From the NCBI GenBank assembly GCA_900142905.1, contig FSRV01000003.1, positions 620,001-684,000 on the forward strand: a DNA stretch of 64,000 bases, in the 5' to 3' direction. Origin of the DNA: Burkholderia sp. GAS332 (GTDB lineage: Bacteria > Pseudomonadota > Gammaproteobacteria > Burkholderiales > Burkholderiaceae). Positions within the stretch are counted from its first letter, which is position 1. Each line of letters begins with the position of its first letter. Below are positions 1 to 64,000 of this stretch, in pieces. Both the position numbers and the translations under genes were made by a program. The notes below the pieces were generated by a model. That model had not been told where the DNA came from and searched no databases. It worked only from the letters and a program-made list of their open reading frames with translations.

Positions 1-528
1 AAGAGTGTCCCGGTCACGAAGTACTATTCGCAACCTACCGCAACAATGATCGCCGACGCTGCGGACCGATATCTGGTTTCCATTGCCCGCACGATTGACG
101 TCGAACAGGCCGTCCTGCGCTCTCCAGCCGAACTGCAGGAGCAGTATCGTGATGCAGCGGCCCGGACCGGGACACTCGCCGAGGTTGTCGGTGGTCATTG
201 CGGTGCTCACGGCCTGTGCCAGGTGCAATTTGCGTGCGTCGGGTGCGCGGCCAAGGTGCCGGATCCCACCAAACGGGCGCAGGTTCTACAGCGTCGGGCG
301 TGGGCGGGAAACGAGATCGATTATTACCGGCGCGAAGGTCTGCTTCCTGAGGTGCGCCGTCTTGAGCAACTTGTCGTCGCAGCGGACATCGAACTGAGGG
401 AGATGGATCTCATCGAGCAGTATCGCGCCGACGAGACCCGACACCCCGAGAAGGAGAAATCTGATGTCAACATACCCGCGTCCGTGGCTAGCGCGCATCC
501 ACCAGCAGCGCCGCGCACGCACACTTGA
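1..528 (+). CDS. C-terminal part of a tyrosine recombinase (third recombinase of a Tn554-like module), cut by window edge
   Basis: The reading frame is open from base 1, so the ATG at 46 is probably internal and the gene starts outside the window. About 175 residues are visible. They hold a Cys/His cluster (GHCGAHGLC then CVGC) followed by a charged helical tail. The same layout, a Cys/His cluster then a helical tail, ends the large recombinase at 29426-31417, which is the main reason for the assignment; the catalytic domain itself is not visible. The stop lies 65 bases inside the next gene, the same overlapping arrangement as in the complete module at 29-34 kb. This is probably the end of a second copy of that type of element. 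It could also be a decayed remnant; the missing upstream sequence decides. Confidence 0.6.
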   Translation, partial: KSVPVTKYYSQPTATMIADAADRYLVSIARTIDVEQAVLRSPAELQEQYRDAAARTGTLAEVVGGHCGAHGLCQVQFACVGCAAKVPDPTKRAQVLQRRAWAGNEIDYYRREGLLPEVRRLEQLVVAADIELREMDLIEQYRADETRHPEKEKSDVNIPASVASAHPPAAPRTHT

Positions 529-1021
529 TCTGGCGCAGCGCACCATCACCATGCTGGAACGTAAGCATCGTCCGGTCACCATCACCACGATCGTGACCGA
601 ATCCCGCGAGCTCGACCCGGAAGGACACGGCATCAGTCACAGTGCGCTGCTCAACAATGCAGATGCGCGTCAGCTGTATGAGCAGCACCGCGACTGGCGG
701 CCGCGCCGGCCAGCTCGACACCCGCCTGCATCTTCCTGCACGGAGATGCCACCGCCATCGAAACTCGACCGGGATTTACGTACGACGCGCCAACGTCTTG
801 GCAGGCTGACCAAGGCCGAACTGATCACTCGTCTGCTAGTCTCCGAACGGGCCTATGCAGCCTTGTATAACTGTTCGATGAAGCTGCAGATGCGCTCCCT
901 TGAGGAAGAATGGGAAGCGCTGCAGGCGCAGAAGTTATTCACAGTTTCGCGGGATAAAGTTGTGGATAAAGTTGAGAGAACCGTTGCCAGGCAACGTACT
1001 CGTCGGGTAACCCGTATCTGA
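464..1021 (+). CDS. TnpC-like accessory protein of a recombinase module
   Basis: A 185-residue basic protein. It starts at an ATG preceded by a good ribosome site (GAAGGAGAAATCTG) inside the end of the upstream recombinase. The first half resembles the small accessory proteins (TnpC/DUF6262 type) that follow tyrosine recombinases in Tn554-like elements: a helical, probably DNA-binding N-terminus, then from about residue 95 a coiled-coil-like stretch rich in Leu, Glu and Arg. The role, assisting target or end choice in transposition, is inferred from position and layout. It occupies the same place as the 141-residue gene at 29023-29448, though the two sequences have clearly diverged. Confidence 0.55.
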   Translation: MSTYPRPWLARIHQQRRARTLDLAQRTITMLERKHRPVTITTIVTESRELDPEGHGISHSALLNNADARQLYEQHRDWRPRRPARHPPASSCTEMPPPSKLDRDLRTTRQRLGRLTKAELITRLLVSERAYAALYNCSMKLQMRSLEEEWEALQAQKLFTVSRDKVVDKVERTVARQRTRRVTRI

Positions 1022-1480
1022 CCCACCTTCCACTTTCCTGCGTGCACCGAATTTGCAGACGCCGACAACCTCTACGGTTCACTGCGGATAGCCGGTATTG
1101 TCAGGATCGATAGGGCACGGCGGGATTGTCTGTCATCGACCCGTTGCTGCCCTTCAGTGAGCTTCTCCGAATGTCCCAACCGAGCCGAAAAAGCGGCCGC
1201 CCAACCTCCCGACTACGAACTCCCGCCGGAGCCTGAGCGACCAATCGTCTAACGTTTCGCTCTATCCCGACGAACAGGCAACAAGCTTTGCCTGCGGGCA
1301 ACCTATACTTGTTGTGGCCGCGATCCCCGGCGGCCGTGTTCGCAATCTACGAATTTTCCAGCCCGAATTAGTTGCGATTGAGCTTGCGATGAGCGGGATC
1401 CACGACCGTGAGCACACGTTATCTGCGAGTAAGCCGAAGCGTTTTCGATTGCAAGCCCCTATATCTAGTGGAGAATTCTG
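1022..1480. other. non-coding stretch upstream of the nitrilase
   Basis: No convincing gene on either strand. Its right end carries the nitrilase ribosome site (GTGGAGAATTCTG). No terminal repeat matching the 29-34 kb recombinase element was found here. Confidence 0.5.
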
Positions 1481-2434
1481 ATGCAACAGAAATTACGTGC
1501 TGCGGTTGTGCAATCGGGATCCGTCGTCTTCGATGCGGACAGAACCATCGATAAAGTCGCGACGTTCTCCGCAGACGCCGCGCGACAAGGCACCCAACTT
1601 ATCGTATTTCCTGAAGCATTCGTCTCGGCCTATCCAAAGGGGCTCGATTTCGGCTCGACAATTGGTGGAAGAACCGCGGCCGGACGCGACGACTATCGTC
1701 GTTACTACGACAGCGCGGTCGAGGTGCCAAGTTCCGGCACTCGCCGGTTGGGCGACGTTGCCGCCGAGTACAAACAATACATCGTGATCGGTGTAATCGA
1801 GCGGGACCGCGGCACGCTGTATTGCACTGCGCTGTTTTACAGTCCAGACGGTACGATGCTCGGCAAGCATCGCAAGCTGATGCCAACCGCCGGCGAGAGG
1901 CTGATCTGGGGCTATGGCGATGGGTCGACGCTCCCAGTTTTCGACACGCCGTTCGGCAGACTCGGCGCGGTCATTTGCTGGGAAAACTACATGCCATTGA
2001 TGCGTATGGCAATGTACGCCAAGGGTGTTCAGATTTACTGCGCCCCCACCGCTGACAGTCGGCGGACATGGGCATCCTCCATGCAGCATGTGGCCTTGGA
2101 GGGACGTTGCTTTGTTTTATCGGCCTGCCAGCACCTGCGCCGATCGGATTGCCCTACCGACTATTCCGCAATCCAGGGTAACGATCCGTCCACTGTGCTG
2201 ATGAGCGGTGGAAGCTGCATCGTCAGCCCGCTTGGCGAACTCGTTGCCGGCCCAATCTTTGATCAGGATGCATTGCTCGTGGCCGATCTGGACCTCAACG
2301 ACCTTGCCCGGGCGAAATATGATTTTGACGTCGTGGGTCACTACTCGCGTCCGGACATCTTCCGTCTGCATGTGAATGAAGCAGCGACACCTCCCGTCGT
2401 GTTTGAGAAAAACGGATTCAGCAGCGGCTCATGA
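1481..2434 (+). CDS. nitrilase / carbon-nitrogen hydrolase
   Basis: A 317-residue enzyme of the nitrilase branch of the carbon-nitrogen hydrolase superfamily, expected in the cytoplasm, hydrolysing an organic nitrile to its acid and ammonia. The catalytic triad is visible: Glu45 in FPEAF, Lys132 in GKHRKLMPT and Cys166 in ICWENYMPL. The CWENYMPL context and the length fit true nitrilases better than amidases. The ATG has a clear GGAG site six to seven bases upstream. It stands alone, 1.6 kb from the AraC-regulated operon, with about 560 bases lacking a clear gene between them, so a shared pathway is possible but not shown. The substrate cannot be read from the sequence. Confidence 0.88.
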   Translation: MQQKLRAAVVQSGSVVFDADRTIDKVATFSADAARQGTQLIVFPEAFVSAYPKGLDFGSTIGGRTAAGRDDYRRYYDSAVEVPSSGTRRLGDVAAEYKQYIVIGVIERDRGTLYCTALFYSPDGTMLGKHRKLMPTAGERLIWGYGDGSTLPVFDTPFGRLGAVICWENYMPLMRMAMYAKGVQIYCAPTADSRRTWASSMQHVALEGRCFVLSACQHLRRSDCPTDYSAIQGNDPSTVLMSGGSCIVSPLGELVAGPIFDQDALLVADLDLNDLARAKYDFDVVGHYSRPDIFRLHVNEAATPPVVFEKNGFSSGS

Positions 2435-2993
2435 AGGTCGATGCAGGATTGAACGAATCCCTTTCCCCATTAGAATTTCTATTTCAGTAGCGCCAAGCCA
2501 TATGGATTGGTCGGAGCCATCGGCCGAAATGGCCATCGAAGTCTCAGTTGCCGCACACATCGCGTTGAAACGAACCTGGCTCGCCTGACGAATCGCGAGT
2601 CACCGCCGCTTCGCCGACTGGCGACTCGTTGCTCATCAACAGACGTTCGCCAAACGACCATGAACGACCGTTCCTGGCCGCAATGAGTCCGACGGCGAGC
2701 GATCCACTGTGGACATGCAATATCGGCAGTGGTGTGGCGGCTGCGGGTTGCTTTGCGGACATTCACACCGCGTCAGCCGCGAGACGAAATAGGACACCAT
2801 GTTGGTGACGACAGCAAGGCGGACGAGTGCCTCGAACTGTTCTGAGAGGTATGGCGAGATCGCGGACTGGGCCACGGCCAGCCGGGCGGCACTAAGTGCG
2901 TTCGATCCGGGCCGTTCGTGGCGGGCGACTCAGCCCCGGCTGGCTCGCACGCATGCCGAACCCCAAACGCCCGGTCGGGAAAACTGCGAATGC
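2435..2993. other. no recognisable gene between nitrilase and AraC-type regulator
   Basis: Several short open frames overlap on both strands, but none has a convincing ribosome site with a recognisable product. The stretch lies between the convergent ends of the nitrilase and the regulator gene. No clear terminator hairpin was noticed. Confidence 0.4.
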
Positions 2994-4061
2994 TCAGTGC
3001 CCGGCGTCCTTGCGCTTCGCCAACGCCGCCGTGGTCCGCTCTTTCCCCCGCCTCGCGCGCGGACTCGGCCCTGACGCCTTGAACTGACTCGGACTGCATC
3101 CGAAACGCGAGTTGAACCACCGCGTGAACGCGCTCGGCTCCGAGAAGCCGAGTAAGCCCGAAATTTCCGAGAATGGCCGCTCGCGCCGTTCCAGATAGCG
3201 CAGCGCCAGTTCGCCGCGCACCGCATCCAGTATCGACGAGAAAGTCGTGTCCTCTTCGGCGAGATGCCGGTGCATTGTGCGACGGCTCATGCCCATCTGC
3301 CGCGAAACCGTGTCAATCGAACTTCGACCTGAAGGCAGAAGCAGAAAAACCAGCTTGCGCACTTCGTCGGAGAGCGGGACATCGGCTGCTTCATCGACGC
3401 TGCCCAGATAGCGGCGCACATATAGCCCCATGACGGGATCCGCCGAAGGCAGCGGCAGCTTGAGGTCGTTGACGTCGCAAACGATACCCGTGAACGTATG
3501 GCCGAACTCGACATTGGGCCCGAATACGCGGGCATGGACCGTGCGATCTGCGGGCGGCCCGTGCGTGAAGCAGACCGCTTTCGGACGCCATTCGTCGCCG
3601 AGGAAAAAACGCAGCAAGCGGAACATAACCGCGAGCGCAAGCTCTGCGCCCTGGCGCACCGGCACGCCTTGGCCCGCCAGCAGCTCCTCGCGAATGATCG
3701 CCACATTCGCCTCCTCCTCGACGCTGATGAACAGCGCCTCGTTCTGTAAGTGGCTGTAACGCGCCGCAGCGTTCAGCGCATGACGCAGCGTCGGCTCGTC
3801 ACGCACCGCCAGCGCAAGTGGACCGAGATTCGACGCCCGGCGCGTCTCTGCCATGCGCAGTCCGAATGTCTCGACTCCGCTCCTCTGCGCCGACAGTTCG
3901 AGCAGCAGTGCAACCCTTTCGGCCGGAATCCTGAGGTCGACCTCGCTCAGACTGTCGGGCGGCAGCCCGACTTCCGCGAGCATGCGATAGGGGTCGAGCC
4001 CCGACACGCGGGCAATGTCGGCGTAATGGGTCAGGCTCGCGCTGCGAACGAGTTTCGGCAT
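2994..4061 (-). CDS. AraC-family transcriptional regulator
   Basis: A 355-residue regulator of the ArgR/OruR-like AraC subfamily: an N-terminal arabinose-binding-like effector domain (about residues 10-190) and a C-terminal double helix-turn-helix (about 230-330) with the signature PFSEISGLLGFSEPSAFTRW. The frame stays open to 4121, but the ATG at 4061 is chosen: it has a GGGAAGA site, and a good leftward promoter (TTGACT at 4114-4109, TAACAT at 4092-4087, spacer 16) lies between the two starts. The gene is divergent from the operon beginning at 4216, so it very likely controls that operon in response to a pathway metabolite. The effector is unknown. Confidence 0.9.
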   Translation of the reverse strand: MPKLVRSASLTHYADIARVSGLDPYRMLAEVGLPPDSLSEVDLRIPAERVALLLELSAQRSGVETFGLRMAETRRASNLGPLALAVRDEPTLRHALNAAARYSHLQNEALFISVEEEANVAIIREELLAGQGVPVRQGAELALAVMFRLLRFFLGDEWRPKAVCFTHGPPADRTVHARVFGPNVEFGHTFTGIVCDVNDLKLPLPSADPVMGLYVRRYLGSVDEAADVPLSDEVRKLVFLLLPSGRSSIDTVSRQMGMSRRTMHRHLAEEDTTFSSILDAVRGELALRYLERRERPFSEISGLLGFSEPSAFTRWFNSRFGCSPSQFKASGPSPRARRGKERTTAALAKRKDAGH

Positions 4062-4086
4062 CAGGGTCTTCCCGCGTTGTCCCCAT

Positions 4087-4114
4087 ATGTTAAGAAATTG
4101 ACCCGTAAAGTCAA
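4087..4114 (-). promoter_or_regulatory. sigma70-type promoter of the AraC-type regulator
   Basis: On the minus strand TTGACT (4114-4109) and TAACAT (4092-4087) are separated by 16 bases, about 26 bases upstream of the ATG at 4061. This rules against the longer open frame starting at 4121. Confidence 0.6.
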
Positions 4115-4215
4115 GCATCAACGAGGACCCATACCTAGAATCGATTCATCCCCTGCACGACTGGCGCTCAAAGCGCGTTGCAGGTCTCCCCATTGAACGC
4201 GAAGGAAGTCTTCTC

Positions 4216-4617
4216 ATGAACACGAATGGCGCCACGGCCACGCCGATCTGCGATCAACTGCGCGCCACCGGAAACTGGAATCCCGCCTGGGACGCCCTTG
4301 CCGAACTCGATCCGGTCTGGGCCGAGAAATTCATGGCGATGGGCATGCACACCGTGATGTCAGGCGTGCTGGAGCCGAAGGTACTGGAATTTCTGGCGAT
4401 CGCGGTCGATGCGTCCTGCACGCACATGTATGCGCCGGGCACACGCCGGCACATCCGCAAGGCGCTCGAGCTTGGCGCCACGAGGGAAGAAATTGCGGCG
4501 GTCCTGCAGGCGGTGAGCGTTCTTGGCATCCATTCCAGCAGCCTGGGCGCGCCGATCCTGCTGGAAGAGCTGGCGGCCATCGAGCAGGGAAAAGCCCCGG
4601 CCGCCCCTGTCGATTGA
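4216..4617 (+). CDS. carboxymuconolactone decarboxylase / AhpD-like protein
   Basis: A 133-residue all-helical protein of the CMD/AhpD fold. The core segment runs from about residue 65 (DASCTHMYAPGTRRHIRKAL) to the typical ATREEIAAVLQ helix. AhpD proteins carry a CxxC pair in this segment; here only one Cys (in SCTH) is present, so a redox role is unlikely and a small catalytic or binding role in the pathway is more plausible. First gene of the operon divergent from the AraC-type regulator, 45 bases upstream of the DUF849 gene. Its substrate cannot be assigned. Confidence 0.8.
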   Translation: MNTNGATATPICDQLRATGNWNPAWDALAELDPVWAEKFMAMGMHTVMSGVLEPKVLEFLAIAVDASCTHMYAPGTRRHIRKALELGATREEIAAVLQAVSVLGIHSSSLGAPILLEELAAIEQGKAPAAPVD

Positions 4618-4662
4618 CCGGTCCAACCCGGCACTACCCACCCACCATAACGGAAGACAAAC

Positions 4663-5718
4663 ATGCATTTTCTGGACGATTCCCTCCTGCCTGAAAATCA
4701 GGAAAAACTCGTAATTCAGGTCGCGCCGTACGGCCCCCAATGGATCCCCGGCGATTCGGACGATATCCCGGTCACGATGGACGAACAGGTCCAGAAAGCC
4801 GTCGATTGCTACAACGCAGGCGCAACCGTACTGCATGTGCATGTCCGCGAAGCAGACGGCACGGGCAGCAAGCGTCTGTCGAAGTTCAACGAGATGCTGG
4901 CCCGTCTGTGCGAAGCCGTGCCGAAGATGATTCTGCAGGTCGGCGGCTCGATCTCGTTCGCACCGGAAGGCGAAGGCGCAGCGGCCAAGTGGCTTCACGA
5001 TGACACGCGCCACATGCTGGCCGAACTGGATCCCCGCCCGGACCAGGTGACCGTCGCGATCAACACCAGCCAGATGAATGTGATGGAGGTGATGACCGGG
5101 GCTGACATCGCCGGGACCTCGCTGATGAATCCTGCGCTACAGGCCGCCTACCGCGACATGATCGTGCCGTCCAATCCGTCCTGGCACGTCGAGCACATCC
5201 GACGCCTCGTCGAGAACGGCATCCAGCCGCAGTTCATGTTGGGACATGTGGGGCAACTGGAATCGGTCGAGCGCCTGATTCGCCGCGGCGACTACACGGG
5301 TCCGCTGAACCTGAACTACGTGGCGTTAGGTGGCGGCGGTGTCTGGGCGCACCCGGCCGACATGCTCGAGTTCGTCCGCCGCACCCCCGACGGCGCCGTG
5401 CTCACGCTCGAAACGATGAACCGCAACGTGGTGCCGATGACCACGATGGCCATCGCGCTGGGACTGCATGTGCGCGTCGGCATCGAGGACACGCTGTTCG
5501 GCCCGGACGGCGAACGCGCGACTTCAGTGCAGCAGATCGAGAAGATGGTCCGCATTGCGCGCGAGCTTAATCGCGACATCGCCACCGGCGAGGATGCCCA
5601 TCGCATCTACCAGATCGGCACCCAATGGGGTTCCGTCGACGAGACGCTGAAGCACCTTGGCATGGTACCTAACCGGACGCCCGTGCAGCAGCCCGGATCC
5701 GCACGCAAGGCTGCCTGA
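4663..5718 (+). CDS. beta-keto acid cleavage enzyme (BKACE, DUF849 family)
   Basis: A 351-residue TIM-barrel zinc enzyme. Family members cleave a beta-keto acid with acetyl-CoA to give acetoacetate and a new CoA ester, as in lysine fermentation (Kce) and carnitine breakdown. The zinc-site motif HVHVRE is at residues 58-63 and the conserved C-terminal RVGIED motif at 271-276. Length is slightly above the usual 270-310 because of extra N- and C-terminal residues. The neighbouring SDR dehydrogenase (making a keto acid from a hydroxy acid) and the acyl-CoA ligase fit such a route. The specificity of BKACE enzymes varies widely and cannot be read here. Confidence 0.88.
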   Translation: MHFLDDSLLPENQEKLVIQVAPYGPQWIPGDSDDIPVTMDEQVQKAVDCYNAGATVLHVHVREADGTGSKRLSKFNEMLARLCEAVPKMILQVGGSISFAPEGEGAAAKWLHDDTRHMLAELDPRPDQVTVAINTSQMNVMEVMTGADIAGTSLMNPALQAAYRDMIVPSNPSWHVEHIRRLVENGIQPQFMLGHVGQLESVERLIRRGDYTGPLNLNYVALGGGGVWAHPADMLEFVRRTPDGAVLTLETMNRNVVPMTTMAIALGLHVRVGIEDTLFGPDGERATSVQQIEKMVRIARELNRDIATGEDAHRIYQIGTQWGSVDETLKHLGMVPNRTPVQQPGSARKAA

Positions 5719-5798
5719 CGGAAGGTCACGAGGCGCGACGCGGCAGCGTACGGCATTGCGCCTCGTTGGCAACCCACGCCCCTCAGGCATGGACACAG

Positions 5799-7079
5799 AT
5801 GATGTTCTGGAAAAAAAGCCCCCCTGCCGTTCTGGCATCCCTGCTGATGATCCACCTGCTGGCGCATATCGACCGCAACATGCTGCTCGGCTTCTCGCCG
5901 CAGATCATCAAGGATCTGGCGCTTAGTAATGCCCAGTATGGCTTTCTGGTCGGCGCGGTGTGGGTACTGAGCTTCGGCGTCATGGCGATGCTCATGGGAA
6001 CGCTGGCGGACCGCTTCAGCCGCACCCGCGTCATCGCCGCCGGCGTGCTGATCTGGAGCGCCTGCACGTTGGCCTCGGGTCAGGCCCAGAGCTTCGAGCA
6101 GATGGTGGTGGCGCGCTTTTTCGTTGCCAGCGGCGAGGCGGCCCTGGTACCTGCCGCGGTGGCCCTGCTGGCCGAACTCTTCTCCGAGAAGAGGCGAGGC
6201 ATGGCAATGGGGCTGTTCTTCATGGGGATTCCCCTGGGGGTCGGCTGCAGCTTCCTGCTCGCTGGCTACTTTGGCGCCATGCACGGCTGGCGCACCACAT
6301 TCCACGCGCTAGGCATCCTCGGCGTCGCCATCGCGTTGCCGCTCATGCTGTTGAAGGAAGACCGCAGCCAGCTCGCATCACAGGAACGCGGCGCACCCTT
6401 CCTGGCGCAAGTGCGCGCGGCGTTGCGCATCGTTAGCAGCAACCACGCGCTGAGCTTCACGATCGTTGGCATCGTGCTGGTCCATCTGGTTTTTGCCAGC
6501 TTCTCCTTCACCCAGTTGTGGCTCGTCAACGAACGCGGCATGAACGCGGCCATCATTGCTACCCGGATCGGCGCGCTGCAACTGGTGTTCGGCACGCTTG
6601 GCGCGGCAGTGGGCGGTGTAATGGGCGATCGCGTGGCAGGGAAGTTGCCGGGTGGACACGCGAGCTTCATGGCACTGCTCGTCGTGATCTGCGCGCCGTT
6701 GATGCTGGCATACCGTTTTGTACCGGCCGGGTCGCCACTGTTCTACATCGGCATGTGTGCCGGATTCTTCCTACCGCTGGCGATCTACGGGCCGGCCCTT
6801 ACGGCCATCACGGGGATGACGCCGCAGAACATGCGCTCGACGGTCACAGGCTTCACGATGCTGTCGATCAATGTATTCGCTTTGGCCATTGGCACCGTGG
6901 TCGTCGGTATGGCCGCCGACTATTACATCAAGGCTGGCGCGACCGCTCCGTTGACTGGCGTTCTGGTCGCCACCGACGCGCTGGCGATCAGCTCAGCACT
7001 GTTCTTCGCACTCGCGGCGCGCGCCTCACGCAGGCAGCGCGTGGTCGCGATGGAAAACGTACAACCTGTGAGGTCATGA
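5799..7079 (+). CDS. MFS transporter, probably for the operon's organic acid substrate
   Basis: An inner-membrane major facilitator of about 426 residues with 12 predicted hydrophobic segments. The loop motif between segments 2 and 3 reads GTLADRFSRTRVI, and HIDRNMLLGFSPQIIKDL near the N-terminus is typical of aromatic or organic acid permeases. The frame is open to a TTG at 5766; two adjacent ATGs at 5799 and 5802 are preferred although no strong ribosome site precedes either. The stop overlaps the next ATG (ATGA), so it is translationally coupled to the SDR gene. The substrate is inferred only from context. Confidence 0.87.
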   Translation: MMFWKKSPPAVLASLLMIHLLAHIDRNMLLGFSPQIIKDLALSNAQYGFLVGAVWVLSFGVMAMLMGTLADRFSRTRVIAAGVLIWSACTLASGQAQSFEQMVVARFFVASGEAALVPAAVALLAELFSEKRRGMAMGLFFMGIPLGVGCSFLLAGYFGAMHGWRTTFHALGILGVAIALPLMLLKEDRSQLASQERGAPFLAQVRAALRIVSSNHALSFTIVGIVLVHLVFASFSFTQLWLVNERGMNAAIIATRIGALQLVFGTLGAAVGGVMGDRVAGKLPGGHASFMALLVVICAPLMLAYRFVPAGSPLFYIGMCAGFFLPLAIYGPALTAITGMTPQNMRSTVTGFTMLSINVFALAIGTVVVGMAADYYIKAGATAPLTGVLVATDALAISSALFFALAARASRRQRVVAMENVQPVRS

Positions 7080-7918
7080 AAATGCAAAACCAACGTCAGA
7101 ATCTTGAAGGACGTGTCGCTCTCGTCACCGGTGCCGGTCGCGGCATGGGTGGTGCGATCGCCATCGACCTCGCCAGAGCCGGCGCACGTGTCGCGATTTG
7201 CGATATCGACATGCCCGCGCTGGAAGATACGCGCGCGGCCGTGGAAGCGGTCGGCGCACCGTGTCTCGCGTTGCGCTGCGACGTATCGTCCAGCAGCGAA
7301 GTCGCCAATCTGTTTTCCAGCATCGTCGAGCGCTTCGGCACGCTGCACATCCTCGTCAACAATGCCGCCCTCGTGCCAGGCCGGCCGGAGGATACGGAGC
7401 GTCGTAACAGGCACTACGCCTATATCACCACGCCGGTGCCGCGGCAGTCGCTGGGTTTCACCAGCAACATGAGCGACGAGGAGTGGCATCGCTACTGGGA
7501 TGTCAACGTGCACGGGCTGTTCTATTGCACACGTGAAGCGCTCAGGCTGATGGAGCCGCAGCGCGACGGCAGGATCATCAACATCGCGTCGATCGCCGGC
7601 ATCTCGGCGATGAGCGCGCATAGCCCGCATTACAGCGCTACCAAAGGTGCGGTGGTTGCCTTCACCAAGTCGGTCGCGGCCGAAGTGGCCGGCGCCAATA
7701 TCTTCGTCAACGCAATGGCGCCTGGGGGCGTGGCGACTCCCGAATTTACGAAATACTTTGAGGTCGCCGGCGAGGAAAAGCGCAACCAGTTCTGGCAGGT
7801 TGTTCCGGCCGGGCGTCTTGGCACGATGGAGGAATACGCATCGACGGTGACCTACCTGGCCGGCGACCACTACCTGGTTGGCCAGATCATCAGCCCGAAC
7901 GGCGGCGTGGTGATATGA
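7076..7918 (+). CDS. short-chain dehydrogenase/reductase (SDR)
   Basis: A 280-residue classical SDR oxidoreductase. The nucleotide-binding motif TGAGRGMG is at about residues 18-25, NNA at 95-97, and the catalytic Ser172, Tyr186 and Lys190 (YSATK) are all present. About 30 extra residues after NNA (100-130) enlarge the substrate side. The acidic residues after the second strand (CDIDM) favour NAD over NADP. The frame is open much further upstream but the ATG at 7076 overlapping the MFS stop is the logical start. Likely role: oxidising a hydroxy acid to the keto acid used by the DUF849 enzyme (inference). Confidence 0.9.
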   Translation: MKMQNQRQNLEGRVALVTGAGRGMGGAIAIDLARAGARVAICDIDMPALEDTRAAVEAVGAPCLALRCDVSSSSEVANLFSSIVERFGTLHILVNNAALVPGRPEDTERRNRHYAYITTPVPRQSLGFTSNMSDEEWHRYWDVNVHGLFYCTREALRLMEPQRDGRIINIASIAGISAMSAHSPHYSATKGAVVAFTKSVAAEVAGANIFVNAMAPGGVATPEFTKYFEVAGEEKRNQFWQVVPAGRLGTMEEYASTVTYLAGDHYLVGQIISPNGGVVI

Positions 7919-7931
7919 CGGGAGCAGCGCG

Positions 7932-8114
7932 ATGAACCCAGGCGATCCCGTCGGCAATCCCTGCATCAATATTTGCAGAATGGATCAGAACGGTGAGTTC
8001 TGCCAGGGGTGCTGGAGAACGCTGCTGGAGATAGGTCGCTGGGACCAAATGACGGACCAGCACAAGGCGTACGTCGCGGCATTGCTCGAACGCCGCCGCC
8101 GCGAAAAGGTGTGA
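7932..8114 (+). CDS. DUF1289 small cysteine-rich protein
   Basis: A 60-residue protein with the DUF1289 pattern: CINICRMD near residues 11-18, FCQGCWRTLLEI at 23-34 and a Trp-rich helix. The four Cys suggest metal binding; the family has no established function. An ATG with a GGAG ribosome site 13 bases after the SDR stop puts it in the catabolic operon. It is one of several genes here too small for many gene finders. Confidence 0.85.
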   Translation: MNPGDPVGNPCINICRMDQNGEFCQGCWRTLLEIGRWDQMTDQHKAYVAALLERRRREKV

Positions 8115-8148
8115 CGCGCGGCAGCGTCCCGCAACCCCATATCAGAGA

Positions 8149-9801
8149 ATGGACGACCGAATGAACGGCTTGATGTTACAGAAACAGTTGTTGATCTCCT
8201 CGCTTATCGTGCATGCAGATCGCCATCATGGCGACACGGAAATCGTGTCACGCCGGGTAGAGGGTGACATCCATCGCTACACCTTCCGCGATTGTCACCG
8301 CCGTGCCCGTCAGATGGCCAATGCGCTCGTGAACCTCGGCGTCCGTGCGTCCGATCGCATCGGCACGCTGGCGTGGAATGGCTATCGCCACATGGAGCTT
8401 TACTACGGCATTTCCGGCATGGGAGCAGTGATGCATACGATCAATCCGCGCCTGCATGTGGATCAGATCGCCTACATTGCCGATCATGCGCAAGACCAAT
8501 ACCTTTTCTTCGACCTGACCTTCCTGCCGTTGGTGAAGGCCATTGCCAGCCGCTGCAAGTCGATCAAGGCGTTTATCGCCATGAGCGACCGCGCGCACAT
8601 GCCGCCCGATTCAGGCATTGCCAACCTGCTGTGCTACGAAGACCTGATCGAAGGGCATTCCCCCGACTACTCGTGGCCGAATTTCGACGAGGACACCGCC
8701 TGCACGCTGTGCTACACGTCAGGCACGACCGGCAACCCGAAGGGCGTGCTGTACTCCCATCGCTCGTCGCTGCTGCATACCTTTGCGGCTGCGCTTCCAG
8801 ACGCGCTGAACTGCTCGGCACGCGATGTGATCCTGCCGGTGGTGCCGATGTTCCATGTCAATGCGTGGGGGCTTCCGTACGTTGCGTGCATGGTCGGGGC
8901 CAAGCTGGTTTTCCCCGGCCCAGCGCTGGACGGCAAATCACTGTACGAGCTCTTCGAAGCCGAACAGGTCACATTCTCGGCCGGTGTCCCGACCGTATGG
9001 CAGAGCCTGCTGGCCTGGCTCGAACAAGGCAGCCTGAAATTCTCGAGCATGAAGCGCACCGTCATTGGCGGTGCGGCCTGTTCGCCTGCGATGCTGCGCA
9101 AGTTCCAGGACGAATACGGCGTGGAAGTATTGCACGCGTGGGGCATGACCGAACTGAGTCCGCTTGGGACCGTTGGCGCGTTGAAAGCCAGACACTTGGC
9201 CATGGGTCCGGAAGACCGTTGCGCCGTGCAAGCCAGGCAGGGCCGTGCGGTGTTTGGTGTCGATATGAAGATCGTCGGCGCGGACGGTCAGGAACTGCCC
9301 TGGGACGGGGTGACGTCAGGGGAACTGCTCGTACGCGGACCCTGGGTGGTGCGCAACTACTTCCGGAACGAAGGGGGAAACCCCTTGCAGATCGATGCCG
9401 ATGCACATGGCTGGTTTCCGACCGGCGATGTCGCGACCATCGACGCAGACGGCTTCATGCAGATCACCGATCGCAGCAAGGACGTGATCAAGTCCGGCGG
9501 CGAGTGGATCAGCTCGATCGACATCGAGCACATCGCAAGCTCGCACCCTGCGATAGCGACCGCGGCCTGCATTGCGGCAAAGCATCCGAAGTGGGATGAG
9601 CGCCCGCTGCTGCTCGCCGTGAAGCAGCCCGGTGCACATGTGACCGCTGAGGAATTGCTGGCCTTCTTCGAAGGAAAAATCGCGAAGTGGTGGACCCCCG
9701 ACGCCGTCGTGTTCGTCGATGCGGTGCCGCTCGGCGCCACCGGCAAGGTGCTGAAGAACCAGCTGCGAGAAAAGTTTCAGGACCACCTGCTGGCGTTATA
9801 A
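8149..9801 (+). CDS. fatty-acyl-CoA synthetase-like AMP-dependent ligase
   Basis: A 550-residue member of the ANL superfamily activating a carboxylic acid to its CoA thioester with ATP. The P-loop motif YTSGTTGNPKG is at residues 189-199, GWFPTGDVATID marks the adenylate-binding region, and the C-terminal catalytic lysine lies in GATGKVLKN near residue 537. The sequence is of the medium/long-chain type (AlkK-like). A second ATG four codons in (8161) is possible. Last enzyme of the operon; together with SDR and DUF849 genes it suggests degradation of a carboxylic acid by CoA activation and beta-keto cleavage. Confidence 0.9.
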   Translation: MDDRMNGLMLQKQLLISSLIVHADRHHGDTEIVSRRVEGDIHRYTFRDCHRRARQMANALVNLGVRASDRIGTLAWNGYRHMELYYGISGMGAVMHTINPRLHVDQIAYIADHAQDQYLFFDLTFLPLVKAIASRCKSIKAFIAMSDRAHMPPDSGIANLLCYEDLIEGHSPDYSWPNFDEDTACTLCYTSGTTGNPKGVLYSHRSSLLHTFAAALPDALNCSARDVILPVVPMFHVNAWGLPYVACMVGAKLVFPGPALDGKSLYELFEAEQVTFSAGVPTVWQSLLAWLEQGSLKFSSMKRTVIGGAACSPAMLRKFQDEYGVEVLHAWGMTELSPLGTVGALKARHLAMGPEDRCAVQARQGRAVFGVDMKIVGADGQELPWDGVTSGELLVRGPWVVRNYFRNEGGNPLQIDADAHGWFPTGDVATIDADGFMQITDRSKDVIKSGGEWISSIDIEHIASSHPAIATAACIAAKHPKWDERPLLLAVKQPGAHVTAEELLAFFEGKIAKWWTPDAVVFVDAVPLGATGKVLKNQLREKFQDHLLAL

Positions 9802-9882
9802 GTCAGGAGGCGATTTATTGGGATGGTTGTACAGCGACGTATGTCGTTACGGGTTGTTTAAAGCACAAAGACTGGAGACGCA

Positions 9883-11034
9883 ATGAAATTGAAATGGGTT
9901 GCTGCGGCCGCACTGGTTGCTACGGGAGGCGCGGCACATGCGCAATCGTCAGTGACGCTATACGGCGTCATCGATTCGGGGTTCCTCTATCAGAGCGCGA
10001 ACGCCGCGAACTTTCAGTCCAAAGTCAATCTCGGGCATGTCTACGAGCTCAAGGACGGCGGCATCTATTCGAGCCTCTGGGGCTTGAAGGGTACCGAAGA
10101 CATCGGCAGCGGCTATACGGTCAACTTCAAGCTGCAAGGGACGTTCAGCAGCGCCACCGGGAAAACCGGATTGGCCGACACACCGACCGCCACCGCGATG
10201 TTCAACCAGCAGACGACTGTGGGCGTTTCGACTCCGTACGGCTCTCTCGACTTGGGCCGGCAGATTGTGCCGATGATCTATGCGATGGCCGACACCGACG
10301 TTCGCAACGCCCAGTACTTTGGCTCGGTCCTGACCGGCTGGCTCGGCCTGAACCAGGCTGCGGGCTGGCAGGGCACCAGCACGAACGGCCCGATCGGTGC
10401 GCTCTATGACGACAACGCGATCGTCTACCGGTCTCCAAAGTTCTATGGCGCATCGCTTGCGCTCGAGTATGCGCCGGGCGGCGTCGCGGGCCAGTTCCAG
10501 GGCGGCACGCGCGAATCGGCCGTGCTGCAGTACTCGAACTACGGCCTGAACCTCGCAGCCGTGTACTACAACGGACATGACACCAACCCGTTCACGACGA
10601 CGGCCACCGGCATCGTCACCGCGCCGTCGACCGGCCTGAACAACAACCAGTTCTACTATCTGGGCGCGCAGTACACGTTCCACGGCTTCTCCGTATCGTC
10701 GTCATACAGCCGCGCCAGGGATCCCGCGAATACCAGCGGGCCGAAAGGGTTCAACCTGGAAATGTTCTCCGGCGGGCTCGGCTACAAGTTCAGCCCGGTC
10801 TTCAAGGTCACGTCGGGCTTCTATTACCTGCACGACAGGAACGTCGGGGCCAATCATTCGGCTGAATACGCGCTGGGCGCCGAATACAACCTGTCCAGGA
10901 GCACCCTCGCCTACGCGCAGGTCGGGTACGTCGACAACCACGGCAACATGAGCCAGACGATCACCTACGGCGCGCCGGTTCCGGAAGGCAGGTCGACCAC
11001 GGCGGCAATGATCGGCATTCGCCACAGCTTCTGA
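9883..11034 (+). CDS. Gram-negative porin (Burkholderiales trimeric type)
   Basis: A 383-residue outer-membrane beta-barrel. A clear signal peptide (about 20 residues, ending GGAAHA before QSSVTLYG) is followed by the standard start VTLYGVIDSG, the SSLWGLKGTEDIG strand and a C-terminal Phe after GIRHS, the assembly signal. The length and motifs match the major general porins of Burkholderia and relatives, which supports the host assignment. It probably serves uptake of the operon's substrate. It lies 80 bases after the ligase; co-transcription is plausible but not shown. Confidence 0.93.
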   Translation: MKLKWVAAAALVATGGAAHAQSSVTLYGVIDSGFLYQSANAANFQSKVNLGHVYELKDGGIYSSLWGLKGTEDIGSGYTVNFKLQGTFSSATGKTGLADTPTATAMFNQQTTVGVSTPYGSLDLGRQIVPMIYAMADTDVRNAQYFGSVLTGWLGLNQAAGWQGTSTNGPIGALYDDNAIVYRSPKFYGASLALEYAPGGVAGQFQGGTRESAVLQYSNYGLNLAAVYYNGHDTNPFTTTATGIVTAPSTGLNNNQFYYLGAQYTFHGFSVSSSYSRARDPANTSGPKGFNLEMFSGGLGYKFSPVFKVTSGFYYLHDRNVGANHSAEYALGAEYNLSRSTLAYAQVGYVDNHGNMSQTITYGAPVPEGRSTTAAMIGIRHSF

Positions 11035-11064
11035 TTCCACTCAACACAACAACTCGAGCATTCC

Positions 11065-11448
11065 ATGACGACAAAGAGGACACTCAGGAGCGCCGGTGCC
11101 GTACTGTTCGCGCTCGCATCCTTTCATGCCTGGGCGCAGCCGGGCGCAAGCGAAGCGAGCGCCGCTTCGAGCACAACCGCCGTCGCCGCCTCGGGCGGCA
11201 TGACAGCCAGGGACGTCCGAAAGGCCAATCGCGCGCTGCGCAGGAAGGTCTACGCCGCTATCGTCAGGCACAAGGAGATCAGCGCCGGCGACATCAGCGT
11301 CGTTGCGAAGGGCGGCACGGTGACGCTCAACGGCACGGTCGTGGACGCCTCGCAGATCGATAAGGTTGCCGACATCGCACAGGGAGTTCCCGGCGTGACC
11401 TCCGTGACCAACAGGCTGACCGTCAAGAAACCTTTCGGAGGCCAGTAA
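11065..11448 (+). CDS. BON-domain periplasmic protein
   Basis: A 127-residue exported protein: signal peptide of about 24 residues (ending AWA), a low-complexity Ala/Ser linker to about residue 48, then a BON domain (about 52-120) with KGGTVTLNGTVVDASQIDKV and GVPGVTSVTNRLTV. BON proteins such as OsmY bind membranes or help outer-membrane homeostasis. It directly follows the porin gene, so a link to the envelope is plausible; its precise job is unknown. Confidence 0.88.
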   Translation: MTTKRTLRSAGAVLFALASFHAWAQPGASEASAASSTTAVAASGGMTARDVRKANRALRRKVYAAIVRHKEISAGDISVVAKGGTVTLNGTVVDASQIDKVADIAQGVPGVTSVTNRLTVKKPFGGQ

Positions 11449-11570
11449 GCGAGGGCTCGGGCAACCGGTGCGGCGGCATCCTCCGGATTCCGGATGCGGC
11501 CGCCGCGCTGCATAGACTCAACTCCCAAACTGACCCGGAGCTGCCCTTGAAAATCACCAGAACCTAAGAT

Positions 11571-12053
11571 TCACAGCGTCAGTTTGGGAGATCCTGCATC
11601 CGGCGATAACTGTAAAGTAATTGTCGGAATGAGCACGCCGCCTCTGCCAGCTTTCTCACCTGACGCGATCTGGACGAATCCGCGCTTCCTGTAACAGGCT
11701 ATGGCTCGTGCATTACTGCACCGCACGTTTAATTGAATCGCGACATCGCCCGCGATCGCGCGAACATCGGCGATCACATCCCCGATGACGGCATGCCAAA
11801 TTCCTTTCCGTAGCAATTCAGATTGGCCGATGAGGATCCCAAGAAACACGACATTGGGTAGTCCGGCCTTGCATTCAACCCAAGTTGTTCCGGTCTCGAC
11901 GCTGTCAACGATGACGATTTTCCATAGGATCATTTGGGATCGATCTGGAAAATAGCGCGACATGAACCGACCTGCGTCGATCGCTCGCGCCCACGTCTCG
12001 ATACGCGGTATGTCGTCTTCGGTCGCCGTTCGCACTCGGATTTGCCGTGGCAT
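11571..12053 (-). CDS. GNAT-family N-acetyltransferase-like protein
   Basis: About 160 residues. From the ATG at 12053 (AAGGTCAG site upstream) the protein begins MPRQIRVRTATEDDIPRIE, a typical GNAT first strand and helix, and ends with CSNARAIACYRKRGFVQI, the family's late motif in which Tyr and a following strand shape the active site. The acetyl-CoA loop (Q/RxxGxG/A) is not well preserved (GQSELLRKGIW), so activity is uncertain. The longer open frame to 12104 is not needed. It faces the catabolic operon and may be a small independent cargo gene. Confidence 0.7.
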   Translation of the reverse strand: MPRQIRVRTATEDDIPRIETWARAIDAGRFMSRYFPDRSQMILWKIVIVDSVETGTTWVECKAGLPNVVFLGILIGQSELLRKGIWHAVIGDVIADVRAIAGDVAIQLNVRCSNARAIACYRKRGFVQIASGEKAGRGGVLIPTITLQLSPDAGSPKLTL

Positions 12054-12571
12054 TGACTGACCTTGGGTGCTGAGAGGTTGCTGGATTATCAGCGATTCAC
12101 GCACTCAGGTCGACTGACCACTCCTGGCCGATGGACAGATCGCTTCTTGATCGACAGCATCTCACTATGACCGCGACAACTTGATGCATCGGCCGTCCCT
12201 ATAAGCGCCAGTAGCTCATAGTTCGCCGCAGGGAAATCATACCTTTGACCCAAATGTCGCAGGCTCGCTATAAATGTGGATGGGATAAGCCTGTGGACAG
12301 TCCGTCGAATCACAGTCCCGACGTGCCTTTCATCGGCGGCGCCTCCAAATTGAGCAGCATGCCCGTGCGTGCAACTCGTTACGCGCCCTTGGCCGGAATG
12401 GTGCGGAAAACCGTATCGCTTTCGACGAAATCTAAACTCTGCTGAATGAGCCCGCGTCGACTGGAAAGCTCCACGATTTGACCCGTCTATTGAACCTCGC
12501 CCTGCCACTCGGAAACTCATAATCGGTGTACACGCGCATAACCTTGCGCCTATCCACCACTGAGGGGCTTC
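12054..12571. other. no recognisable gene; upstream region of the exported protein
   Basis: Long open frames on the minus strand here run through the next real gene and look like shadows. A 66-codon frame on the plus strand (12245-12445) has no ribosome site and no recognisable content. The right end carries TTGACC at about 12477 and a CATAAT box near 12518, which may belong to a promoter for the gene at 12572. Confidence 0.35.
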
Positions 12572-13129
12572 ATGTTCAAACGGTTTTTCTTCTGTCTTGC
12601 CGTGCCGTCCATCCTTTCCGCAGCGACGGTGGTATTCGGCGCAGAGCCGTCGCCACTCGACTACACGCTCGAATACCAACTGGCGGATGGAGGCGGACAC
12701 CTGGTCGAGAGTGGCCGCGTGATCCTGTCGCGCCGCAATCCCATCCACTTGCAAACCAGTTTTGTTCGCGTGAGCTTCATTTCCTCGTGCCGCCCCGACA
12801 CAGGCATTGTCAGCGACGAGCCAAAGTGCAAGACCGACACTACTGATGTCGGAAACACCTTGCAGATAGCTCTCGCGGACGCTAAGCCAGATGCGCTGAC
12901 GCTGGCAGTCTGGGTCGATCGGGCAACACTCGACGGCATGCAGACGATCCAGAACGACGGCTTCGCGACTCAACGTCCGCTTTACCATGGCTGGAGCGAT
13001 AGCAAGACGTTGACGGTCGCCCCTGGCGCAACCGCGACTGCCGAGCTTCGTGACCACTACAAGCTGACTCTGCACTCTACAAGCGGGAATATTTCTCCGC
13101 TCTTGCCTGTTGGGCAACCGGCATCCTGA
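12572..13129 (+). CDS. exported protein of unknown function
   Basis: A 185-residue protein with a good ribosome site (GAGGGGCTTC) and a signal peptide of about 23 residues ending VVFGA. The mature part is beta-rich, and contains two Cys (about residues 72 and 86) that could form a disulfide in the periplasm. It resembles small exported proteins of the PilN/secretin neighbourhoods only in size, and I do not recognise a family. It opens a rightward run of plasmid-type unknown genes. Confidence 0.65.
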   Translation: MFKRFFFCLAVPSILSAATVVFGAEPSPLDYTLEYQLADGGGHLVESGRVILSRRNPIHLQTSFVRVSFISSCRPDTGIVSDEPKCKTDTTDVGNTLQIALADAKPDALTLAVWVDRATLDGMQTIQNDGFATQRPLYHGWSDSKTLTVAPGATATAELRDHYKLTLHSTSGNISPLLPVGQPAS

Positions 13130-13179
13130 GCGGAATCCTTATACCGGACGCGCGCGCAACGCTTTCTCTCAGGACCACC

Positions 13180-13374
13180 ATGGCAGAACAGCTCGAACTG
13201 CGGGATCGGGACTCACTGAAACTTCGCCGGGTGCATTATCAGACGGGTATCGCCAGCTTCGGCGAGGGCGTGGTGACCGACCACGATCTCGAGACCGGCA
13301 TCGTCACCGTGATGGACGACGAGGACCAATCCTTCTGGCGCGGCCAGGAAGATCTGGTCGAAGTGATCGTTTAA
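13180..13374 (+). CDS. small acidic hypothetical protein
   Basis: A 64-residue acidic protein with a good ribosome site (AGGACCACC before ATG). The sequence looks like a single compact SH3-like beta fold (VTDHDLETGIVTVMDDEDQS), but no family was recognised. It is followed after 15 bases by the next gene, so it belongs to the run of small plasmid genes at 13.2-16.1 kb. Confidence 0.65.
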   Translation: MAEQLELRDRDSLKLRRVHYQTGIASFGEGVVTDHDLETGIVTVMDDEDQSFWRGQEDLVEVIV

Positions 13375-13389
13375 CGCTACGGACAACAC

Positions 13390-13743
13390 ATGCGCAAACT
13401 GATCGCGAAATTACTCCGCCATTCTCCCCCTGCCCACGTCGAGCGACTGGCGGGCTGGAATTGCCGTCGGCTGATCAAACGAATCGACGAAACCCGCGAA
13501 CTCGTTGAGCTGTTGCAGGTTCAGGCGCCCGACTTGTTACGCACGCACCCGTGGGTTCTGCTGTGGCTCGAAGACAACGATTCGTTTCTCGTCGAGCTCG
13601 CCGAAGCCATCGCCGAACCCCCGCTCACCGTCGACTCGTGCCACCGCTCCGGTATCTGGCTCCGACCGTGGCCATTGCAGCCGCTACCGTCACGCGCGAC
13701 AAACCCTGACCACATCGAATCACCATCCACAGGTGCAAAGTGA
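13390..13743 (+). CDS. hypothetical protein
   Basis: 117 residues, helical in the first two thirds, with LLRTHPWVLLWLEDNDSFLVEL as a hydrophobic amphipathic stretch and a Pro-rich end. No family recognised. Its stop overlaps the GTG start of the next gene, which indicates coupled translation and supports it as a real gene. Confidence 0.6.
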   Translation: MRKLIAKLLRHSPPAHVERLAGWNCRRLIKRIDETRELVELLQVQAPDLLRTHPWVLLWLEDNDSFLVELAEAIAEPPLTVDSCHRSGIWLRPWPLQPLPSRATNPDHIESPSTGAK

Positions 13744-14480
13744 CCGATCTCCGAATTCGCAGTCATTTTTGGGGCTCCGCAGCCCTCGTTACAGCCCTCT
13801 TCGCCACGTTCTTCGCGGTCTTGATCGCGGCGACAGGCGGCAGTTCGCCAATCTGGGCCGCAGGTCTCGCCGCGCTTACAACGTTCGCGATCGAGTACGC
13901 CCGAAGGCAGAAGCTGGCCAGACTCCGATCGGAGTTTGCGCAGTCCGCCCGATCGACTGACTGCCTCGTCCTGATCAACGGGGTCGTAGCGGGTTCACTT
14001 CCTGAGCCGGATTACATCGAGCTGCGCATCCAGTCGATGCTCGATCCGCGCAACTATGTCGGCCAGTTCATTGTGCTCGCTCGTTTCCTCTTCATCTGTC
14101 TTGCGGCGACTGCGGTCGCAATGCCCGTGCTGCTGTTCTGGTGGCTAATCATCGCCACGGCTCTCGCACCGGACAGCGTTCTACACAACCTGACGCCGTT
14201 TTACAGGATCATGGCCGCCGCACCCCCGATTGCCTCGACGGCGCCGATGCTCGGCCAACTGGCCAAAGCGATTCTCGCGATGACGGCGACATTCAGCATG
14301 CTCGCGAGCGGCGTGACGCTGTTCTTCTCCAGCCGTTTTCCCATCACGAACGTCTTCCAGCAAGCGGTAGACGAGCGACTGCGCTGCATCACCGGCACCG
14401 TAGCCAGGGGGGATGTCGGTGTAACGCGCGCCGTTGCAACCTCATCCGGAAACAGCCCCCGCACAGCGCGCGCCGCCTGA
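13740..14480 (+). CDS. multi-pass inner membrane protein, unknown
   Basis: 246 residues starting at a GTG that overlaps the upstream stop by four bases. Hydrophobic segments are visible at about residues 10-32, 36-50 (a short pair), 100-140 (two segments) and 165-200 (two segments), separated by a basic cytoplasmic loop around residues 50-65. No family recognised. Membrane proteins of this shape are common in plasmid accessory operons; a role in entry exclusion or signalling would be a guess. Confidence 0.65.
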   Translation: MTDLRIRSHFWGSAALVTALFATFFAVLIAATGGSSPIWAAGLAALTTFAIEYARRQKLARLRSEFAQSARSTDCLVLINGVVAGSLPEPDYIELRIQSMLDPRNYVGQFIVLARFLFICLAATAVAMPVLLFWWLIIATALAPDSVLHNLTPFYRIMAAAPPIASTAPMLGQLAKAILAMTATFSMLASGVTLFFSSRFPITNVFQQAVDERLRCITGTVARGDVGVTRAVATSSGNSPRTARAA

Positions 14481-14493
14481 GGACGCCCGTCTC

Positions 14494-14838
14494 ATGCCAC
14501 TGTTCGAGTACTGGCCCCTGGCGCTCGCCGCTGCCCTCATTACCAAGGTGGTTCGACGGCTGTGCATTCCTTTCGGCGCTCCATCGTGGATCGGGCACGG
14601 CGCGCTGGGCGGCACACTCGCGCTTGGGGCCCTCACCGCGTGGTGCTGCCGGGTCGACGAACGACGCAAGGCCCGGGAATACGAAGAAGAATGGATCGCC
14701 ATAGAAGCTGAGCGCCAGCTGGTGCAAGCCCACTACCCTCATTGCCACGCCACGCGTCTGACAAGCGGCGAGTGGTTTCTCACCGACAGAGCGACCGGTC
14801 GTGAGTATCAGCCTGAGCGTCCATCAGCGGTGAACTGA
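14494..14838 (+). CDS. small membrane-anchored hypothetical protein
   Basis: 114 residues from the ATG at 14494, which has GAGGAC upstream; the frame is open a further 20 codons but that part overlaps the previous gene. Two hydrophobic segments lie in the first 50 residues, then a soluble domain with TRLTSGEWFLTDRATGREY, a short beta-rich motif. No known family recognised. Confidence 0.6.
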   Translation: MPLFEYWPLALAAALITKVVRRLCIPFGAPSWIGHGALGGTLALGALTAWCCRVDERRKAREYEEEWIAIEAERQLVQAHYPHCHATRLTSGEWFLTDRATGREYQPERPSAVN

Positions 14839-14853
14839 TCGAACGGAGTCGTC

Positions 14854-16083
14854 ATGCCCAAGGTGTCTTTCGACAACGAGGAACATCCGCTGAGCGACGT
14901 GCAGGAAAACCCCGCACGCTATGTGTCACGGCTCGAACGCGCCAAGGTGACGCCGGGGTATGCCATCTGCCTGTGCGCCGCACGTCCGGAGCCGCTTCGC
15001 CTTGTCATCCGGCGCTACGGAAAGTTCTGCCACCTTGCGGGATGGCCGGAGGATGGCCACCGCCACTTCTCCGGCAGCGCCGGCCAGCCAGCATGCGTGT
15101 TCTACAAGAACCCTGAGGCGCAATCACCCGCCGCCGGAGGCGATACGAGCGCTGCCATCAGCGTCACGCCGATGGGGATCAACGCGAAACTCGATATTGC
15201 GCTGACGCAACGGGAAGTCTCGTCGGGCGGACACCGCAACGCCGGTACTGGCCAGTCGAACACATCGCGCCGCGCGGCGACACTGCTCGCCTTCCTTCAG
15301 GCTCTGTGGATCGCGTCGGGTCTGAACCGGTGGAACGGCCTCGCGACAAGTCGCCATTGGGGCGCCTGCAACGCGATGCTGCTCACCGAACTCGGCGATG
15401 CCGTAGTCAACGGGGAATCCGCGCAGAAAGCGCTGCACGTCATGCGTCGGTATGAAGACGCCGACCGCGCAGCGATCAACGCCGAGTTCGATGGGTTTCT
15501 CGACGGCATTTCGGTTGCTGGCGCAACGAATCGTCGCGGGCTGATCGTCGGCGAGATCAACGAGCTCGCGCGCACGCAGTATGGTTACTCGCTCAGCCTT
15601 CGGCAGAGTGCCCGGAGATACTATGGAAGCACCGACCTGATAACTCATGCGGAGAAGACCTTCCCCCACGCTTGGCGCGCTTTCGGCGATCGCGGCGCGC
15701 GAGTCGTTGCTATTCTCCTCGTTGAACGCACCTCGAAGGGGCACCTACGACTGGTCGACCTCGCGGCGATGCTCTGTTCAAACGCGTTCATTCCGTGCGA
15801 TTCAATCCACGAGGTCGCGCTCGCAAACAGACTGGTAGCAGAACATCGTGCCTTTGAAAAACCGATGCGCACGGCAAAGGGCGACGACATGCTGCCGGAC
15901 TTCGAACTCACCGACACGCCGCAGCGATATCACATCGAGGTGTATGGGATGAATGGCTTACCCACCTATGAAGCACGAAAGCAGGCGAAGCGCGAGTTGC
16001 GGCGCCAACGCGGCATACCCTCGGTCGAGTGGGATGTCGACCGAACCCCCGTCTCTCAGGTATTGCTTTCACCGGCCCGATAG
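14854..16083 (+). CDS. DUF1173-like plasmid protein
   Basis: 409 residues with a clear CGGAG ribosome site. The N-terminus (GYAICLCAARPEPLRLVIRR, then CHLAGWPEDGHRH) and the general layout match my memory of the DUF1173 family, proteins of about 400 residues found mainly on proteobacterial plasmids and ICEs, with no known function. Five Cys in the first 85 residues could bind a metal. The C-terminal part (about 330-400: DTPQRYHIEVYGMNG then a Lys/Arg helix) recalls a nuclease-like fold, as in proteins that handle DNA, but no catalytic motif is certain. Confidence 0.55.
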   Translation: MPKVSFDNEEHPLSDVQENPARYVSRLERAKVTPGYAICLCAARPEPLRLVIRRYGKFCHLAGWPEDGHRHFSGSAGQPACVFYKNPEAQSPAAGGDTSAAISVTPMGINAKLDIALTQREVSSGGHRNAGTGQSNTSRRAATLLAFLQALWIASGLNRWNGLATSRHWGACNAMLLTELGDAVVNGESAQKALHVMRRYEDADRAAINAEFDGFLDGISVAGATNRRGLIVGEINELARTQYGYSLSLRQSARRYYGSTDLITHAEKTFPHAWRAFGDRGARVVAILLVERTSKGHLRLVDLAAMLCSNAFIPCDSIHEVALANRLVAEHRAFEKPMRTAKGDDMLPDFELTDTPQRYHIEVYGMNGLPTYEARKQAKRELRRQRGIPSVEWDVDRTPVSQVLLSPAR

Positions 16084-16108
16084 GAGCATCCCCAGGTGGT
16101 CCCGCAGC

Positions 16109-16135
16109 TTGACTTCGACGGCGCGTCGGTAGGCT
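16109..16135 (+). promoter_or_regulatory. TTGACTT-type plasmid promoter
   Basis: TTGACT at 16109 and TAGGCT ending at 16135, 15 bases apart, about 75 bases upstream of the gene at 16211. One of seven similar sites in the window (see findings). Confidence 0.55.
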
Positions 16136-16210
16136 CGAGATCAAGACGACACTGTCGTCGCGCGGTGCCGGTCGACCCGGCCGTTCTCAACGAGTCGAAG
16201 CGACAGCCAA

Positions 16211-17113
16211 ATGAAAATTCTCCTCATCGATATTGCCCGTGATCTTGCAGACCTTGCTATGTCTGCCGGTCCGCATTCCGATTCCGACCTTTCCTCAACA
16301 TCACAGGACGCGTTGACTTCCATCCGCGAGCGCGCGAAGAGTCTGCGAGCACGCGTCAGCGCCCTGCTCGACCTGGTAGATGGTCCGCACCGCGAAGCAA
16401 TCACCGGCTGGACCGATTCGCATCGTCAGCTCTTTGGCGAATGGTGCAGGAAGAACTATCCCAACGAAGCGAGTGCCGGGACGATCGCGCTCGGTGATGC
16501 GTGGATGGATGGTCTGCTTGTCGGTGCGAGCGTGGCGCTCGTCGTTAGTGACCCCGCAATGGGCGATGCGACACCCGGCACGACCCCGATTGAGTTCGCA
16601 GGCATCGCCGACGCGATAGGTTCAAATAGCGGCGAATGGCGCACTTGTGCCGGCTGTCACGAGTCCGAGGATGGACATCCCGTCGGCGAGTACCCCTACA
16701 GCGAAACGCTCGGCTGTGACCTTGGCGGGGGATGCAGCGACTGCGGAGGAATCGGCGCCGTCTGGGACAACACCGACTACGGCGCCATGGGCAAGGCAGC
16801 GGCCGCCGCCGCACTCGCCGCCCGCAGGGGTGAAGACGCGACACAGGCCGCTGACGCGGAGCGTTATCGCTTCATCAAAGCGACGGTAGAACGTTGCGAT
16901 TCCGGCTGGGTTCGCTACTGGCGCCTCAGCACGGTCGACATGCCCGTCAATCAGCCCCGCGCAACGCTCGACGAAGCCATCGATGCCGCCCGGGCAACAC
17001 GAGAGCCGAAGAACGGTGGGTCACTTACCTGCCAATCTGGCGAAGAACGAGCGACCCGCGCTGACGACCGAGGCTCTCGAGCTGGTTACGGCGCTTGCAG
17101 AACGGACAGATGA
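16211..17113 (+). CDS. hypothetical protein with Cys-rich segment
   Basis: 300 residues. A helical N-terminal domain (about 1-130) is followed by a Cys-rich segment (about 144-185: CAGCHESEDGH, then CDLGGGCSDCGGIGAVWD) that resembles small zinc-binding modules, and a C-terminal region with RYRFIKATVERC, a motif seen in phage and plasmid proteins. No family recognised. Its last 30 residues overlap a minus-strand gene with a far better ribosome site, and read as low-complexity (TREPKNGGSLTCQSGEERAT), so the natural end may lie a little earlier or a frameshift may have extended it. Confidence 0.6.
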   Translation: MKILLIDIARDLADLAMSAGPHSDSDLSSTSQDALTSIRERAKSLRARVSALLDLVDGPHREAITGWTDSHRQLFGEWCRKNYPNEASAGTIALGDAWMDGLLVGASVALVVSDPAMGDATPGTTPIEFAGIADAIGSNSGEWRTCAGCHESEDGHPVGEYPYSETLGCDLGGGCSDCGGIGAVWDNTDYGAMGKAAAAAALAARRGEDATQAADAERYRFIKATVERCDSGWVRYWRLSTVDMPVNQPRATLDEAIDAARATREPKNGGSLTCQSGEERATRADDRGSRAGYGACRTDR

Positions 17114-17207
17114 AGTAGATCCCGAACGAATCGATCCCCGGGTCGGTCAGCTTCGTCGGGATCTCCTGGCGACAGCGGATACATTGCCAGAAACCAGTGC
17201 CGATCAT
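17025..17207 (-). CDS. small zinc-ribbon protein on the opposite strand
   Basis: 60 residues with two CxxC knuckles 22 residues apart (CIRC at about 9-12, CPFC at 34-37), the classical zinc-ribbon layout, embedded in FWQCIRCRQEIP and FICPFCKRRNQ. The start has an excellent ribosome site on the minus strand (GGAGGCAGTC before ATG). It runs against every neighbour, and its 3' part overlaps the end of the gene at 16211. Function unknown; zinc ribbons of this size bind DNA, RNA or protein. Confidence 0.7.
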   Translation of the reverse strand: MIGTGFWQCIRCRQEIPTKLTDPGIDSFGIYFICPFCKRRNQLESLGRQRGSLVLRQIGR

Positions 17208-17240
17208 GACTGCCTCCGATTGGCTAGCGGAACGCGAGAA

Positions 17241-17639
17241 ATGAACAATAGGACAGAACCGTCAAATACCCAAGTTGCCGCCGTGTTGACCCATGTCACC
17301 CCGGCTGCCACCGCCTGCCCGAAAGTTCTGACGCTGCGCCTTAAAGCGGGCTATTTTCACGACATCGCGGCTGGCGCGAAACCACTGGAGTATCGACTGG
17401 CGACGCAATACTGGCGCAAGCGCATCGAGGGCCGGCACTACGATTACGTCCTGTTGACCCTCGGCTATCCAGCCCGTTCGTGCCTGGACCTCCAGATGCT
17501 CAAACCTTGGCGCGGCTACTTCGAGCGCCTACTGGTTCATCCTCACTTCGGCGTCGACGAGGTCGACGTGTTCGCAATTGACGTGACAGCGCCCAACGTC
17601 CCGCTGGACATTCTGTACGCTCCCGCTGTCGGAACTTGA
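17241..17639 (+). CDS. ASCH-domain protein
   Basis: 132 residues from the ATG at 17241; the frame is open upstream but overlaps other genes. The core PKVLTLRLKAGYFHDIAAGAKPLEYR followed by YWRKRI and YDYVLLTLGYP is the ASCH pattern (a PUA-like fold). ASCH proteins bind RNA or modified nucleotides; some hydrolyse N4-acetylcytidine. The residues KPLEYR correspond to the conserved K-x-x-E/x-R group. It sits before the Gp37/Gp68-like gene, a combination also common in phages. The exact substrate is not readable. Confidence 0.75.
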   Translation: MNNRTEPSNTQVAAVLTHVTPAATACPKVLTLRLKAGYFHDIAAGAKPLEYRLATQYWRKRIEGRHYDYVLLTLGYPARSCLDLQMLKPWRGYFERLLVHPHFGVDEVDVFAIDVTAPNVPLDILYAPAVGT

Positions 17640-17665
17640 CTTCGCTCGCTCGCAGGCAATCTGGA
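17636..17665 (+). promoter_or_regulatory. TTGACTT-type plasmid promoter
   Basis: TTGACTTCG begins at 17636, overlapping the ASCH stop codon, with a weaker -10 region (AATCTG/CTGGAT) about 17-20 bases on. It lies 60 bases before the GTG at 17703. Confidence 0.45.
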
Positions 17666-17702
17666 TGTACGCCGGCTTTCGTCGGCCTCACCGGAGATCC
17701 AC

Positions 17703-18188
17703 GTGCAAGGCAAATCGTTTTTCATGAGTCGCTTTATCTCACGCTCGGGCGAGTGGCAATGCCGCTATCCCGGTCTCGGCTCGGCATGGCAGAACGCCCA
17801 GTCACTGTCAGGCGGCCGCCAGGTCGTCGCTGCAACGGCCGACGCGAGTGGCATTCGTTGCGTCTTCTTTAGCAGCCTGGGATCGATACTCGACTTCGGC
17901 GCGAGTTGGACTGAACTCGAGAGGGCAAAGACATGGTGGTATTTCACGATTCGCTGGAACTTCTGGCTCATGAACGACGAAGGCAGCCTCGTTGCCTTGC
18001 GCGCTGCGGGCTACGATCCAGCCGACAGGAAGATCGTGAGCCCCGGCGCACCGGTCAACCGCGACAGTGAAAACAGCTTCCAGGCGTTCCTCGACCATTC
18101 AGAAGCGCTCTTCCGCCAGGACTTGGGCTCTTTGCTGTCACACGCCGCCCTCTCCGATCAAACCCAGCACGCGGATGCGACGTCATGA
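17703..18188 (+). CDS. hypothetical protein
   Basis: 161 residues. The GTG at 17703 is preferred because CCGGAG lies six bases upstream; an ATG at 17724 is the alternative. The sequence is rich in aromatic residues (AKTWWYFTIRWNFWLMND), with no recognised family. The stop overlaps the next ATG (ATGA), tying it to the Gp37/Gp68-like gene. Confidence 0.6.
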   Translation: MQGKSFFMSRFISRSGEWQCRYPGLGSAWQNAQSLSGGRQVVAATADASGIRCVFFSSLGSILDFGASWTELERAKTWWYFTIRWNFWLMNDEGSLVALRAAGYDPADRKIVSPGAPVNRDSENSFQAFLDHSEALFRQDLGSLLSHAALSDQTQHADATS

Positions 18189-19081
18189 GCGAATATTCCA
18201 GCATCGAGTGGACCGACCACACGTTCAACACGCATTGGGGCTGCAGCAAGATCAGCCGCGGCTGCGACAACTGCTACGCGGAGAGCCTCGCGCGACGCTT
18301 CGGCTATGGCTGGGGCGATGCCGCTATCAAGCGGGAATTCAACGAAAGCCACTGGAACGAACTCCTGCGATGGGACCGCAAGGCTGCAAGCGAGGGCGTG
18401 CGCCGCCGTGTTTTTACAAACAGCATGTCCGACCTTTTCGACCGGTTCGCGCCCACAGGCGTGCGGGAGCGGCATTGGCAATTCGTTGCGCGCACACCTA
18501 ATCTGGATTACCTGCTACTCACAAAACGCGTCGGCAATGTCACACGGATGGTGCCCACCGAATGGCTCAGTCCGGGGCGCTGGCCGGCCAACGTCTGGAT
18601 CGGCGCGACCGTAGTGAACCAAGAGGAAGCGGACCGCGATATTCCGAAACTGCTTGCCTTACCCGCGGCGATCCGGTTCCTGAGCATGGAGCCGCTCCTA
18701 GGGCCCGTTTCCCTAGAGCACGAGTGGATGCAGGAACTGGGCGGAGTTTTCGTCGGTGGGGAAAGCGGACGCAAGGCGCGTCCTATGCATCCGGCCTGGG
18801 CAAATTCACTGCGCGATCAATGCGCGGCAACAGGCCTGCCGTTCCTGTTCAAACAATGGGGACAATGGTCGCCCATCCGCCTCGAGCCTGACGCCGATCC
18901 CGACGATCGGATTCACAGTGGCACGTTGCGTATCGTCAAGGCCGACGGCACTAATGGCGAGGACTTCCGGCCGGGCGCCGGCGACGTTCTAATGGGTGAT
19001 GTGGGCAAGACCCTGGCTGGCCGGCTGCTCGACGGTCGGATGCACGACGATCTCCCGTCAGTCCCACATCACCGAAAATAA
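18185..19081 (+). CDS. phage Gp37/Gp68-family (DUF5131) protein
   Basis: 298 residues with the family signature at the N-terminus: IEWTDHTFNTHWGC then CDNCYAESLARR. The cysteines in WGCSKISRGCDNCYA are arranged like a radical-SAM iron-sulfur site, and later motifs (SMSDLFD, LLLTKR, GATVVNQEEAD, MEPLLGPV, GESG) are all present, so the protein looks intact. Members are found in phages and plasmids; proposed roles include a radical-SAM-like modification, not established. The ATG overlaps the upstream stop by four bases. Confidence 0.88.
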   Translation: MSEYSSIEWTDHTFNTHWGCSKISRGCDNCYAESLARRFGYGWGDAAIKREFNESHWNELLRWDRKAASEGVRRRVFTNSMSDLFDRFAPTGVRERHWQFVARTPNLDYLLLTKRVGNVTRMVPTEWLSPGRWPANVWIGATVVNQEEADRDIPKLLALPAAIRFLSMEPLLGPVSLEHEWMQELGGVFVGGESGRKARPMHPAWANSLRDQCAATGLPFLFKQWGQWSPIRLEPDADPDDRIHSGTLRIVKADGTNGEDFRPGAGDVLMGDVGKTLAGRLLDGRMHDDLPSVPHHRK

Positions 19082-19228
19082 AAGGGACCTATTGGACTCC
19101 ACATAACAGATCAGTTTATCTGGGTTAATCATTGTTATTAAGGTTTGGAATACGCGTTGTTCCCGCTTTTGGAATTAACTCATAGAGGCAATAATGCAGC
19201 CAACCTTCTAAACATTCATCCTCTCCGC

Positions 19229-19900
19229 ATGTACGAGCAACTCTATCCCTGTGACCATTGCGGCGGTCGCCCCACCGTTGGCCGCTCCCAGCGGGTTGTA
19301 GCGCAACTCGGCGACGATGGGTTCGACTATGGCGATTTTGGTCGGGACTTGGGGCCGCCGGAAATCGGCGACACCATGCCCCGCCCACCGGGTGCTCCCC
19401 AGACCGAAAGGATTGTCAACATCCACTGCGACGACTGCGGCATGGCGACGCCGTGGCATCCGGTCGGCGACGACATGGACCGCGCACTGGATCATGTTGG
19501 CCTGATCTGGAACAGGCGATTGAACCGCCCCGCCACCCAGACTGCTGACATCCAGAATCTCATTGAGAAAGAACTCGGCGCACCAGACATACAGTTTGTA
19601 ATCGACCTTCTGGCGCGAACGGAAGACGAGTGGGCAACTCGGGGGCCGCTTTTCGCGATACTTGCGCGGCGGCTGGTTGACGCGACCGTTGTTGCGGCCG
19701 ATTGCTGGCCCATCGAGCCGATTCTCAAGGACGCCGCGCGTTACCGGAAACTCGCTCACCACGCGCAGTCCGTGAATATCGACGGTGAACGCTATATCCA
19801 GTTTCCAAAAGTCTATAACCCGAACCGCGATCCTTACGTGATGTACGAAGCGGAGGCGGCCGCTGCCGTCGACGGGCTACCGGATCGAAAGCGCTGGTGA
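19229..19900 (+). CDS. protein with Lar-like zinc-ribbon N-terminus
   Basis: About 223 residues from the ATG at 19229 (no good ribosome site; a TTG at 19145 is the outer limit). The start YPCDHCGGRPTVGRS, then VNIHCDDCGMATPWHP and IWNRRL is the Lar pattern (CPFCGG...CxxC...WNRR), a family including the Rac prophage restriction-alleviation protein. The C-terminal half (about 105-223) contains RYRKLAHHAQSVNIDGE, a motif of phage and plasmid proteins. An anti-restriction role is plausible for a transferable element but unproven here. Confidence 0.6.
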   Translation: MYEQLYPCDHCGGRPTVGRSQRVVAQLGDDGFDYGDFGRDLGPPEIGDTMPRPPGAPQTERIVNIHCDDCGMATPWHPVGDDMDRALDHVGLIWNRRLNRPATQTADIQNLIEKELGAPDIQFVIDLLARTEDEWATRGPLFAILARRLVDATVVAADCWPIEPILKDAARYRKLAHHAQSVNIDGERYIQFPKVYNPNRDPYVMYEAEAAAAVDGLPDRKRW

Positions 19901-20245
19901 ATCCCACCCGCGCGCAAGTTTGTTGACGCCGAGGTTACGCCCGCCGGCGAGCGCGTGACTCGGCCGAACGCGGCCTAATGATGAGTGGCTCACTTCGACG
20001 CATTGAAGCCATTCCGGTTTTGTGAAGCAACGTTCGCTTTGAGATCGGCCTTTGAGGCGCGAGGGCGCTACTTACCGTCTGGGCCAGCTTTCGGCCGTCC
20101 GCCACGTCGTGATTTCACCCTCGTCGAGGACTTCGCTGCTGGGCTGAGTAGTGCGCGACGAGCGGGGGACGAGTCTGTGTGTGTCGCAAGGACGCTTGCG
20201 CAACGTAGCAAGGCAAGGGCGCATAAGCCGGACAAGCGCGCCGGA

Positions 20246-20338
20246 CTAGCTCAAGCAGCACTTCTTGTACTTGAGCCCACTGTCGCAGTGGTACGGATCG
20301 TTCCGACCGAGTTTCTGGCGGCTTACCTCTCGCGAATA
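20246..20338 (-). other. in-frame SEC-C-like tail beyond the stop of the nuclease-like gene
   Basis: Directly after the TAA at 20341-20339 the same minus-strand frame continues for 30 codons to a TAG at 20248-20246. It reads as a SEC-C motif: GRNDPYHCDSGLKYKKCCLS. The family pattern is NDPCPCGSGKKYKKCC, so the first Cys is replaced by Tyr, the second is kept. It has no start codon of its own. Confidence 0.7.
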
Positions 20339-22396
20339 TTAGGGAAACGCATCGCGCACTTTAGATGCCGGCTTCATGTCAGCTGTAAGCCGCTCCATTT
20401 CATCAGAGGCTTCCCACGGGAAGTCCAACGTGACGCCGAACTGGACTTGCCCGTCCGGGCTCACAGACACACCAAACCACTGCGCCGCTCGTTGCTGGTA
20501 CTTGCGTTTGGCGCAGTATGTCTCCAAAACGGCAATCGCTTCGAGAGATGGCGTTGGATTGCAATGGAAGCTAACCCCGCAAGGGGGTGTGCTCGATGCG
20601 AGCGTGATGTCGTGTCGCTCACCGTCGAGCCGAGCTTTCCGCGTGATGGTCTCGAGTACGCGATGGACGTTCCTGCACGAATCTTCGTCCATTGAAAGCA
20701 AGTGGAACCCGAGTTCGAGAGTTGCAGGGTTCGCCCTGACTTCGATCTCTTTGATGAGACTCTCGTAGCGTGTTCCGCGCATCTTCGTGAGGATTCCCAC
20801 CGGTGTATCGTCGCCAGGCTGATTATCCCTGCGGACCAGCATCGCCGCATCCAAGTCTTGAGCGATGGAATCCTCGAGCATGACACAGTCGTACTTCTCA
20901 TCCAGCCAGAGGTTCTGTTTTAGGTGGTAGCCGAGCACGGTCAGCTCGTGCCCGCTCGTCAGCTTGTCTGAGACGGCCACGCGCAACTTCACGTAGCCTA
21001 ACAGTCGCAACGGCGTCGTCAGCATCTCCGTCAACGTGTCGAGAAGGAACACGTCCATCACGAACGGAGGTCGGATGACATCGGTAGTCTGGAATTTCAG
21101 CGACTGGCTTGCCTGAAAGGCCAGCGCCGGATAGTGCTCCGACACAAGACTGAATAGGAAGACCTCCTTGATGCTCGGTGGAAACTCGACCTCTTTCTCG
21201 TTGTCGTCAACCAACCGACATCCGCTGGCAAGCATCTCGTTCGCGCACGTCCAGCCTTGGTCATACGAGTCTTGGATGGCAGCAGCGAAGTCAGCCTTCA
21301 GCTGGTTATCGTTCCCTTTGCGCGCCCCGATGGTCAGCTTCTTCGCTTTTGCCTGCACGATGATGAGCCGGTCTCCATAGATGACGAGGACATCTGCTTC
21401 ACCCACGATGTCTTTGCCACGATGCAAGTTCACGTTCGTATGGACGTGTTCGCGTCCGAAGACCTTGGCCAGCCGGCGCGCAGCGAACTGCTCAGTAAAT
21501 GCCCCACGATGCTTTGCGGCCGTCGGACGGTAGGGTTTGTCTTCCAACATCCAGAAGAACGGAGACTCGTAGAGCGCCTCGTAAATAGCGTAGTGCGAGA
21601 AAAGGAGCACAGTCCCGCGGTCGGTAGGTAGCAACGGCCGAGCGGCGACCTCATTGAAGTCGCCCACCTCCTTGAACCCCGCGTTGTCCCCCGAAAAGAG
21701 GAATGCGCGGAAGAAAGCTTCGACTACGTCCTTCGCAATGCCGCTACTAGACGCCACCTCGTTCAGCTCGAACTCGAATGCCGGTAGCCAAGTTGCAGGC
21801 GGAGCCTTGGCAATTCGGGCATCCGCGAAGAGTCGCGTCCCCTTTTCGCCCATCAAGGCGCACATTGTCTCCGCGATGATCCGCGCTTGGCCAGACGTAA
21901 AGCCTTTAGTCCTGAACATCCAATCGTCATCGGCCCCGTACTTCTCGGGCACGAAGTCCCTGTACTGGAAGGCATAGGCCGACTCTGTGCCATAGAAGAT
22001 GGGCTCTCGCATCCCCGGGCCGCGACTCAGGTCCGGTGGCTCGGTGCCCGCCTTCACCGCCTCGAACATGGCCGCGAACATCGGATAGGACATCGCATCG
22101 TGTAACTCCCGCATAAGGGAATCAGTGCGCTTGACGTAGCCCTCGACCACTTCACACGGCTGCGGAGACAAGTCCAACGGCTTCTTTACCATCAAGCCTA
22201 TCAGTGTCGTCAATTCCGTCCGAATCAGCCGCTCTCTACTGAACAGCCGTTCCATGTCGGACGGCTTCAGCTTGCCCTTGATGTGAATGACGTTGTCGCG
22301 GTGACAGATATGCGCGACCGCATGAACGTATCCAGGCGCTGCAGCTAGCATGGCCAGGTCCTCAAGAATTTGGCATTCTTCCCTCGGTTGCTCCAT
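20339..22396 (-). CDS. PD-(D/E)XK nuclease-like protein, possible defence gene
   Basis: 685 residues, with an excellent ribosome site (AGGGGGAGAC before ATG). The core is a PD-(D/E)XK-type domain around residues 295-355: a helix with Glu302, the GEAD motif with Asp335 (HRGKDIVGEADVLVIY) and the catalytic Gln348-x-Lys350 in IIVQAKAK. Large flanking helical regions have no recognised domain. The stop separates it from an in-frame SEC-C-like zinc tail, so the natural protein may be about 716 residues, and this copy truncated or read through. It stands alone among cargo genes. Large proteins with NERD-like nuclease domains and SEC-C tails occur in defence islands, so a nucleic-acid-cutting defence role is possible. 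Confidence 0.7.
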   Translation of the reverse strand: MEQPREECQILEDLAMLAAAPGYVHAVAHICHRDNVIHIKGKLKPSDMERLFSRERLIRTELTTLIGLMVKKPLDLSPQPCEVVEGYVKRTDSLMRELHDAMSYPMFAAMFEAVKAGTEPPDLSRGPGMREPIFYGTESAYAFQYRDFVPEKYGADDDWMFRTKGFTSGQARIIAETMCALMGEKGTRLFADARIAKAPPATWLPAFEFELNEVASSSGIAKDVVEAFFRAFLFSGDNAGFKEVGDFNEVAARPLLPTDRGTVLLFSHYAIYEALYESPFFWMLEDKPYRPTAAKHRGAFTEQFAARRLAKVFGREHVHTNVNLHRGKDIVGEADVLVIYGDRLIIVQAKAKKLTIGARKGNDNQLKADFAAAIQDSYDQGWTCANEMLASGCRLVDDNEKEVEFPPSIKEVFLFSLVSEHYPALAFQASQSLKFQTTDVIRPPFVMDVFLLDTLTEMLTTPLRLLGYVKLRVAVSDKLTSGHELTVLGYHLKQNLWLDEKYDCVMLEDSIAQDLDAAMLVRRDNQPGDDTPVGILTKMRGTRYESLIKEIEVRANPATLELGFHLLSMDEDSCRNVHRVLETITRKARLDGERHDITLASSTPPCGVSFHCNPTPSLEAIAVLETYCAKRKYQQRAAQWFGVSVSPDGQVQFGVTLDFPWEASDEMERLTADMKPASKVRDAFP

Positions 22397-22893
22397 GTCT
22401 CCCCCTTTTTAAGTTCGCAAGCCTCGTTTGCGAAGCCATTTTCGCCTATAGCGGCCGCTCAGATTCTATCTTTCAATGACGGTTCTTGGCCGGTCCTTGC
22501 TCGTCACTAACCAGCACCTGGCAGGTCATCGAGGCTTGGACAGACTTTTGACTCGTGGCGTTGCCATGAGACCGCGATGGACTCTACCGCTCGCCTTGGT
22601 GCATGCCAGCCGCTCGCTGCCTCTATTCCAAGAAAGCGCGTAAAACGCAACGGCGCACTTTTCACAAATGGACGGATCCGACAGCCCGAAGAAAAAAAAG
22701 CCGGCGCGAGGCCGGCTTGAAGGGTTCCAGTGTTTTTCGAGGGCCGTCTGGAACCTGAGAGAGATCCCATTTTCTCGGATAAATGGTCGCCGGTTATGCC
22801 GTAACCGGGCCGATATTCGTCTCCATTAGCCTCGCGTGCGGCACTAGTGAGGTTAATCGCGATGTTGGTCAACCGTCCGTCACGAGCGCGGCA
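22397..22893. other. spacer between nuclease-like gene and integrase
   Basis: No gene recognised. It contains one leftward terminator (22691-22718) belonging to the integrase gene to the right. The ribosome site of the nuclease-like gene is at its left end. The short open frames (for instance 22507-22872 on the minus strand) lack recognisable content. Confidence 0.4.
22691..22718 (-). terminator. rho-independent terminator after the integrase
   Basis: A perfect 8-bp stem (AAGCCGGC / GCCGGCTT) with a 5-base loop, followed on the minus strand by eight T residues. It lies about 180 bases downstream of the integrase stop. Confidence 0.8.
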
Positions 22894-24027
22894 TCACTGC
22901 CCAGCACCCAATATGCGATACAGCGCCTGCCGCGAAATTCCAAGCGCAGCCGCCGCCTGACTCTTGTTGCCATCCGCCGCGCTGAGTGCCTCTCGCGCCT
23001 GTACAAGCGTCGGAGTGACTTTCTTCAGCCGATCCTGACGCGCGAATGTCGAGAGGTACGCATTCGCTTTTGTTCGGCGGCTGTGCCCAGCGTTAGCGAC
23101 AACGCGCAGCATTGCCTCAAGATGCAACTCCAGATCGGGTCGCAAGCCGTGCGCCTTCACTGGCGCCGGCACCCCGGTCGTTGTCTCGTAAAGCGTTTGC
23201 AGATACTCGTGACGTAGCCCGTGGCTAGTGATGCCGAGGCCCGCTTTCGTCACGCCGTGTTTCTCCAGAACGTAGTAATACCAGTCGCGCCATTGCCTAA
23301 GCGTTCTATCCGCCGGCACCGTTGAGCCGGTCAGATCATTGCTCAGCCGCGCAGCTTCCTCAAGAACCGCGAATTTCGCCTCGATAGGGACCTCGCGCGG
23401 CCGCCCACCCTTCGTACCGCGCGTCACACCGAGCCTGCCTGAGTCACGAACCCCCTCAGCCGGTCTGAGCATGAAGCTCTCCTCGACCCGCAGTCCGAAC
23501 GCCGCCTGCATTTTCAGTTGCACTGCCACATGTGGGCAGGTCCGACCGATCTCCGCGATCTTTGCCTGCGCGTCCACGCAATGCGCGATCCACGACTTGT
23601 CTTCGGTCGCTACATACGAGCGCACAAGATCATGCTCCTTGCGGTCAACATAGTCTCCCAACGTGCCGACGAGATTTCGTTTGTTCATCCAGCTCGCCAG
23701 CGCGCGCAGGTACGTCAGCTTGTTCTCGATCGTACCGCCGCTCTGCCCCAGCGCGACCCAGTGCCTCACAAGAAACTCGACATGCTTGTGTTTCAGCGAC
23801 CACGGCGTCTGTAAAGCGAAGCCGTGCTGTCGCAACTCGACGAACGATCTGCAGATTGCTGTCGTCCGCCTCTCCTGCGTTTTGACGGAGAGGGACTTCG
23901 TGCTAATCCGCGTTTTGCTGTGCACCTCGTTGACGTGATCGTCAAAGAGCCGCAGCAACGCATCCGTGAACTCCGGTGGCAGGCCATAGCTCTTCACGAC
24001 CGCCCGAACATTGAAAACCGCTGCCAT
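22894..24027 (-). CDS. tyrosine site-specific integrase with Fis-like C-terminal HTH
   Basis: 377 residues from the ATG at 24027 (MAAVFNVRAVV; GGGGATGATTGT upstream); a longer frame to 24093 is less likely. Layout: core-binding SAM-like domain (about 45-165), catalytic domain (about 170-335) with Arg in GLRVEES, HGLRHEYLQ as box II, GHSRRTKANAYL with the second His/Arg and the Tyr nucleophile. The family looks like the Phage_int_SAM_2/Integrase_1 type common in Burkholderia and Vibrio elements. The last 40 residues (LVQAREALSAADGNKSQAAA then LGISRQALYRIL) are a Fis-type helix-turn-helix, an uncommon addition. It may once have integrated the element carrying the nuclease-like gene. Confidence 0.88.
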   Translation of the reverse strand: MAAVFNVRAVVKSYGLPPEFTDALLRLFDDHVNEVHSKTRISTKSLSVKTQERRTTAICRSFVELRQHGFALQTPWSLKHKHVEFLVRHWVALGQSGGTIENKLTYLRALASWMNKRNLVGTLGDYVDRKEHDLVRSYVATEDKSWIAHCVDAQAKIAEIGRTCPHVAVQLKMQAAFGLRVEESFMLRPAEGVRDSGRLGVTRGTKGGRPREVPIEAKFAVLEEAARLSNDLTGSTVPADRTLRQWRDWYYYVLEKHGVTKAGLGITSHGLRHEYLQTLYETTTGVPAPVKAHGLRPDLELHLEAMLRVVANAGHSRRTKANAYLSTFARQDRLKKVTPTLVQAREALSAADGNKSQAAAALGISRQALYRILGAGQ

Positions 24028-24988
24028 ACAATCATCCCCGCTTGCGCGGTCTGCCCGCGCTTGTGTTTCACCTGCTCGCCGCGGCCTCACCACACGCCCC
24101 TACCTGACGTGTCCGGCGCGCGACCGGAAGTGGTGCTGCGTGAACTGACCTGTTGCCTTCGCTGGCCGCTACCACACGGCCTTGCCGGTTACCCCGGCAT
24201 GGGTCCCGCCTTCCTCGCCTTTAGCGATTCCATCCGATCAGCCCGACGCAGGGAAGAACTGCGTTCCGACTGTCCATCTGCTGCTGTGCGTACGAGTCCG
24301 CGCTACGCGCAAACCCGCCCCGCACGTTCCGGGCCGTGGGCTATTCCTCGCTCACGATGCACCGGTCCTGCAGCTTCCGGCCGCCCTGCCAGCCCCGATT
24401 CGCTACGCGATCTCGCGCCGCTGTCTCGACGTCCCTCATCGCTCTGCGCGGTGAGACGTCTGGGCTTATTGCTGGGTGATTCCTGTTTGCGCATTTCTGG
24501 TGACGGCTGCGCCTACCGTGTGCCTTCCGTACGGGGTTCGCGATCGACAGGTCTTGCCCGTCGCCGCAGGATTTCCCCCGCCCCAAAGCACGCTCATGTC
24601 CGCCGCGGTGTATCGGGCTTCCTGAGCGCACCCAGCGTCGTGTGCTGAAAGGGCGCGTGCGAACGCAATGCGCAACATGCGGGACTGTCCGGTGTCCGGG
24701 TCCACATGTCCTCATTGCGTCTCATCGCGGCAAACCGCCGCCAATCGTATGGATATCGCCGTGTCCAGTGGTCCTCAGTGTGGATCATCGTGGACTTGAT
24801 TTGATTCAGAAAAAGGCCGCATCACTGTGCGGCCTGGACAGAAGAGGGTTTGCGAACGACACAAAACCCGTTGCTAGCTGTTACTGCGGATCGATGCGTC
24901 ATGGACGCGGTAGGTAAGTAGCAGGATAAGGCGCGCGAGGCCCATCTCGACCGGTAAAAGCTGGCCTGATCACGCGTGCTTAGCCGAC
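24028..24988. other. non-coding or relic region between integrase and partition module
   Basis: Nearly 1 kb with only overlapping shadow frames on both strands. None has both a ribosome site and recognisable content. The strongly unequal strand composition (C-rich plus strand around 24050-24600) could reflect a decayed gene or a site-specific recombination region next to the integrase, but nothing firm can be said. Confidence 0.35.
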
Positions 24989-25015
24989 TTGACTTCGTCA
25001 GGCGGCCGATAGACT
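24989..25015 (+). promoter_or_regulatory. TTGACTT-type promoter of the partition operon
   Basis: TTGACT at 24989-24994 and TAGACT at 25010-25015, spacer 15. It lies just upstream of three direct repeats and about 150 bases before the ParM-like gene. Confidence 0.6.
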
Positions 25016-25035
25016 GGACTCACGCTCAAAGTCCC

Positions 25036-25134
25036 ACATGAACTGCGACTTTGATGATGCGCACTGCCGAACTCGTACATGAAGTGCGACTTTGGCGGAT
25101 CGGCTGGTTGAAAGTCGCACATGAAGTGCGACTT
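25036..25134 (+). repeat. three 16-17 bp direct repeats upstream of the ParM-like gene (centromere/operator candidate)
   Basis: Copies at 25036-25052, 25077-25093 and 25119-25134 share the core ACATGAAsTGCGACTT (s = C or G). Spacing is 41 and 42 bases, four helical turns, so all copies face the same side of DNA. The third copy is also half of a 9-bp inverted repeat (AAGTCGCAC / GTGCGACTT, 5-base centre). Position between the promoter and the gene suggests a parC-like centromere that is also the operator. Confidence 0.65.
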
Positions 25135-25167
25135 CGCCGGTCCCACCTTCACTGCCCGGAGTCTGAT

Positions 25168-26172
25168 TTGAAAACCCCCGTCTTCGCCATCGACGTTGGA
25201 TACGGCAACACCAAGTACGCATACCGCGCGGCCGGTGGCACCATCGCAACCGGCATGTTTCCCTCGCTCGCACCGCTCGCCGCGAGCCGCACCATTTCGA
25301 ACTACGGCGAAAGCGTTCTGGCCGCCCGCAAGGTCGCAACGATCCGCATCGACGACATCGAGTACGAGGTCGGCCCCGATGTCGCATTGACGGCCGCCTA
25401 TGGCAATACCGGCCGCACGCTCGCCGACGACTTTGTCCTGTCCGATAACTACACTGCGCTCCTCGCGGGCGCGTTCCATTTCTCGGGTGTGACGCAAATC
25501 GAGCGACTGGTGCTGGGGCTGCCAGTGCACAACATGCAGAAATACTCCGCCGAACTGAAGGAGCGGTTCACCGGCGACCTCGGTTTTGGTCAGGCCCGCG
25601 TGCGCGTAGAGAAAACCATCGTCGTTCCGCAACCGCTCGGCTCACTCGTCCTCGCTTCCAGCAACCGGCAGAACGAATTCGGCCGCGACAGCGCCCACCT
25701 GGTGATCGACGTCGGCTACTTCACCACTGACTGGGTGTACGCGAACGGGTTCACGATGGACGACAAGCGGAGCGGAGGCGTACCAGGCGGTGCATCCCAG
25801 ATCTATCAACGCATCGCGGGTCTGATCTCGAAGGATCAGGGCGAACCCGTCGATGACATTGAGCGCATCGACAAGGCCTTGCGCGAGCGTACGCCATTCT
25901 TCTTCTACGGCTCCGACATCGTCCTCGATCTCTATGTCGAACAGTCGCAGCCGTTGATCAATGCGATAGTCAAGGAAATACAGAACGTAGTCGGACGCCT
26001 GCCTAATGTGCGCTCGATCATTCTTTCAGGCGGAGGCGCAGCGCTATACGCATCGGCTATCCGAAAGGCATTCCCGCGCGTGTTGATCGAGATAATCGAT
26101 GCACCATGCCTCGCGAACGCTCGTGGATTTCTCGCGGTCGGCGAAGCGGGGCTCGCGCGCGATCGCAAGTAA
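25168..26172 (+). CDS. ParM/StbA-like plasmid segregation actin
   Basis: 334 residues of the actin/Hsp70 ATPase fold. Phosphate-1 loop is AIDVGYGNTKYAY at the N-terminus, phosphate-2 loop VIDVGYFTTDWVY at about 182-194, and the adenosine motif IILSGGGAAL near 290. The start is taken as a TTG at 25168 because GGAG sits exactly six bases upstream and the protein then begins MKTPVFAIDVG; earlier in-frame starts would run through the repeats. Family members polymerise with ATP and push plasmid copies apart. The gene directly downstream is in the position of the adaptor. The TTG start may keep expression low. Confidence 0.85.
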   Translation: MKTPVFAIDVGYGNTKYAYRAAGGTIATGMFPSLAPLAASRTISNYGESVLAARKVATIRIDDIEYEVGPDVALTAAYGNTGRTLADDFVLSDNYTALLAGAFHFSGVTQIERLVLGLPVHNMQKYSAELKERFTGDLGFGQARVRVEKTIVVPQPLGSLVLASSNRQNEFGRDSAHLVIDVGYFTTDWVYANGFTMDDKRSGGVPGGASQIYQRIAGLISKDQGEPVDDIERIDKALRERTPFFFYGSDIVLDLYVEQSQPLINAIVKEIQNVVGRLPNVRSIILSGGGAALYASAIRKAFPRVLIEIIDAPCLANARGFLAVGEAGLARDRK

Positions 26173-26182
26173 CGGAGTCGGT

Positions 26183-26509
26183 ATGGACGACAACATCACG
26201 ATGACCATCGTCATCAATCCGCTCGTCTCGCCTTTGCTTCACGAGGCGCTGTCCGGCTATCGCAGTGCTCGCCAGCGCGCCATGCGTCTGCGCGCACTGG
26301 CGGAGTCGGCGCTGCGCGAACCGACACAACGGGCCCGGGATGGCGGGAACACCCAGCAACCGGAATTAACCGCCCTCGAGCGACCGGGCCCAGCACCGGT
26401 TGCCCCCCAGGAAACGGCCGTCCGGGTACTGCACGTCCACGAATCGGCAACCGGCGCCGATGGTCTAGCGTCGGCGTCGTTCGGGGAGGAACTCGCTGGC
26501 TACTTCTAG
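26183..26509 (+). CDS. small protein in the ParR/StbB position
   Basis: 108 residues with GGAG upstream of the ATG, 10 bases after the ParM-like stop. The N-terminal 60 residues are helical and basic (PLLHEALSGYRSARQRAMRL), followed by a Pro/Ala-rich disordered part. That fits a small DNA-binding adaptor linking the repeats to the filament, as StbB or ParR do, but there is no recognisable ribbon-helix-helix motif, so the role rests on position only. Confidence 0.6.
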   Translation: MDDNITMTIVINPLVSPLLHEALSGYRSARQRAMRLRALAESALREPTQRARDGGNTQQPELTALERPGPAPVAPQETAVRVLHVHESATGADGLASASFGEELAGYF

Positions 26510-26524
26510 AGGTGCCGCCCCGCC

Positions 26525-26555
26525 TTGACTTCGCGCTGAATCAGGCATCATTAAA
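26525..26555 (+). promoter_or_regulatory. TTGACTT-type plasmid promoter
   Basis: TTGACTTCG from 26525 with an AT-rich CATCATTAAAT region 15-17 bases on, about 60-90 bases before the small membrane-protein gene at 26614. Confidence 0.5.
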
Positions 26556-26613
26556 TCAAGGCACCGGGAATGACGAATGGAGTCAACCCCGGTGCATCAA
26601 CCGGAGAATGAAC

Positions 26614-26763
26614 ATGGACACACTTCAACTGTTTCACGCAGGCATGCTCAGCGAAGCGCGCACCTGGGTCGGCTTCGCCCTGCTCGCCGCAGTAGCAACT
26701 GTTGGCTGGTACGTCGGTGGCGCCCTGTTCGATTATTTTCATAGACCGACAACGGAGGAGTGA
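26614..26763 (+). CDS. 49-residue single-span membrane protein
   Basis: Starts MDTLQLFHAG; CCGGAG lies seven bases upstream of the ATG at 26614 (an ATG at 26608 is too close to it). One hydrophobic segment (WVGFALLAAVATVGWYVGGA, about residues 18-37) with a short charged tail. Its stop overlaps the ATG of the next gene. Function unknown; small membrane pairs of this sort occur beside plasmid transfer genes. Confidence 0.6.
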   Translation: MDTLQLFHAGMLSEARTWVGFALLAAVATVGWYVGGALFDYFHRPTTEE

Positions 26764-27005
26764 TGGACCGCATCGTTACCTGGTATCGCGCGTTTGATCG
26801 GCTGCCGTTCGTCGCGAAGCGGGCCATCTATACCGTGCTGCTTCTCTTGCTCGCGCTGTTCGGCACGCACGTGGGCCGTACCGACCCCGACCACGGCGGC
26901 GACATAATCTTTATCGCCTGGATCGGCATCATGTGGTCAACCGGCCTATGGATTCCGCTGTGGATCCTTCTGCGCGTCATGATCTTTTTCAAGGTGCGCC
27001 CATGA
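26763..27005 (+). CDS. small two-span membrane protein
   Basis: 80 residues from the ATG at 26763 with a strong GGAGGAG site. Hydrophobic segments at about 20-38 (AIYTVLLLLLALFGT) and 48-76 (IIFIAWIGIMWSTGLWIPLW), with a basic C-terminus. Overlaps the preceding gene by one base; the two form a small membrane-protein operon of unknown function. Confidence 0.6.
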   Translation: MDRIVTWYRAFDRLPFVAKRAIYTVLLLLLALFGTHVGRTDPDHGGDIIFIAWIGIMWSTGLWIPLWILLRVMIFFKVRP

Positions 27006-27019
27006 GCGCGACGACAGGC

Positions 27020-27052
27020 AAAAAAAAAAAAACGGCTCCCTCGGGAGCCGTT
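27020..27052 (-). terminator. terminator between convergent small genes
   Basis: A stem AACGGCTCCC / GGGAGCCGTT (27031-27052) flanked on the left by an uninterrupted run of A (27020-27032), which reads as T on the minus strand. It serves the minus-strand gene ending at 27064 and may also stop plus-strand transcripts. Confidence 0.75.
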
Positions 27053-27063
27053 CGTTTCTATGG

Positions 27064-27288
27064 TTAGTGCGGCCGGGGGACCGCAACGATTGCAAGGCGA
27101 CGGATGCAGAAAAACCATGCCGTTTCAAAAGACGGGTCACGAAAGAGATACTCCTTGCCTCCCTCCGTGCGTTTGTCGATCACATCAAAACTCTCCGCCT
27201 CAGATTTCTTCGCGGGTTGATAGCCATCGGCCTCGCCGGTCGTACCTACGATCTCAAAGTTACCCACCCGCACCCTAAAGGAGCTCAT
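27064..27288 (-). CDS. small hypothetical protein
   Basis: 74 residues, with GTGAGG upstream of the ATG. Begins MSSFRVRVGNFEIVGTTGEADGY, a compact beta-rich start; contains KEYLFRDPSFETAWFFC. No family recognised. It follows the primase gene and a strong hairpin, and ends at its own terminator, so it may be transcribed by readthrough from the primase. Confidence 0.6.
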   Translation of the reverse strand: MSSFRVRVGNFEIVGTTGEADGYQPAKKSEAESFDVIDKRTEGGKEYLFRDPSFETAWFFCIRRLAIVAVPRPH

Positions 27289-27299
27289 TTTCTACCTCA

Positions 27300-27350
27300 C
27301 AGAAAAAAGCCCGATGCGATATTCCCGGTGGGGAAGTATCCCCACCGGGC
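27300..27350 (-). terminator. hairpin with following T-run between primase and small gene
   Basis: An 11-bp perfect stem (CCCGGTGGGGA, 27324-27334; complement 27339-27349) with a 4-base loop. On the minus strand it is followed, 11 bases on, by CATCGGGCTTTTTT, whose CATCGGGC can pair with the first half of the hairpin in a competing fold. This could be a plain terminator or an attenuator before the gene at 27288. Confidence 0.6.
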
Positions 27351-27384
27351 AGGTTCAAGAAAAAGTCGGACGAATCGGCGCCAG

Positions 27385-28521
27385 TCAGACGGCCAGCGCC
27401 ACACGTGGTGCGTAAGCCCCTCGCCGTCCCATCGGGGGCCTCTTATGCGCTGCGAGCCAGCGCGACTTCCATTCATCCGCGTAGTCAGTGCCGCGTAGCC
27501 TAGGTCGATGCGGCACGACTGTGTAGCCTTCGGCACGCAACCGCTTTGCGAGGACCATGCCGGCACTCACGCCCGGCGATTTGCCCGTCGCTGGATCCAC
27601 GTTGTCAAAGTCCATGAAGATGTGCACAACCTTGATGCCGAGCCCTTCCGGGACGACGAACTTTGAGAGCAGGACACGGTTAAGGCAATTCCAGACGGGC
27701 ACGCCGAATTCCATGTGCGCGCCGTAGACCGTTTCCAGTCCCTCGCCCACACCTATCTCCCCGTCGACGGGAGCCATCAACCGAACAGCTCCGCCCGCAA
27801 GCGGATTGAGCGTCATGTCGTTGAGCTTCGCGTCAAGGATCTCGCCTTCCGGCGATACGATCATGGCCTTCGCGGGCTTGACCGGATCGAGGAAGGTGCG
27901 ATGCAGCGTCCCAAGGCGCCCATCAGGCAACTCGAATCGCGCAACGATACCCGGCCACTCGCCGAGCACCTTCTTGTCGTGCCGATACTCCAGCATGCCA
28001 AGACGCAGCGCCGGCGACGGCCCTGCCGAGAGACCCGGCACGCGCTCCTGCAGATAGCGCGTCGAGAGATCGCCCACCACCTGCGGCCGCGCGCGGACCC
28101 ACATGCCATCCAGCCGCCTTGCGACAAACGCAGAATCGGCCTTGCGCTTCGGCGCGGGCGCCGTTGTGCGGAGCGGCGCGCTCGACGGTGGCGGTGAGCC
28201 GCCGTCGAGCTGGCACATCAGTCGATACAACCCCATGCGGTTTGCACGGGCGATCAGCTGCAGTCCATCCCCTGCCATCGGGTACCCGTCGTTGCACTTG
28301 CGGCAAACCCAGTCGCCCCGGCCGCTCTTGTTGTCGTAGGTAAAGCGGTCATCTCCACCGCATACCGGACAGGCACATGCTTTTCCGGTTAGGTAGTCGG
28401 CGGAAATCCCGTAGCTCATCAAGGTCGAAATCCACGCTTCCGGGGAGAGCGCGAATTCTTTCAGCTTGCGTTGCAGCCACTCATACTTCTCGGGTGGCAG
28501 CCCGCGTCCAGACGTACTCAT
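27385..28521 (-). CDS. TOPRIM-domain plasmid primase
   Basis: 378 residues, ribosome site GGAGCGTGACTA. The N-terminal zinc module (CPVCGGDDRF then WVCRKC, about residues 51-82) and the TOPRIM domain (GEGLETVYGAH near 262, then IFMDFDNVD near 302) are those of phage P4-alpha/DnaG-like primases (Toprim with DUF7146-type N-terminus). No helicase part is fused. Such enzymes prime plasmid replication or conjugated single strands. It is next to the recombinase element and upstream of a strong hairpin. Confidence 0.87.
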   Translation of the reverse strand: MSTSGRGLPPEKYEWLQRKLKEFALSPEAWISTLMSYGISADYLTGKACACPVCGGDDRFTYDNKSGRGDWVCRKCNDGYPMAGDGLQLIARANRMGLYRLMCQLDGGSPPPSSAPLRTTAPAPKRKADSAFVARRLDGMWVRARPQVVGDLSTRYLQERVPGLSAGPSPALRLGMLEYRHDKKVLGEWPGIVARFELPDGRLGTLHRTFLDPVKPAKAMIVSPEGEILDAKLNDMTLNPLAGGAVRLMAPVDGEIGVGEGLETVYGAHMEFGVPVWNCLNRVLLSKFVVPEGLGIKVVHIFMDFDNVDPATGKSPGVSAGMVLAKRLRAEGYTVVPHRPRLRGTDYADEWKSRWLAAHKRPPMGRRGAYAPRVALAV

Positions 28522-28821
28522 TAGTCACGCTCCATTTTGGAAGTGGGTTAGGTCGGTGCCTGAGTCAGGCGTGAAAACGCGTGCTCAAAAAAGCGGTCCG
28601 CGCGCGATAGCGGGCAGCTTTTTTCAGCAGGCTGGTGTTTTGTCAGGAAGCGCGAGAAACGCTAGAAACTCCGCTGCACGACACACCGGAAGGTGTGCCG
28701 TGACAACGAAAGGTGAGGAATTACGGGAGACGAAAAGAGCTTTGGTGAGCTATTACAGGATCAGATTACCGACCACGCTGCGCGCGTGTGAAAACCATGG
28801 AACGGTTCTGTCCCGTAATTG
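28522..28821. other. spacer left of the recombinase element
   Basis: No gene recognised. It holds a small hairpin (CACACC/GGTGTG around 28680-28697) and a 10-bp inverted repeat, AATTACGGGA (28719-28728) and TCCCGTAATT (28811-28820); the second arm abuts the left end of the recombinase element. Confidence 0.45.
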
Positions 28822-28834
28822 CGTAAACATTGCC
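28822..28834 (+). repeat. left inverted repeat of the recombinase element
   Basis: CGTAAACATTGCC, perfect inverted match to 34291-34303, about 190 bases beyond the stop of the accessory gene. Confidence 0.65.
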
Positions 28835-29022
28835 ACGCGACGCAGAACAGGCCGACCGTCGCGACGTTGGGCAGTCTGGATTCGTAAAGATTGGCACTGG
28901 ACGTGCCCGTGCCTGCTGCGCAATCGGTCGATGCGCCTGGAGCGCGAGTCACGATTCAGTGTAAAGCGTGTGCCCAACAGCCAATTCGGTGAATCCTCGC
29001 GCAATCGACCCTGCTTTCGCCT

Positions 29023-29448
29023 CTACGTACCTTTCCGGTTGAGGTCATCCAGCGGACGATCCAATTCCTCGATACTCATGCCTTTTCGGGAACAATGGTA
29101 CGCAATGCGCTGCCAACGCTGCAGCCACTGCTGCTCCAATGTTTCATAACGTCTAATCTGCATACGCAGACTCTCGACGGTCTGATCAAGATACGTGAGC
29201 TCGTCACCACGGGAGCGCGACCGGGAACGTCGATCCGGAGCCGCGAGTGCACGCTTCGCTTGCTGGTAGGCGCGCAAGATGTCAGGGTGGCGACTGAGTG
29301 CCTGCCGTGTGAACCCGGAGAACGCTTCGATCCGCTCCCATGTGAGCTTTATGCCGAGTTCACCGTCCCGCCAGCGATCAAGTTCAGCGACGATCCCCGC
29401 AGCCTTGCGCTCGCTGATCTTCGAGTTAGCCCGGATCGCTTTCGGCAT
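29023..29448 (-). CDS. TnpC-like accessory protein
   Basis: 141 residues from the ATG at 29448 (GAAGGGGGCTGCA upstream), starting MPKAIRANSKISERKAAGIV and overlapping the recombinase stop by 23 bases. The N-terminal half is a helix-turn-helix-like region (WERIEAFSGFTRQALSRHPDI), the second half a coiled coil (about 85-120). In Tn554-type elements the corresponding TnpC influences the frequency and orientation of insertion; that role is inferred here. Confidence 0.72.
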   Translation of the reverse strand: MPKAIRANSKISERKAAGIVAELDRWRDGELGIKLTWERIEAFSGFTRQALSRHPDILRAYQQAKRALAAPDRRSRSRSRGDELTYLDQTVESLRMQIRRYETLEQQWLQRWQRIAYHCSRKGMSIEELDRPLDDLNRKGT

Positions 29449-31417
29449 TGCAGCCCCCTTCGTCGATATAGCGCACAAGGTCAGCTTCATCGAAGTCCAG
29501 GGTCGCCAGTTGCGCCATCAGCTGCTCGTACCGGATACGCAGGTGCCTCATCCAGTCCGGTTCGACCAGCGCCTGTCCGTCGATCTGCATCTGGACATTC
29601 TGCAGGCTCACGTAGACGACGGCTGCCTGTCTCTTGAGTTCGTCTGATCGCGGCGCGTCGTGCCTCAGCCAGATATATTCGTCGCAATTGGCCGAGCACT
29701 GCAGATGACGCGGACATGGCGCCATCTGGAAGTCGTGGATGCACATCCCCGGCCCGACATCATGGACGGCATGGATGCGTGCTGACAGAAACGTGTGCGC
29801 GCGCTCGACTGGCAATACCGTCGCTATCTCCGTCACCGCACCGCTGATGCGACCGCTCATGATGTCCGTCACTACCTGCGTGGCTTTTTGGCCGGGCGTC
29901 ATGTGCTGATAGGCCTTCGTGTCGGCCGCGTGCTTGCGCCCGAACCATTTGGTCTGGACGAGATCCGGCGCACCACCCTCATCGAGCAAGTGATTCAGGA
30001 AGTGGCGGAACCCATGCGAGCGGACGTTTATGTGGCCACCCTTACTGTCGACGATCGCGTAGCGGTCGAAGACCGAGCTGATGACACCACGCCCCGTCAG
30101 GAAGTCGCGCACGTTCTGGTCCGTGATCGGACGCGCCGCATAGGTCAGCGTCGTCCGGGTGCCGCGATGCATCTGGTTTGTATAAGCAACGCAGAGCGCT
30201 TCGTGGAGTGCGAGGCCGCGGCCGGGCGCGCCCGGTATCGTGGGCGACATCCAGTGGTCGCCCCTGACTCCTCTCAGCAACGCGCCGCGAGCGACGCGTA
30301 TCTTCCCGCCAACAATCTTGTACGCAATGCTCCGCGCTTTCAGGAACTGCGCGACCGCATTGCTGCGCAATCCCAGTATCGCGGGCAACGAGGGACCAAC
30401 AATTTCCACCGGCAACGGTATGGCTGTGAGCAGCTCACCCGATTCATGGAAGGCCCGGGCGACCTGCCGCCCTCCCCGTGTTGCTTCGCGCAGTTCAGTC
30501 AGCGCCTCCTCGACGACCTGCTCCGTTTCCGTCAGCAATGGTTTGCTTTCCCACTCGACGCCCACATCGTCGGCCCGTCCCTTCAAGCGCGCATAGCGCA
30601 GAATCTTGCAGCCGTCCTCGGCCAGCGAGAGTGGCTTCTCGGGCAGGGTTAGCATTTCGCCGATACGCAAGCCGGTACACACCATCACGGTTGCGATCAG
30701 GATCATGATGCGATCGGCACTGACCGAATCATGCGGCGATACGCCGCGCGGAATCCGCTGGTACAGGTAACCGATCGCCCGGACGGCGTCCTCATCTGGC
30801 AGACGGCTCGCTGGCCTGGCCTCCCGAGCCGCAGCGTCGATACGGTCGGGCGTCATCGATCGCGGACGGGATTTACGCCGGCAGCGCCAGTCGAGTCGCA
30901 GGCGACACAGACCATTACGATCCAGTGCGTCCGCAAACTCTTCCATATGGCCGACGACCTTGTATGCGGATGACTCACACTCACGTTCAAACAGCACCGC
31001 AGCAGCAGCGTCCAGGTGGTCCGCCGTCAGTTCACCGATGTCGTGATCACGATCCGCAAGCGCATCGAATACGTAGCGCGTGGCCCGGACGAACACCATG
31101 TGGCTGCCCGCCGACTGGCCCCGTTGACGATGCCGCAGACACACCAGCGACTTCACGACATCACCAAACGGCCCGCACAGCGGCGCACCGTGTATGCGAG
31201 GCCTGAAGCTATGTTGTGTGAACAGCAACCGCTGTGCAGGCCGGTCTGCCTTGTACGCGCGCGTGCGGTGCCGGTAGGTCTCTGACACGTCCCAGGTCGA
31301 ACTGTCCCAGGCCACGCTCGCAAACGGAACTGCAGCCTTGGCTCTGGATACAAGCGCCGCACGGTTGACGATCCAGTTAGCCGACAGCACGCCGACCGAG
31401 CAGGTGGGCGCGGCCAT
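29426..31417 (-). CDS. tyrosine recombinase C of the element (large, Cys-rich tail)
   Basis: About 663 residues. The frame is open to 31498, but the ATG at 31417 just past the previous stop (or 31450) is more plausible. The catalytic domain spans roughly residues 240-510: Arg in CTGLRIGEML, HGFRHFLNHLL as box II, then WFGRKHAADTKAYQHMT with the Tyr. The C-terminus holds a Cys/His cluster (GMCIHDFQMAPCPRHLQC, then ANC) and a helical tail, a layout shared with the fragment at 1-528. It is the third and largest recombinase, in the place of Tn554 TnpB or RIT RitC. Confidence 0.82.
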   Translation of the reverse strand: MAAPTCSVGVLSANWIVNRAALVSRAKAAVPFASVAWDSSTWDVSETYRHRTRAYKADRPAQRLLFTQHSFRPRIHGAPLCGPFGDVVKSLVCLRHRQRGQSAGSHMVFVRATRYVFDALADRDHDIGELTADHLDAAAAVLFERECESSAYKVVGHMEEFADALDRNGLCRLRLDWRCRRKSRPRSMTPDRIDAAAREARPASRLPDEDAVRAIGYLYQRIPRGVSPHDSVSADRIMILIATVMVCTGLRIGEMLTLPEKPLSLAEDGCKILRYARLKGRADDVGVEWESKPLLTETEQVVEEALTELREATRGGRQVARAFHESGELLTAIPLPVEIVGPSLPAILGLRSNAVAQFLKARSIAYKIVGGKIRVARGALLRGVRGDHWMSPTIPGAPGRGLALHEALCVAYTNQMHRGTRTTLTYAARPITDQNVRDFLTGRGVISSVFDRYAIVDSKGGHINVRSHGFRHFLNHLLDEGGAPDLVQTKWFGRKHAADTKAYQHMTPGQKATQVVTDIMSGRISGAVTEIATVLPVERAHTFLSARIHAVHDVGPGMCIHDFQMAPCPRHLQCSANCDEYIWLRHDAPRSDELKRQAAVVYVSLQNVQMQIDGQALVEPDWMRHLRIRYEQLMAQLATLDFDEADLVRYIDEGGCNAESDPG

Positions 31418-31421
31418 CGAT

Positions 31422-33125
31422 TTACGTCTTCTTGCGAAGTCGGCGGACATAGTCTTCAACCTCCCGGACGACCTGCGCAACGGCATAGATGACATCATCG
31501 AGCTGGATCGACAGGCGCGAACCGTACTTCGTTTGACGGTCCTCGCGGCTCGCGAGCAGTTCGTTCAGAACGGCTTGATGGTCAGCTTCCGCATAAGGCT
31601 GGAATTTCGGGCAGAGGTAGCAGGAGAACGGCGGATCGAGGGCGCAGAGCCGCTCCTGTCCGCAGGCGCCAATTTCAACCGGCGGTACAGCCGACACGTC
31701 TCCAACAAACCGGATGCTTTTCTTGGGATCGGATCCGTTCACGGCATATGACGCTGACGGCACCAGCGTCCCACGGAACAGCCTCATCAGCGGCCCGATC
31801 TTCAGCGCGGCGGCACGGTCAAGGATGGTGGTCAGCCGCGTCCCCTTCAGCGAGTAATAGACCTGGACGTGTTGTGTATCCGAATGGTCGAGCATTGCAG
31901 CCAGAACCCTTCTCGATACGCCAAGTTCGACCATCGTCGTCGCGAACGTGTAACGCAACCGGCGTGAGCTAATGCGAAGGGGACGCGCGGTGCGAGGCGA
32001 TACGAGATTCATGCGCTTTGAGAACTGCTGTACCAGTCGAGTGAACGACTGGGCAGTGATGTGGTACGCGTATTCGCCCGTATCCGTCCCCTCATGCCAT
32101 TCGTCGACATCGCATCGCATGAAGAGCGGCCTAGGACGGTTGCCGCAATCGACTGTCTTGTTGACATCAATCAACTCCCTCAAGAGGCCTACCAACTCAT
32201 CGCTGACGGGCTCCTCGACGAACACCTGTCGCACGCCAACGCCCGGCTTCTTGATTCTCGGAATGGCCAGCACCCAGTGGGCAGGCACGTCGAACCCTTC
32301 GAGAGCGTTCCTCAAATCCGTCTCACGCAGCAGGCAGAAGTTGGCCGGATTGCGGCCATACGCAAGACTGAGCGCGACGGCCGTGCGCTGCATCACGTCG
32401 CCCCGCTCCATAGATCTGTCGTCGAGCAGCGCGCGACGGAGCAGCGTCACCTCCGTATCCCAGAGCGGGCCACACTCCTCGTCGTCCAGTTCAACGGCAA
32501 GGCGCGATGGCCGCGTTGGGATCCGGATTTCATCGAGTTCCAGCGCGAACTCCACATCGAAACCGAGGCAGTCCAGCATTTCTGACGACCAGATGTACCA
32601 GCTCCGCAGGACGTAAAACTCGTCCATCGCTTTCCGTACACGCAGGGCCTGAATTGCCTTCTCCACCGAGGCGCACAGGGCTGCACGCAGCCGCAACGGA
32701 TCATCGATTACCGAGAGATGCTGCCACAGCACCTGCAGTTCGCCGGTCGACATATCGTCACAGACGGGCCGCCCACTCAGCGCTGCTGTCGTTGTCTTTA
32801 TGGCACCCGCGACGGTCGCACCGGATTGCTGTGTAAGAAGCTGCACCGCCCATCGCCGCAGCGCATAGCTCACGATCACGTTGCAGTCGGCGAGGCTGGA
32901 CCAGTCGACTGCAACGTGTGCGGTGACGACATTGAATTTCCATACGAGGCCATTGAGATCCATCCGCCGTCCATCGCGGTCCACGATGTAGTCTGGCAAC
33001 GCAGGCAGTCCGTACCGCCGCAGGTGTGCGGCCATGGCCCGGTTCACGTCACTGTTCGTCACACGTCGCTCCCGACGATTGATCTGCCGAAGAGCGAAGC
33101 CTGGTAGCTCAGGCTGATCTCGCAT
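31422..33125 (-). CDS. tyrosine recombinase B of the element
   Basis: 567 residues. The catalytic region is in the second half: Arg in LAYGRNPANF, Lys in IPRIKKPG, SSRRLRYTFATTMVELG as box II with the usual first His replaced by Arg, and LDHSDTQHVQVYYSL with the conserved His and Tyr. The N-terminal 200 residues are a core-binding-like domain, and a C-terminal Cys-containing tail follows. It overlaps recombinase A by 67 bases and recombinase C starts right after it, so the three are made from one transcript. Confidence 0.82.
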   Translation of the reverse strand: MRDQPELPGFALRQINRRERRVTNSDVNRAMAAHLRRYGLPALPDYIVDRDGRRMDLNGLVWKFNVVTAHVAVDWSSLADCNVIVSYALRRWAVQLLTQQSGATVAGAIKTTTAALSGRPVCDDMSTGELQVLWQHLSVIDDPLRLRAALCASVEKAIQALRVRKAMDEFYVLRSWYIWSSEMLDCLGFDVEFALELDEIRIPTRPSRLAVELDDEECGPLWDTEVTLLRRALLDDRSMERGDVMQRTAVALSLAYGRNPANFCLLRETDLRNALEGFDVPAHWVLAIPRIKKPGVGVRQVFVEEPVSDELVGLLRELIDVNKTVDCGNRPRPLFMRCDVDEWHEGTDTGEYAYHITAQSFTRLVQQFSKRMNLVSPRTARPLRISSRRLRYTFATTMVELGVSRRVLAAMLDHSDTQHVQVYYSLKGTRLTTILDRAAALKIGPLMRLFRGTLVPSASYAVNGSDPKKSIRFVGDVSAVPPVEIGACGQERLCALDPPFSCYLCPKFQPYAEADHQAVLNELLASREDRQTKYGSRLSIQLDDVIYAVAQVVREVEDYVRRLRKKT

Positions 33126-34258
33126 GATTCCCGCCGGATCGCAGCGTCGATATACGGCCTCACCGAGTCGGCCGACCGCCAGCCGAAGAAGTACATCATG
33201 TCCTTGTCGATGCGCTCTTCATCCAGGCCGTTGCGCAGCCCTGCCGCCCGGAAGTTGGTGGCGCAGGTGCTGCGCAGGCTGTGCGGGTGCAGGTCGTAGA
33301 ATTCGGGGTGAACGGCGGCAACCTGACCAAGGAGACCGTTCATACGCACGAGGCTCATCGGTTGGCCACCCCGACTCAGAAACAGGAACGGACTCCTACT
33401 GGCTCCGGGAATCGTTCGGCGCGTTCTACAGATGTACTCGTTGAGGTATCTGGCCAGCGAGGCATCGCACGGCAGATGTCTCGACTCTGTCTTGACCTGC
33501 GGCTCGTTGATCCGTGGATCAGCAGGATCGTCTGGCGAGCGCTCGACGCGGATTTCGGGAATGGTGCGGCCCAGGTGGCAGTCCGAAACCCGGAGCTTGA
33601 GCAGTTCACCCCGCCGCACGCCGAGTGTTGCCATCATCAACACGATCAGGAAGTTGCGCTGGCGATACGGCTTTTTCCAAGGATTGTCGCAAGCGTCGGG
33701 ATGGCAGACCTGCAACAAGCGCTGCAGCTGTTCGGCGGACAGCGGCGCCGCATGCACGGCGGACGGCAGGCGAGCTCGCGCCGCGTTAGCGAAGCTGCGC
33801 TTGATGAGCGTCAGGCGGGCCCGTACGTCACGGATTTCCGGGCTGCCCACGGGCATCGCCGACATCGCGCATTCGAGGTGCCACACGACACATTGCGAAA
33901 CGACGTTCAGCCGGAATGTCACGGTGCCAGGTGAGACAACCAGCTTGCGGACTTTCCCCGCCACCTGGAAGTTGCGCCGTAGCCATGGGTAGAGCTGGCT
34001 GACGATTTCGTCCTGCGTCAGCCCTTCGCCGGATACGAGTCGCGCCTCAAGGGGAAACGCTTCCGTCGCCGCCCATGTCCACAGATAGCCCAGAACGTAT
34101 AGCGTCTTGACGAGGCTGCTGACGGACAGCCGGGGGCGCAGGCGTTTGATCAGATACGCGTTGACCCAAGGTATCGGTTGCCTCTCGGCGTCCAGCAGGA
34201 CCGGCAGACGTTCGCCGCTCGGATGCAGGACCGTGACCACGTGAAATCGGGTATGCAT
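33059..34258 (-). CDS. tyrosine recombinase A of the element
   Basis: 399 residues, ribosome site AGGGAGAAGCCG. Core-binding domain about 75-180, catalytic domain 185-385: Arg in LGVRRGELLKL, HPHSLRSTCATNF as box II, FFGWRSADSVRPYIDAA with the Tyr nucleophile. This is the first gene of the operon, 32 bases inside the right inverted repeat. The orthodox catalytic set suggests that A is active; the trio is thought to act as one complex in related elements. Confidence 0.85.
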   Translation of the reverse strand: MHTRFHVVTVLHPSGERLPVLLDAERQPIPWVNAYLIKRLRPRLSVSSLVKTLYVLGYLWTWAATEAFPLEARLVSGEGLTQDEIVSQLYPWLRRNFQVAGKVRKLVVSPGTVTFRLNVVSQCVVWHLECAMSAMPVGSPEIRDVRARLTLIKRSFANAARARLPSAVHAAPLSAEQLQRLLQVCHPDACDNPWKKPYRQRNFLIVLMMATLGVRRGELLKLRVSDCHLGRTIPEIRVERSPDDPADPRINEPQVKTESRHLPCDASLARYLNEYICRTRRTIPGASRSPFLFLSRGGQPMSLVRMNGLLGQVAAVHPEFYDLHPHSLRSTCATNFRAAGLRNGLDEERIDKDMMYFFGWRSADSVRPYIDAAIRRESCEISLSYQASLFGRSIVGSDV

Positions 34259-34290
34259 CGGCTTCTCCCTGATGCTTCCGATTCAACGTA

Positions 34291-34303
34291 GGCAATGTTT
34301 ACG
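34291..34303 (-). repeat. right inverted repeat of the recombinase element
   Basis: GGCAATGTTTACG, reverse complement of the left copy at 28822-28834. Confidence 0.65.
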
Positions 34304-34460
34304 ACTTTTTCGTGGCAGCCCCCGGCGAAGGCCACCCGTCCGGGCCGTCGGCGCCCGACCTTGACGGTAATAGTTACGAACAAAGAATCGCCGGCAGCCG
34401 CGGTACCCCTCCGGCAAATGTTGCGGGTCAGGAAAAGCTCGGAATCCCAGATACAAAAAG

Positions 34461-34485
34461 AAAAACCCCACCAAAAGGCGGGGTT
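34461..34485 (-). terminator. terminator downstream of ssb
   Basis: AACCCCACC / GGCGGGGTT with an AAAA loop (one mismatch), followed on the minus strand by a T-rich run. About 30 bases after the ssb stop. Confidence 0.75.
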
Positions 34486-34513
34486 GATCTTTACAGTTTT
34501 CGGTTACGAGACC

Positions 34514-35053
34514 TCAGAACGGTATGTCGTCGTCCATCTCATCGAAGCCCCCACCGCGCGGAGCACCGCCGCCGGCATAACCAGCTTGTGGCGTCGACAC
34601 TGGCTGATTCGCGGTACGGGCAGCGGGTTGCCGTGAACCAGCGTGTTGTGCAGGCGCGCGGCTTCGACCTTGCTGTTCAAAGTCACTGTCGTCGGATTGC
34701 TCGCGCTGGCTGTTGCCACCGCGGCCACCCAGCATCTGCATCTGCTCAGCGACGATTTCCGTCGAGTAGCGATCGGTGCCGTCCTGCGCCTGCCACTTGC
34801 GCGTACGGATACGGCCTTCGATGTACACCGACGAGCCCTTCTTCAGATAGTCCGAAACGATCTCTGCAAGCCGACCGAAGAACGACACGCGATGCCATTC
34901 GGTTGCTTCTTTCATCTCGCCCGATGCCTTGTCCTTGTAGCGATCGGTTGTCGCGAGGCGGATGTTGGCCACAGCGTCGCCGCTGGGCAAATAACGCACT
35001 TCGGGATCCGCGCCGAGATTTCCGACGAGGATGACCTTATTCACAGATGCCAT
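34514..35053 (-). CDS. ssb: single-stranded DNA-binding protein
   Basis: 179 residues. An N-terminal OB-fold (about 1-110) starting [20 protein letters not shown] with [20 protein letters not shown] and the typical [12 protein letters not shown] strand, a disordered Gln/Gly-rich linker, and the C-terminal acidic tip DEMDDDIPF used to recruit replication proteins. Plasmid ssb genes protect the incoming strand in conjugation. Strong ribosome site (AGGAGCATTGA). Last gene of an operon, 11 bases after the preceding gene. Confidence 0.97.
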
Positions 35054-35064
35054 TCAATGCTCCT

Positions 35065-35931
35065 TCATTTCGTAATGGACCAGAGCCACTTGTCCCAAAG
35101 AACAGGTACTCCGTTTTTCATTTTTGGCTCGCCGCCGTTTTCGAACGCTTGAACCTTGATCTTGCGCAGGCGTCGCACTGAAATTACGTCGCCGACCTGA
35201 CAGCCAGACTCAGATATCGCGTCTTTCAGGCCTTCGCCCTGTAGAACACGCTCACCCGACAATGTCTGCAGGCGGATCGCAAAGGAGGTGTAGAAGCGCG
35301 GACCGCCAGGCTTGCGGCGTGGAAACTTCTCCTCGCCCCAGGCTGTGACTTTTCCGGAGACAGCGGCAGTGTCCGGCGCACGGCTGCCGGAATCGACGTG
35401 ACGACGTGGCGTTGCAGCCGTGTCCTCGTCGCTGTCGTCTACCCCAGTGAGAACCGGTTCCTCCGCTGCGTTCGGAGAACGCTGGTGGCCAGTGCGTGCC
35501 GCGGCAGTCGGTGGCGCGCAGGGGAGACCTTCTTCCTTAGCCGAGCCACGAATCGCGACTGCGATCGCCTGCTTCAGATTGCACCGGTGCATGGCGGCCT
35601 CGGACCAATGCGGTTCGAGTTCGGGCAAGACCTTCATGCCGAACTGCGTCTGCTTCATCGCTTCGTCGAACGCCGGCACGAACTGCATGATGCAGTCCCC
35701 TTCATCGACAAAGAGATTCGGGACGCCGCCAATGGTGATATGGGTTTCGTTGGGGTCGCCCTGTCCGATCACCCGTGGACCGGCTTCGTCGCTTGACTTC
35801 CCTGGTTCAGGTGCAGTCGGAGCGGGGGAAGGTTCGCGCATGGTTTGCGGCGTTGCATCCCGCGCGCTGCCCGCCTTGCCGGGGAAAATGTCCGCGAGGA
35901 CGCGGGTAAAAAAACTAGCCGTGGTTGTCAT
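35065..35931 (-). CDS. plasmid protein with relaxase/primase-tail-like C-terminal domain
   Basis: 288 residues from the ATG at 35931 (GGAGACGAC site). The middle is disordered; the C-terminal part (about 205-288: GPRFYTSFAIRLQTLSGERV, then LKDAISESGCQVGDVISVRR) resembles the small beta domain found at the end of conjugative relaxases and TraC-type primases. It precedes ssb in the same operon, so a role in handling single-stranded DNA during transfer is likely but inferred. Confidence 0.6.
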   Translation of the reverse strand: MTTTASFFTRVLADIFPGKAGSARDATPQTMREPSPAPTAPEPGKSSDEAGPRVIGQGDPNETHITIGGVPNLFVDEGDCIMQFVPAFDEAMKQTQFGMKVLPELEPHWSEAAMHRCNLKQAIAVAIRGSAKEEGLPCAPPTAAARTGHQRSPNAAEEPVLTGVDDSDEDTAATPRRHVDSGSRAPDTAAVSGKVTAWGEEKFPRRKPGGPRFYTSFAIRLQTLSGERVLQGEGLKDAISESGCQVGDVISVRRLRKIKVQAFENGGEPKMKNGVPVLWDKWLWSITK

Positions 35932-35939
35932 GTCGTCTC

Positions 35940-36368
35940 CTACAACAACGTACCGAGGCACAGCAACTTCAGTTCATTAAGGTCGCGCGCAAGCAGCGGC
36001 GTGCTCATGATCACGTCCTGCATCGTCTCCGGGTCTACCCCGTTGACCTTGCACACGTAGTCATAAGGCAGCGCGCCATCCCAGTAGCCCATGATCCAGC
36101 CAAGGGTTGCACGATAGTCGTCGAGGTCGACCTTCCGGTTGCGAAGACGCTCGGAGAGCAACGACGCACAGTCCATCAGCGACTCCGGCATCCGGTCGCC
36201 GCGGCGGCTCTCGCTCGCGAGAGAGATCAGAGCGTCGACCATCTGGTCGCGGACGGTCTCGCTCCAGAGATGTGGGTCTGGAAGTGGATCCGGCTTAGGG
36301 GGAGTGGTAACGACCGGCGAGGAGTCGCCGAACATGTCGAGCTGCCAGGCAGCCACATGAGTGTTCAT
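35940..36368 (-). CDS. hypothetical plasmid protein
   Basis: 142 residues, mostly helical, with GGAG upstream of the ATG. First gene of the ssb operon or second after the small membrane protein; 8 bases before the next start. No family recognised. Pro-rich segment at about 22-35, then helices including WIMGYWDGALPYDYVCKVNG. Confidence 0.6.
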   Translation of the reverse strand: MNTHVAAWQLDMFGDSSPVVTTPPKPDPLPDPHLWSETVRDQMVDALISLASESRRGDRMPESLMDCASLLSERLRNRKVDLDDYRATLGWIMGYWDGALPYDYVCKVNGVDPETMQDVIMSTPLLARDLNELKLLCLGTLL

Positions 36369-36486
36369 GAGATTGCTCCGGTGAGTCCGGCAATCTCAAT
36401 ACCCGTGACCGGGAATGGGATTCCCGGAAAGGGTTGAGGCGTCATCGCCGTGGTAAATCCACGGCGATGACGGGTTAGGAAGGACC

Positions 36487-36837
36487 TTAGTTGCGGGTAC
36501 CTGTCCTGAACGGAATGACGACAGCCGATTTGGCGTATTGCCGTGTCGGTGCCGGCTGCGCAGCGGACGGTGCAACAGCGGGGTTAGCCGGTGTCACGGT
36601 CGCAACAACAGGGGCTGCAGGAACGACGGGCGTTGCGGCTTCCGCGCGCTTCGCTTCCGCTTCTGCAGCTTCAAGCGCCTTGGTCTTTTGCTGGATGGTC
36701 TTGCGAAGCCAGTGACCACCGAGGAACCCCACGAAAATGAGAACGACGAGTGACAACGTCGCGAGATAAACCACGAGGCACAGGGCCAGCAGTTTCCACG
36801 GCGTCTTTATCGCGTCCTTAAATAGCAGTTTCAGCAT
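36487..36837 (-). CDS. small membrane protein with Ala/Pro-rich tail
   Basis: 116 residues from the ATG at 36837 (GGAGAGAAAA site). One or two hydrophobic segments at about 14-42 (LLALCLVVYLATLSLVVLIF), a charged coiled-coil stretch (about 48-70) and an Ala/Val/Pro-rich tail ending in basic residues. The longer frame to 36960 has no supporting signal. Function unknown; the form suits a periplasm- or cytoplasm-facing scaffold anchored in the inner membrane. Confidence 0.6.
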   Translation of the reverse strand: MLKLLFKDAIKTPWKLLALCLVVYLATLSLVVLIFVGFLGGHWLRKTIQQKTKALEAAEAEAKRAEAATPVVPAAPVVATVTPANPAVAPSAAQPAPTRQYAKSAVVIPFRTGTRN

Positions 36838-37248
36838 TTTTCTCTCCAGAAAAATTAATCGCACAGGGAATGTCCAGACAACGTCTGGAAGGTTTCGATG
36901 CTCGACCGAGCAGGGAAAACACAGGCGCGAAGCGCTTTCGTGCGGACCCATAGCAGGCACGCACGAAAAGGCTCAACGAGGCGAACAGGGGGAATAAGAC
37001 AGAGGCCGGTGCCCCGTCAGGGGACGGCATCGCGCGATGGCAGAAGTCGATGCGTCAGCAGACGCGGGAATACCACAAGGCTACAGGCGGGACACCACGG
37101 CGGCCGACCAAATGCTCACGAAACTCGTGCAGCTTTGGCAGGCAGGGGGCACGCCGCCGTCCCGAAGGATTGCTTAACCGGAAAGCTATATGGTTTTCCG
37201 CATCATTGCGCCTAAGGGCGCGCAACGCGTTGAACGAATCGCGCGGAC
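36838..37248. other. divergent spacer between minus-strand ssb region and plus-strand NERD gene
   Basis: No gene recognised. The right end leads into a TTGACTT promoter; an imperfect inverted repeat (CGGAAA / TTTCCG) is near 37180-37202. Leftward promoter elements for the 36837 gene were not clear. Confidence 0.4.
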
Positions 37249-37283
37249 TTGACTTCGAAATCGCCCGGGCACACTGGACTCAA
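37249..37283 (+). promoter_or_regulatory. TTGACTT-type plasmid promoter
   Basis: TTGACTTCG starts at 37249; a possible -10 (CACTGG/ACTGGACT) follows 17-20 bases on. A ribosome site GGAG is at 37295-37298. Confidence 0.45.
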
Positions 37284-38016
37284 CATCACAGAGTGGAGTC
37301 CACCATGGTACGGAATTGCTTTCCTTCTTGCGATCGGGTTCGCCATCTATCGCATCGGCCGCCGGCGTCGGGCTCCACCGGCTACGGCCCTGCCCCGTCC
37401 CGCCACACGTGCCGAGGTTGCTGGGGACGCGGGAGAAGCGGCCGTCGACGCCGAACTCCGGCGCGCGCTCGCCTGGTTGTGTGGCGAGAACTTCTACCTG
37501 CATCGCGGCCCAGTCCTGTTGCACCACGCCCCCGGCGCGAGCTATCCGACGGCTGAGGTCGATCACCTCGCCATCACGCCTTTCGGCCTGTTCGTGTTCG
37601 AAACGAAGAACTGGACCGGACACATCGAGCCGGGTCCTGATGAGAGGTCCTTGGTGCGTGTCGCGGGCAACGGCGAGCGTGAGCTGCGCAAGTCACCGCT
37701 GAAACAGAACCACTCGAAGGTGGTGTTTCTGCGAGGCGTCATGCCGGGCATGTGGCCGGCCCACAGCTTCGGCGTCTTCGCTTCTGGCAATTGCACCCTG
37801 TCGCCGGCACTTCCCCCATCGCTCATACGTATTGCGGACCTCGCTCACCAGTTGCATTTATGCAAAACGCATTACGAGTCCCGCGGCCAGCGGGAGGTGA
37901 ACGTGAAGGCAGCCTGGCAGGCAGTGCTGTCAGTAGCCGAGGTGGACCGGGATTCCATCGAACGACACCGGTTACGCGTTCGAACCCGCCTCGTTATTCG
38001 TATGATTATTTCCTAA
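37249..38016 (+). CDS. NERD-domain membrane-anchored protein with unclear start
   Basis: The frame encodes a hydrophobic N-terminal segment (WYGIAFLLAIGFAIYRI), then a NERD domain (about residues 55-180) with AGDAGEAAVDAEL, the nuclease-like core AEVDHLAITPFGLFVFETKNW (Asp and the ETK Lys) and the typical SPLKQN. NERD proteins are predicted DNA-processing nucleases. Start problem: the frame has no ATG near the promoter. The only good start signal (GGAG, ATG at 37305) is in another frame. The TTG at 37249 is inside the promoter itself, and an ATT at 37315 is the next in-frame candidate. Either a rare start is used or a small indel separates the ATG from the domain. Confidence 0.75.
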   Translation: MTSKSPGHTGLNITEWSPPWYGIAFLLAIGFAIYRIGRRRRAPPATALPRPATRAEVAGDAGEAAVDAELRRALAWLCGENFYLHRGPVLLHHAPGASYPTAEVDHLAITPFGLFVFETKNWTGHIEPGPDERSLVRVAGNGERELRKSPLKQNHSKVVFLRGVMPGMWPAHSFGVFASGNCTLSPALPPSLIRIADLAHQLHLCKTHYESRGQREVNVKAAWQAVLSVAEVDRDSIERHRLRVRTRLVIRMIIS

Positions 38017-38267
38017 AGTTACCGATTCAGATGCCGATGCAACAGCATCCTTATCAGCAGAAATTTCTGCATTAGGCACGAAAGCTATGCGTTTTTACGC
38101 GCCTTTCGCGCCTTTGAGAAGAAAACCTGGGCGTATTCTTACGATCAAAGGCGGGACGAGGCTACGCCGTTGATGTTACTGAATGTTTATTTTGAAACGA
38201 TTCGTAACTCACGAGATCCGGCCAAAGGAAGTGGTTGCGCCCTTCATCGACCAAATCTGGACAGACC

Positions 38268-39557
38268 ATGAGCAATAAGAGAGACATCACCTCGAAGAGC
38301 AACACACCGAGCAACACGCCGTCGGACGACGTTTTCGACCCGACCCGTCTCGAACCCGCATCCGGCTCGCTTCCTGCCACCGAGCCACCGACGCACGTCA
38401 CACCGACCTTCGGGCACTTCATTCCGACTGAGAGTGAGATGAGCGCCGCGGCCCGCGCGCTGTTTACTGGGGAACTGCCCGACGCGGCTGTCCGGACAAT
38501 CATCCAGGAAAGCGAAGAGGTTGCGCACTCGACACGCAAGATCCTTCAGGAACACATGCGGATCGGCGCGTGCTACGTCCACATCATGACGACGGTCAGC
38601 AACTCGCTGATCAGTAGCCAGGGCGACCGGAAGTCCGTTCGCGACAAGGCCGCTCACCTCGCCTACTCGTACATCCAGCAGGTGCATGGACACGCGAAGT
38701 CCTCCGTGAGCACCTACACGCGCATCTATGACAAATTCGCGAGCAACAGCGCCGCCGTGCAGGCACTGACGCGCGCTGACATGGCACTGCTGATCCGGCA
38801 CGACACGCCGGACGAACTGGTCGATATCGTCATTGACATGAGGACTGGCAACCCGGAAATATCGCCCAAACAGATGAAGGAGTTCGTCGAATCCTACAAG
38901 AAGGCTCAGCAGGAAGTCGCCGCTGCCACGAACCGCATTGAGGTGATGAACGCGGAACTGGCCAACGCCGGACAGCAACTTGATCAGGAACAATCGGAGA
39001 ACAGGCGACTGCGCGAGGAGAGTGAGCAGTTGAAGAAAGCCATCGAGCGGGATCGGCGGTCGGCCGATGGGATGAAGAACGAACTGGCGAGTCACGGCGA
39101 ATCCGTGAGTGCTCTTCAGCGCGAACTCTCCGATCGCGAGCGCGAACTCAAGACGCTTCATCAGCAACTGGCGGACGCGCAATCGAAAACGCGCACCGAG
39201 CAGGTCGAAGTGCCGAAGATACCCGGGAGCTTCGCGACGATGGAGGATGCCATCGAGGATCAGATCCGCCGCAAACGCGAGGCAACCAACGCGCTGGACA
39301 CAGCAATGGCAGAACTTGCAGCTATCGAATCCGCGCTGGCCGAGAAAAACGCCGAGATTGAGGCCAGCCTGCACGCGGAGAGGAAGGTCAACGAACTGAT
39401 CGACAGTTTTGGGACGTTCACGCAGGAGTTCCATACAGCACAACTGCTCGTCACCGCCGAGGGACATCCTTCACGCTACCTGCCTCTCTTCCAGGGCCTC
39501 GCCGATCTCGTCGGGAAGTTCCACACGGAGCTTGTCGCTGCCGCACGGGCTGCCTGA
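38268..39557 (+). CDS. coiled-coil plasmid protein (possible DNA-binding scaffold)
   Basis: 429 residues from the ATG at 38268. A disordered Thr/Pro-rich start (1-45), a helical domain (about 50-200) and a long coiled coil (about 205-390) rich in Glu, Leu, Arg and Gln. The layout recalls KfrA-type plasmid proteins (DNA-binding head, coiled-coil tail) but the head does not show a clear KfrA motif. It precedes the FlhDC-like gene by 50 bases and is likely co-transcribed. Structural or partition role is inferred from shape only. Confidence 0.6.
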   Translation: MSNKRDITSKSNTPSNTPSDDVFDPTRLEPASGSLPATEPPTHVTPTFGHFIPTESEMSAAARALFTGELPDAAVRTIIQESEEVAHSTRKILQEHMRIGACYVHIMTTVSNSLISSQGDRKSVRDKAAHLAYSYIQQVHGHAKSSVSTYTRIYDKFASNSAAVQALTRADMALLIRHDTPDELVDIVIDMRTGNPEISPKQMKEFVESYKKAQQEVAAATNRIEVMNAELANAGQQLDQEQSENRRLREESEQLKKAIERDRRSADGMKNELASHGESVSALQRELSDRERELKTLHQQLADAQSKTRTEQVEVPKIPGSFATMEDAIEDQIRRKREATNALDTAMAELAAIESALAEKNAEIEASLHAERKVNELIDSFGTFTQEFHTAQLLVTAEGHPSRYLPLFQGLADLVGKFHTELVAAARAA

Positions 39558-39606
39558 GCGCGCGGCCGGGGTTGGCCGCGATCGAGAGAAACAGAGAACA
39601 CACTAA

Positions 39607-40797
39607 ATGAACACAAAAGAAAAATACTTGGCCGTCGAGCGGTTACATGTGCCGGAATGGCAAACGGATCAGATCCAGAGCGCCAACTTCGACTTCGTCG
39701 AATACATGCGCTGGCTGCTGATGAGTGATGGCCGCTTCAACGAGATCTTCAAGGTCGAGCGCAAGGAGATCGAGCACTTGCGCCTGAACCAGTCGTCGCT
39801 GCGCAGCTTGCTGAACACCCCATTCCTGATGGTGGCGCCGACGCTAACCACCGTCGAAGACTGGCGTTGCTTTGTGGAAAATACCGCGACGACCGTGGCC
39901 GTCGACCGGCTCCGCGACGCGTTGCCGCCGGTGCAGGGTATCGAACTGTTCGCAATCCGCAATCAGAACCAGCGCTTCATGACGCTCGCCAGCAACCTGA
40001 TCCACACCAGCGTGCTGGCCGCGCCGCTGCTTGGAATCACGCCCGACGTCGCCGATTATCTCGGGTCGCTGCGCGGTAGTCAGATCCGTCTTGCGCTGGG
40101 CAGGATCGCAGGCCTGCCACTGTTCCGCTGGCGCTTCACGAGCACCACTTTCTGGTACGAGTTCACCGCAGACAACCTGACCGACGAGGCGATCGCGCAT
40201 CAGATCATGCTGACCTCGCCGCCCGACCTCGCGAAACCCAAAAAGGTGCCCGGGTTTGCGGAGTTGCGTCTGGACCGTTGGCAGAAGGAGACATTCGCCT
40301 CGGCGATGATGGCTCACGGTCTGCGCGCGTCGACGGCGTCGGATGTCTTTACGCTGAATCAGAGCAAGATGCGCGCGCGCTTCTTCGAGATTCACGGGAG
40401 AAGCTCGACATGCGGCAACCAGACCCGCTCGCTCACGTGGTTCGTCGAGAGCGCGGCGCAGCGCCTGCACGCCACGATCTACATCTGGCTGTATCGCAAG
40501 GCAATCGCGCGCGGTGCCAATGCGCCCGAGGCACTGATCGCAACGCATGATATCTACGCGCGCCTGTTCAGCAGCATGCCCCTGATATCCGCCGATCGTG
40601 CATACAACCTTACGAGCTCCTTCGCAGCCGATACCCGCCTGACGACAGCGCCGTGCCGATCATGCTCGACTCCATACATCGTTTCGAACAGCGATGTGCG
40701 CGTTGAAATGCACCACAGCTTCACATGCCCAGCGTGTGCGCAGGACCTCGGCCCGCGTCGCAAGCGCATGCGAAAAAGCAAGGACGCTACAGAATGA
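39607..40797 (+). CDS. FlhD-FlhD-FlhC-like fusion regulator
   Basis: 396 residues. The C-terminal part (about 215-380) fits FlhC: a helix LNQSKMRARFFEIHG matching FlhC's LSRGRLIKLYKELRG, then STCGNQTRSLTWF, a helical core (IYIWLYRKAIARGANAPEAL) and a zinc site C350-x2-C353 and C374-x2-C377. The region before it (about 125-180) fits the FlhD core (LLGITPDVADYLGSLRGSQI vs FlhD's LGINEEMATTLAALTLPQM), and residues 30-80 look like a second, more diverged FlhD unit (LLMSDGRFNEIF). FlhD4C2-type complexes activate transcription; SetCD and AcaCD are such activators of transfer genes in ICEs. A single-chain version is therefore a candidate master activator. Overlaps the next gene by four bases. Confidence 0.7.
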   Translation: MNTKEKYLAVERLHVPEWQTDQIQSANFDFVEYMRWLLMSDGRFNEIFKVERKEIEHLRLNQSSLRSLLNTPFLMVAPTLTTVEDWRCFVENTATTVAVDRLRDALPPVQGIELFAIRNQNQRFMTLASNLIHTSVLAAPLLGITPDVADYLGSLRGSQIRLALGRIAGLPLFRWRFTSTTFWYEFTADNLTDEAIAHQIMLTSPPDLAKPKKVPGFAELRLDRWQKETFASAMMAHGLRASTASDVFTLNQSKMRARFFEIHGRSSTCGNQTRSLTWFVESAAQRLHATIYIWLYRKAIARGANAPEALIATHDIYARLFSSMPLISADRAYNLTSSFAADTRLTTAPCRSCSTPYIVSNSDVRVEMHHSFTCPACAQDLGPRRKRMRKSKDATE

Positions 40798-40979
40798 GCA
40801 CCGGCACCTCGCAAACAGAACGTGACCTGCCGGCCGGCCTGGTGATATTCACGTCCGATGGGCGCGCACAGTTTGGTTGGCAGAATCCTGAAACCGGCCA
40901 GTTCTTCGCGGAGGCTGACGGGTCGTGCATCGTCAACGCAGTCGGCGCCGTTGCGTGGGCGAGCGACCGGATGCATTGA
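40794..40979 (+). CDS. small hypothetical protein
   Basis: 61 residues from an ATG that overlaps the FlhDC-like stop (ATGA). Beta-rich: LVIFTSDGRAQFGWQNPETG. No family recognised. The overlap suggests translation coupled to the regulator and perhaps a role in modulating it. Confidence 0.6.
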   Translation: MSTGTSQTERDLPAGLVIFTSDGRAQFGWQNPETGQFFAEADGSCIVNAVGAVAWASDRMH

Positions 40980-40989
40980 GGACGTACGC

Positions 40990-41355
40990 ATGGAAGATTT
41001 CGATTACCTGGTTCGCGACAGCAATGCGGCGTGGCTCGATGGGCGAGGCGACGGGCGGTTCGAGAGGTATGAGAGCTTCTACCAGGGGGCACGCGCCCAG
41101 CAGGCAAGCGATTTCGACCTCGAGAAAACCAACGAGGAGTATGCGGAGACAGCCGGTAAATCGCCCTCCAGACTATTCTCGATGGCCAACTCCCCGCTAT
41201 TTGGCCAGCTCGCAATTGCCATGCTTGCGGTTTTCATTGCATCGCGGGCGGTGCCGGTACTCGCGCAGAAAGTGCCGTACATAACCGGTGGACTGCTGGT
41301 CGCGGCATTCGTCGCATTGCGGGTTTTTCATCGACGTCGGCGAAAGCGCAAATAA
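40990..41355 (+). CDS. membrane protein with acidic N-terminal domain
   Basis: 121 residues from the ATG at 40990 (GAGGAC upstream). An acidic soluble part (about 1-60), then two hydrophobic segments (about 65-80, LFGQLAIAMLAVFIASRAVP, and 92-110) and a strongly basic end (FHRRRRKRK). Last gene of the small operon, before the terminator at 41389. No family recognised. Confidence 0.6.
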   Translation: MEDFDYLVRDSNAAWLDGRGDGRFERYESFYQGARAQQASDFDLEKTNEEYAETAGKSPSRLFSMANSPLFGQLAIAMLAVFIASRAVPVLAQKVPYITGGLLVAAFVALRVFHRRRRKRK

Positions 41356-41388
41356 CCCGAATGCATTTCAACGAAAGGAGCGACCGGA

Positions 41389-41412
41389 ACCCGTCAATTG
41401 ACGGGTTTTTTA
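41389..41412 (+). terminator. terminator immediately before the group II intron
   Basis: The fully palindromic ACCCGTCAATTGACGGGT (41389-41406) followed by TTTTTTATT. It ends the FlhDC-like operon. The intron starts a few bases after the T-run. Confidence 0.85.
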
Positions 41413-41416
41413 TTGG

Positions 41417-43313
41417 GTGCGCCCGGCAGGGCGCACTCACTCAGAGGTGAAAGTCCTCTACACGCCCGGCAAGGGGAAGTGTTAGCCGAACGGCAAGGGT
41501 GTCGCGGGCGACCGCGAATCTGAAGGAAGCCGAAGGCAAAGCGCTGGCCTGACGAACAGGAAGCGGATATGAGGCGGCGTAGCGGGGTGAGGTGTCCCAT
41601 ATCACTGAAGCCCAGTACTTGCACGGAACGCTACGACGTATATCCGACAGGCATAAGCGTGAAGGTGGGTGCGTCATACCCGGGGAGATCTGCATGCGTG
41701 CCTTGTGCTACCGGCATCGAGAGGTGTCGGGATGCGCCTGCAGAAGTCAGCAGAGGGCATATTAGGTTGGGGGCAAGGCGGTGAGCCAATGAGAACCTCG
41801 ACTGAAGGCCTGAACATTGAACAACGCGATTAGGACATCCGACCTCGATGCTGAGCGACGACGCAACAAGGCAGGCAACTGCGCCCAACGGGGGAGGAGG
41901 CGAACGGAATTCGCTGAGGACCGCGCCGGGTGCCGAGCCCGGCACGGCGGCGGATGAGCAAACGAAAGCGGAAGGGCCGCGGCAGATGGATGCCGTGGTT
42001 GAACGAGCCAACTTATGGCAAGCGTATGAGCGGGTCATGCAGAACAAGGGGGCACCAGGAGTCGACGGACTCACGGTCGCTGAGTTCAAGGCATGGCTGC
42101 AACAGCGCTGGCCGAGCGTCAAGGCAGCACTGCTGGCCGGCGACTATGTCCCGGCGGCGATCCGCAAGGTGGAAATACCGAAGCCAAATGGTGGGGTGCG
42201 GACACTGGGGATACCGACGGTACTGGATCGCCTGATTCAGCAGGCGCTGCTGCAAGTTCTGCAACCGGAATTCGAACCTGAATTCTCCGGGCACAGCTAC
42301 GGGTTCCGCCCGGGCCGCAACGCCTGGCAAGCGGTACAACGAGCGCAAAGCTATCTGAAGGAAGGCCGCCGATGGGTGGTTGACCTCGACCTGGAGAAAT
42401 TCTTTGACCGGGTGAACCACGACATTCTGATGTCGCGGGTAGCTCGGCGGGTCAAGGATGAGCGGGTTCTGAAGCTGATTCGGCGCTACCTGGAAGCGGG
42501 CATGATGTCAGAGGGTGTCGTCAGCGTGAGGACGGAAGGTACGCCGCAGGGCGGACCGCTGTCACCATTGCTGTCGAATATCCTGCTGACAGACCTGGAT
42601 CGCGAACTGGAGCGCCGGGGACACCGGTTCTGCCGCTACGCCGACGACTGCAACATCTACGTTAAAAGCGAAACGGCAGGGCACCGCGCGATGGACGCGA
42701 TCACCGGTTACCTGGAAAAGAAGCTCAAGCTTCGGGTAAATCGAGAGAAAAGCGCCGTTGCCCGACCTTGGACCCGGAAGTTTCTGGGTTACAGCTTTAC
42801 GTGGCACAAACAGGCTCGTCTGAAGGTCGCGGAAAGCAGTCTGAAGCGACTCAAAGACCGGGTGCGTGAAATCGTGGCTGGGAACGCCTCGCGCAAGCTC
42901 GGCGACACGATTGCAGCGCTGAATCCGGTGCTACGCGGCTGGACCTCGTACTTCCGGCTAACGGAGGTCAAAGGGGTGTTGCAGGATTTGGACGGGTGGA
43001 TACGACGCAAACTGCGCTGCCTGCTATGGCGGCAATGGAAGCGCCCGGCTACCCGGAACAGGAAGCTACAGGCTCGCGGGCTGGACTCGACGCGGGCGTG
43101 GAAATCGGCCAGCAATGGCCGAGGTCCTTGGTGGAACGCCGGTGCGAGCCACATGAACGCGGCCTACCCCAAGAGCTTCTTTGATGCCTCAGGGTTGGTT
43201 TCGCTGCTGGACACCCAGCGGCGCTTCCAGTGTGTTTGATGAACCGCCGTATGCGGAACCGCATGTGCGGTGGTGTGAGAGGGCGACGGGGGCAACCCCG
43301 TCCCCTACTCGAT
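41417..43313 (+). mobile_element. group II intron with intact maturase
   Basis: The 5' end reads GTGCGCCCGGCAGGGCGC, a standard group II intron start. The 3' end shows a domain V-like hairpin (CCGCCGTATGCGG, then CCGCATGTGCGGTGG, about 43243-43275), a domain VI-like stem (GACGGGGGCAACCCCGTC) and CCTACTCGAT, close to the usual intron end. The reading frame inside is complete. It sits a few bases after a terminator hairpin, the insertion preference known for class C introns; the exact class and ends were not determined. Confidence 0.82.
41848..43239 (+). CDS. ltrA: group II intron reverse transcriptase/maturase
   Basis: 463 residues. RT blocks are complete: GVRTLGIPTVLDR (about 116-128), DLDLEKFFDRVNHD (179-192), QGGPLSPLLSN (234-244), YADD at 264-267, and VNREKSAV. 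A maturase domain follows (about 310-400, with LRGWTSYFRLTEV). A GIIM-type C-terminal region is present but no HNH endonuclease motif is evident. The start may be the ATG at 41848 or one near codon 47. The frame is intact, so the intron may be mobile. Confidence 0.92.
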   Translation: MLSDDATRQATAPNGGGGERNSLRTAPGAEPGTAADEQTKAEGPRQMDAVVERANLWQAYERVMQNKGAPGVDGLTVAEFKAWLQQRWPSVKAALLAGDYVPAAIRKVEIPKPNGGVRTLGIPTVLDRLIQQALLQVLQPEFEPEFSGHSYGFRPGRNAWQAVQRAQSYLKEGRRWVVDLDLEKFFDRVNHDILMSRVARRVKDERVLKLIRRYLEAGMMSEGVVSVRTEGTPQGGPLSPLLSNILLTDLDRELERRGHRFCRYADDCNIYVKSETAGHRAMDAITGYLEKKLKLRVNREKSAVARPWTRKFLGYSFTWHKQARLKVAESSLKRLKDRVREIVAGNASRKLGDTIAALNPVLRGWTSYFRLTEVKGVLQDLDGWIRRKLRCLLWRQWKRPATRNRKLQARGLDSTRAWKSASNGRGPWWNAGASHMNAAYPKSFFDASGLVSLLDTQRRFQCV

Positions 43314-43429
43314 ATATCAATCGACACTCAAGAATTACCAATTATTTCCGATATATCTACAATGCCGACGCGCAGGAATTTGGCATTCATGCGAAATCGA
43401 ACTGGGACACGGCGCAGCAGCGCGGCGAC

Positions 43430-43456
43430 TTGACTTTGGCGCTGCGTCGGTAGGAT
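43430..43456 (+). promoter_or_regulatory. TTGACTT-type promoter of the CAP lipoprotein
   Basis: TTGACT at 43430-43435 and TAGGAT at 43451-43456, spacer 15, about 57 bases before the ATG at 43513. Confidence 0.6.
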
Positions 43457-43512
43457 GGAATTAAGGTCGCGCACAGTGCACGGCCACCAATAGAAACTCG
43501 AGGAAAAAGAAA

Positions 43513-44622
43513 ATGAAGAACCGAAAGATCGCCTTTACCGCTGTGTCGCTCGCCGCAACGATGATGCTCGTTGCGTGCGGTGGTGGAGGCGGTGGTAGCA
43601 GCAACACGGGCGCAGCAGCGCCGGCGAGTGGTGCCAGCACGCCGGCGAGTACCGCCCCCACTACCAATTCGGGGAATCTCCAAACGTCAGTGCCGACGGC
43701 CGCGTACACGGGCGGAACGGCCCAAGCATCAATTTTTTCGCAACTTAACGCTTATCGTTCGGCAATGGGCGTCGGCCTGTTGAAACAGGATTCGATACTC
43801 GACACGTCTGCGTCTGCGCATGCGCTGTATCTCGTAGACAATTTCGCGAACGGCAATATCACCAGCGTCACGCACAACGAGGTCTCGACGTTCGCGGACT
43901 ATTACGAAGCGACCCCGCTAAGCCGTGCCCAAAAAGCTGGCGCTCCCGCGACAGAATGGATTGCCGAGAACGCAGCTGTCGGGCTGAACCAAGCGACAGG
44001 TGATGCCAACGCATCAAACTGCTTAGGTCAGTACCTCAATACGGTCTATCACTTGCAAGGCGCGACAGTCATACAGGAAACGATCGGCATTGGCTTCCAG
44101 ACCAACTTAGCGCAAGGCACTTACGGTTGCGTGCTGGATTTCGGCGAAACGACGAACGTTGTAGGGACTCCCACGGCCAATGGCTTGTACGTCGGCGGCG
44201 GTCAGCAGATGGCGACGACTACAATCGCACATTCGCCTATCTCCAACGAAACGAACGTTGCGCGTGCGATGGTTGCCGAAAGCCCGAATCCGGCACCTGA
44301 TCTGACGTCGCCTGGGCGTCCTTTGATGGTCCGCATGACTGCGGCGAGCGCGGGCGATGTGCTGACAGTCAGTAGCTTCACACTGACGGCTGCGGACGGC
44401 ACCGTCGTGCCTGCGCGAATCATCGTGCCATCTGCGGCCATGACAGGCTCGACGGGTGCGACGGCGGACGTGAACAACGGACTGTATCCGGGCGTGGTGT
44501 TCCTGCTGCCGCAGGCGCCGCTGGCTGCGAACACCACCTACACGGCGGCGTTCAGCGGACAGCGCAACGGAAAACCAGTCAGTGCAACGCCTATCACGTG
44601 GACCTTCACGACCGGTTCATAA
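43513..44622 (+). CDS. CAP/SCP-domain lipoprotein
   Basis: 369 residues. A lipoprotein signal with lipobox LVAC (Cys about residue 22), a Gly/Ser/Ala/Thr-rich linker to about 68, a CAP (SCP/PR1) domain (about 70-225) starting IFSQLNAYRSAMGVGLL, and a C-terminal beta domain (about 245-369) of the kind often following bacterial CAP domains. Bacterial CAP proteins are extracellular and of uncertain function. It faces the pil operon across a terminator, so it may be surface cargo or part of host contact. No catalytic claim is made. Confidence 0.85.
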   Translation: MKNRKIAFTAVSLAATMMLVACGGGGGGSSNTGAAAPASGASTPASTAPTTNSGNLQTSVPTAAYTGGTAQASIFSQLNAYRSAMGVGLLKQDSILDTSASAHALYLVDNFANGNITSVTHNEVSTFADYYEATPLSRAQKAGAPATEWIAENAAVGLNQATGDANASNCLGQYLNTVYHLQGATVIQETIGIGFQTNLAQGTYGCVLDFGETTNVVGTPTANGLYVGGGQQMATTTIAHSPISNETNVARAMVAESPNPAPDLTSPGRPLMVRMTAASAGDVLTVSSFTLTAADGTVVPARIIVPSAAMTGSTGATADVNNGLYPGVVFLLPQAPLAANTTYTAAFSGQRNGKPVSATPITWTFTTGS

Positions 44623-44643
44623 GCAGATAAGAAGCAAGGAAAA

Positions 44644-44668
44644 GCGCCCTTCGGGGCGTTTTTTTTGG
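44644..44668 (+). terminator. terminator after the CAP lipoprotein, bidirectional
   Basis: CGCCC/GGGCG stem with a TTCG loop followed by eight T (44660-44668). On the minus strand it is followed by TTTTCC, so it could also end the pil operon. A second hairpin (AAGCGCCCC / GGGACGCTT) is at 44686-44703. Confidence 0.8.
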
Positions 44669-44728
44669 CGTCCAGACAAGAAGCGCCCCCGAGGGACGCT
44701 TACTTCTCAGGCGCGTCTTAAACGCAAT

Positions 44729-45376
44729 TCAGTGATTGCAAGACCCGCTCGAACCGGTTACGTACTGTGGGATCAAGCCATTAATCTGTCCGTTCGGATG
44801 AACAAGGCAAGCGATGACGTAGTTGGTGCCGGTCACTCCGCACGCACTGGTGAACATCGGCCCCTGAGCCGACCATGTGTAAACCGAGTCAGAGGCGTAG
44901 TTGGTCAACCCCACCACCTGCGCGACCACAGACATCTGCGGATTCATGGCGGTAGGACCGGTAACGCCGGAAGTCGCTCTGTACCCTTGTGGCGTAGCAG
45001 TGGCCTGACATTGGGAAGCAGGATCGGTGCTTTGCGGCGGAGCAGGGGGTGACGAGCAAGCCAAACCGACCCAACTCGATCCGTTCCATGCCGGTGCTGC
45101 GGTTTGTGTGAAGCCGTTCGGACATGCTGGTGGGGGCGTGTAGTTGCATTGCGGCGGCGAAAACGTTGAGCCAATCCACTTGGCAGGAACAACGATCGTC
45201 CACCCCGCCGTACCAGGGCATGTGGGAGCTGCTTGTGGCGCGTTATAGAGGTTCGTCCCGCACGTTGAATCCTGATATCCGTAAGAGCACGTGACAGGAG
45301 CCGCGAGTGCGACGCGGGCGGCCAGCAGAATCCCGGCGAGTAACACAACTCTCAACCACAATGTCCAGAATTTCAT
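44729..45376 (-). CDS. exported Cys-rich protein at the end of the pilus operon
   Basis: 215 residues from the ATG at 45376. Signal peptide of about 25 residues (WLRVVLLAGILLAARVALAA). The mature part has about ten Cys and two similar units of the form CP-G...P-W-GS...C (about residues 53-78 and 84-107), which suggests disulfide-bonded repeats on the surface. It lies 10 bases after the PilV-like gene, where R64 shufflon segments would be, and may be a pilus tip or adhesion component (inference). No family recognised. Confidence 0.65.
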   Translation of the reverse strand: MKFWTLWLRVVLLAGILLAARVALAAPVTCSYGYQDSTCGTNLYNAPQAAPTCPGTAGWTIVVPAKWIGSTFSPPQCNYTPPPACPNGFTQTAAPAWNGSSWVGLACSSPPAPPQSTDPASQCQATATPQGYRATSGVTGPTAMNPQMSVVAQVVGLTNYASDSVYTWSAQGPMFTSACGVTGTNYVIACLVHPNGQINGLIPQYVTGSSGSCNH

Positions 45377-45386
45377 TCCTCTTTCC

Positions 45387-46592
45387 TCAATACGCGCAAT
45401 ACGTTGATGCGGCAACCTGGCCCTGGATACCCGTACCAGGTTCAGTACCGTCCAAGATGTAAATCGTCCAGGGTCCATTGCCCGCGATGACGTAGTTCAC
45501 CGTTGCGGTCGTATCCACATAGATGCTCCGCGGGTTAATCAGAATTTGCGGCGTAGCGCCGCTCGGACAAACCGGGGCTGGCACGCCCTGCCCGTTCTGC
45601 ACCGTGTAGTAGCCGTAACCCTGAATGCGTCCCCCGATCGGGGCCCACCGACTGTACTGACAGGACAGCAACTGGCCCGAGCCGTCGCTGTTGCCTGCGA
45701 TGCCGGTCCCCGCGCAGGCTGTCCCTGGTACAGCGATACTCCCCACAGTCAACGTGCCGGTAACCATAGCGTTGCCATGAACTGTTGCCGGGCCACTGTC
45801 GATAGGTGCAGGCGCGGTCCCATTCTGGTTTTGCACGTACAACGTCGCGGGCGATAGGACCGAGTTCGTCACTGCTACGTTGGAGGCGGCTACGGTGGGC
45901 GCCGCGATAGTCCCGGTCGCATCGATGTTTCCCACGTTATGCAGATCGACGCCATTCACGTTCTGACTGCCGGTCCATGTCAGGCTACCGTCGCGCCGGA
46001 TGTATACCGAGTTGCCATCCGAATCGAGAGCATTGGTCGCCACTATGGCTGCCGCTGGAGTGCCAGGCAGGGGGTTCGGTGTGTTCCATGCGCCGTTCAA
46101 TCCGTACACGGTCGAAGCGTTCTGAAAAGTCGAATATCCGAACGAATTTCCGCCCGCCTGCGCGATCAGCGACGCTCCGACAACATCGGGCTGCCCTGCT
46201 TTCAACAACGGCTGCGAAGGATAGAACAGATAGGCGACATGGCAATTGCCCGCGGCCGCTGTGCAGGTCGCCGGAACCATGGTCATGGTGATCGTGTACG
46301 TCCCGCCCCAGAACGGACCGTTGCGATGCGGCTGCTTCAGGTTGCCGTTCGTGAAGAGCTGATCGATCGTGGGCGGCGTCAGCGTGGTCGAGCCCGATGT
46401 CGTGAACTGCGCCAACAGTGCCGCATAGTTGTCCGTCACCCAGTGAGACAACGCTTCGTTGATGATCGCTTCATTCAGACCTTCGATCGTCATCAGCGCC
46501 GCACGCTTGTGCGCCACGTCTTCGCGGATGCCCTGAGCGAGCAACAACGCCGACGCCGCCAGAACGATCACCATTTCGATGATGCTGCCCAT
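45387..46592 (-). CDS. pilV: PilV-like minor pilin/adhesin
   Basis: 401 residues. It begins almost directly with the pilin-type helix (GSIIEMVIVLAASALLLAQG), so the usual prepilin leader is only two residues, unless the start is further upstream. The rest is a long beta-rich domain with repeated AATGT/NVAVTN-type strands, then a C-terminal receptor-like domain after about residue 300 with conserved Cys. In R64 the PilV C-terminus selects recipients and is varied by a shufflon; no inverted repeat segments or Rci recombinase were seen here. Confidence 0.7.
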   Translation of the reverse strand: MGSIIEMVIVLAASALLLAQGIREDVAHKRAALMTIEGLNEAIINEALSHWVTDNYAALLAQFTTSGSTTLTPPTIDQLFTNGNLKQPHRNGPFWGGTYTITMTMVPATCTAAAGNCHVAYLFYPSQPLLKAGQPDVVGASLIAQAGGNSFGYSTFQNASTVYGLNGAWNTPNPLPGTPAAAIVATNALDSDGNSVYIRRDGSLTWTGSQNVNGVDLHNVGNIDATGTIAAPTVAASNVAVTNSVLSPATLYVQNQNGTAPAPIDSGPATVHGNAMVTGTLTVGSIAVPGTACAGTGIAGNSDGSGQLLSCQYSRWAPIGGRIQGYGYYTVQNGQGVPAPVCPSGATPQILINPRSIYVDTTATVNYVIAGNGPWTIYILDGTEPGTGIQGQVAASTYCAY

Positions 46593-46604
46593 GTCCGAAG
46601 ATTC

Positions 46605-47195
46605 CTAGCTGCGCGTCGTGTACATCGCGATGCTCGCCGTCGCTCCGGCGGACGTGCACGCCGTCGCGCCGGTGCTGCTGCTGAACGTTGTCGTCGGTCC
46701 GGAGACCGTCGTGCCATTGACCGTCACCTGCGTGTATGCGTTCGCGATTGCGGAAACGCTCAGTGCGCATACCGTCGCCGGCACCGGATACGTCACGATC
46801 ATCGCGTCGTTCGTGTTGATCACCGTTCCAGCGGCCGCCGTGACAGCCCCGCCGAACATCCCGGTGACGCCGGCACCCGCCGCAGCGACGCGCGAACCGG
46901 CAGAATCAAACGCATGGTTCTGCGAAAGCGTTTTCAGCGTTTCATTAGAAAAATCCGTGTCGTTGGCTGTCGCATCGAGAATTCCCGTGTGGAACAACTG
47001 AGCCTCGCTTTTGAACTGCGACGCGTGAACGCGATCCATCACGAACTTGCCGCCAGCGTATGCAAGCAGCGCTAGCAGTGCGGCCGCGGCCATCACTGCC
47101 GCTCCTTCAATCATCGAGAGCTCACCGGATTGCCTGCGACGGCGACCCAATTGAAGCAGCGAAAACTTCCTGACGTTGTTGTTCTGAATTTGCAT
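46605..47195 (-). CDS. pilS: PilS-like major prepilin (type IVb)
   Basis: 196 residues. A basic leader of about 24 residues (GRRRRQSG) precedes the hydrophobic pilin helix ELSMIEGAAVMAAAALLALL; processing after the Gly fits a type IVb prepilin, with the conserved Glu five residues into the mature form shifted by one. The globular part is Ala/Thr/Val-rich with two C-terminal Cys (in VPATVCALSV and GATACTSA) as a likely disulfide loop. The cognate prepilin peptidase is not in the window. Confidence 0.75.
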   Translation of the reverse strand: MQIQNNNVRKFSLLQLGRRRRQSGELSMIEGAAVMAAAALLALLAYAGGKFVMDRVHASQFKSEAQLFHTGILDATANDTDFSNETLKTLSQNHAFDSAGSRVAAAGAGVTGMFGGAVTAAAGTVINTNDAMIVTYPVPATVCALSVSAIANAYTQVTVNGTTVSGPTTTFSSSTGATACTSAGATASIAMYTTRS

Positions 47196-47202
47196 GACTA
47201 CC

Positions 47203-48345
47203 TCAGTGGGCGTTAAAAGTGGTTGAGGACGGGACGGTCGACGTATCGAGGCTCGCAGCGCTCGTCATTACATAGGAGCCGACGCCGATGACCAGGAAGG
47301 CCATCGCCGCGAGCCCCAACAGGACGTAATGGGTGATTTTTGCGTTGCGCCGCACGTTTTCAACGACGCGCGATAGCGAATCTCTGCCGAGTTCCTTGAT
47401 GGCCTGGACGAACTGATCGCGACCCGACGCGTCGGTGATCGTGTCCACGATCGACTCAGAGAAGATCCCGGTATCTAGCGCTCGCATCGGCTCGTCCGGT
47501 GTGGCAGTAAGGCGCCGGCTCATCCGGTTCAAATGCCACTTCAACCATGGATCGGCGGTTCTCGTCAGTCGGTCTAGTGCAGCTCGAAGCGTCATCCCTG
47601 AGTCGAAGAGACCCGACAGCGAAACAATCAGCAGCGCTGCACGCAGATCGCGCCTGTTCCGCCACATCAGCGGCGCTGCGTCGAGCTTGTTGCGCGTCTC
47701 GCCGGTCCATCGCCGCAGCGTCGAGAAGTACGTGAAGACTGCGCCGACGACGACCGCACCGGTAAGCCACCAGTACTCGTAGCAGAAGGTATCGATCGCG
47801 TAGAGCACCTGCCCGCCTGCCGGCCATTGGTCCAAGGGCTTCACATCAAGTACCTGCGGGTAAATCGCTCCGCCGAACAGCATGCAGAACGTGTACAGAT
47901 AAATGATCAGAAACGCGGGGTACGCCATTTGCGTCGACGTAGTCCCGGACAGAATGCGCTTCGCGTTCGCCGCCATCTCAGCCAGTTCGAGCCCCCGCAC
48001 GGCGGCATCCTCCCGCGTAGACGATCCCGCCAGCTCGAGCAGTGCATACTCGTCGGACGGGATGAAGGGCTTGATCGACTGCGCAAAATCGTCGCCCGCC
48101 CGCATTCGCCGCGCTACGCTCTGGAAGACCGGCCAGACCAGTGTCTTTCGTTTGCGGTTGCGCTCTTCGAGCGTGGTCAACCGCTCAAGCAACGTCTCCC
48201 GGTTTCGCAGGCCCTTGGCAACAACGTCGAGCCGCGTTTCGCGGTAGAAGCCTTCCCGGACCTTCCGGAATCGCCATGTCGCGACACGGGTTCGTTCGTG
48301 GGCCGGAAGCATAATGAAGACCGCGTGGATCATTCGACGGATCAC
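47203..48345 (-). CDS. pilR: PilR-like inner membrane platform protein (GspF family)
   Basis: 380 residues. Two GspF-like helical domains (about 65-130 and 250-330) separated by a hydrophobic pair (YPAFLIIYLYTFCMLFGG, then WLTGAVVVGAVFTYF) and a last membrane segment (HYVLLGLAAMAFLVIGVGS). This is the polytopic protein on which the pilus ATPase works. Overlaps the ATPase stop by four bases (ATGA). Confidence 0.85.
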   Translation of the reverse strand: MIRRMIHAVFIMLPAHERTRVATWRFRKVREGFYRETRLDVVAKGLRNRETLLERLTTLEERNRKRKTLVWPVFQSVARRMRAGDDFAQSIKPFIPSDEYALLELAGSSTREDAAVRGLELAEMAANAKRILSGTTSTQMAYPAFLIIYLYTFCMLFGGAIYPQVLDVKPLDQWPAGGQVLYAIDTFCYEYWWLTGAVVVGAVFTYFSTLRRWTGETRNKLDAAPLMWRNRRDLRAALLIVSLSGLFDSGMTLRAALDRLTRTADPWLKWHLNRMSRRLTATPDEPMRALDTGIFSESIVDTITDASGRDQFVQAIKELGRDSLSRVVENVRRNAKITHYVLLGLAAMAFLVIGVGSYVMTSAASLDTSTVPSSTTFNAH

Positions 48346-50510
48346 GATGGCATCCTCCCGTCGCGGTCGGGCATAACCCGGTACTGCGCGAACGCACGCA
48401 TCGTCTGGTCGATGAACCTCGGATCGATGATGCCGGTCGACGCCTTGAATAGCGCGTGCTCATAGATCGTCTTGCCGCTCATGTCCGGATCGCCGAATGC
48501 GGCAACTCGTTCCTTCCGCCACACGGTCTCGGCACCTCGCCAGTCGCGGACAGCCACCCGGTCCAGAAATTCTGGCGTCGGGCGGTACAGTTCCATGGCG
48601 AGCGTTTGTCCTTTCGTCCCGCCTGCGACCTTCCCTGCTCGTGTGAACAACCCCTTGAGGCGGCAACGCTCGCAGCCGTCTTCGTTGCGACAGGCCATCT
48701 GCGACGTGTCGAGGCCAAATTTCGCCCTAAGAATCTCAAGCTGTGCCACCGGCATCACCTCGCGTGCAGGCACCTTACACTTGGGGCACAGCAGCGGAAT
48801 TAGCTTCTGGTTGCCTACGGCGTTCACGAACTTTTCGGACGACACCTCATCCATCGGCAGTTGGAGCCGCCCACCGGCGAGGCGCATGAATGCACCGATC
48901 AAACTATCGGCATGTAGCGTCGTGCGCACCGGGTGCCCCGTAAGCGCAAGCTCGGCGACGAGCGCAGCGATCGCATGGTCCCGGATCTCGTTGACCGTCA
49001 GATCGTCCGGGTCCATCCGCATGAGCGTGCGGATTACCTCAGCACTCTTGCGGCTGGCATCCTCGTCTGATTCGTCGGGACGCCGCTGTATTGAGATTTC
49101 AGAAAGCCAGGGGTTTGGATACTCCGCGGGCTCGCTTACCGCGTACTGCTTGCGCAGATCCCGTGACGACATCATGTAAGACATCGCGCGGAGCAGCGTC
49201 GACTTCGCCGAACCTGTTTCCCCCGTCAGGATCGTCACGCCCCCACTGACGTTACCCAGCGAATCGACGATCTCCAGTTGGCTCGTCTCGAGGCCCATTT
49301 CCGATGGCATACGCACCCGTACATTTCGGAAGTTCCCATCAAGCAGTCGCAGTGCGACGTCGAAGCCGCCGACCAACGGCGCGCTCTGCCAGCGGAGATT
49401 CAGCAGGTCCATCCGGGAAACCATGGGGATCATCGCGGACTGCGGGGCACTCGGCTGGAACGTCTCCCCCGAGTTTGTGTTGCGCTGGACAAGATCCTGA
49501 TAGGCAGCCGACAACGCGCGCTTCACTAGCGCCTTGGGCATCCGGCGGTAAGTGTAAAGATCACCGTCTACACGGAAGCGCACCTCCACATCGTCATGGA
49601 AATCACGGAATTCCCAGTGCGCGTCACTTGCGTTGAACTCGTGTGCGGCCTCGATCACGTCGCGAAACGTGCCGATGGCGCGGGATGCTTCTGGCACTGC
49701 GCTTCCGGCCTCACGAGCCTTCGCCGATGCGTAGATCGCCGCGATCACGTCCACCGTCGCTACCATTTCCTCGCGGATAGCGATATGCGCCCGCTCGAGG
49801 TCCTTGACGTACGTCGCATACAACGCGCCTTCATGAAACTCTCGAGTGGTCACCACAATCGCGACGCCCGCCTGCATGTCGACGGCCACGAAGTCGCGCC
49901 GCGCTGCGGAGGTGATGTGCAGCGTGGCGTCCGGGCCGGGCTCGCACAGAATCCGCTTGAATGGACCGAGACCTTCGACCGAAATCAGTTGCGGCAGCCC
50001 AACTGGCGTGTACAGCACGTCAGACTCAATTAGTGCCTTGTTGTCGTCGCGAGCAGCGGGCTGCTCCGGGCGCTGCGGCGGGGCAGCCGGCGGCTCTTTC
50101 TCCTTAGACGGAGCGGCCGCTGCGGGCTCATCGTTTGCACGCTCAGCTGGGACGACTTTCACGGCCAACGGTTCCGCCTCGCTACGGGCGGTTTCCGCAT
50201 GCGCGCTGGCTTCAGCGCCGGACCAGAACTCACGGGCGCCCGACAACGATTCCGGAATGACGCGCGACGACTCGCGTGTTCTTACCCGCTCGGTCGGTTC
50301 AACGTCAGTCACGTCTCCATTACGCAGACGCATACCAAGCGTCATCAGTTGTGGATTCGAGGCCTCGCTCCCAGTCTCAAAGCACGGCTCCGATATAGGC
50401 AGGATCGTCGACGGAGCGGATTCAGTGAATCCCGCGCGCCAGCCTCTGAAACGGCCAAGCAAACCTCGGGAGGCTGGTTCGTCAGATTCAACGCTAGAAA
50501 ACATGCTCAT
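48342..50510 (-). CDS. pilQ: PilQ-like pilus assembly ATPase
   Basis: 722 residues from the ATG at 50510 (GGGGAGATAAGAGC). A long N-terminal region (about 1-180) rich in Pro/Glu/Ala is unusual in length; the GspE-type ATPase follows with Walker A GETGSAKST (after GGVTIL) and the Asp/Glu-rich Walker B region DPDDLTVNEIRD, a His-box-like TLHADS, and a Cys-rich zinc region (CPKCK, then CRNEDGCERC). All match the R64 PilQ/GspE family that powers pilus extension. The Walker A has Ala in the place of the usual Gly (GSAKST), which may be tolerated. Confidence 0.85.
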   Translation of the reverse strand: MSMFSSVESDEPASRGLLGRFRGWRAGFTESAPSTILPISEPCFETGSEASNPQLMTLGMRLRNGDVTDVEPTERVRTRESSRVIPESLSGAREFWSGAEASAHAETARSEAEPLAVKVVPAERANDEPAAAAPSKEKEPPAAPPQRPEQPAARDDNKALIESDVLYTPVGLPQLISVEGLGPFKRILCEPGPDATLHITSAARRDFVAVDMQAGVAIVVTTREFHEGALYATYVKDLERAHIAIREEMVATVDVIAAIYASAKAREAGSAVPEASRAIGTFRDVIEAAHEFNASDAHWEFRDFHDDVEVRFRVDGDLYTYRRMPKALVKRALSAAYQDLVQRNTNSGETFQPSAPQSAMIPMVSRMDLLNLRWQSAPLVGGFDVALRLLDGNFRNVRVRMPSEMGLETSQLEIVDSLGNVSGGVTILTGETGSAKSTLLRAMSYMMSSRDLRKQYAVSEPAEYPNPWLSEISIQRRPDESDEDASRKSAEVIRTLMRMDPDDLTVNEIRDHAIAALVAELALTGHPVRTTLHADSLIGAFMRLAGGRLQLPMDEVSSEKFVNAVGNQKLIPLLCPKCKVPAREVMPVAQLEILRAKFGLDTSQMACRNEDGCERCRLKGLFTRAGKVAGGTKGQTLAMELYRPTPEFLDRVAVRDWRGAETVWRKERVAAFGDPDMSGKTIYEHALFKASTGIIDPRFIDQTMRAFAQYRVMPDRDGRMPS

Positions 50511-50514
50511 GCTC

Positions 50515-51111
50515 TTATCTCCCCGGCGGTGCGTAGATCGGTGCGGCCATCGACCCTGCTGGAGGCAGCGGGCCACCAAGGTCGTTGATAGCTTGAAGCG
50601 TTGGGGTTGTGGCGGAGCCAGGCGAAGCGCCGCCCCGGATGGGTTCGGTCCAGACGCGCTTGCCTTCGACCACCGTTACGAGAAACCCGTCGACCTTCCG
50701 CGCGGTCCAGCCGTTCATGAGCTTCGTGCCGAGATGCGCCGGATACACGCCGCCACCCATTTCGTAAAGCACGTAGCCGCCCGTGGCGTCGCTGTACGCC
50801 CCGACGAACGTCACCGGTTCAGCGTGCGATCGGGTCGCGCTCACCCGCTGAACCGGTGACGGTTTCGCAATGAGCGAGGGGTCCTGCTGCGAAGGAAGCG
50901 GCGCGACCAGACTTGCGGTATTGCCGGGCTGCCCGCCAGCACCATCTCCGGTGCCCTTGAGTTGGCGCACCACCTTGTCTCGCGATAGTTGGTCAATATC
51001 GTCGAGCGTGAGGTGCGGACCCTCTGCTCGCGCCACAACTGAGGTAACAGCAATGCCGATCGCTGGAAGAAGGACGGCGACGCGTGCAAAAGCGCGGCTA
51101 GTCGAGAACAT
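50515..51111 (-). CDS. pilP: PilP-like pilus protein
   Basis: 198 residues with a signal peptide (about 29 residues, ending VVARA) and a beta-rich C-terminal domain (about 95-165) with GGYVLYEMGGGVYPAHLGTKL. The size, export signal and place between PilO and PilQ genes identify it as PilP by analogy with R64; sequence alone would not. It overlaps the preceding gene by 14 bases. Confidence 0.7.
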   Translation of the reverse strand: MFSTSRAFARVAVLLPAIGIAVTSVVARAEGPHLTLDDIDQLSRDKVVRQLKGTGDGAGGQPGNTASLVAPLPSQQDPSLIAKPSPVQRVSATRSHAEPVTFVGAYSDATGGYVLYEMGGGVYPAHLGTKLMNGWTARKVDGFLVTVVEGKRVWTEPIRGGASPGSATTPTLQAINDLGGPLPPAGSMAAPIYAPPGR

Positions 51112-52384
51112 AGTATTTGCCCTTCGCTGTGAAATGGATGCCCACGGGTTCCTGAATGCGGTATTCGACTTTCAGGCTGTCGATCGCCATGTTTGCGGGC
51201 AACCGCGCCAGTAGCACCGACTGCCACTTGAAGCCTTCAATCGTCCAGTCGCCCTGGCGCATCAGATGTGCCGGTCTGGGGCCCGTCCCCGACTGATCCA
51301 GCAGGACAGGCTTCGAGGGCTGTAACGTGACGACGTAGCCCTGCTTATCGAGCTCGTACGGTTGCACCGATAGCTTCTGGGGGGGCGTTTGTAGAAGATT
51401 GATCAGCGCCTGCTCAGAGGGCCACGATTTCTGGTCCGCAGGGGACACGGCCGCCACCTTGGGAATAGACGGACCGCGCGTCCTTAGATGAAGGCCATCC
51501 AGATCAAAGCTGACGGGCCGCATGGAAAGTGTCGCGTCACGGTCGAATCCTGCGAACGTGCCGCCCTCGCGGCTGTACGTGATGGCGCAGTTGCCCGCAA
51601 TGCCGCAGTCCGCGTGGTCAAAGCGCCAGCCCGACACGTTCGTCTCGTTGGTGACCAACGTAGCAATCAGCGCCGGTGCGAGCAGATTGGCACGTGGCTG
51701 CGCGGAAGCGAACGTGCGTCGAACGGCGTCAGCGTACTTCTCGGCATACGTGGGCTCGTGAGGAGGAGGCGGTGGTGGCGGCTGCATCGCATCGTAGATC
51801 TTGCTCCCACCGGCGAAGAGCGCGATCCCGATGATCGTCAACGGCACAGCTGTCGGAATGACAATCGGCAGCTTTGCCACACGTCCTGCCTTGCGATCAT
51901 CGAGCAGCGCCGCCGGCGTGAAGCTCGCGTCAACGTCGCCGATAGATTGGCCCGTACCGAGAACGACAAGCGCGAGGTTCAAACGCTGGCACTCGTTAAC
52001 GATTGCTTCGCGCCGGTCCCGTGCCGCCTCAATCTTCAGCACCTCGTCGCTGCGAATAACCCCACGCACAACGAACACGAGGAGAACGCGCTCGGCATCC
52101 TGCAGCAGTACGAGCGCGGCGGGTCGCGATTTCACTCGCGCATGTAGCGCTACGCGCGCTGCGCCTGAGTACAACTTAACGCGGCGGATCTCGTTTGATT
52201 CAGGCGCGGCGAACCCGGCGATCATCTCCTGCCCGACTTTCAGCTCGACGTAATGCGTCGCGCTGAAGTCTTCTGCGTACCGGCGCCGTTCGCCCTTGGC
52301 GCCCTTCACCGGATAGGCGCGCCAGTCCATCCCGAACACCAGGCGCGCTTTTTTCTCAGTCGGAAGCGGTCCAGTAATGTACAT
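51098..52384 (-). CDS. pilO: PilO-like inner membrane pilus protein
   Basis: 428 residues from the ATG at 52384. A soluble N-terminal part, one membrane segment around residues 180-200 (VIPTAVPLTIIGIALFAGG), a Pro-rich spacer and a C-terminal periplasmic domain. The bitopic topology fits R64 PilO, which links the ATPase side to the secretin. It starts eight bases after the secretin stop. The upstream frame to 52456 overlaps the secretin gene and is not needed. Confidence 0.75.
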   Translation of the reverse strand: MYITGPLPTEKKARLVFGMDWRAYPVKGAKGERRRYAEDFSATHYVELKVGQEMIAGFAAPESNEIRRVKLYSGAARVALHARVKSRPAALVLLQDAERVLLVFVVRGVIRSDEVLKIEAARDRREAIVNECQRLNLALVVLGTGQSIGDVDASFTPAALLDDRKAGRVAKLPIVIPTAVPLTIIGIALFAGGSKIYDAMQPPPPPPPHEPTYAEKYADAVRRTFASAQPRANLLAPALIATLVTNETNVSGWRFDHADCGIAGNCAITYSREGGTFAGFDRDATLSMRPVSFDLDGLHLRTRGPSIPKVAAVSPADQKSWPSEQALINLLQTPPQKLSVQPYELDKQGYVVTLQPSKPVLLDQSGTGPRPAHLMRQGDWTIEGFKWQSVLLARLPANMAIDSLKVEYRIQEPVGIHFTAKGKYYVLD

Positions 52385-52392
52385 GCCCACGC

Positions 52393-54015
52393 TCACATCG
52401 ACGGAACGACTGTTGCCGTCAGCATGATCACCTGGAAGGTGCGCGACTTGTTCCAAGTACCCGTGATCCCCGCGATGCCGCCATTCGTCGTGCTGTCCGC
52501 CTGATCCGTCATCGCACCATAGAGGACAACCGTTTGCCCGTCAGCGAGCGCGACCGTCTGATCGTCTTTGCTTCCGGTCGTGTGCGCCAGCTGGATCTGC
52601 TGCTGCGTCTGCCCCGAACCCACACTCGCGCTCGTGAACGGGCCGTTGAGCTTCGAGCTATCGCTCCAGTACGCAAGGATGATCTGGTTATGGTCGTTCA
52701 CCGATGGCAGCACGTTCACGAAGTCGCCGGTCGTGACGGTGCCCGGCGTCAGCCCCGGGACGCCACCCGACGTGCCGGTCAGGCTGCCCGACGATGCCTG
52801 GGTTGAGCGAAGATAATCGTCACTATGGAACGATGCGACCGAGACTGGCAAACCGTTCAACGTTAGTTTGGTCAGCGTGTTGTCCTGCACCGTCCTGCCG
52901 TAGCTGTTCAGCGCGTTGATAACAGCGTTGGTTCCCGAAAGTGGTGCGTTGGGACGCAACACCGATAGACCGACCGAACCACCACCAGACGAAAGCGAAG
53001 TAGGCGAGACGAAGCTGATTGCGTATTTCGCCAGTCCGCCCTGAATGCTGTTAAACACGACATCCGCATTCAGACCTGCCTGACTTCCCCGGTTCAATGC
53101 GATCTGCAATGTGCGCACACGAATCGCGACCTGACGTGTCGAGATCGCGTTCTCCTTCGTCAGTAACCGACCCATCCGGTCCGCGGCTTCCTTGGTGTCG
53201 TACACCATAACGAGTCGGCTCTGCGGATTCACCGTGATGTTCCCCATCGGCGATTTCAGCTTGTTAAGCTCATCGCTGATCAGGGCCATCTGGTCGAATT
53301 CCCCATCGCGGCCGGTCGACGTAACAGCCGAGAACGAACCAGTGTTGCCGCCGGAACTACCGCCGCTACCATTGGACTGATTACCCGTGGACGTGTCCAT
53401 GCCCTTGGACATGGTGGACTTGATCGAGACCTTTCCGGGGATCGCGGCAATCTGGAACATGCGCGTCACGAAACGCGACACATTGATTGTCGAGCCGTCG
53501 AATGACCAGTCGAGCCCGAGATCTTCACTCACGTTGCGCATGTACGCGCCAACGTTGCCGGTGAACGGCTGCGCATAAACTGGCTCTTCATAGGTCTTGC
53601 CCGTCGACACGTTGGCGCCCGAACCTTTGCCGTCACCCGACGGCCCGCGTGGCACCAGCGTGTCGCGCGGGATGAACACGTCTGGACTCAGGTGTACCGG
53701 ATAACCCGTTGCGGTAGAGACCAGCGTCGCAATGGTCCTCAGTTTCATGTTTGCCGGAAAAGTGACATTCTTTTCCCGGAACACGGCTGGCAGCGTCGCT
53801 TCGTAGGCAACTGGCACGAGGCGGTCACCGAGGAACGCGCTCGGCACGTCCTCGACCGGCGGCATCGAGTCGGGGCCGTTGCCCATCGCATCAACCACCG
53901 CCCGATGCGCCGCGTCATACGAACGGTTCACGTCTTCCTGCGTGACTGCGCAACCTGCCAGCGCGAGCATGGCAACGGCCGCAGCGAGAGCCTTCAATCT
54001 TGGATAACGGATCAT
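52393..54015 (-). CDS. pilN: PilN-like outer membrane secretin lipoprotein
   Basis: 540 residues. Lipoprotein signal with lipobox LAGC (Cys about 22), periplasmic N-domains (about 75-240) including the STN-like region TIATLVSTATGYPVHL, a Gly/Ser-rich loop at about 205-225, and the secretin core from about residue 290 (QVAIRVRTLQIAL) to TATVV. Secretins of this group form the outer membrane ring for the pilus. Typical length for PilN/BfpB-type secretins. Confidence 0.9.
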   Translation of the reverse strand: MIRYPRLKALAAAVAMLALAGCAVTQEDVNRSYDAAHRAVVDAMGNGPDSMPPVEDVPSAFLGDRLVPVAYEATLPAVFREKNVTFPANMKLRTIATLVSTATGYPVHLSPDVFIPRDTLVPRGPSGDGKGSGANVSTGKTYEEPVYAQPFTGNVGAYMRNVSEDLGLDWSFDGSTINVSRFVTRMFQIAAIPGKVSIKSTMSKGMDTSTGNQSNGSGGSSGGNTGSFSAVTSTGRDGEFDQMALISDELNKLKSPMGNITVNPQSRLVMVYDTKEAADRMGRLLTKENAISTRQVAIRVRTLQIALNRGSQAGLNADVVFNSIQGGLAKYAISFVSPTSLSSGGGSVGLSVLRPNAPLSGTNAVINALNSYGRTVQDNTLTKLTLNGLPVSVASFHSDDYLRSTQASSGSLTGTSGGVPGLTPGTVTTGDFVNVLPSVNDHNQIILAYWSDSSKLNGPFTSASVGSGQTQQQIQLAHTTGSKDDQTVALADGQTVVLYGAMTDQADSTTNGGIAGITGTWNKSRTFQVIMLTATVVPSM

Positions 54016-54017
54016 GT

Positions 54018-54581
54018 TCAGTCCTGGCAGTTCGCGGCCCGCGCGATCACGCGGATGACGTTGTTGGTGTGTCGGCAGATTCGCGTCGGGGTGCGCATGT
54101 GGTTAGTCGCTTTCATGACCTGGGTGAGCACCGACGTGAAGTCCCCACTGAACTTCGCGTTGAACTCGAGCGGCAGGTCATCGTCGATCTTCCACGCCAG
54201 TTGCCAGCCTTGGGTCTGCAGCCAGCGGTCCAGCGCATTGCGCAGATTCACGTCCTGCGGCGTGACGCTCAACGTCAGATCACCAGCAGGGGCGGACGGC
54301 GTTCCTGGCAACACAACGGAAGCGACATTCAGCGATGACTGCGCCTGCGACGGGTTCGTGGGCGCGATCGACGCGGTCTTTTCCGGCGCGGCGTCGACGA
54401 CCTGCGCCCCTGCGGGTGCGGGCGAAGACGTCAGCACCTGCCAGCCGTCGCCAGCATTGCCGGCGTTGACGTCGGCGGCTGCACAGGAGAAAGACGTGAC
54501 GCTGATTAGCGCGAGCGCGGCGAGGATCTTCGACAGGGCACCTGCCCAGCGTTCGTTTGGGATGGTCAGATTCATCAGCAT
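54018..54581 (-). CDS. PilL/TcpQ-like pilus protein
   Basis: 187 residues with a signal peptide (about 35 residues, ending CAA), a Pro/Ser-rich linker and a C-terminal TcpQ domain (about 100-187) with LRNALDRWLQTQGWQLAWKI and LEFNAKFSGDF. TcpQ stabilises the toxin co-regulated pilus secretin; here it lies directly before the secretin gene, consistent with that role. A start two codons on (MNLTIPNE) is possible. Confidence 0.8.
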   Translation of the reverse strand: MLMNLTIPNERWAGALSKILAALALISVTSFSCAAADVNAGNAGDGWQVLTSSPAPAGAQVVDAAPEKTASIAPTNPSQAQSSLNVASVVLPGTPSAPAGDLTLSVTPQDVNLRNALDRWLQTQGWQLAWKIDDDLPLEFNAKFSGDFTSVLTQVMKATNHMRTPTRICRHTNNVIRVIARAANCQD

Positions 54582-54584
54582 GGT

Positions 54585-55013
54585 TCAGTTCCCCGCGCGC
54601 TGCAGGCGTCGTTGAATAGCGATTGCATAGGCGAGCTGTTTGTCAGGCGAACTGGCGTTGTACGCGCCCACCGCCTTCCACGTCCGCCCGAAACGCCTGA
54701 TTTTTGAAGCGAGGATCCAGGTTCCCACGTACGCGTTTATGCATCTGTCGAACAGGTGCTGCCTCGTGATTCCGTAACGGGCGAGCCGGGGAAGCTCTCT
54801 TGAGTTAACCTGCATAAGACCGATGTCCTCGCTTCCATCCGCGTTCACATGCGCCACGTCGGCACGCATCGTTGATTCCTGTTGTGCAATCACCCGCACG
54901 AGTTGCACATTGATTCCTTGATAGGTTGCGGCGTCGTCGAGACAGTCGGCCTCGCACTGAAGCGAGTACCCTGCGACGAATGCCGCGATAAGCAGGCAGA
55001 TCGCGCGATTCAT
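54585..55013 (-). CDS. lytic transglycosylase (PilT/VirB1-like)
   Basis: 142 residues with a signal peptide (ending QCEA). The SLT fold is shown by IAQQESTMRADVAHVNADGS, in which Glu is the catalytic residue, GLMQVNSRELPRL, and the late YVGTWILASKIRRFG and AVGAYNAS motifs. It opens the cell wall for pilus passage. The ATG overlaps the previous stop. It is the second such gene in the operon (see 56293-57108). Confidence 0.9.
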   Translation of the reverse strand: MNRAICLLIAAFVAGYSLQCEADCLDDAATYQGINVQLVRVIAQQESTMRADVAHVNADGSEDIGLMQVNSRELPRLARYGITRQHLFDRCINAYVGTWILASKIRRFGRTWKAVGAYNASSPDKQLAYAIAIQRRLQRAGN

Positions 55014-56293
55014 GGTTTGCTATCCATCCCGGCGGTCGCTGTGAGCGTGCCCGGGGCAACTGGTGTCGCTTGGGCCACGTCGCGTTCGACGTACTTCACG
55101 TCGTGCCTGCGCGTCACGTTCACCGTGTTGCCATCAGCGGTTACGATGAACTGCTCTGAAGTGCCCTTGAACCGGTAGAAACGGCCTTTCTGCTCGCCCG
55201 ATCCCAGGTGATGCACGTCCGCGACCGTGACCTGGACAACAGACTCAGCGAACTTGAAGTACGTCTCGCCGTCCTTGTCGAACACCGCCTCGAGATGTGC
55301 CGGGCTAGTTCCCTCGAAGTCGTACACGGTAGCCGCCGTGCGCTCCATCTCAACGCTCGACGCGCCATTCGACACAATGAAACGCGGTGCCCGCTCAATC
55401 GTCATGACGTTAGTCGCGTCGTCCCATCGTGGACGAAGCGACCGGCCTTCCATGCTCTGGAACGTCAGCTCCCTGGGCGGCTTCGCCGCGAAGCGGATCT
55501 GTGTGTGCGTGTCGTCACCATCCCGGATTGCCTGTGCGCCAAAGTTCCGCGCTAGCAACGACGCCTGAGGTGCAGCAGGCGTAACCGTTGGGACCACAGT
55601 CGCGGCCGTGCTCTGCTCACCGGCTGCGTAATTGAGCGCGGCAGACTTCGGCGCTTCCCGATGCAAGCGGACATGACGCGCACCGAAATCAACATCGGCG
55701 TACAGCCCAGACTGCGTCATCAACTGATCGAGTGCCTGCAGCCAGTTTTCCCCCGGGCGAGTCGCAAACCCTGACTGGTTGTTGAGGTCCACATCTTTCT
55801 GGGCGGACCCGGTCCACCCCTGCGGCACAAGCGCCTTGACGAGATTGGCGACGGGCATCGTCGCCTTGAGGTCGCGCACCGGTTCGAGCGCACCATGCGA
55901 ACCGATAAGAACGAGCCGGTTGGTAAATCCATCGAACGTCGCGGGCTGATCGTCGCGCAGCGATGCGAGCGCGCCGGAACCCCCGATGAAGTGGTTTGCC
56001 CGGGTCCAGCGCGCGACAGCACTGCGACCCGCCACCTTGTAGCTGATTGTCTCTGGCGTACCGTCAACAACGACGTAGGGGCCTTCGCTGTGACCGCCAT
56101 CCGCTGTTATGACCTGTCCCGCCCGGGGCTGGATGTATGTCTTGCTGCCGTCGTTAAAGATCAGCGCGGGGCGCTCGGTAATACCCCCCATGATTTCGTA
56201 GTCGAAATCGAACGGATCGGTGTTGGCCGCGAGCACCGACCGCCCCATCAGGAGGCACAGACATACGATGGCGAAAGGAGAGACGATGCGCAT
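55010..56293 (-). CDS. exported protein with TcpQ-like middle and VirB9-like ends
   Basis: 427 residues from the ATG at 56293. Signal peptide (about 24 residues, ending SVLAA). The region about 30-95 (RPALIFNDGSKTYIQP) and the later part, about 285-410 (SPAHLEAVFDKDGETYFKF), read like VirB9/TrbG N-domains, and between them KALVPQGWTGSAQKDVDLNN and WLQALDQLMTQSG resemble TcpQ/PilL. This combined architecture is not familiar to me. It is likely an outer-membrane-side component linking the secretin and the VirB-like core. It overlaps the next gene's stop. Confidence 0.65.
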   Translation of the reverse strand: MRIVSPFAIVCLCLLMGRSVLAANTDPFDFDYEIMGGITERPALIFNDGSKTYIQPRAGQVITADGGHSEGPYVVVDGTPETISYKVAGRSAVARWTRANHFIGGSGALASLRDDQPATFDGFTNRLVLIGSHGALEPVRDLKATMPVANLVKALVPQGWTGSAQKDVDLNNQSGFATRPGENWLQALDQLMTQSGLYADVDFGARHVRLHREAPKSAALNYAAGEQSTAATVVPTVTPAAPQASLLARNFGAQAIRDGDDTHTQIRFAAKPPRELTFQSMEGRSLRPRWDDATNVMTIERAPRFIVSNGASSVEMERTAATVYDFEGTSPAHLEAVFDKDGETYFKFAESVVQVTVADVHHLGSGEQKGRFYRFKGTSEQFIVTADGNTVNVTRRHDVKYVERDVAQATPVAPGTLTATAGMDSKP

Positions 56294-57108
56294 CAAAGGC
56301 CCGCTTCGATCTGGTTGAGGTGACGCACGAAACGCAAGAGGTATTGCTGACCCGGCGTCGGGTTCGCGCTGTGGTAGTAAGCGATCGCCTTCGCGACCGA
56401 ATGGGTCTTGCGATAGTTCTCGTTGAGAATGTCCTCGGCGACGCGGATATTGGTCGCCGGTGCCAGCGCGTCCCATGGCGATGCAAAGCGCTGCCTGTGA
56501 TAGCACCAGTTCACCTGCATGATGCCGACATCGAAGTCGCTACGACCAGCGTTGATGAGGCTCTGGATTGCCTGATACGCATCCTCGCGTGTGCGGAAAA
56601 AGAGGCCGCGGCCCGCGACATTCAGGGTCCACGGCCACGCACGCCCGTTCAGCCCCGACTCGTTCAGGGCGATTCCTGCGAGTACTTTCGCGTCAACACT
56701 TGTGCGCATCAGATCGAACGGCGTTTGCGCGCTGGCACACGCCCAGCCGCCTCGGCGCTCGGTGATCGCAGCCTGTGCTTCGTCGTCCAGTCGGGCAGGC
56801 TGCAGCCAGCCTTTCTCAACGAGGAGGCGTTCGAGCACAACCGTGCGCGAATCAATCGACACGGTCATTCCGGTCTGCGGATTGCTCGACACCACCTGCC
56901 CAACCAGTGGCGTCGCCCACGACGTGAACGCATCGAGGCCGCAGTAGAAAACCGGCTTGCCGTCCAGTGACGCGAGCTCGCGTGCGCCGTCGCCGGCAAG
57001 CACGTAGTTCACGGGGCTGATCACCGCAGCGATGGTTGCAGCCTGCGTCGAGCTCGCCGTGATGGCAGCGAAAGCCAGTGCGATCGTTCCGAGCAGGTGC
57101 CTATTCAC
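56293..57108 (-). CDS. lytic transglycosylase with extended N-terminus
   Basis: 271 residues, signal peptide about 23 residues (ending TQAA). The C-terminal half carries the SLT core: IALNESGLNGRAWPWTLN with catalytic Glu, GIMQVNWCYH, and KAIAYYHSAN; the form with WPWTLNVAGRGLFF is the TrbN/TraL-type found in T4SS loci. The N-terminal 120 residues have no recognised fold. Overlaps VirB10-like gene by 8 bases. Two transglycosylases in one operon suggest that the pilus and core channel each have their own. Confidence 0.85.
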   Translation of the reverse strand: MNRHLLGTIALAFAAITASSTQAATIAAVISPVNYVLAGDGARELASLDGKPVFYCGLDAFTSWATPLVGQVVSSNPQTGMTVSIDSRTVVLERLLVEKGWLQPARLDDEAQAAITERRGGWACASAQTPFDLMRTSVDAKVLAGIALNESGLNGRAWPWTLNVAGRGLFFRTREDAYQAIQSLINAGRSDFDVGIMQVNWCYHRQRFASPWDALAPATNIRVAEDILNENYRKTHSVAKAIAYYHSANPTPGQQYLLRFVRHLNQIEAGL

Positions 57109-58360
57109 GGTACGGCTCCAGATGGATCTCGCGATTCACCTTGATCATGAAACGCTTGCCCCAGTCAGTTGTGATCGTCGGAGGAATGTTCTGGTAGCGA
57201 TTCATGATCGACTGCGTGGTCGTTGCGGCCACCTGCCCTGCCGTACTTCCGACCTGGGTTACGCCGAGCGGTCCCGTCGTCGTTGACGAATCGCCGCCGT
57301 CAAACTTCCGGATGAGAATGGCCGTCAGGAACGACGTACCGTAGATCTTGAGGAAGTGGTTATTGACGTCGCCGGAGAATCCCGCCCACCCGTTCGTATC
57401 GGCACCCTGTGCGCCGTAAAGCGGAACCTGTTTACCATTCGGCAAACGCAGTTCGGTAGCAGCGACCAGAATGCTTTCCTGACCGGGCTGGATATCGCTC
57501 GCATAAGGCGCTGTAATCGTTGAACCCTTGGGGATCATCAGGCAGTCGCCTCGGATGCTGTCGTACACGTCCTCGTCGACGACGAGCGCGGCCGTGCCGG
57601 GACGATCCGAATTCAGCGCCTCGATCGTCAGCACCGGGATGTGATGCGGAGGCGAAAGCGTGCATCCGCGCGACTGACCAACGAAGCCCGCGCTGAGAAA
57701 CCCCTCCCCCGATGCCGATTGCGCTTTCGCATCGTTGAGGAACTGGTTATCCCGGCTCTGTGACGACGGCTGTGCTGCCGGCGCGCCGAGCTTCCCCGCG
57801 AGCGCCGCAGCCTGGGCATTGGCCGCGCCCATCGCCGCCTGTTGCGCTGCCGCTTGCTGCAAAGCCATCTGCTGAGGTGTCAGCAGCCCCGGCTGGGCGA
57901 GCGCAGACGACTGCCCCTGATCCTTGAGTTTTACACCGGGCCGGAAGATCGGCGCCGCGTAGACCGCGTCCTCCTTCACGTCCGCGGAAAGCTTCGACAC
58001 CTTCTGATCGTTCACGAAACCGTCCATGGTCAGGGAAGGCTTCGATGGGTCGGTCGCTGGTGGTGCGGACGCCGCACGTGCCTGGGCTGCTGCCCGGCGT
58101 GCAGCGGCCTGCTGATCTGCGATGATCTTGTCGACGTCTTCGGTGTTGTGACTTTTATCGACGACTTCGGCCGCCTTTGATGCCTTGAGCAGGCGTGCCT
58201 CTTCGGCAGCATCATTGCTTGCCTTGACCTGGTAATAGAAGCCGATCGCGCCGATTGCGACGGCGGCGATAGCGCCAACGCCGAGCAGCGCATTACGCGG
58301 CGATTTACCTTTGACGATCGCGGCCTGATCTGCCGTCGGCTGTCCGTTCTGGTTTGCCAT
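57101..58360 (-). CDS. virB10: VirB10/TrbI-like T4SS protein
   Basis: 419 residues. A short cytoplasmic N-terminus, one membrane segment (about 25-45, LLGVGAIAAVAIGAIGFYY), a coiled-coil/Pro-rich periplasmic linker, and the C-terminal VirB10 beta-barrel (about 225-405) with LLVAATELRLPNGKQVPLYG and the DVNNHFLKIYG region including the outer membrane alpha-helix segment. It spans both membranes and senses energy in T4SS channels. Located after VirB9 with 8 bases between. Confidence 0.9.
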   Translation of the reverse strand: MANQNGQPTADQAAIVKGKSPRNALLGVGAIAAVAIGAIGFYYQVKASNDAAEEARLLKASKAAEVVDKSHNTEDVDKIIADQQAAARRAAAQARAASAPPATDPSKPSLTMDGFVNDQKVSKLSADVKEDAVYAAPIFRPGVKLKDQGQSSALAQPGLLTPQQMALQQAAAQQAAMGAANAQAAALAGKLGAPAAQPSSQSRDNQFLNDAKAQSASGEGFLSAGFVGQSRGCTLSPPHHIPVLTIEALNSDRPGTAALVVDEDVYDSIRGDCLMIPKGSTITAPYASDIQPGQESILVAATELRLPNGKQVPLYGAQGADTNGWAGFSGDVNNHFLKIYGTSFLTAILIRKFDGGDSSTTTGPLGVTQVGSTAGQVAATTTQSIMNRYQNIPPTITTDWGKRFMIKVNREIHLEPYRE

Positions 58361-58368
58361 GGCTGCGC

Positions 58369-59259
58369 TCAGAAACCGAAGATGCCGCGGCGACCGCGGG
58401 TCACCTTCACTTCGTCGTTGCCGGCGCGCAAGACGATCTCGCTGGCCATCTGCTGGACAACCATGTACGGCCCCCGACGGATGAAGTTCGGACTCACGTT
58501 ATCGCCGTGATCCTTCACGACCGGCACGGCGAAAGGCGAGTCCGGCGGCAGACGCAGCCACACGAAACGGCCGTCGTCGAAAACGGTCTCCGGCTTGAAC
58601 GGGGCCGATCCGGTCACGGTGTAGTCGAAATTGAGTTTGTCCGGCGACACGCCAATCGGACCCGAGTCGGTCGTGGACCGCCCTGCCCCGTCGTCACCGG
58701 CAAGCGAACCCGATCCGCCGTCACGCTCCTGGCGCGCGCGCACTTTCGCCATCAACGACTGCGGATAACGGAACCGGACCGTCTGATAGAAGAGTCCGCC
58801 GAGCGGCGACGAAACGAGCGTCATGTCGTACTCGCGCTGGTTCGTGGTGAGGTGCATCGTGTTCACGAGGCCCGGTTTCGCCGGCTTGACGAAGACGTGG
58901 TTGGCGCCGTCCGTGTCCACGACCCACTGGATCGAATCGCCAAGCGCCGGGTCCGCGACAAGCGACTCGCCTGGCGCAAGCTCGATCGTCGTCGTCTTCA
59001 GCGGCGCAGTCATCACCTTGAAGATCTGGTCGCGGCTGTATGGGAACACGGCCATGCGTGCGTCCCCCGGCATCGTCAGCGGATCGGTTCCGCTGTTGTA
59101 CGGATTGACCGGGCTCATCGGATCGCCGAGCAGATTGGCGATTTCCTGCGACGCGGCCGAGGGTAGCGTGCCGGGTTTAGCCGCGAACGTCGGCAGGCAG
59201 ATCAGCGCGCATACGATCGCGCCGACCAGCGAAGTCAGTCGATGGTGTGAGCGCGTCAT
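58369..59259 (-). CDS. virB9: VirB9/TrbG-like T4SS protein
   Basis: 296 residues with signal peptide (about 27 residues, ending TFAA). The conserved VirB9 pattern is clear: DQIFKVMTAPLKTTTIELAPG and GESLVADPALGDSIQWV in the N-domain, then RYPQSLMAKV and the C-domain with FNYTVTGSAPFKPETVFDDGRF-type sequence (at about 215-235). It forms the outer-membrane part of the T4SS core with VirB10. Overlaps the VirB8-like stop by four bases. Confidence 0.92.
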   Translation of the reverse strand: MTRSHHRLTSLVGAIVCALICLPTFAAKPGTLPSAASQEIANLLGDPMSPVNPYNSGTDPLTMPGDARMAVFPYSRDQIFKVMTAPLKTTTIELAPGESLVADPALGDSIQWVVDTDGANHVFVKPAKPGLVNTMHLTTNQREYDMTLVSSPLGGLFYQTVRFRYPQSLMAKVRARQERDGGSGSLAGDDGAGRSTTDSGPIGVSPDKLNFDYTVTGSAPFKPETVFDDGRFVWLRLPPDSPFAVPVVKDHGDNVSPNFIRRGPYMVVQQMASEIVLRAGNDEVKVTRGRRGIFGF

Positions 59260-59957
59260 GATGTCTTCTGCAGATTGGTGAACGGATAGAAGATGCCGTA
59301 CGGGTTAGCCGTCAAGGCGTCCTCGGAGGCAGGCGGTACGATCTGGTAGCGCCAGGTTAGCGCGTATTTCTGGACGACCGGCTTGGCTGCCGGACTGTCC
59401 GTCGTGCTCGCGGTGAACTCGACAATCGCCGTTGAGTCTTCAAGCAACGAGACATTCGTAACCTTCACTTCGCGCACCAGCTTCGGGTTGGCGGTAATCG
59501 CCTGGAACGGCGCGTCGTCCTTGAGCCACGTACCGAACTGGTTGCGTGCGTTGCCCACCATCTGTGCCTTGACGGCATTGATGTTCCGGGCCATACGGGA
59601 GTTTTCGAGTGCATCCGTGAGGACAGGCTCGATCGTGAACCAGCGCTCGACTGAGTCCTTCATCGAAGCTCGAAGCGCCTGGTCTTCCGGCTTGTACGCT
59701 GCGAGTTGCGTCAGGACGGGATGCCCGGCCACGTCCGACGACACACCGTAGGACTTAACGACGGACGGGGGCGGCTGGCGAGTCCAGACGGCACCACCCG
59801 CAATGAACGCGAGAACGAAGCACAGCATCTTCCAGTGGTTCGCCTCAACGCGCAGCCGGGTGCCTTGATCGAAAATGATCCCCTCCGGGTCCTCTTCCGA
59901 GTACCCGCCGGGAGCGGTTGCGAGCGCGATCTGTTTTTTGCTTCTGAAGAAACGCAT
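59256..59957 (-). CDS. virB8: VirB8/TrbF-like T4SS protein
   Basis: 233 residues. Short cytoplasmic part, one membrane segment (about 43-58, WKMLCFVLAFIAGG) and a periplasmic NTF2-like domain (about 65-225) with EFTASTTDSPAAKP and LTWRYQIVPPASEDALTANP, the last ending in the conserved NPyG motif. It nucleates assembly of the channel at the inner membrane. First gene of the 15-gene operon; its start is 10 bases from a 7-bp inverted repeat that may control it. Confidence 0.88.
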   Translation of the reverse strand: MRFFRSKKQIALATAPGGYSEEDPEGIIFDQGTRLRVEANHWKMLCFVLAFIAGGAVWTRQPPPSVVKSYGVSSDVAGHPVLTQLAAYKPEDQALRASMKDSVERWFTIEPVLTDALENSRMARNINAVKAQMVGNARNQFGTWLKDDAPFQAITANPKLVREVKVTNVSLLEDSTAIVEFTASTTDSPAAKPVVQKYALTWRYQIVPPASEDALTANPYGIFYPFTNLQKTS

Positions 59958-59967
59958 GACGGACTAT

Positions 59968-59989
59968 CCAATTGGGCCGACTCAATTGG
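59968..59989 (-). promoter_or_regulatory. perfect inverted repeat just before the virB8 start
   Basis: CCAATTG at 59968-59974 and CAATTGG at 59983-59989, 8 bases apart, 10 bases upstream of the first start codon of the operon. It overlaps the place of the ribosome site, so it could be an operator or an mRNA hairpin controlling translation. Confidence 0.45.
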
Positions 59990-60446
59990 AGCAGCGCCGC
60001 AGGCAAGAGCGTCATGCAAAAGAGATGCGATTTTCGAGCGCTTTCCCGAGATGCCTTACATTGGATTCCCCTCCGGCCGGTGCGCGTAATCGGTTGGCCG
60101 CCCTTAGCCGAAATGACCCACAAGATGAGCCCGCTTTTCAGCTAATGTGCCGCTCGGCTATTTGATAAAACTTATCATCGCCTGCCTAATGGCTTGCACA
60201 CTTTGCACAGCACTGCCCGACGCCGAAGGCATCGATTTTTCATTGAATAATCAATAGGTTTTCGTCGAATCGGTTTGAGGGCAAATCGCCGAATGCGTGT
60301 AACCGATTACGCGCTGCATTTCTCTTTCTGCAACAATGCGCGGGGCCATGCACTTCGTTTGCGCTTATGCAGCAACAAAGAAGGGAAGTTGCTGCGCCTG
60401 CGTTCAGACACCTAGTTGGTTCAGTCGAATAACTCGCGAGAGGTGC
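59990..60446. other. divergent control region between T4SS/pilus operon and KorB-like gene
   Basis: No gene recognised. It has AT-rich segments including a palindrome at 60163-60177 (TGATAA-AAC-TTATCA) and two copies of TTGCACA-like sequence near 60194-60212. It must hold the leftward promoter for the pilus operon, but no clear hexamers were found. Confidence 0.45.
60163..60177. promoter_or_regulatory. palindrome in the control region
   Basis: TGATAA at 60163-60168 and TTATCA at 60172-60177 with a 3-base centre. A 15-bp palindrome of this form is a typical small operator, in the divergent region between the HTH protein gene and the virB operon. Confidence 0.35.
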
Positions 60447-60474
60447 TTGACTTGACGTCCGCGCACGGTAGGTT
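60447..60474 (+). promoter_or_regulatory. TTGACTT-type promoter of the KorB-like gene
   Basis: TTGACT at 60447-60452 and TAGGTT at 60469-60474, spacer 16, about 45 bases before the ATG at 60520. The -35 is tandem with a second TTGACG at 60452-60457. Confidence 0.55.
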
Positions 60475-60519
60475 CGTCTACAACATCCGACCCGAAGCCT
60501 TCGAAAGTGAAACAGGACA

Positions 60520-61071
60520 ATGGACTCAAATAACGAACTCGAGCGCCACACAGCGTTGATCGAGCATGCGAGGTTGCGAGCAGCCTCCGCATCCGCTGTC
60601 ACCCTCGGGCGATTCTACGAACGTCTCTTGCAGAACAAGTTGTGGCACTCGCAGACTTCGCTCGCCGCTGACCTAGGAATTTCCGCGGCTCAGGTGTCTA
60701 GAGTTCGCGCGGCCGCGAGGTTACCGGACGAGGTCATTCAGACTCTGGAAAACGAGGATGGCCGCGGCATTACTTTTCGCAAAGCCCGGGCCATTGAACT
60801 ACTTATCGAAGCACTCGGGGCTGCCGTGGTGCGGCAGAACGCTCGATTGCTGCTTCAAAGCTCGCAGCTGACCCTAGACGCCTTTGTATCGGCCGTAATC
60901 GATTCGCGCAAAGACGGTGGAACGCCGCTAGTACGATTGGTAGCAGACGAGCGGGCTATGCACATTCGCATCGAATCGCCGGAAATTCGGCGACTGTTTC
61001 CGCACATCGTTCAGCTTGAGGGGTTTCTTAGCACAGCCGTCCGGGCTGTGCTGGCGACGGCGACCAAGTAG
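60520..61071 (+). CDS. ParB/KorB-like HTH protein
   Basis: 183 residues. The central part (about 30-95) has YERLLQNKLWHSQTSLAADL then GISAAQVSRVRAAARLPDEV, matching the KorB/ParB helix-turn-helix domain (compare KorB: SQTALAKALGVSKSHVSRAL). There is no N-terminal ParB nuclease-like box. C-terminal region (about 100-183) has no recognised fold. It may be a repressor of the adjacent divergent T4SS/pilus operon, as KorB is on RK2; this is inferred from position. Confidence 0.72.
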   Translation: MDSNNELERHTALIEHARLRAASASAVTLGRFYERLLQNKLWHSQTSLAADLGISAAQVSRVRAAARLPDEVIQTLENEDGRGITFRKARAIELLIEALGAAVVRQNARLLLQSSQLTLDAFVSAVIDSRKDGGTPLVRLVADERAMHIRIESPEIRRLFPHIVQLEGFLSTAVRAVLATATK

Positions 61072-61237
61072 TTTCACAGTCTCGTTCAATGCAAACAATT
61101 GTCCGAGTCTGCAGAGCACCAAGCCTTTTCGGCTAAAACAAACGGTAGGGCTGTCTTAATCGCAAAGTGCCGTCCGCCACCGAGAATCTGTGTTGAAAAA
61201 ATCAACTTGATCTACGGTTACGGCGTCGTCATGAAGG

Positions 61238-62416
61238 TCACTCGACTTGATTAGATCGTACGGATTCGACGCTACGCCTGTCCAGTTCGGCCCGCGTGCG
61301 CTCCAGTTCATGCGCGATCAGTTTCTCGTCTGGCAGCACCGTCTGGTACTCCGCTGCGAGAATTTTGTTCGGCAGGTTATCGAGTGCATAGTGTGCTTCC
61401 GCTGCCCCCTTCTCGGCACACAGGATCAGGCCCACCGGAGGATTTTCACCAGGCTTCATCCAGTGTTCACGTGCGTAGTTCAGATAGAGATGCATCTGTC
61501 CCGCGTCGGCATAGCTGAACCGGCCCACCTTCAGGTCGATCACCACGAGACACCTGAGTCGCCGGTGAAAAAACAGCAGATCCACCCTGAACCAAGCGTC
61601 GTCGATCCGCAACCGTCGTTGTCGGCCGAGAAAGGCGAAGTCGTCGCCAAGCTCCAACAGGAAGTCGGTCAGATGACGGATCAAGCCGTCTTCAAGGTCG
61701 GATTCGGAATACTCGTCCTTCAGGTCCAGAAACTCCAGCACGAACGGATCCCGAATCGCCTGCTCAGGCGTAGGTGCGTCGTCAGCCTTGGACTGCCCTG
61801 CCTTGCGCAGCATTGCCGCCTTGTTGTGCGAGAGGGCTACACGCTCGTAGAATTGGCTGCCGATCTGCCGGTCAAGCTGCCGCACTGACCAGCCGCAGCG
61901 CAGGGCTTCAGCTTCGTAGAAGCTGCGGGCCGCGGGATTCCTGAGCGACAGCAGGCGCACGTAGGCCGACCAAGGCAACGGAAACACCTGTGCCACGGCG
62001 GTCAGATCAGGAGAGTTTCGTGCAGGTGATTCAGAAAGGTGTCGTCCGGCAGAAATTGCAGACAGTGTCGGGACAATTTTTGGGGACGGGGATTTTGCAG
62101 ACAGCGTCTGCAAAATCTGCTCCGTCGGCCTGCTGAGATAAAACGCCCGCATCTGCGAAAGGTTGCGCCAGCCGAAGCCCCGCCCAAATCGCTGGGACAG
62201 ATCGGCACCGAGCCGCTTGATTAGTGCTTCGCCGTAAGCGGCGCGGTCCTCACCGCCCTGCTCGAATTCCACAATGCGCCGGCCAATCTCCCAATAGGTT
62301 GCCGTCATCAACGCGTTGAGACTGCGGGCCGTCGCCTCGCGCGTGGACTCCACTACGTCAGCAATTTCGCGTTGCAGGCCCGCATAAACGGCTGCCGCGA
62401 TGTGGGACTTCGTCAT
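61238..62416 (-). CDS. YhcG-type PD-(D/E)XK nuclease-domain protein (DUF1016)
   Basis: 392 residues. N-terminal DUF1016 winged-helix-like region (about 1-190) with ATYWEIGRRIVEFEQGGEDRA and YGEALIKRLGADLSQRFGRG, and C-terminal PD-(D/E)XK nuclease domain (about 230-375) with FRVDLLFFHRRLRCLVVIDLK: Asp in RVDLLF, Asp/Lys in VIDLK, and the GLILCAEKGA region. Such proteins occur in phage/plasmid and defence contexts. Its ATG overlaps the HU stop, so the two are coupled. Confidence 0.9.
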   Translation of the reverse strand: MTKSHIAAAVYAGLQREIADVVESTREATARSLNALMTATYWEIGRRIVEFEQGGEDRAAYGEALIKRLGADLSQRFGRGFGWRNLSQMRAFYLSRPTEQILQTLSAKSPSPKIVPTLSAISAGRHLSESPARNSPDLTAVAQVFPLPWSAYVRLLSLRNPAARSFYEAEALRCGWSVRQLDRQIGSQFYERVALSHNKAAMLRKAGQSKADDAPTPEQAIRDPFVLEFLDLKDEYSESDLEDGLIRHLTDFLLELGDDFAFLGRQRRLRIDDAWFRVDLLFFHRRLRCLVVIDLKVGRFSYADAGQMHLYLNYAREHWMKPGENPPVGLILCAEKGAAEAHYALDNLPNKILAAEYQTVLPDEKLIAHELERTRAELDRRSVESVRSNQVE

Positions 62417-62679
62417 GACGCGTTCACCGCCTCCCTGAATATATTGCCGGCAGTGAACTTGGCCGTCTTCACCACTGGAATCTGGGTTGCTTTCCCGGTT
62501 GCCGGGTTAAGCCTCACGCGTGGCGCACACTCGCCACCCGAGAAGGAACCGAAATCGATCAGTTGCACAGTTCCGCGCCCTGCCACCGCAGTGGTCACCG
62601 CGTCGATCGCCTCACCGGTAGACATCTTGCTTTCACTTTTTGCGCCGACGACCGTATCAACCAGCTCATGCTTATTCAT
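62413..62679 (-). CDS. HU-family DNA-bending protein
   Basis: 88 residues from the ATG at 62679 (AGGGAC site; the frame is open further but without a signal). HU fold: MNKHELVDTVVGAKSESKM, IDFGSFSGGECAPRVRLNPATGK (split by an atypical stretch), and KFTAGNIFREAVN. Plasmid HU proteins organise DNA and help replication or recombination. It sits next to the replication gene and is coupled to the DUF1016 gene. Confidence 0.88.
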   Translation of the reverse strand: MNKHELVDTVVGAKSESKMSTGEAIDAVTTAVAGRGTVQLIDFGSFSGGECAPRVRLNPATGKATQIPVVKTAKFTAGNIFREAVNAS

Positions 62680-62874
62680 CGTTTGTCCCTGTAGGGCGTT
62701 CATGAGACCGTTCCCGAGGACCGCGGCCGCCGGTAACGCCACCCTATCGCACGGCGGCGCATCCGTGCAAACAGAACGGGGATCCCTCAACTCCAGATAC
62801 TCCAGGGGCCGCCAGCGATTGAAAAAATAGCGACAGCGAATCGCTTGAAAACGAGGAGGTGTTCATGCTGACAT

Positions 62875-64000
62875 TTACGCCGTTGCGCGAGACGAATTCA
62901 TGCGCCCGAATACGAATTGCCCTAGGTACCAAACCAGTTCCGTATTCGCAACGATGTCCTCCTCCTCTACAGTTGCGGCCTCGAGCTTCATACGACGCAG
63001 CATGAGCTTGCCCTCCCTCGACGCAACCCATGCGCGCACCAGTTCTTTGCGGGTTTTGGCGTCCGCCGCGTTGAAGTGTTCGCGGCCCTTACGCGATTCC
63101 TCGTTCATGCGTGCACGGACCTCTTCTTCGCGCGAAGCGATGCTGCGTGCGACCGAACTCTGGGTTTCAGTTTTTACAACCTCCGCTTCAGTCTCTTCGG
63201 TAAGTAGCTTCGCCTGAACCTCGACCATCTTCCGCTCAGCTTCAGACATCTTCCAGTTATCGCGCAGGGCTCGCATCAGGTAGCCGGCGGGACTCCTTTT
63301 AATCTGTCCACGATTGAGCTTGAATCGCGTGTATTCGACAGCCTGCTGGATGTGCGCATCGCTCCAGACTTCGCGGTGCTCGGAAATCTCGCTGAACTGC
63401 TTGGTAGACAAGTTAAATTCTTCTTTGAGAATTTTGTACAGGTGGCTGGCGTCAGCCAAGCTGGCGAGCGCAGCGTCGGCGGTATCCTTGCGCTTGAGCA
63501 GGAACCTTATGCGGTCGATTTTCCTCGACGTGCTGGACTCGGTCCTGGTCTCATAGGACAGCTCGATGTCCGACACCTCATTGATTTCACGCACAGCCGG
63601 TTCTAGCCAGTCGCGCTTGAAGTATTTGAAGATGGCGGCGTTCGCTCCCATTCTGCCGGGCCAGTTTCGCATGTCTTCAAGCGGTATCCATTCCGTTCGG
63701 CCATTGGGAACACTGGGAAGGACCTGGTCATAAATCGCGCGCGCTAGGCTGCGAGTAAAAGCCGTCGATATGCGCAGGCTCAACCAGTGAGATTTTTTTG
63801 GGTCACGGATTTGCGGGACCAAGCGAGGGTGCACGTCGAATCGAATGCGCCCCCTGTGGAAGCCGACCATACCCATCAACTGGACTGATACCCACAGGTC
63901 GTTTTCGTTGGGGTCCCGATCGAGCGGTGTATCGGTGACCTGGATTTTCGCGTTCTGAGCTTCGTCCGCAATAGTGCGCAAGTGCTTGAGATTGCGGCTG
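62875..64000 (-). CDS. plasmid replication initiator (Rep_3-type), cut by window edge
   Basis: At least 375 residues; the frame is open to base 64000 and the TTG at 63981 is not a natural start (the preceding SRNLKHL continues the protein), so the gene begins outside the window. Domain features: LRISTAFTRSLARAIYDQVL and WIPLEDMRNWPGRMG in the first winged helix, a second winged helix (about 165-250: LYKILKEEFNLSTKQFSEIS), and a long helical C-terminus with charged repeats. That is the Rep_3/RepB initiator plan. No iterons are visible in the 200 bases after the stop; they should lie upstream, outside the window. Confidence 0.8.
   Translation of the reverse strand, partial: SRNLKHLRTIADEAQNAKIQVTDTPLDRDPNENDLWVSVQLMGMVGFHRGRIRFDVHPRLVPQIRDPKKSHWLSLRISTAFTRSLARAIYDQVLPSVPNGRTEWIPLEDMRNWPGRMGANAAIFKYFKRDWLEPAVREINEVSDIELSYETRTESSTSRKIDRIRFLLKRKDTADAALASLADASHLYKILKEEFNLSTKQFSEISEHREVWSDAHIQQAVEYTRFKLNRGQIKRSPAGYLMRALRDNWKMSEAERKMVEVQAKLLTEETEAEVVKTETQSSVARSIASREEEVRARMNEESRKGREHFNAADAKTRKELVRAWVASREGKLMLRRMKLEAATVEEEDIVANTELVWYLGQFVFGRMNSSRATA

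Follow-up and report, generated by a model that had tools for sequence, protein, structure and literature searches.

A plasmid-encoded single-chain FlhDC-type protein and a shared 28-bp dyad: a candidate activator of conjugation operons in Burkholderiaceae

The flagellar master activator FlhDC forms an FlhD4C2 assembly (structures 2avu and 8j56) in which FlhC contacts DNA and FlhD has the ring role (PMC3510510). SetCD (SXT/R391), AcaCD (IncA/C), SgaCD, AqaCD, and AsaCD are FlhDC-like conjugation activators on mobile elements, described in a survey that names Enterobacteriaceae and Vibrionaceae (PMC4542580). According to the same survey, FlhDC, SetCD, and AcaCD bind promoters that have no −35 element and replace it (PMC4542580). 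Two further systems are BisDC of ICEclc, an autoactivating transfer master activator in which the FlhC-like subunit BisC carries DUF2857 and BisD resembles ParB and has no detected FlhD domain (PMC7423338), and Orf246/Orf247 (SetC/SetD) of Rts1, an FlhC-domain positive regulator of conjugation (PMC10838148).

We analysed a 64,000-nucleotide stretch of Burkholderia sp. GAS332 (the window; contig FSRV01000003.1, positions 620,001 to 684,000), located on a plasmid (contig C3, 804,682 bp) of a 10.4-Mb, three-contig genome; judging by its closest named relatives, the source probably belongs to Paraburkholderia. The window encodes a single-chain FlhDC-type protein, DDC, with units in the order FlhD-like, FlhD-like, FlhC, confirming the fusion that had been read from the sequence in the first-pass annotation. 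The gene and its units are:

39607..40797, + strand: DDC protein, 396 aa (one ORF; domain searches, structure prediction)
39646..39930, + strand: putative first FlhD-like unit, residues ~14–108 (predicted fold matches FlhD chains; not significant by sequence)
39940..40221, + strand: second FlhD-like unit, residues ~112–205 (hhalign against FlhD; weak single-sequence matches)
40267..40746, + strand: FlhC unit, residues 221–380, with zinc cysteines 350, 353, 374, and 377 (sequence and fold)

DDC shares with FlhDC the FlhC fold with its four-cysteine site, an FlhD unit recognisable by profile, and candidate target promoters with an activator-like layout, and differs from it in having three units per chain, a place in a plasmid conjugation region, a candidate site in the form of a 28-bp dyad, and Phe173 in place of an FlhD cysteine. 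It resembles the SetCD/AcaCD kind in having a putative site at the −35 region of promoters without a −35 element and a location near partition genes (PMC4542580). Unlike SetCD/AcaCD, BisDC, and Rts1 Orf246/Orf247, each of which comprises two genes, DDC is one ORF; unlike the SetCD/AcaCD kind, it occurs in Burkholderiaceae. The new element is the covalent D-D-C order: the FlhDC-like conjugation activators in the literature searched are two-gene systems, and no report of a natural FlhD-FlhC fusion was found in the open-access literature searched.

The C-terminal unit is FlhC-like, with the CxxC...CxxC zinc site that the first-pass annotation had noted. Specifically, it scores 37.4 bits with the Pfam FlhC family PF05280 (gathering cut-off 27), which matches 74 of 75 DDC members at E ≤ 0.1. 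The score with the flagellar FlhC equivalog NCBIfam NF009365 is 38.7 bits, far under the cut-off of 216, indicating that DDC is not an orthologous flagellar FlhC. In an FlhC tree, 21 DDC rows group together in a clade of their own, separate from host FlhC (support 98/90; long branches flagged), and the Rts1 protein (locus L115) has a very long branch. DDC could be read as a flagellar regulator, either a plasmid copy that drives the host flagella or one that mixes with host FlhD or FlhC, and the host does carry two ordinary flhD-flhC pairs, one on C1 and one on C2. However, the separate clade, the fixed place of DDC beside conjugation genes in the plasmids read, and the location on plasmid C3 of three of the genome's four exact matches to the dyad described below argue against a flagellar role, which we regard as hardly credible.

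The second unit contains an FlhD core where one had been proposed, at residues 125–180. In particular, hhalign aligns residues 113–188 with FlhD (probability 95.7, P 1e-8), and 0 of 149 column shuffles are equally good. Single-sequence matches to FlhD are weak (E 0.048, 0.015, and 0.031), and the score with the Pfam FlhD family PF05247 is 14.3 bits, under the gathering cut-off of 27, with E ≤ 0.1 in only 5 of 75 DDC members. Phe173 aligns with the cysteine of the LCRFRF stretch of FlhD, which we take to be Cys65.

For the first unit, the predicted fold suggests an FlhD-like domain. Folded alone, residues 14–108 match FlhD chains in Foldseek, with a best E of 0.45; the fold search with the full DDC model did not list FlhD chains, which appear with the isolated unit only. 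Comparison of unit 1 with FlhD by profile (probability 0.6, P 0.09) and with unit 2 (P 0.0097, 7 of 149 shuffles as good) is not significant, and the first FlhD unit could not be proven from sequence alone. The second FlhD core that had been claimed near residues 30–80 thus stands as a predicted fold and not as a significant sequence match. The non-significant comparisons and the Foldseek E value would also suit an FlhD-FlhC fusion with an unrelated helical N-terminus, in which homology to FlhDC is confined to residues 112–380 and unit 1 is a different domain; we judge such a protein distinctly improbable. Residues 1–210 of the three-unit chain that we favour hold both an FlhD match by profile (113–188) and a predicted FlhD fold (14–108). 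In the DDC model an order of elements is repeated: helix 17–40, strand 76–78, and helix 97–105, followed by helix 112–134, strand 173–175, and helix 193–202. Strand 76–78 is missing from unit 1 folded alone, a hint that this strand may pair with unit 2. The two strands are each near the position of the FlhD cysteine taken as Cys65, as placed by the hhalign alignment for unit 2 and by the fold match (14–79 against FlhD 1–68) for unit 1. Cys65 joins the two FlhD subunits in 1G8E (PMC3510510).

The predicted structure of full-length DDC has a pLDDT of 87.8 and a pTM of 0.88, and all three regions are occupied in 75 of 75 aligned DDC rows. Searching 398 genomes from the phylum with Pfam FlhC returned 54 matches, including one DDC gene (genome G144, frame of 397 aa) and four other frames of 289–313 aa; this search and another over 143 genomes both missed the window's own DDC gene and are no full test for fusions elsewhere.

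DDC is present in 48 of 72,556 plasmid records, all from Burkholderiaceae (Cupriavidus 18, Burkholderia 15, Paraburkholderia 9, Caballeronia 4, and Robbsia 2), 26 of them typed conjugative; a Cupriavidus DDC as query again returned 48 plasmid records. It is found in 26 of 117 genomes of the genus (E ≤ 1e-20) and in 2 of 399 genomes of the order (E ≤ 1e-30). The plasmid family includes pHG1, pMOL28, and many Burkholderia and Paraburkholderia plasmids. A 2010 genome paper describes a common backbone for pMOL28 (metal resistance), pHG1 (hydrogen oxidation), and pRALTA (nitrogen fixation, symbiosis), and takes the pil genes as a possible sign of a sui generis conjugative system (PMC2864759).

In the window and in the 14 plasmids read, DDC is encoded in the transfer region. 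Its neighbours in the window include:

38268..39557, + strand: coiled-coil protein gene, 49 bp upstream of DDC (neighbour in relatives; tblastn)
40794..40979, + strand: 61-aa ORF, start overlapping the DDC stop (ATGA; counterpart annotated in D15)
40990..41355, + strand: 121-aa ORF (order as in relatives)
59256..59957, − strand: virB8, the first gene past its dyad (Pfam VirB8, 8.7e-23)

The coiled-coil gene and DDC probably form one operon. A gene of ~1.2–1.3 kb lies directly upstream of DDC in 14 of 14 plasmids read; tblastn finds a relative of the coiled-coil protein in 43 plasmid records, including 12 of the 14 read, the two without being NZ_CP016951 and NZ_AP023183. A CAP-domain gene is annotated downstream of DDC in 10 of 14, pilus or adhesin genes face the DDC region from the other side in 14 of 14, and virB9/virB10 lie beyond these in all 7 read that far. 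The window has the same order (DDC operon, CAP-domain gene, pilus genes, virB9/virB10), with virB9, virB10, and type IV pilus genes following virB8 to ~45387 (Pfam CagX, TrbI, TcpQ, T2SSE).

Three other features of the neighbourhood were recorded. A group II intron reverse transcriptase gene (41848–43239, +) lies between the DDC operon and the CAP-domain gene. A NERD-domain gene (37249–38016, +) lies beside the DDC operon, likewise in the Burkholderia, Paraburkholderia, Caballeronia, and Robbsia plasmids read, and is not annotated in the Cupriavidus plasmids read. Three tandem, rit-like (recombinase-in-trio) tyrosine recombinase genes (29426–34258, −) lie between the backbone SSB and primase genes; rit elements are mentioned for pHG1 and CH34 (PMC2864759).

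Promoter alignments and a pattern scan (GAAAG-N18-CTTTC) revealed a shared 28-bp dyad with the consensus GAAAGCT-N14-AGCTTTC. Matches to its matrix (PWM) in the window are:

38080..38107: dyad before the coiled-coil/DDC operon, −10-like TATTCT at 38134–38139 (PWM 27.9)
60018..60045: dyad before virB8, 61 bp to the start, −10-like TCCAAT at 59985–59990, − strand (PWM 22.7)
37110..37137: weak dyad before the hypothetical/SSB operon (− strand), −10-like TAGCCT 26 bp on (PWM 14.0)
37181..37208: second dyad, 71 bp upstream of the SSB-operon dyad (PWM 19.8)
12396..12423: dyad in the left part of the window (PWM 23.5)
12464..12491: weaker dyad, 68 bp past the preceding one (PWM 15.5)

The loci searched, 16 from 12 plasmids, comprise 470,186 bases (small overlaps included), of which 18.9% are intergenic. 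In them, GAAAG-N18-CTTTC occurs at 23 intergenic and 0 coding positions, compared with 0–3 occurrences for each of the other spacings from 6 to 40, a count independent of the 22 matrix seed sites, though the N18 pattern had been seen beforehand. Three of the 23 sites lie between convergent genes and are terminator-like, leaving 20. The PWM built from the 22 sites gives 50 intergenic and 0 coding matches at scores of at least 15, and 60 shuffled matrices give almost none at 20 or above; these counts are partly circular, as the seed sites come from the same loci, and "intergenic" may include unlisted genes because PLSDB gene tables are incomplete. Over 22 further loci (404,842 bases), the PWM gives 52 matches, coding and intergenic together. 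An interpretation of the dyads as hairpins was rejected: the inner positions pair at 2.08 of 7 in 62 of 64 sites, and the two others are hairpin-like. At several promoters the dyads are paired ~68–72 bp apart (37110–37208 in the window; locus L077, 631–728; locus L121, 686–785).

The dyad lies 60–62 bp before virB8 in 7 of 7 plasmids examined (scores 13.3–33.1) and 41 bp before virB11 in pHG1 and pMOL28. In the window's plasmid, the virB11-virB4-TraI-TraD operon is 84 kb from virB8 and has a dyad 39 bp before an inner ATG of virB11, which is likely the true start; the longest ORF would already start upstream of the dyad. In Robbsia and PGU19, the region immediately preceding the coiled-coil gene has no dyad scoring 13 or more. 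Next to virB8, a palindrome, TCCAATTGA-N5-CCCAATTGGA (59965–59995, −), overlaps the −10-like hexamer and is conserved in the aligned Burkholderia and Paraburkholderia plasmids.

The spacing from dyad to −10-like hexamer is regular. TANNNT lies 26–27 bp past the dyad at all 18 promoter-proximal sites in the own and SSB operons and at 12 of 13 sites of loci outside the matrix set, and virB8 promoters have TCCAAT or TTCAAT after TGN. A TTGACA-like hexamer (at least 5 of 6) in the first 18 bp past the dyad is present at 0 of 17 virB8, virB11, and SSB-operon sites and at 3 of 11 own-operon sites, with spacers of 14, 15, and 21. By analogy, the layout at virB8, virB11, and the SSB operon fits activation of the FlhDC/SetCD/AcaCD type. 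The E. coli FlhDC site is longer than the 28-bp dyad. At the PRTRC-D gene, a good −35 lies 6 bp past the dyad in 9 of 9 sites, and so the dyad may act otherwise there.

Across the genus, the dyad pattern is present in 23 of 26 genomes with DDC (48 sites) versus 18 of 91 without (22 sites; Fisher p 2e-10). A reversed control pattern has 21 sites in the 117 genomes, 3 of them in DDC genomes, indicating that the sites of DDC-less genomes are about background. This association connects the dyad with the plasmid rather than with DDC alone, and the link between DDC and dyad is circumstantial, both belonging to one plasmid backbone. Of the virB8 rows listed, 58 reach 45% identity; 10 of the 58 are without DDC, and all 6 of these that were read keep a dyad-like sequence before virB8, five weak (9.7, 16.3, 15.0, 10.6, and 11.7) and one strong (32.5, NZ_CP151112), with a 99% background of 9.2; such DDC-less plasmids do not separate DDC from the rest of the backbone. 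In NZ_CP151112 (C. metallidurans p2; locus L148, 12555–14114), pilV through the first hypothetical genes are gone and strong dyads are kept: in the annotation, the pilin gene is followed within 1.6 kb by the later hypothetical genes, and pilV, DDC, and the coiled-coil gene are all missing in between. The loss of DDC and the coiled-coil gene together cannot separate the two.

This joint loss, the constant upstream gene, and the PRTRC-D arrangement would suit a dyad that is the operator of another backbone regulator, for example the coiled-coil partner, or of a repressor or a segregation or silencing protein, with DDC acting elsewhere or only through it. However, the virB8, virB11, and SSB-operon dyads occupy a class II activator position, and among the operon products scanned no family other than FlhC passes its Pfam cut-off; we consider another regulator unlikely. 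For DDC itself, the first-pass annotation had proposed a role as activator of transfer genes, with the virB8 upstream region as target; the dyad common to virB8, virB11, and the own operon lends that proposal independent support, and we infer that DDC binds it.

We thus consider it probable that DDC is an FlhDC-type activator of conjugation operons, acting through the dyad as a pseudo-FlhD4C2. The two FlhD-like units of one chain would pack together, probably like an FlhD homodimer, and two DDC chains would join through FlhC into a pseudo-FlhD4C2 whose D:C ratio is fixed at 2:1. Each FlhC unit would read one half of the dyad, and DDC would recruit RNA polymerase to the −10-like hexamer that begins 26–27 bp past the dyad end. 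Putative targets are the virB8-pil and virB11-traD conjugation operons, the SSB operon, and the own operon, the last giving positive feedback.

For the Burkholderiaceae plasmid family as a whole, we lean towards a tethered pseudo-FlhD4C2 as conjugation master activator, reading the 28-bp dyad and switching on the transfer operons and its own gene. If true, DDC would be the first single-chain FlhDC-type activator, as far as the literature searched shows, and would allow the assembly of the FlhD4C2 ring and its reading of DNA to be approached through one gene. For a large family of plasmids, it would also identify a likely switch of the conjugation genes, together with a likely operator and regulon.
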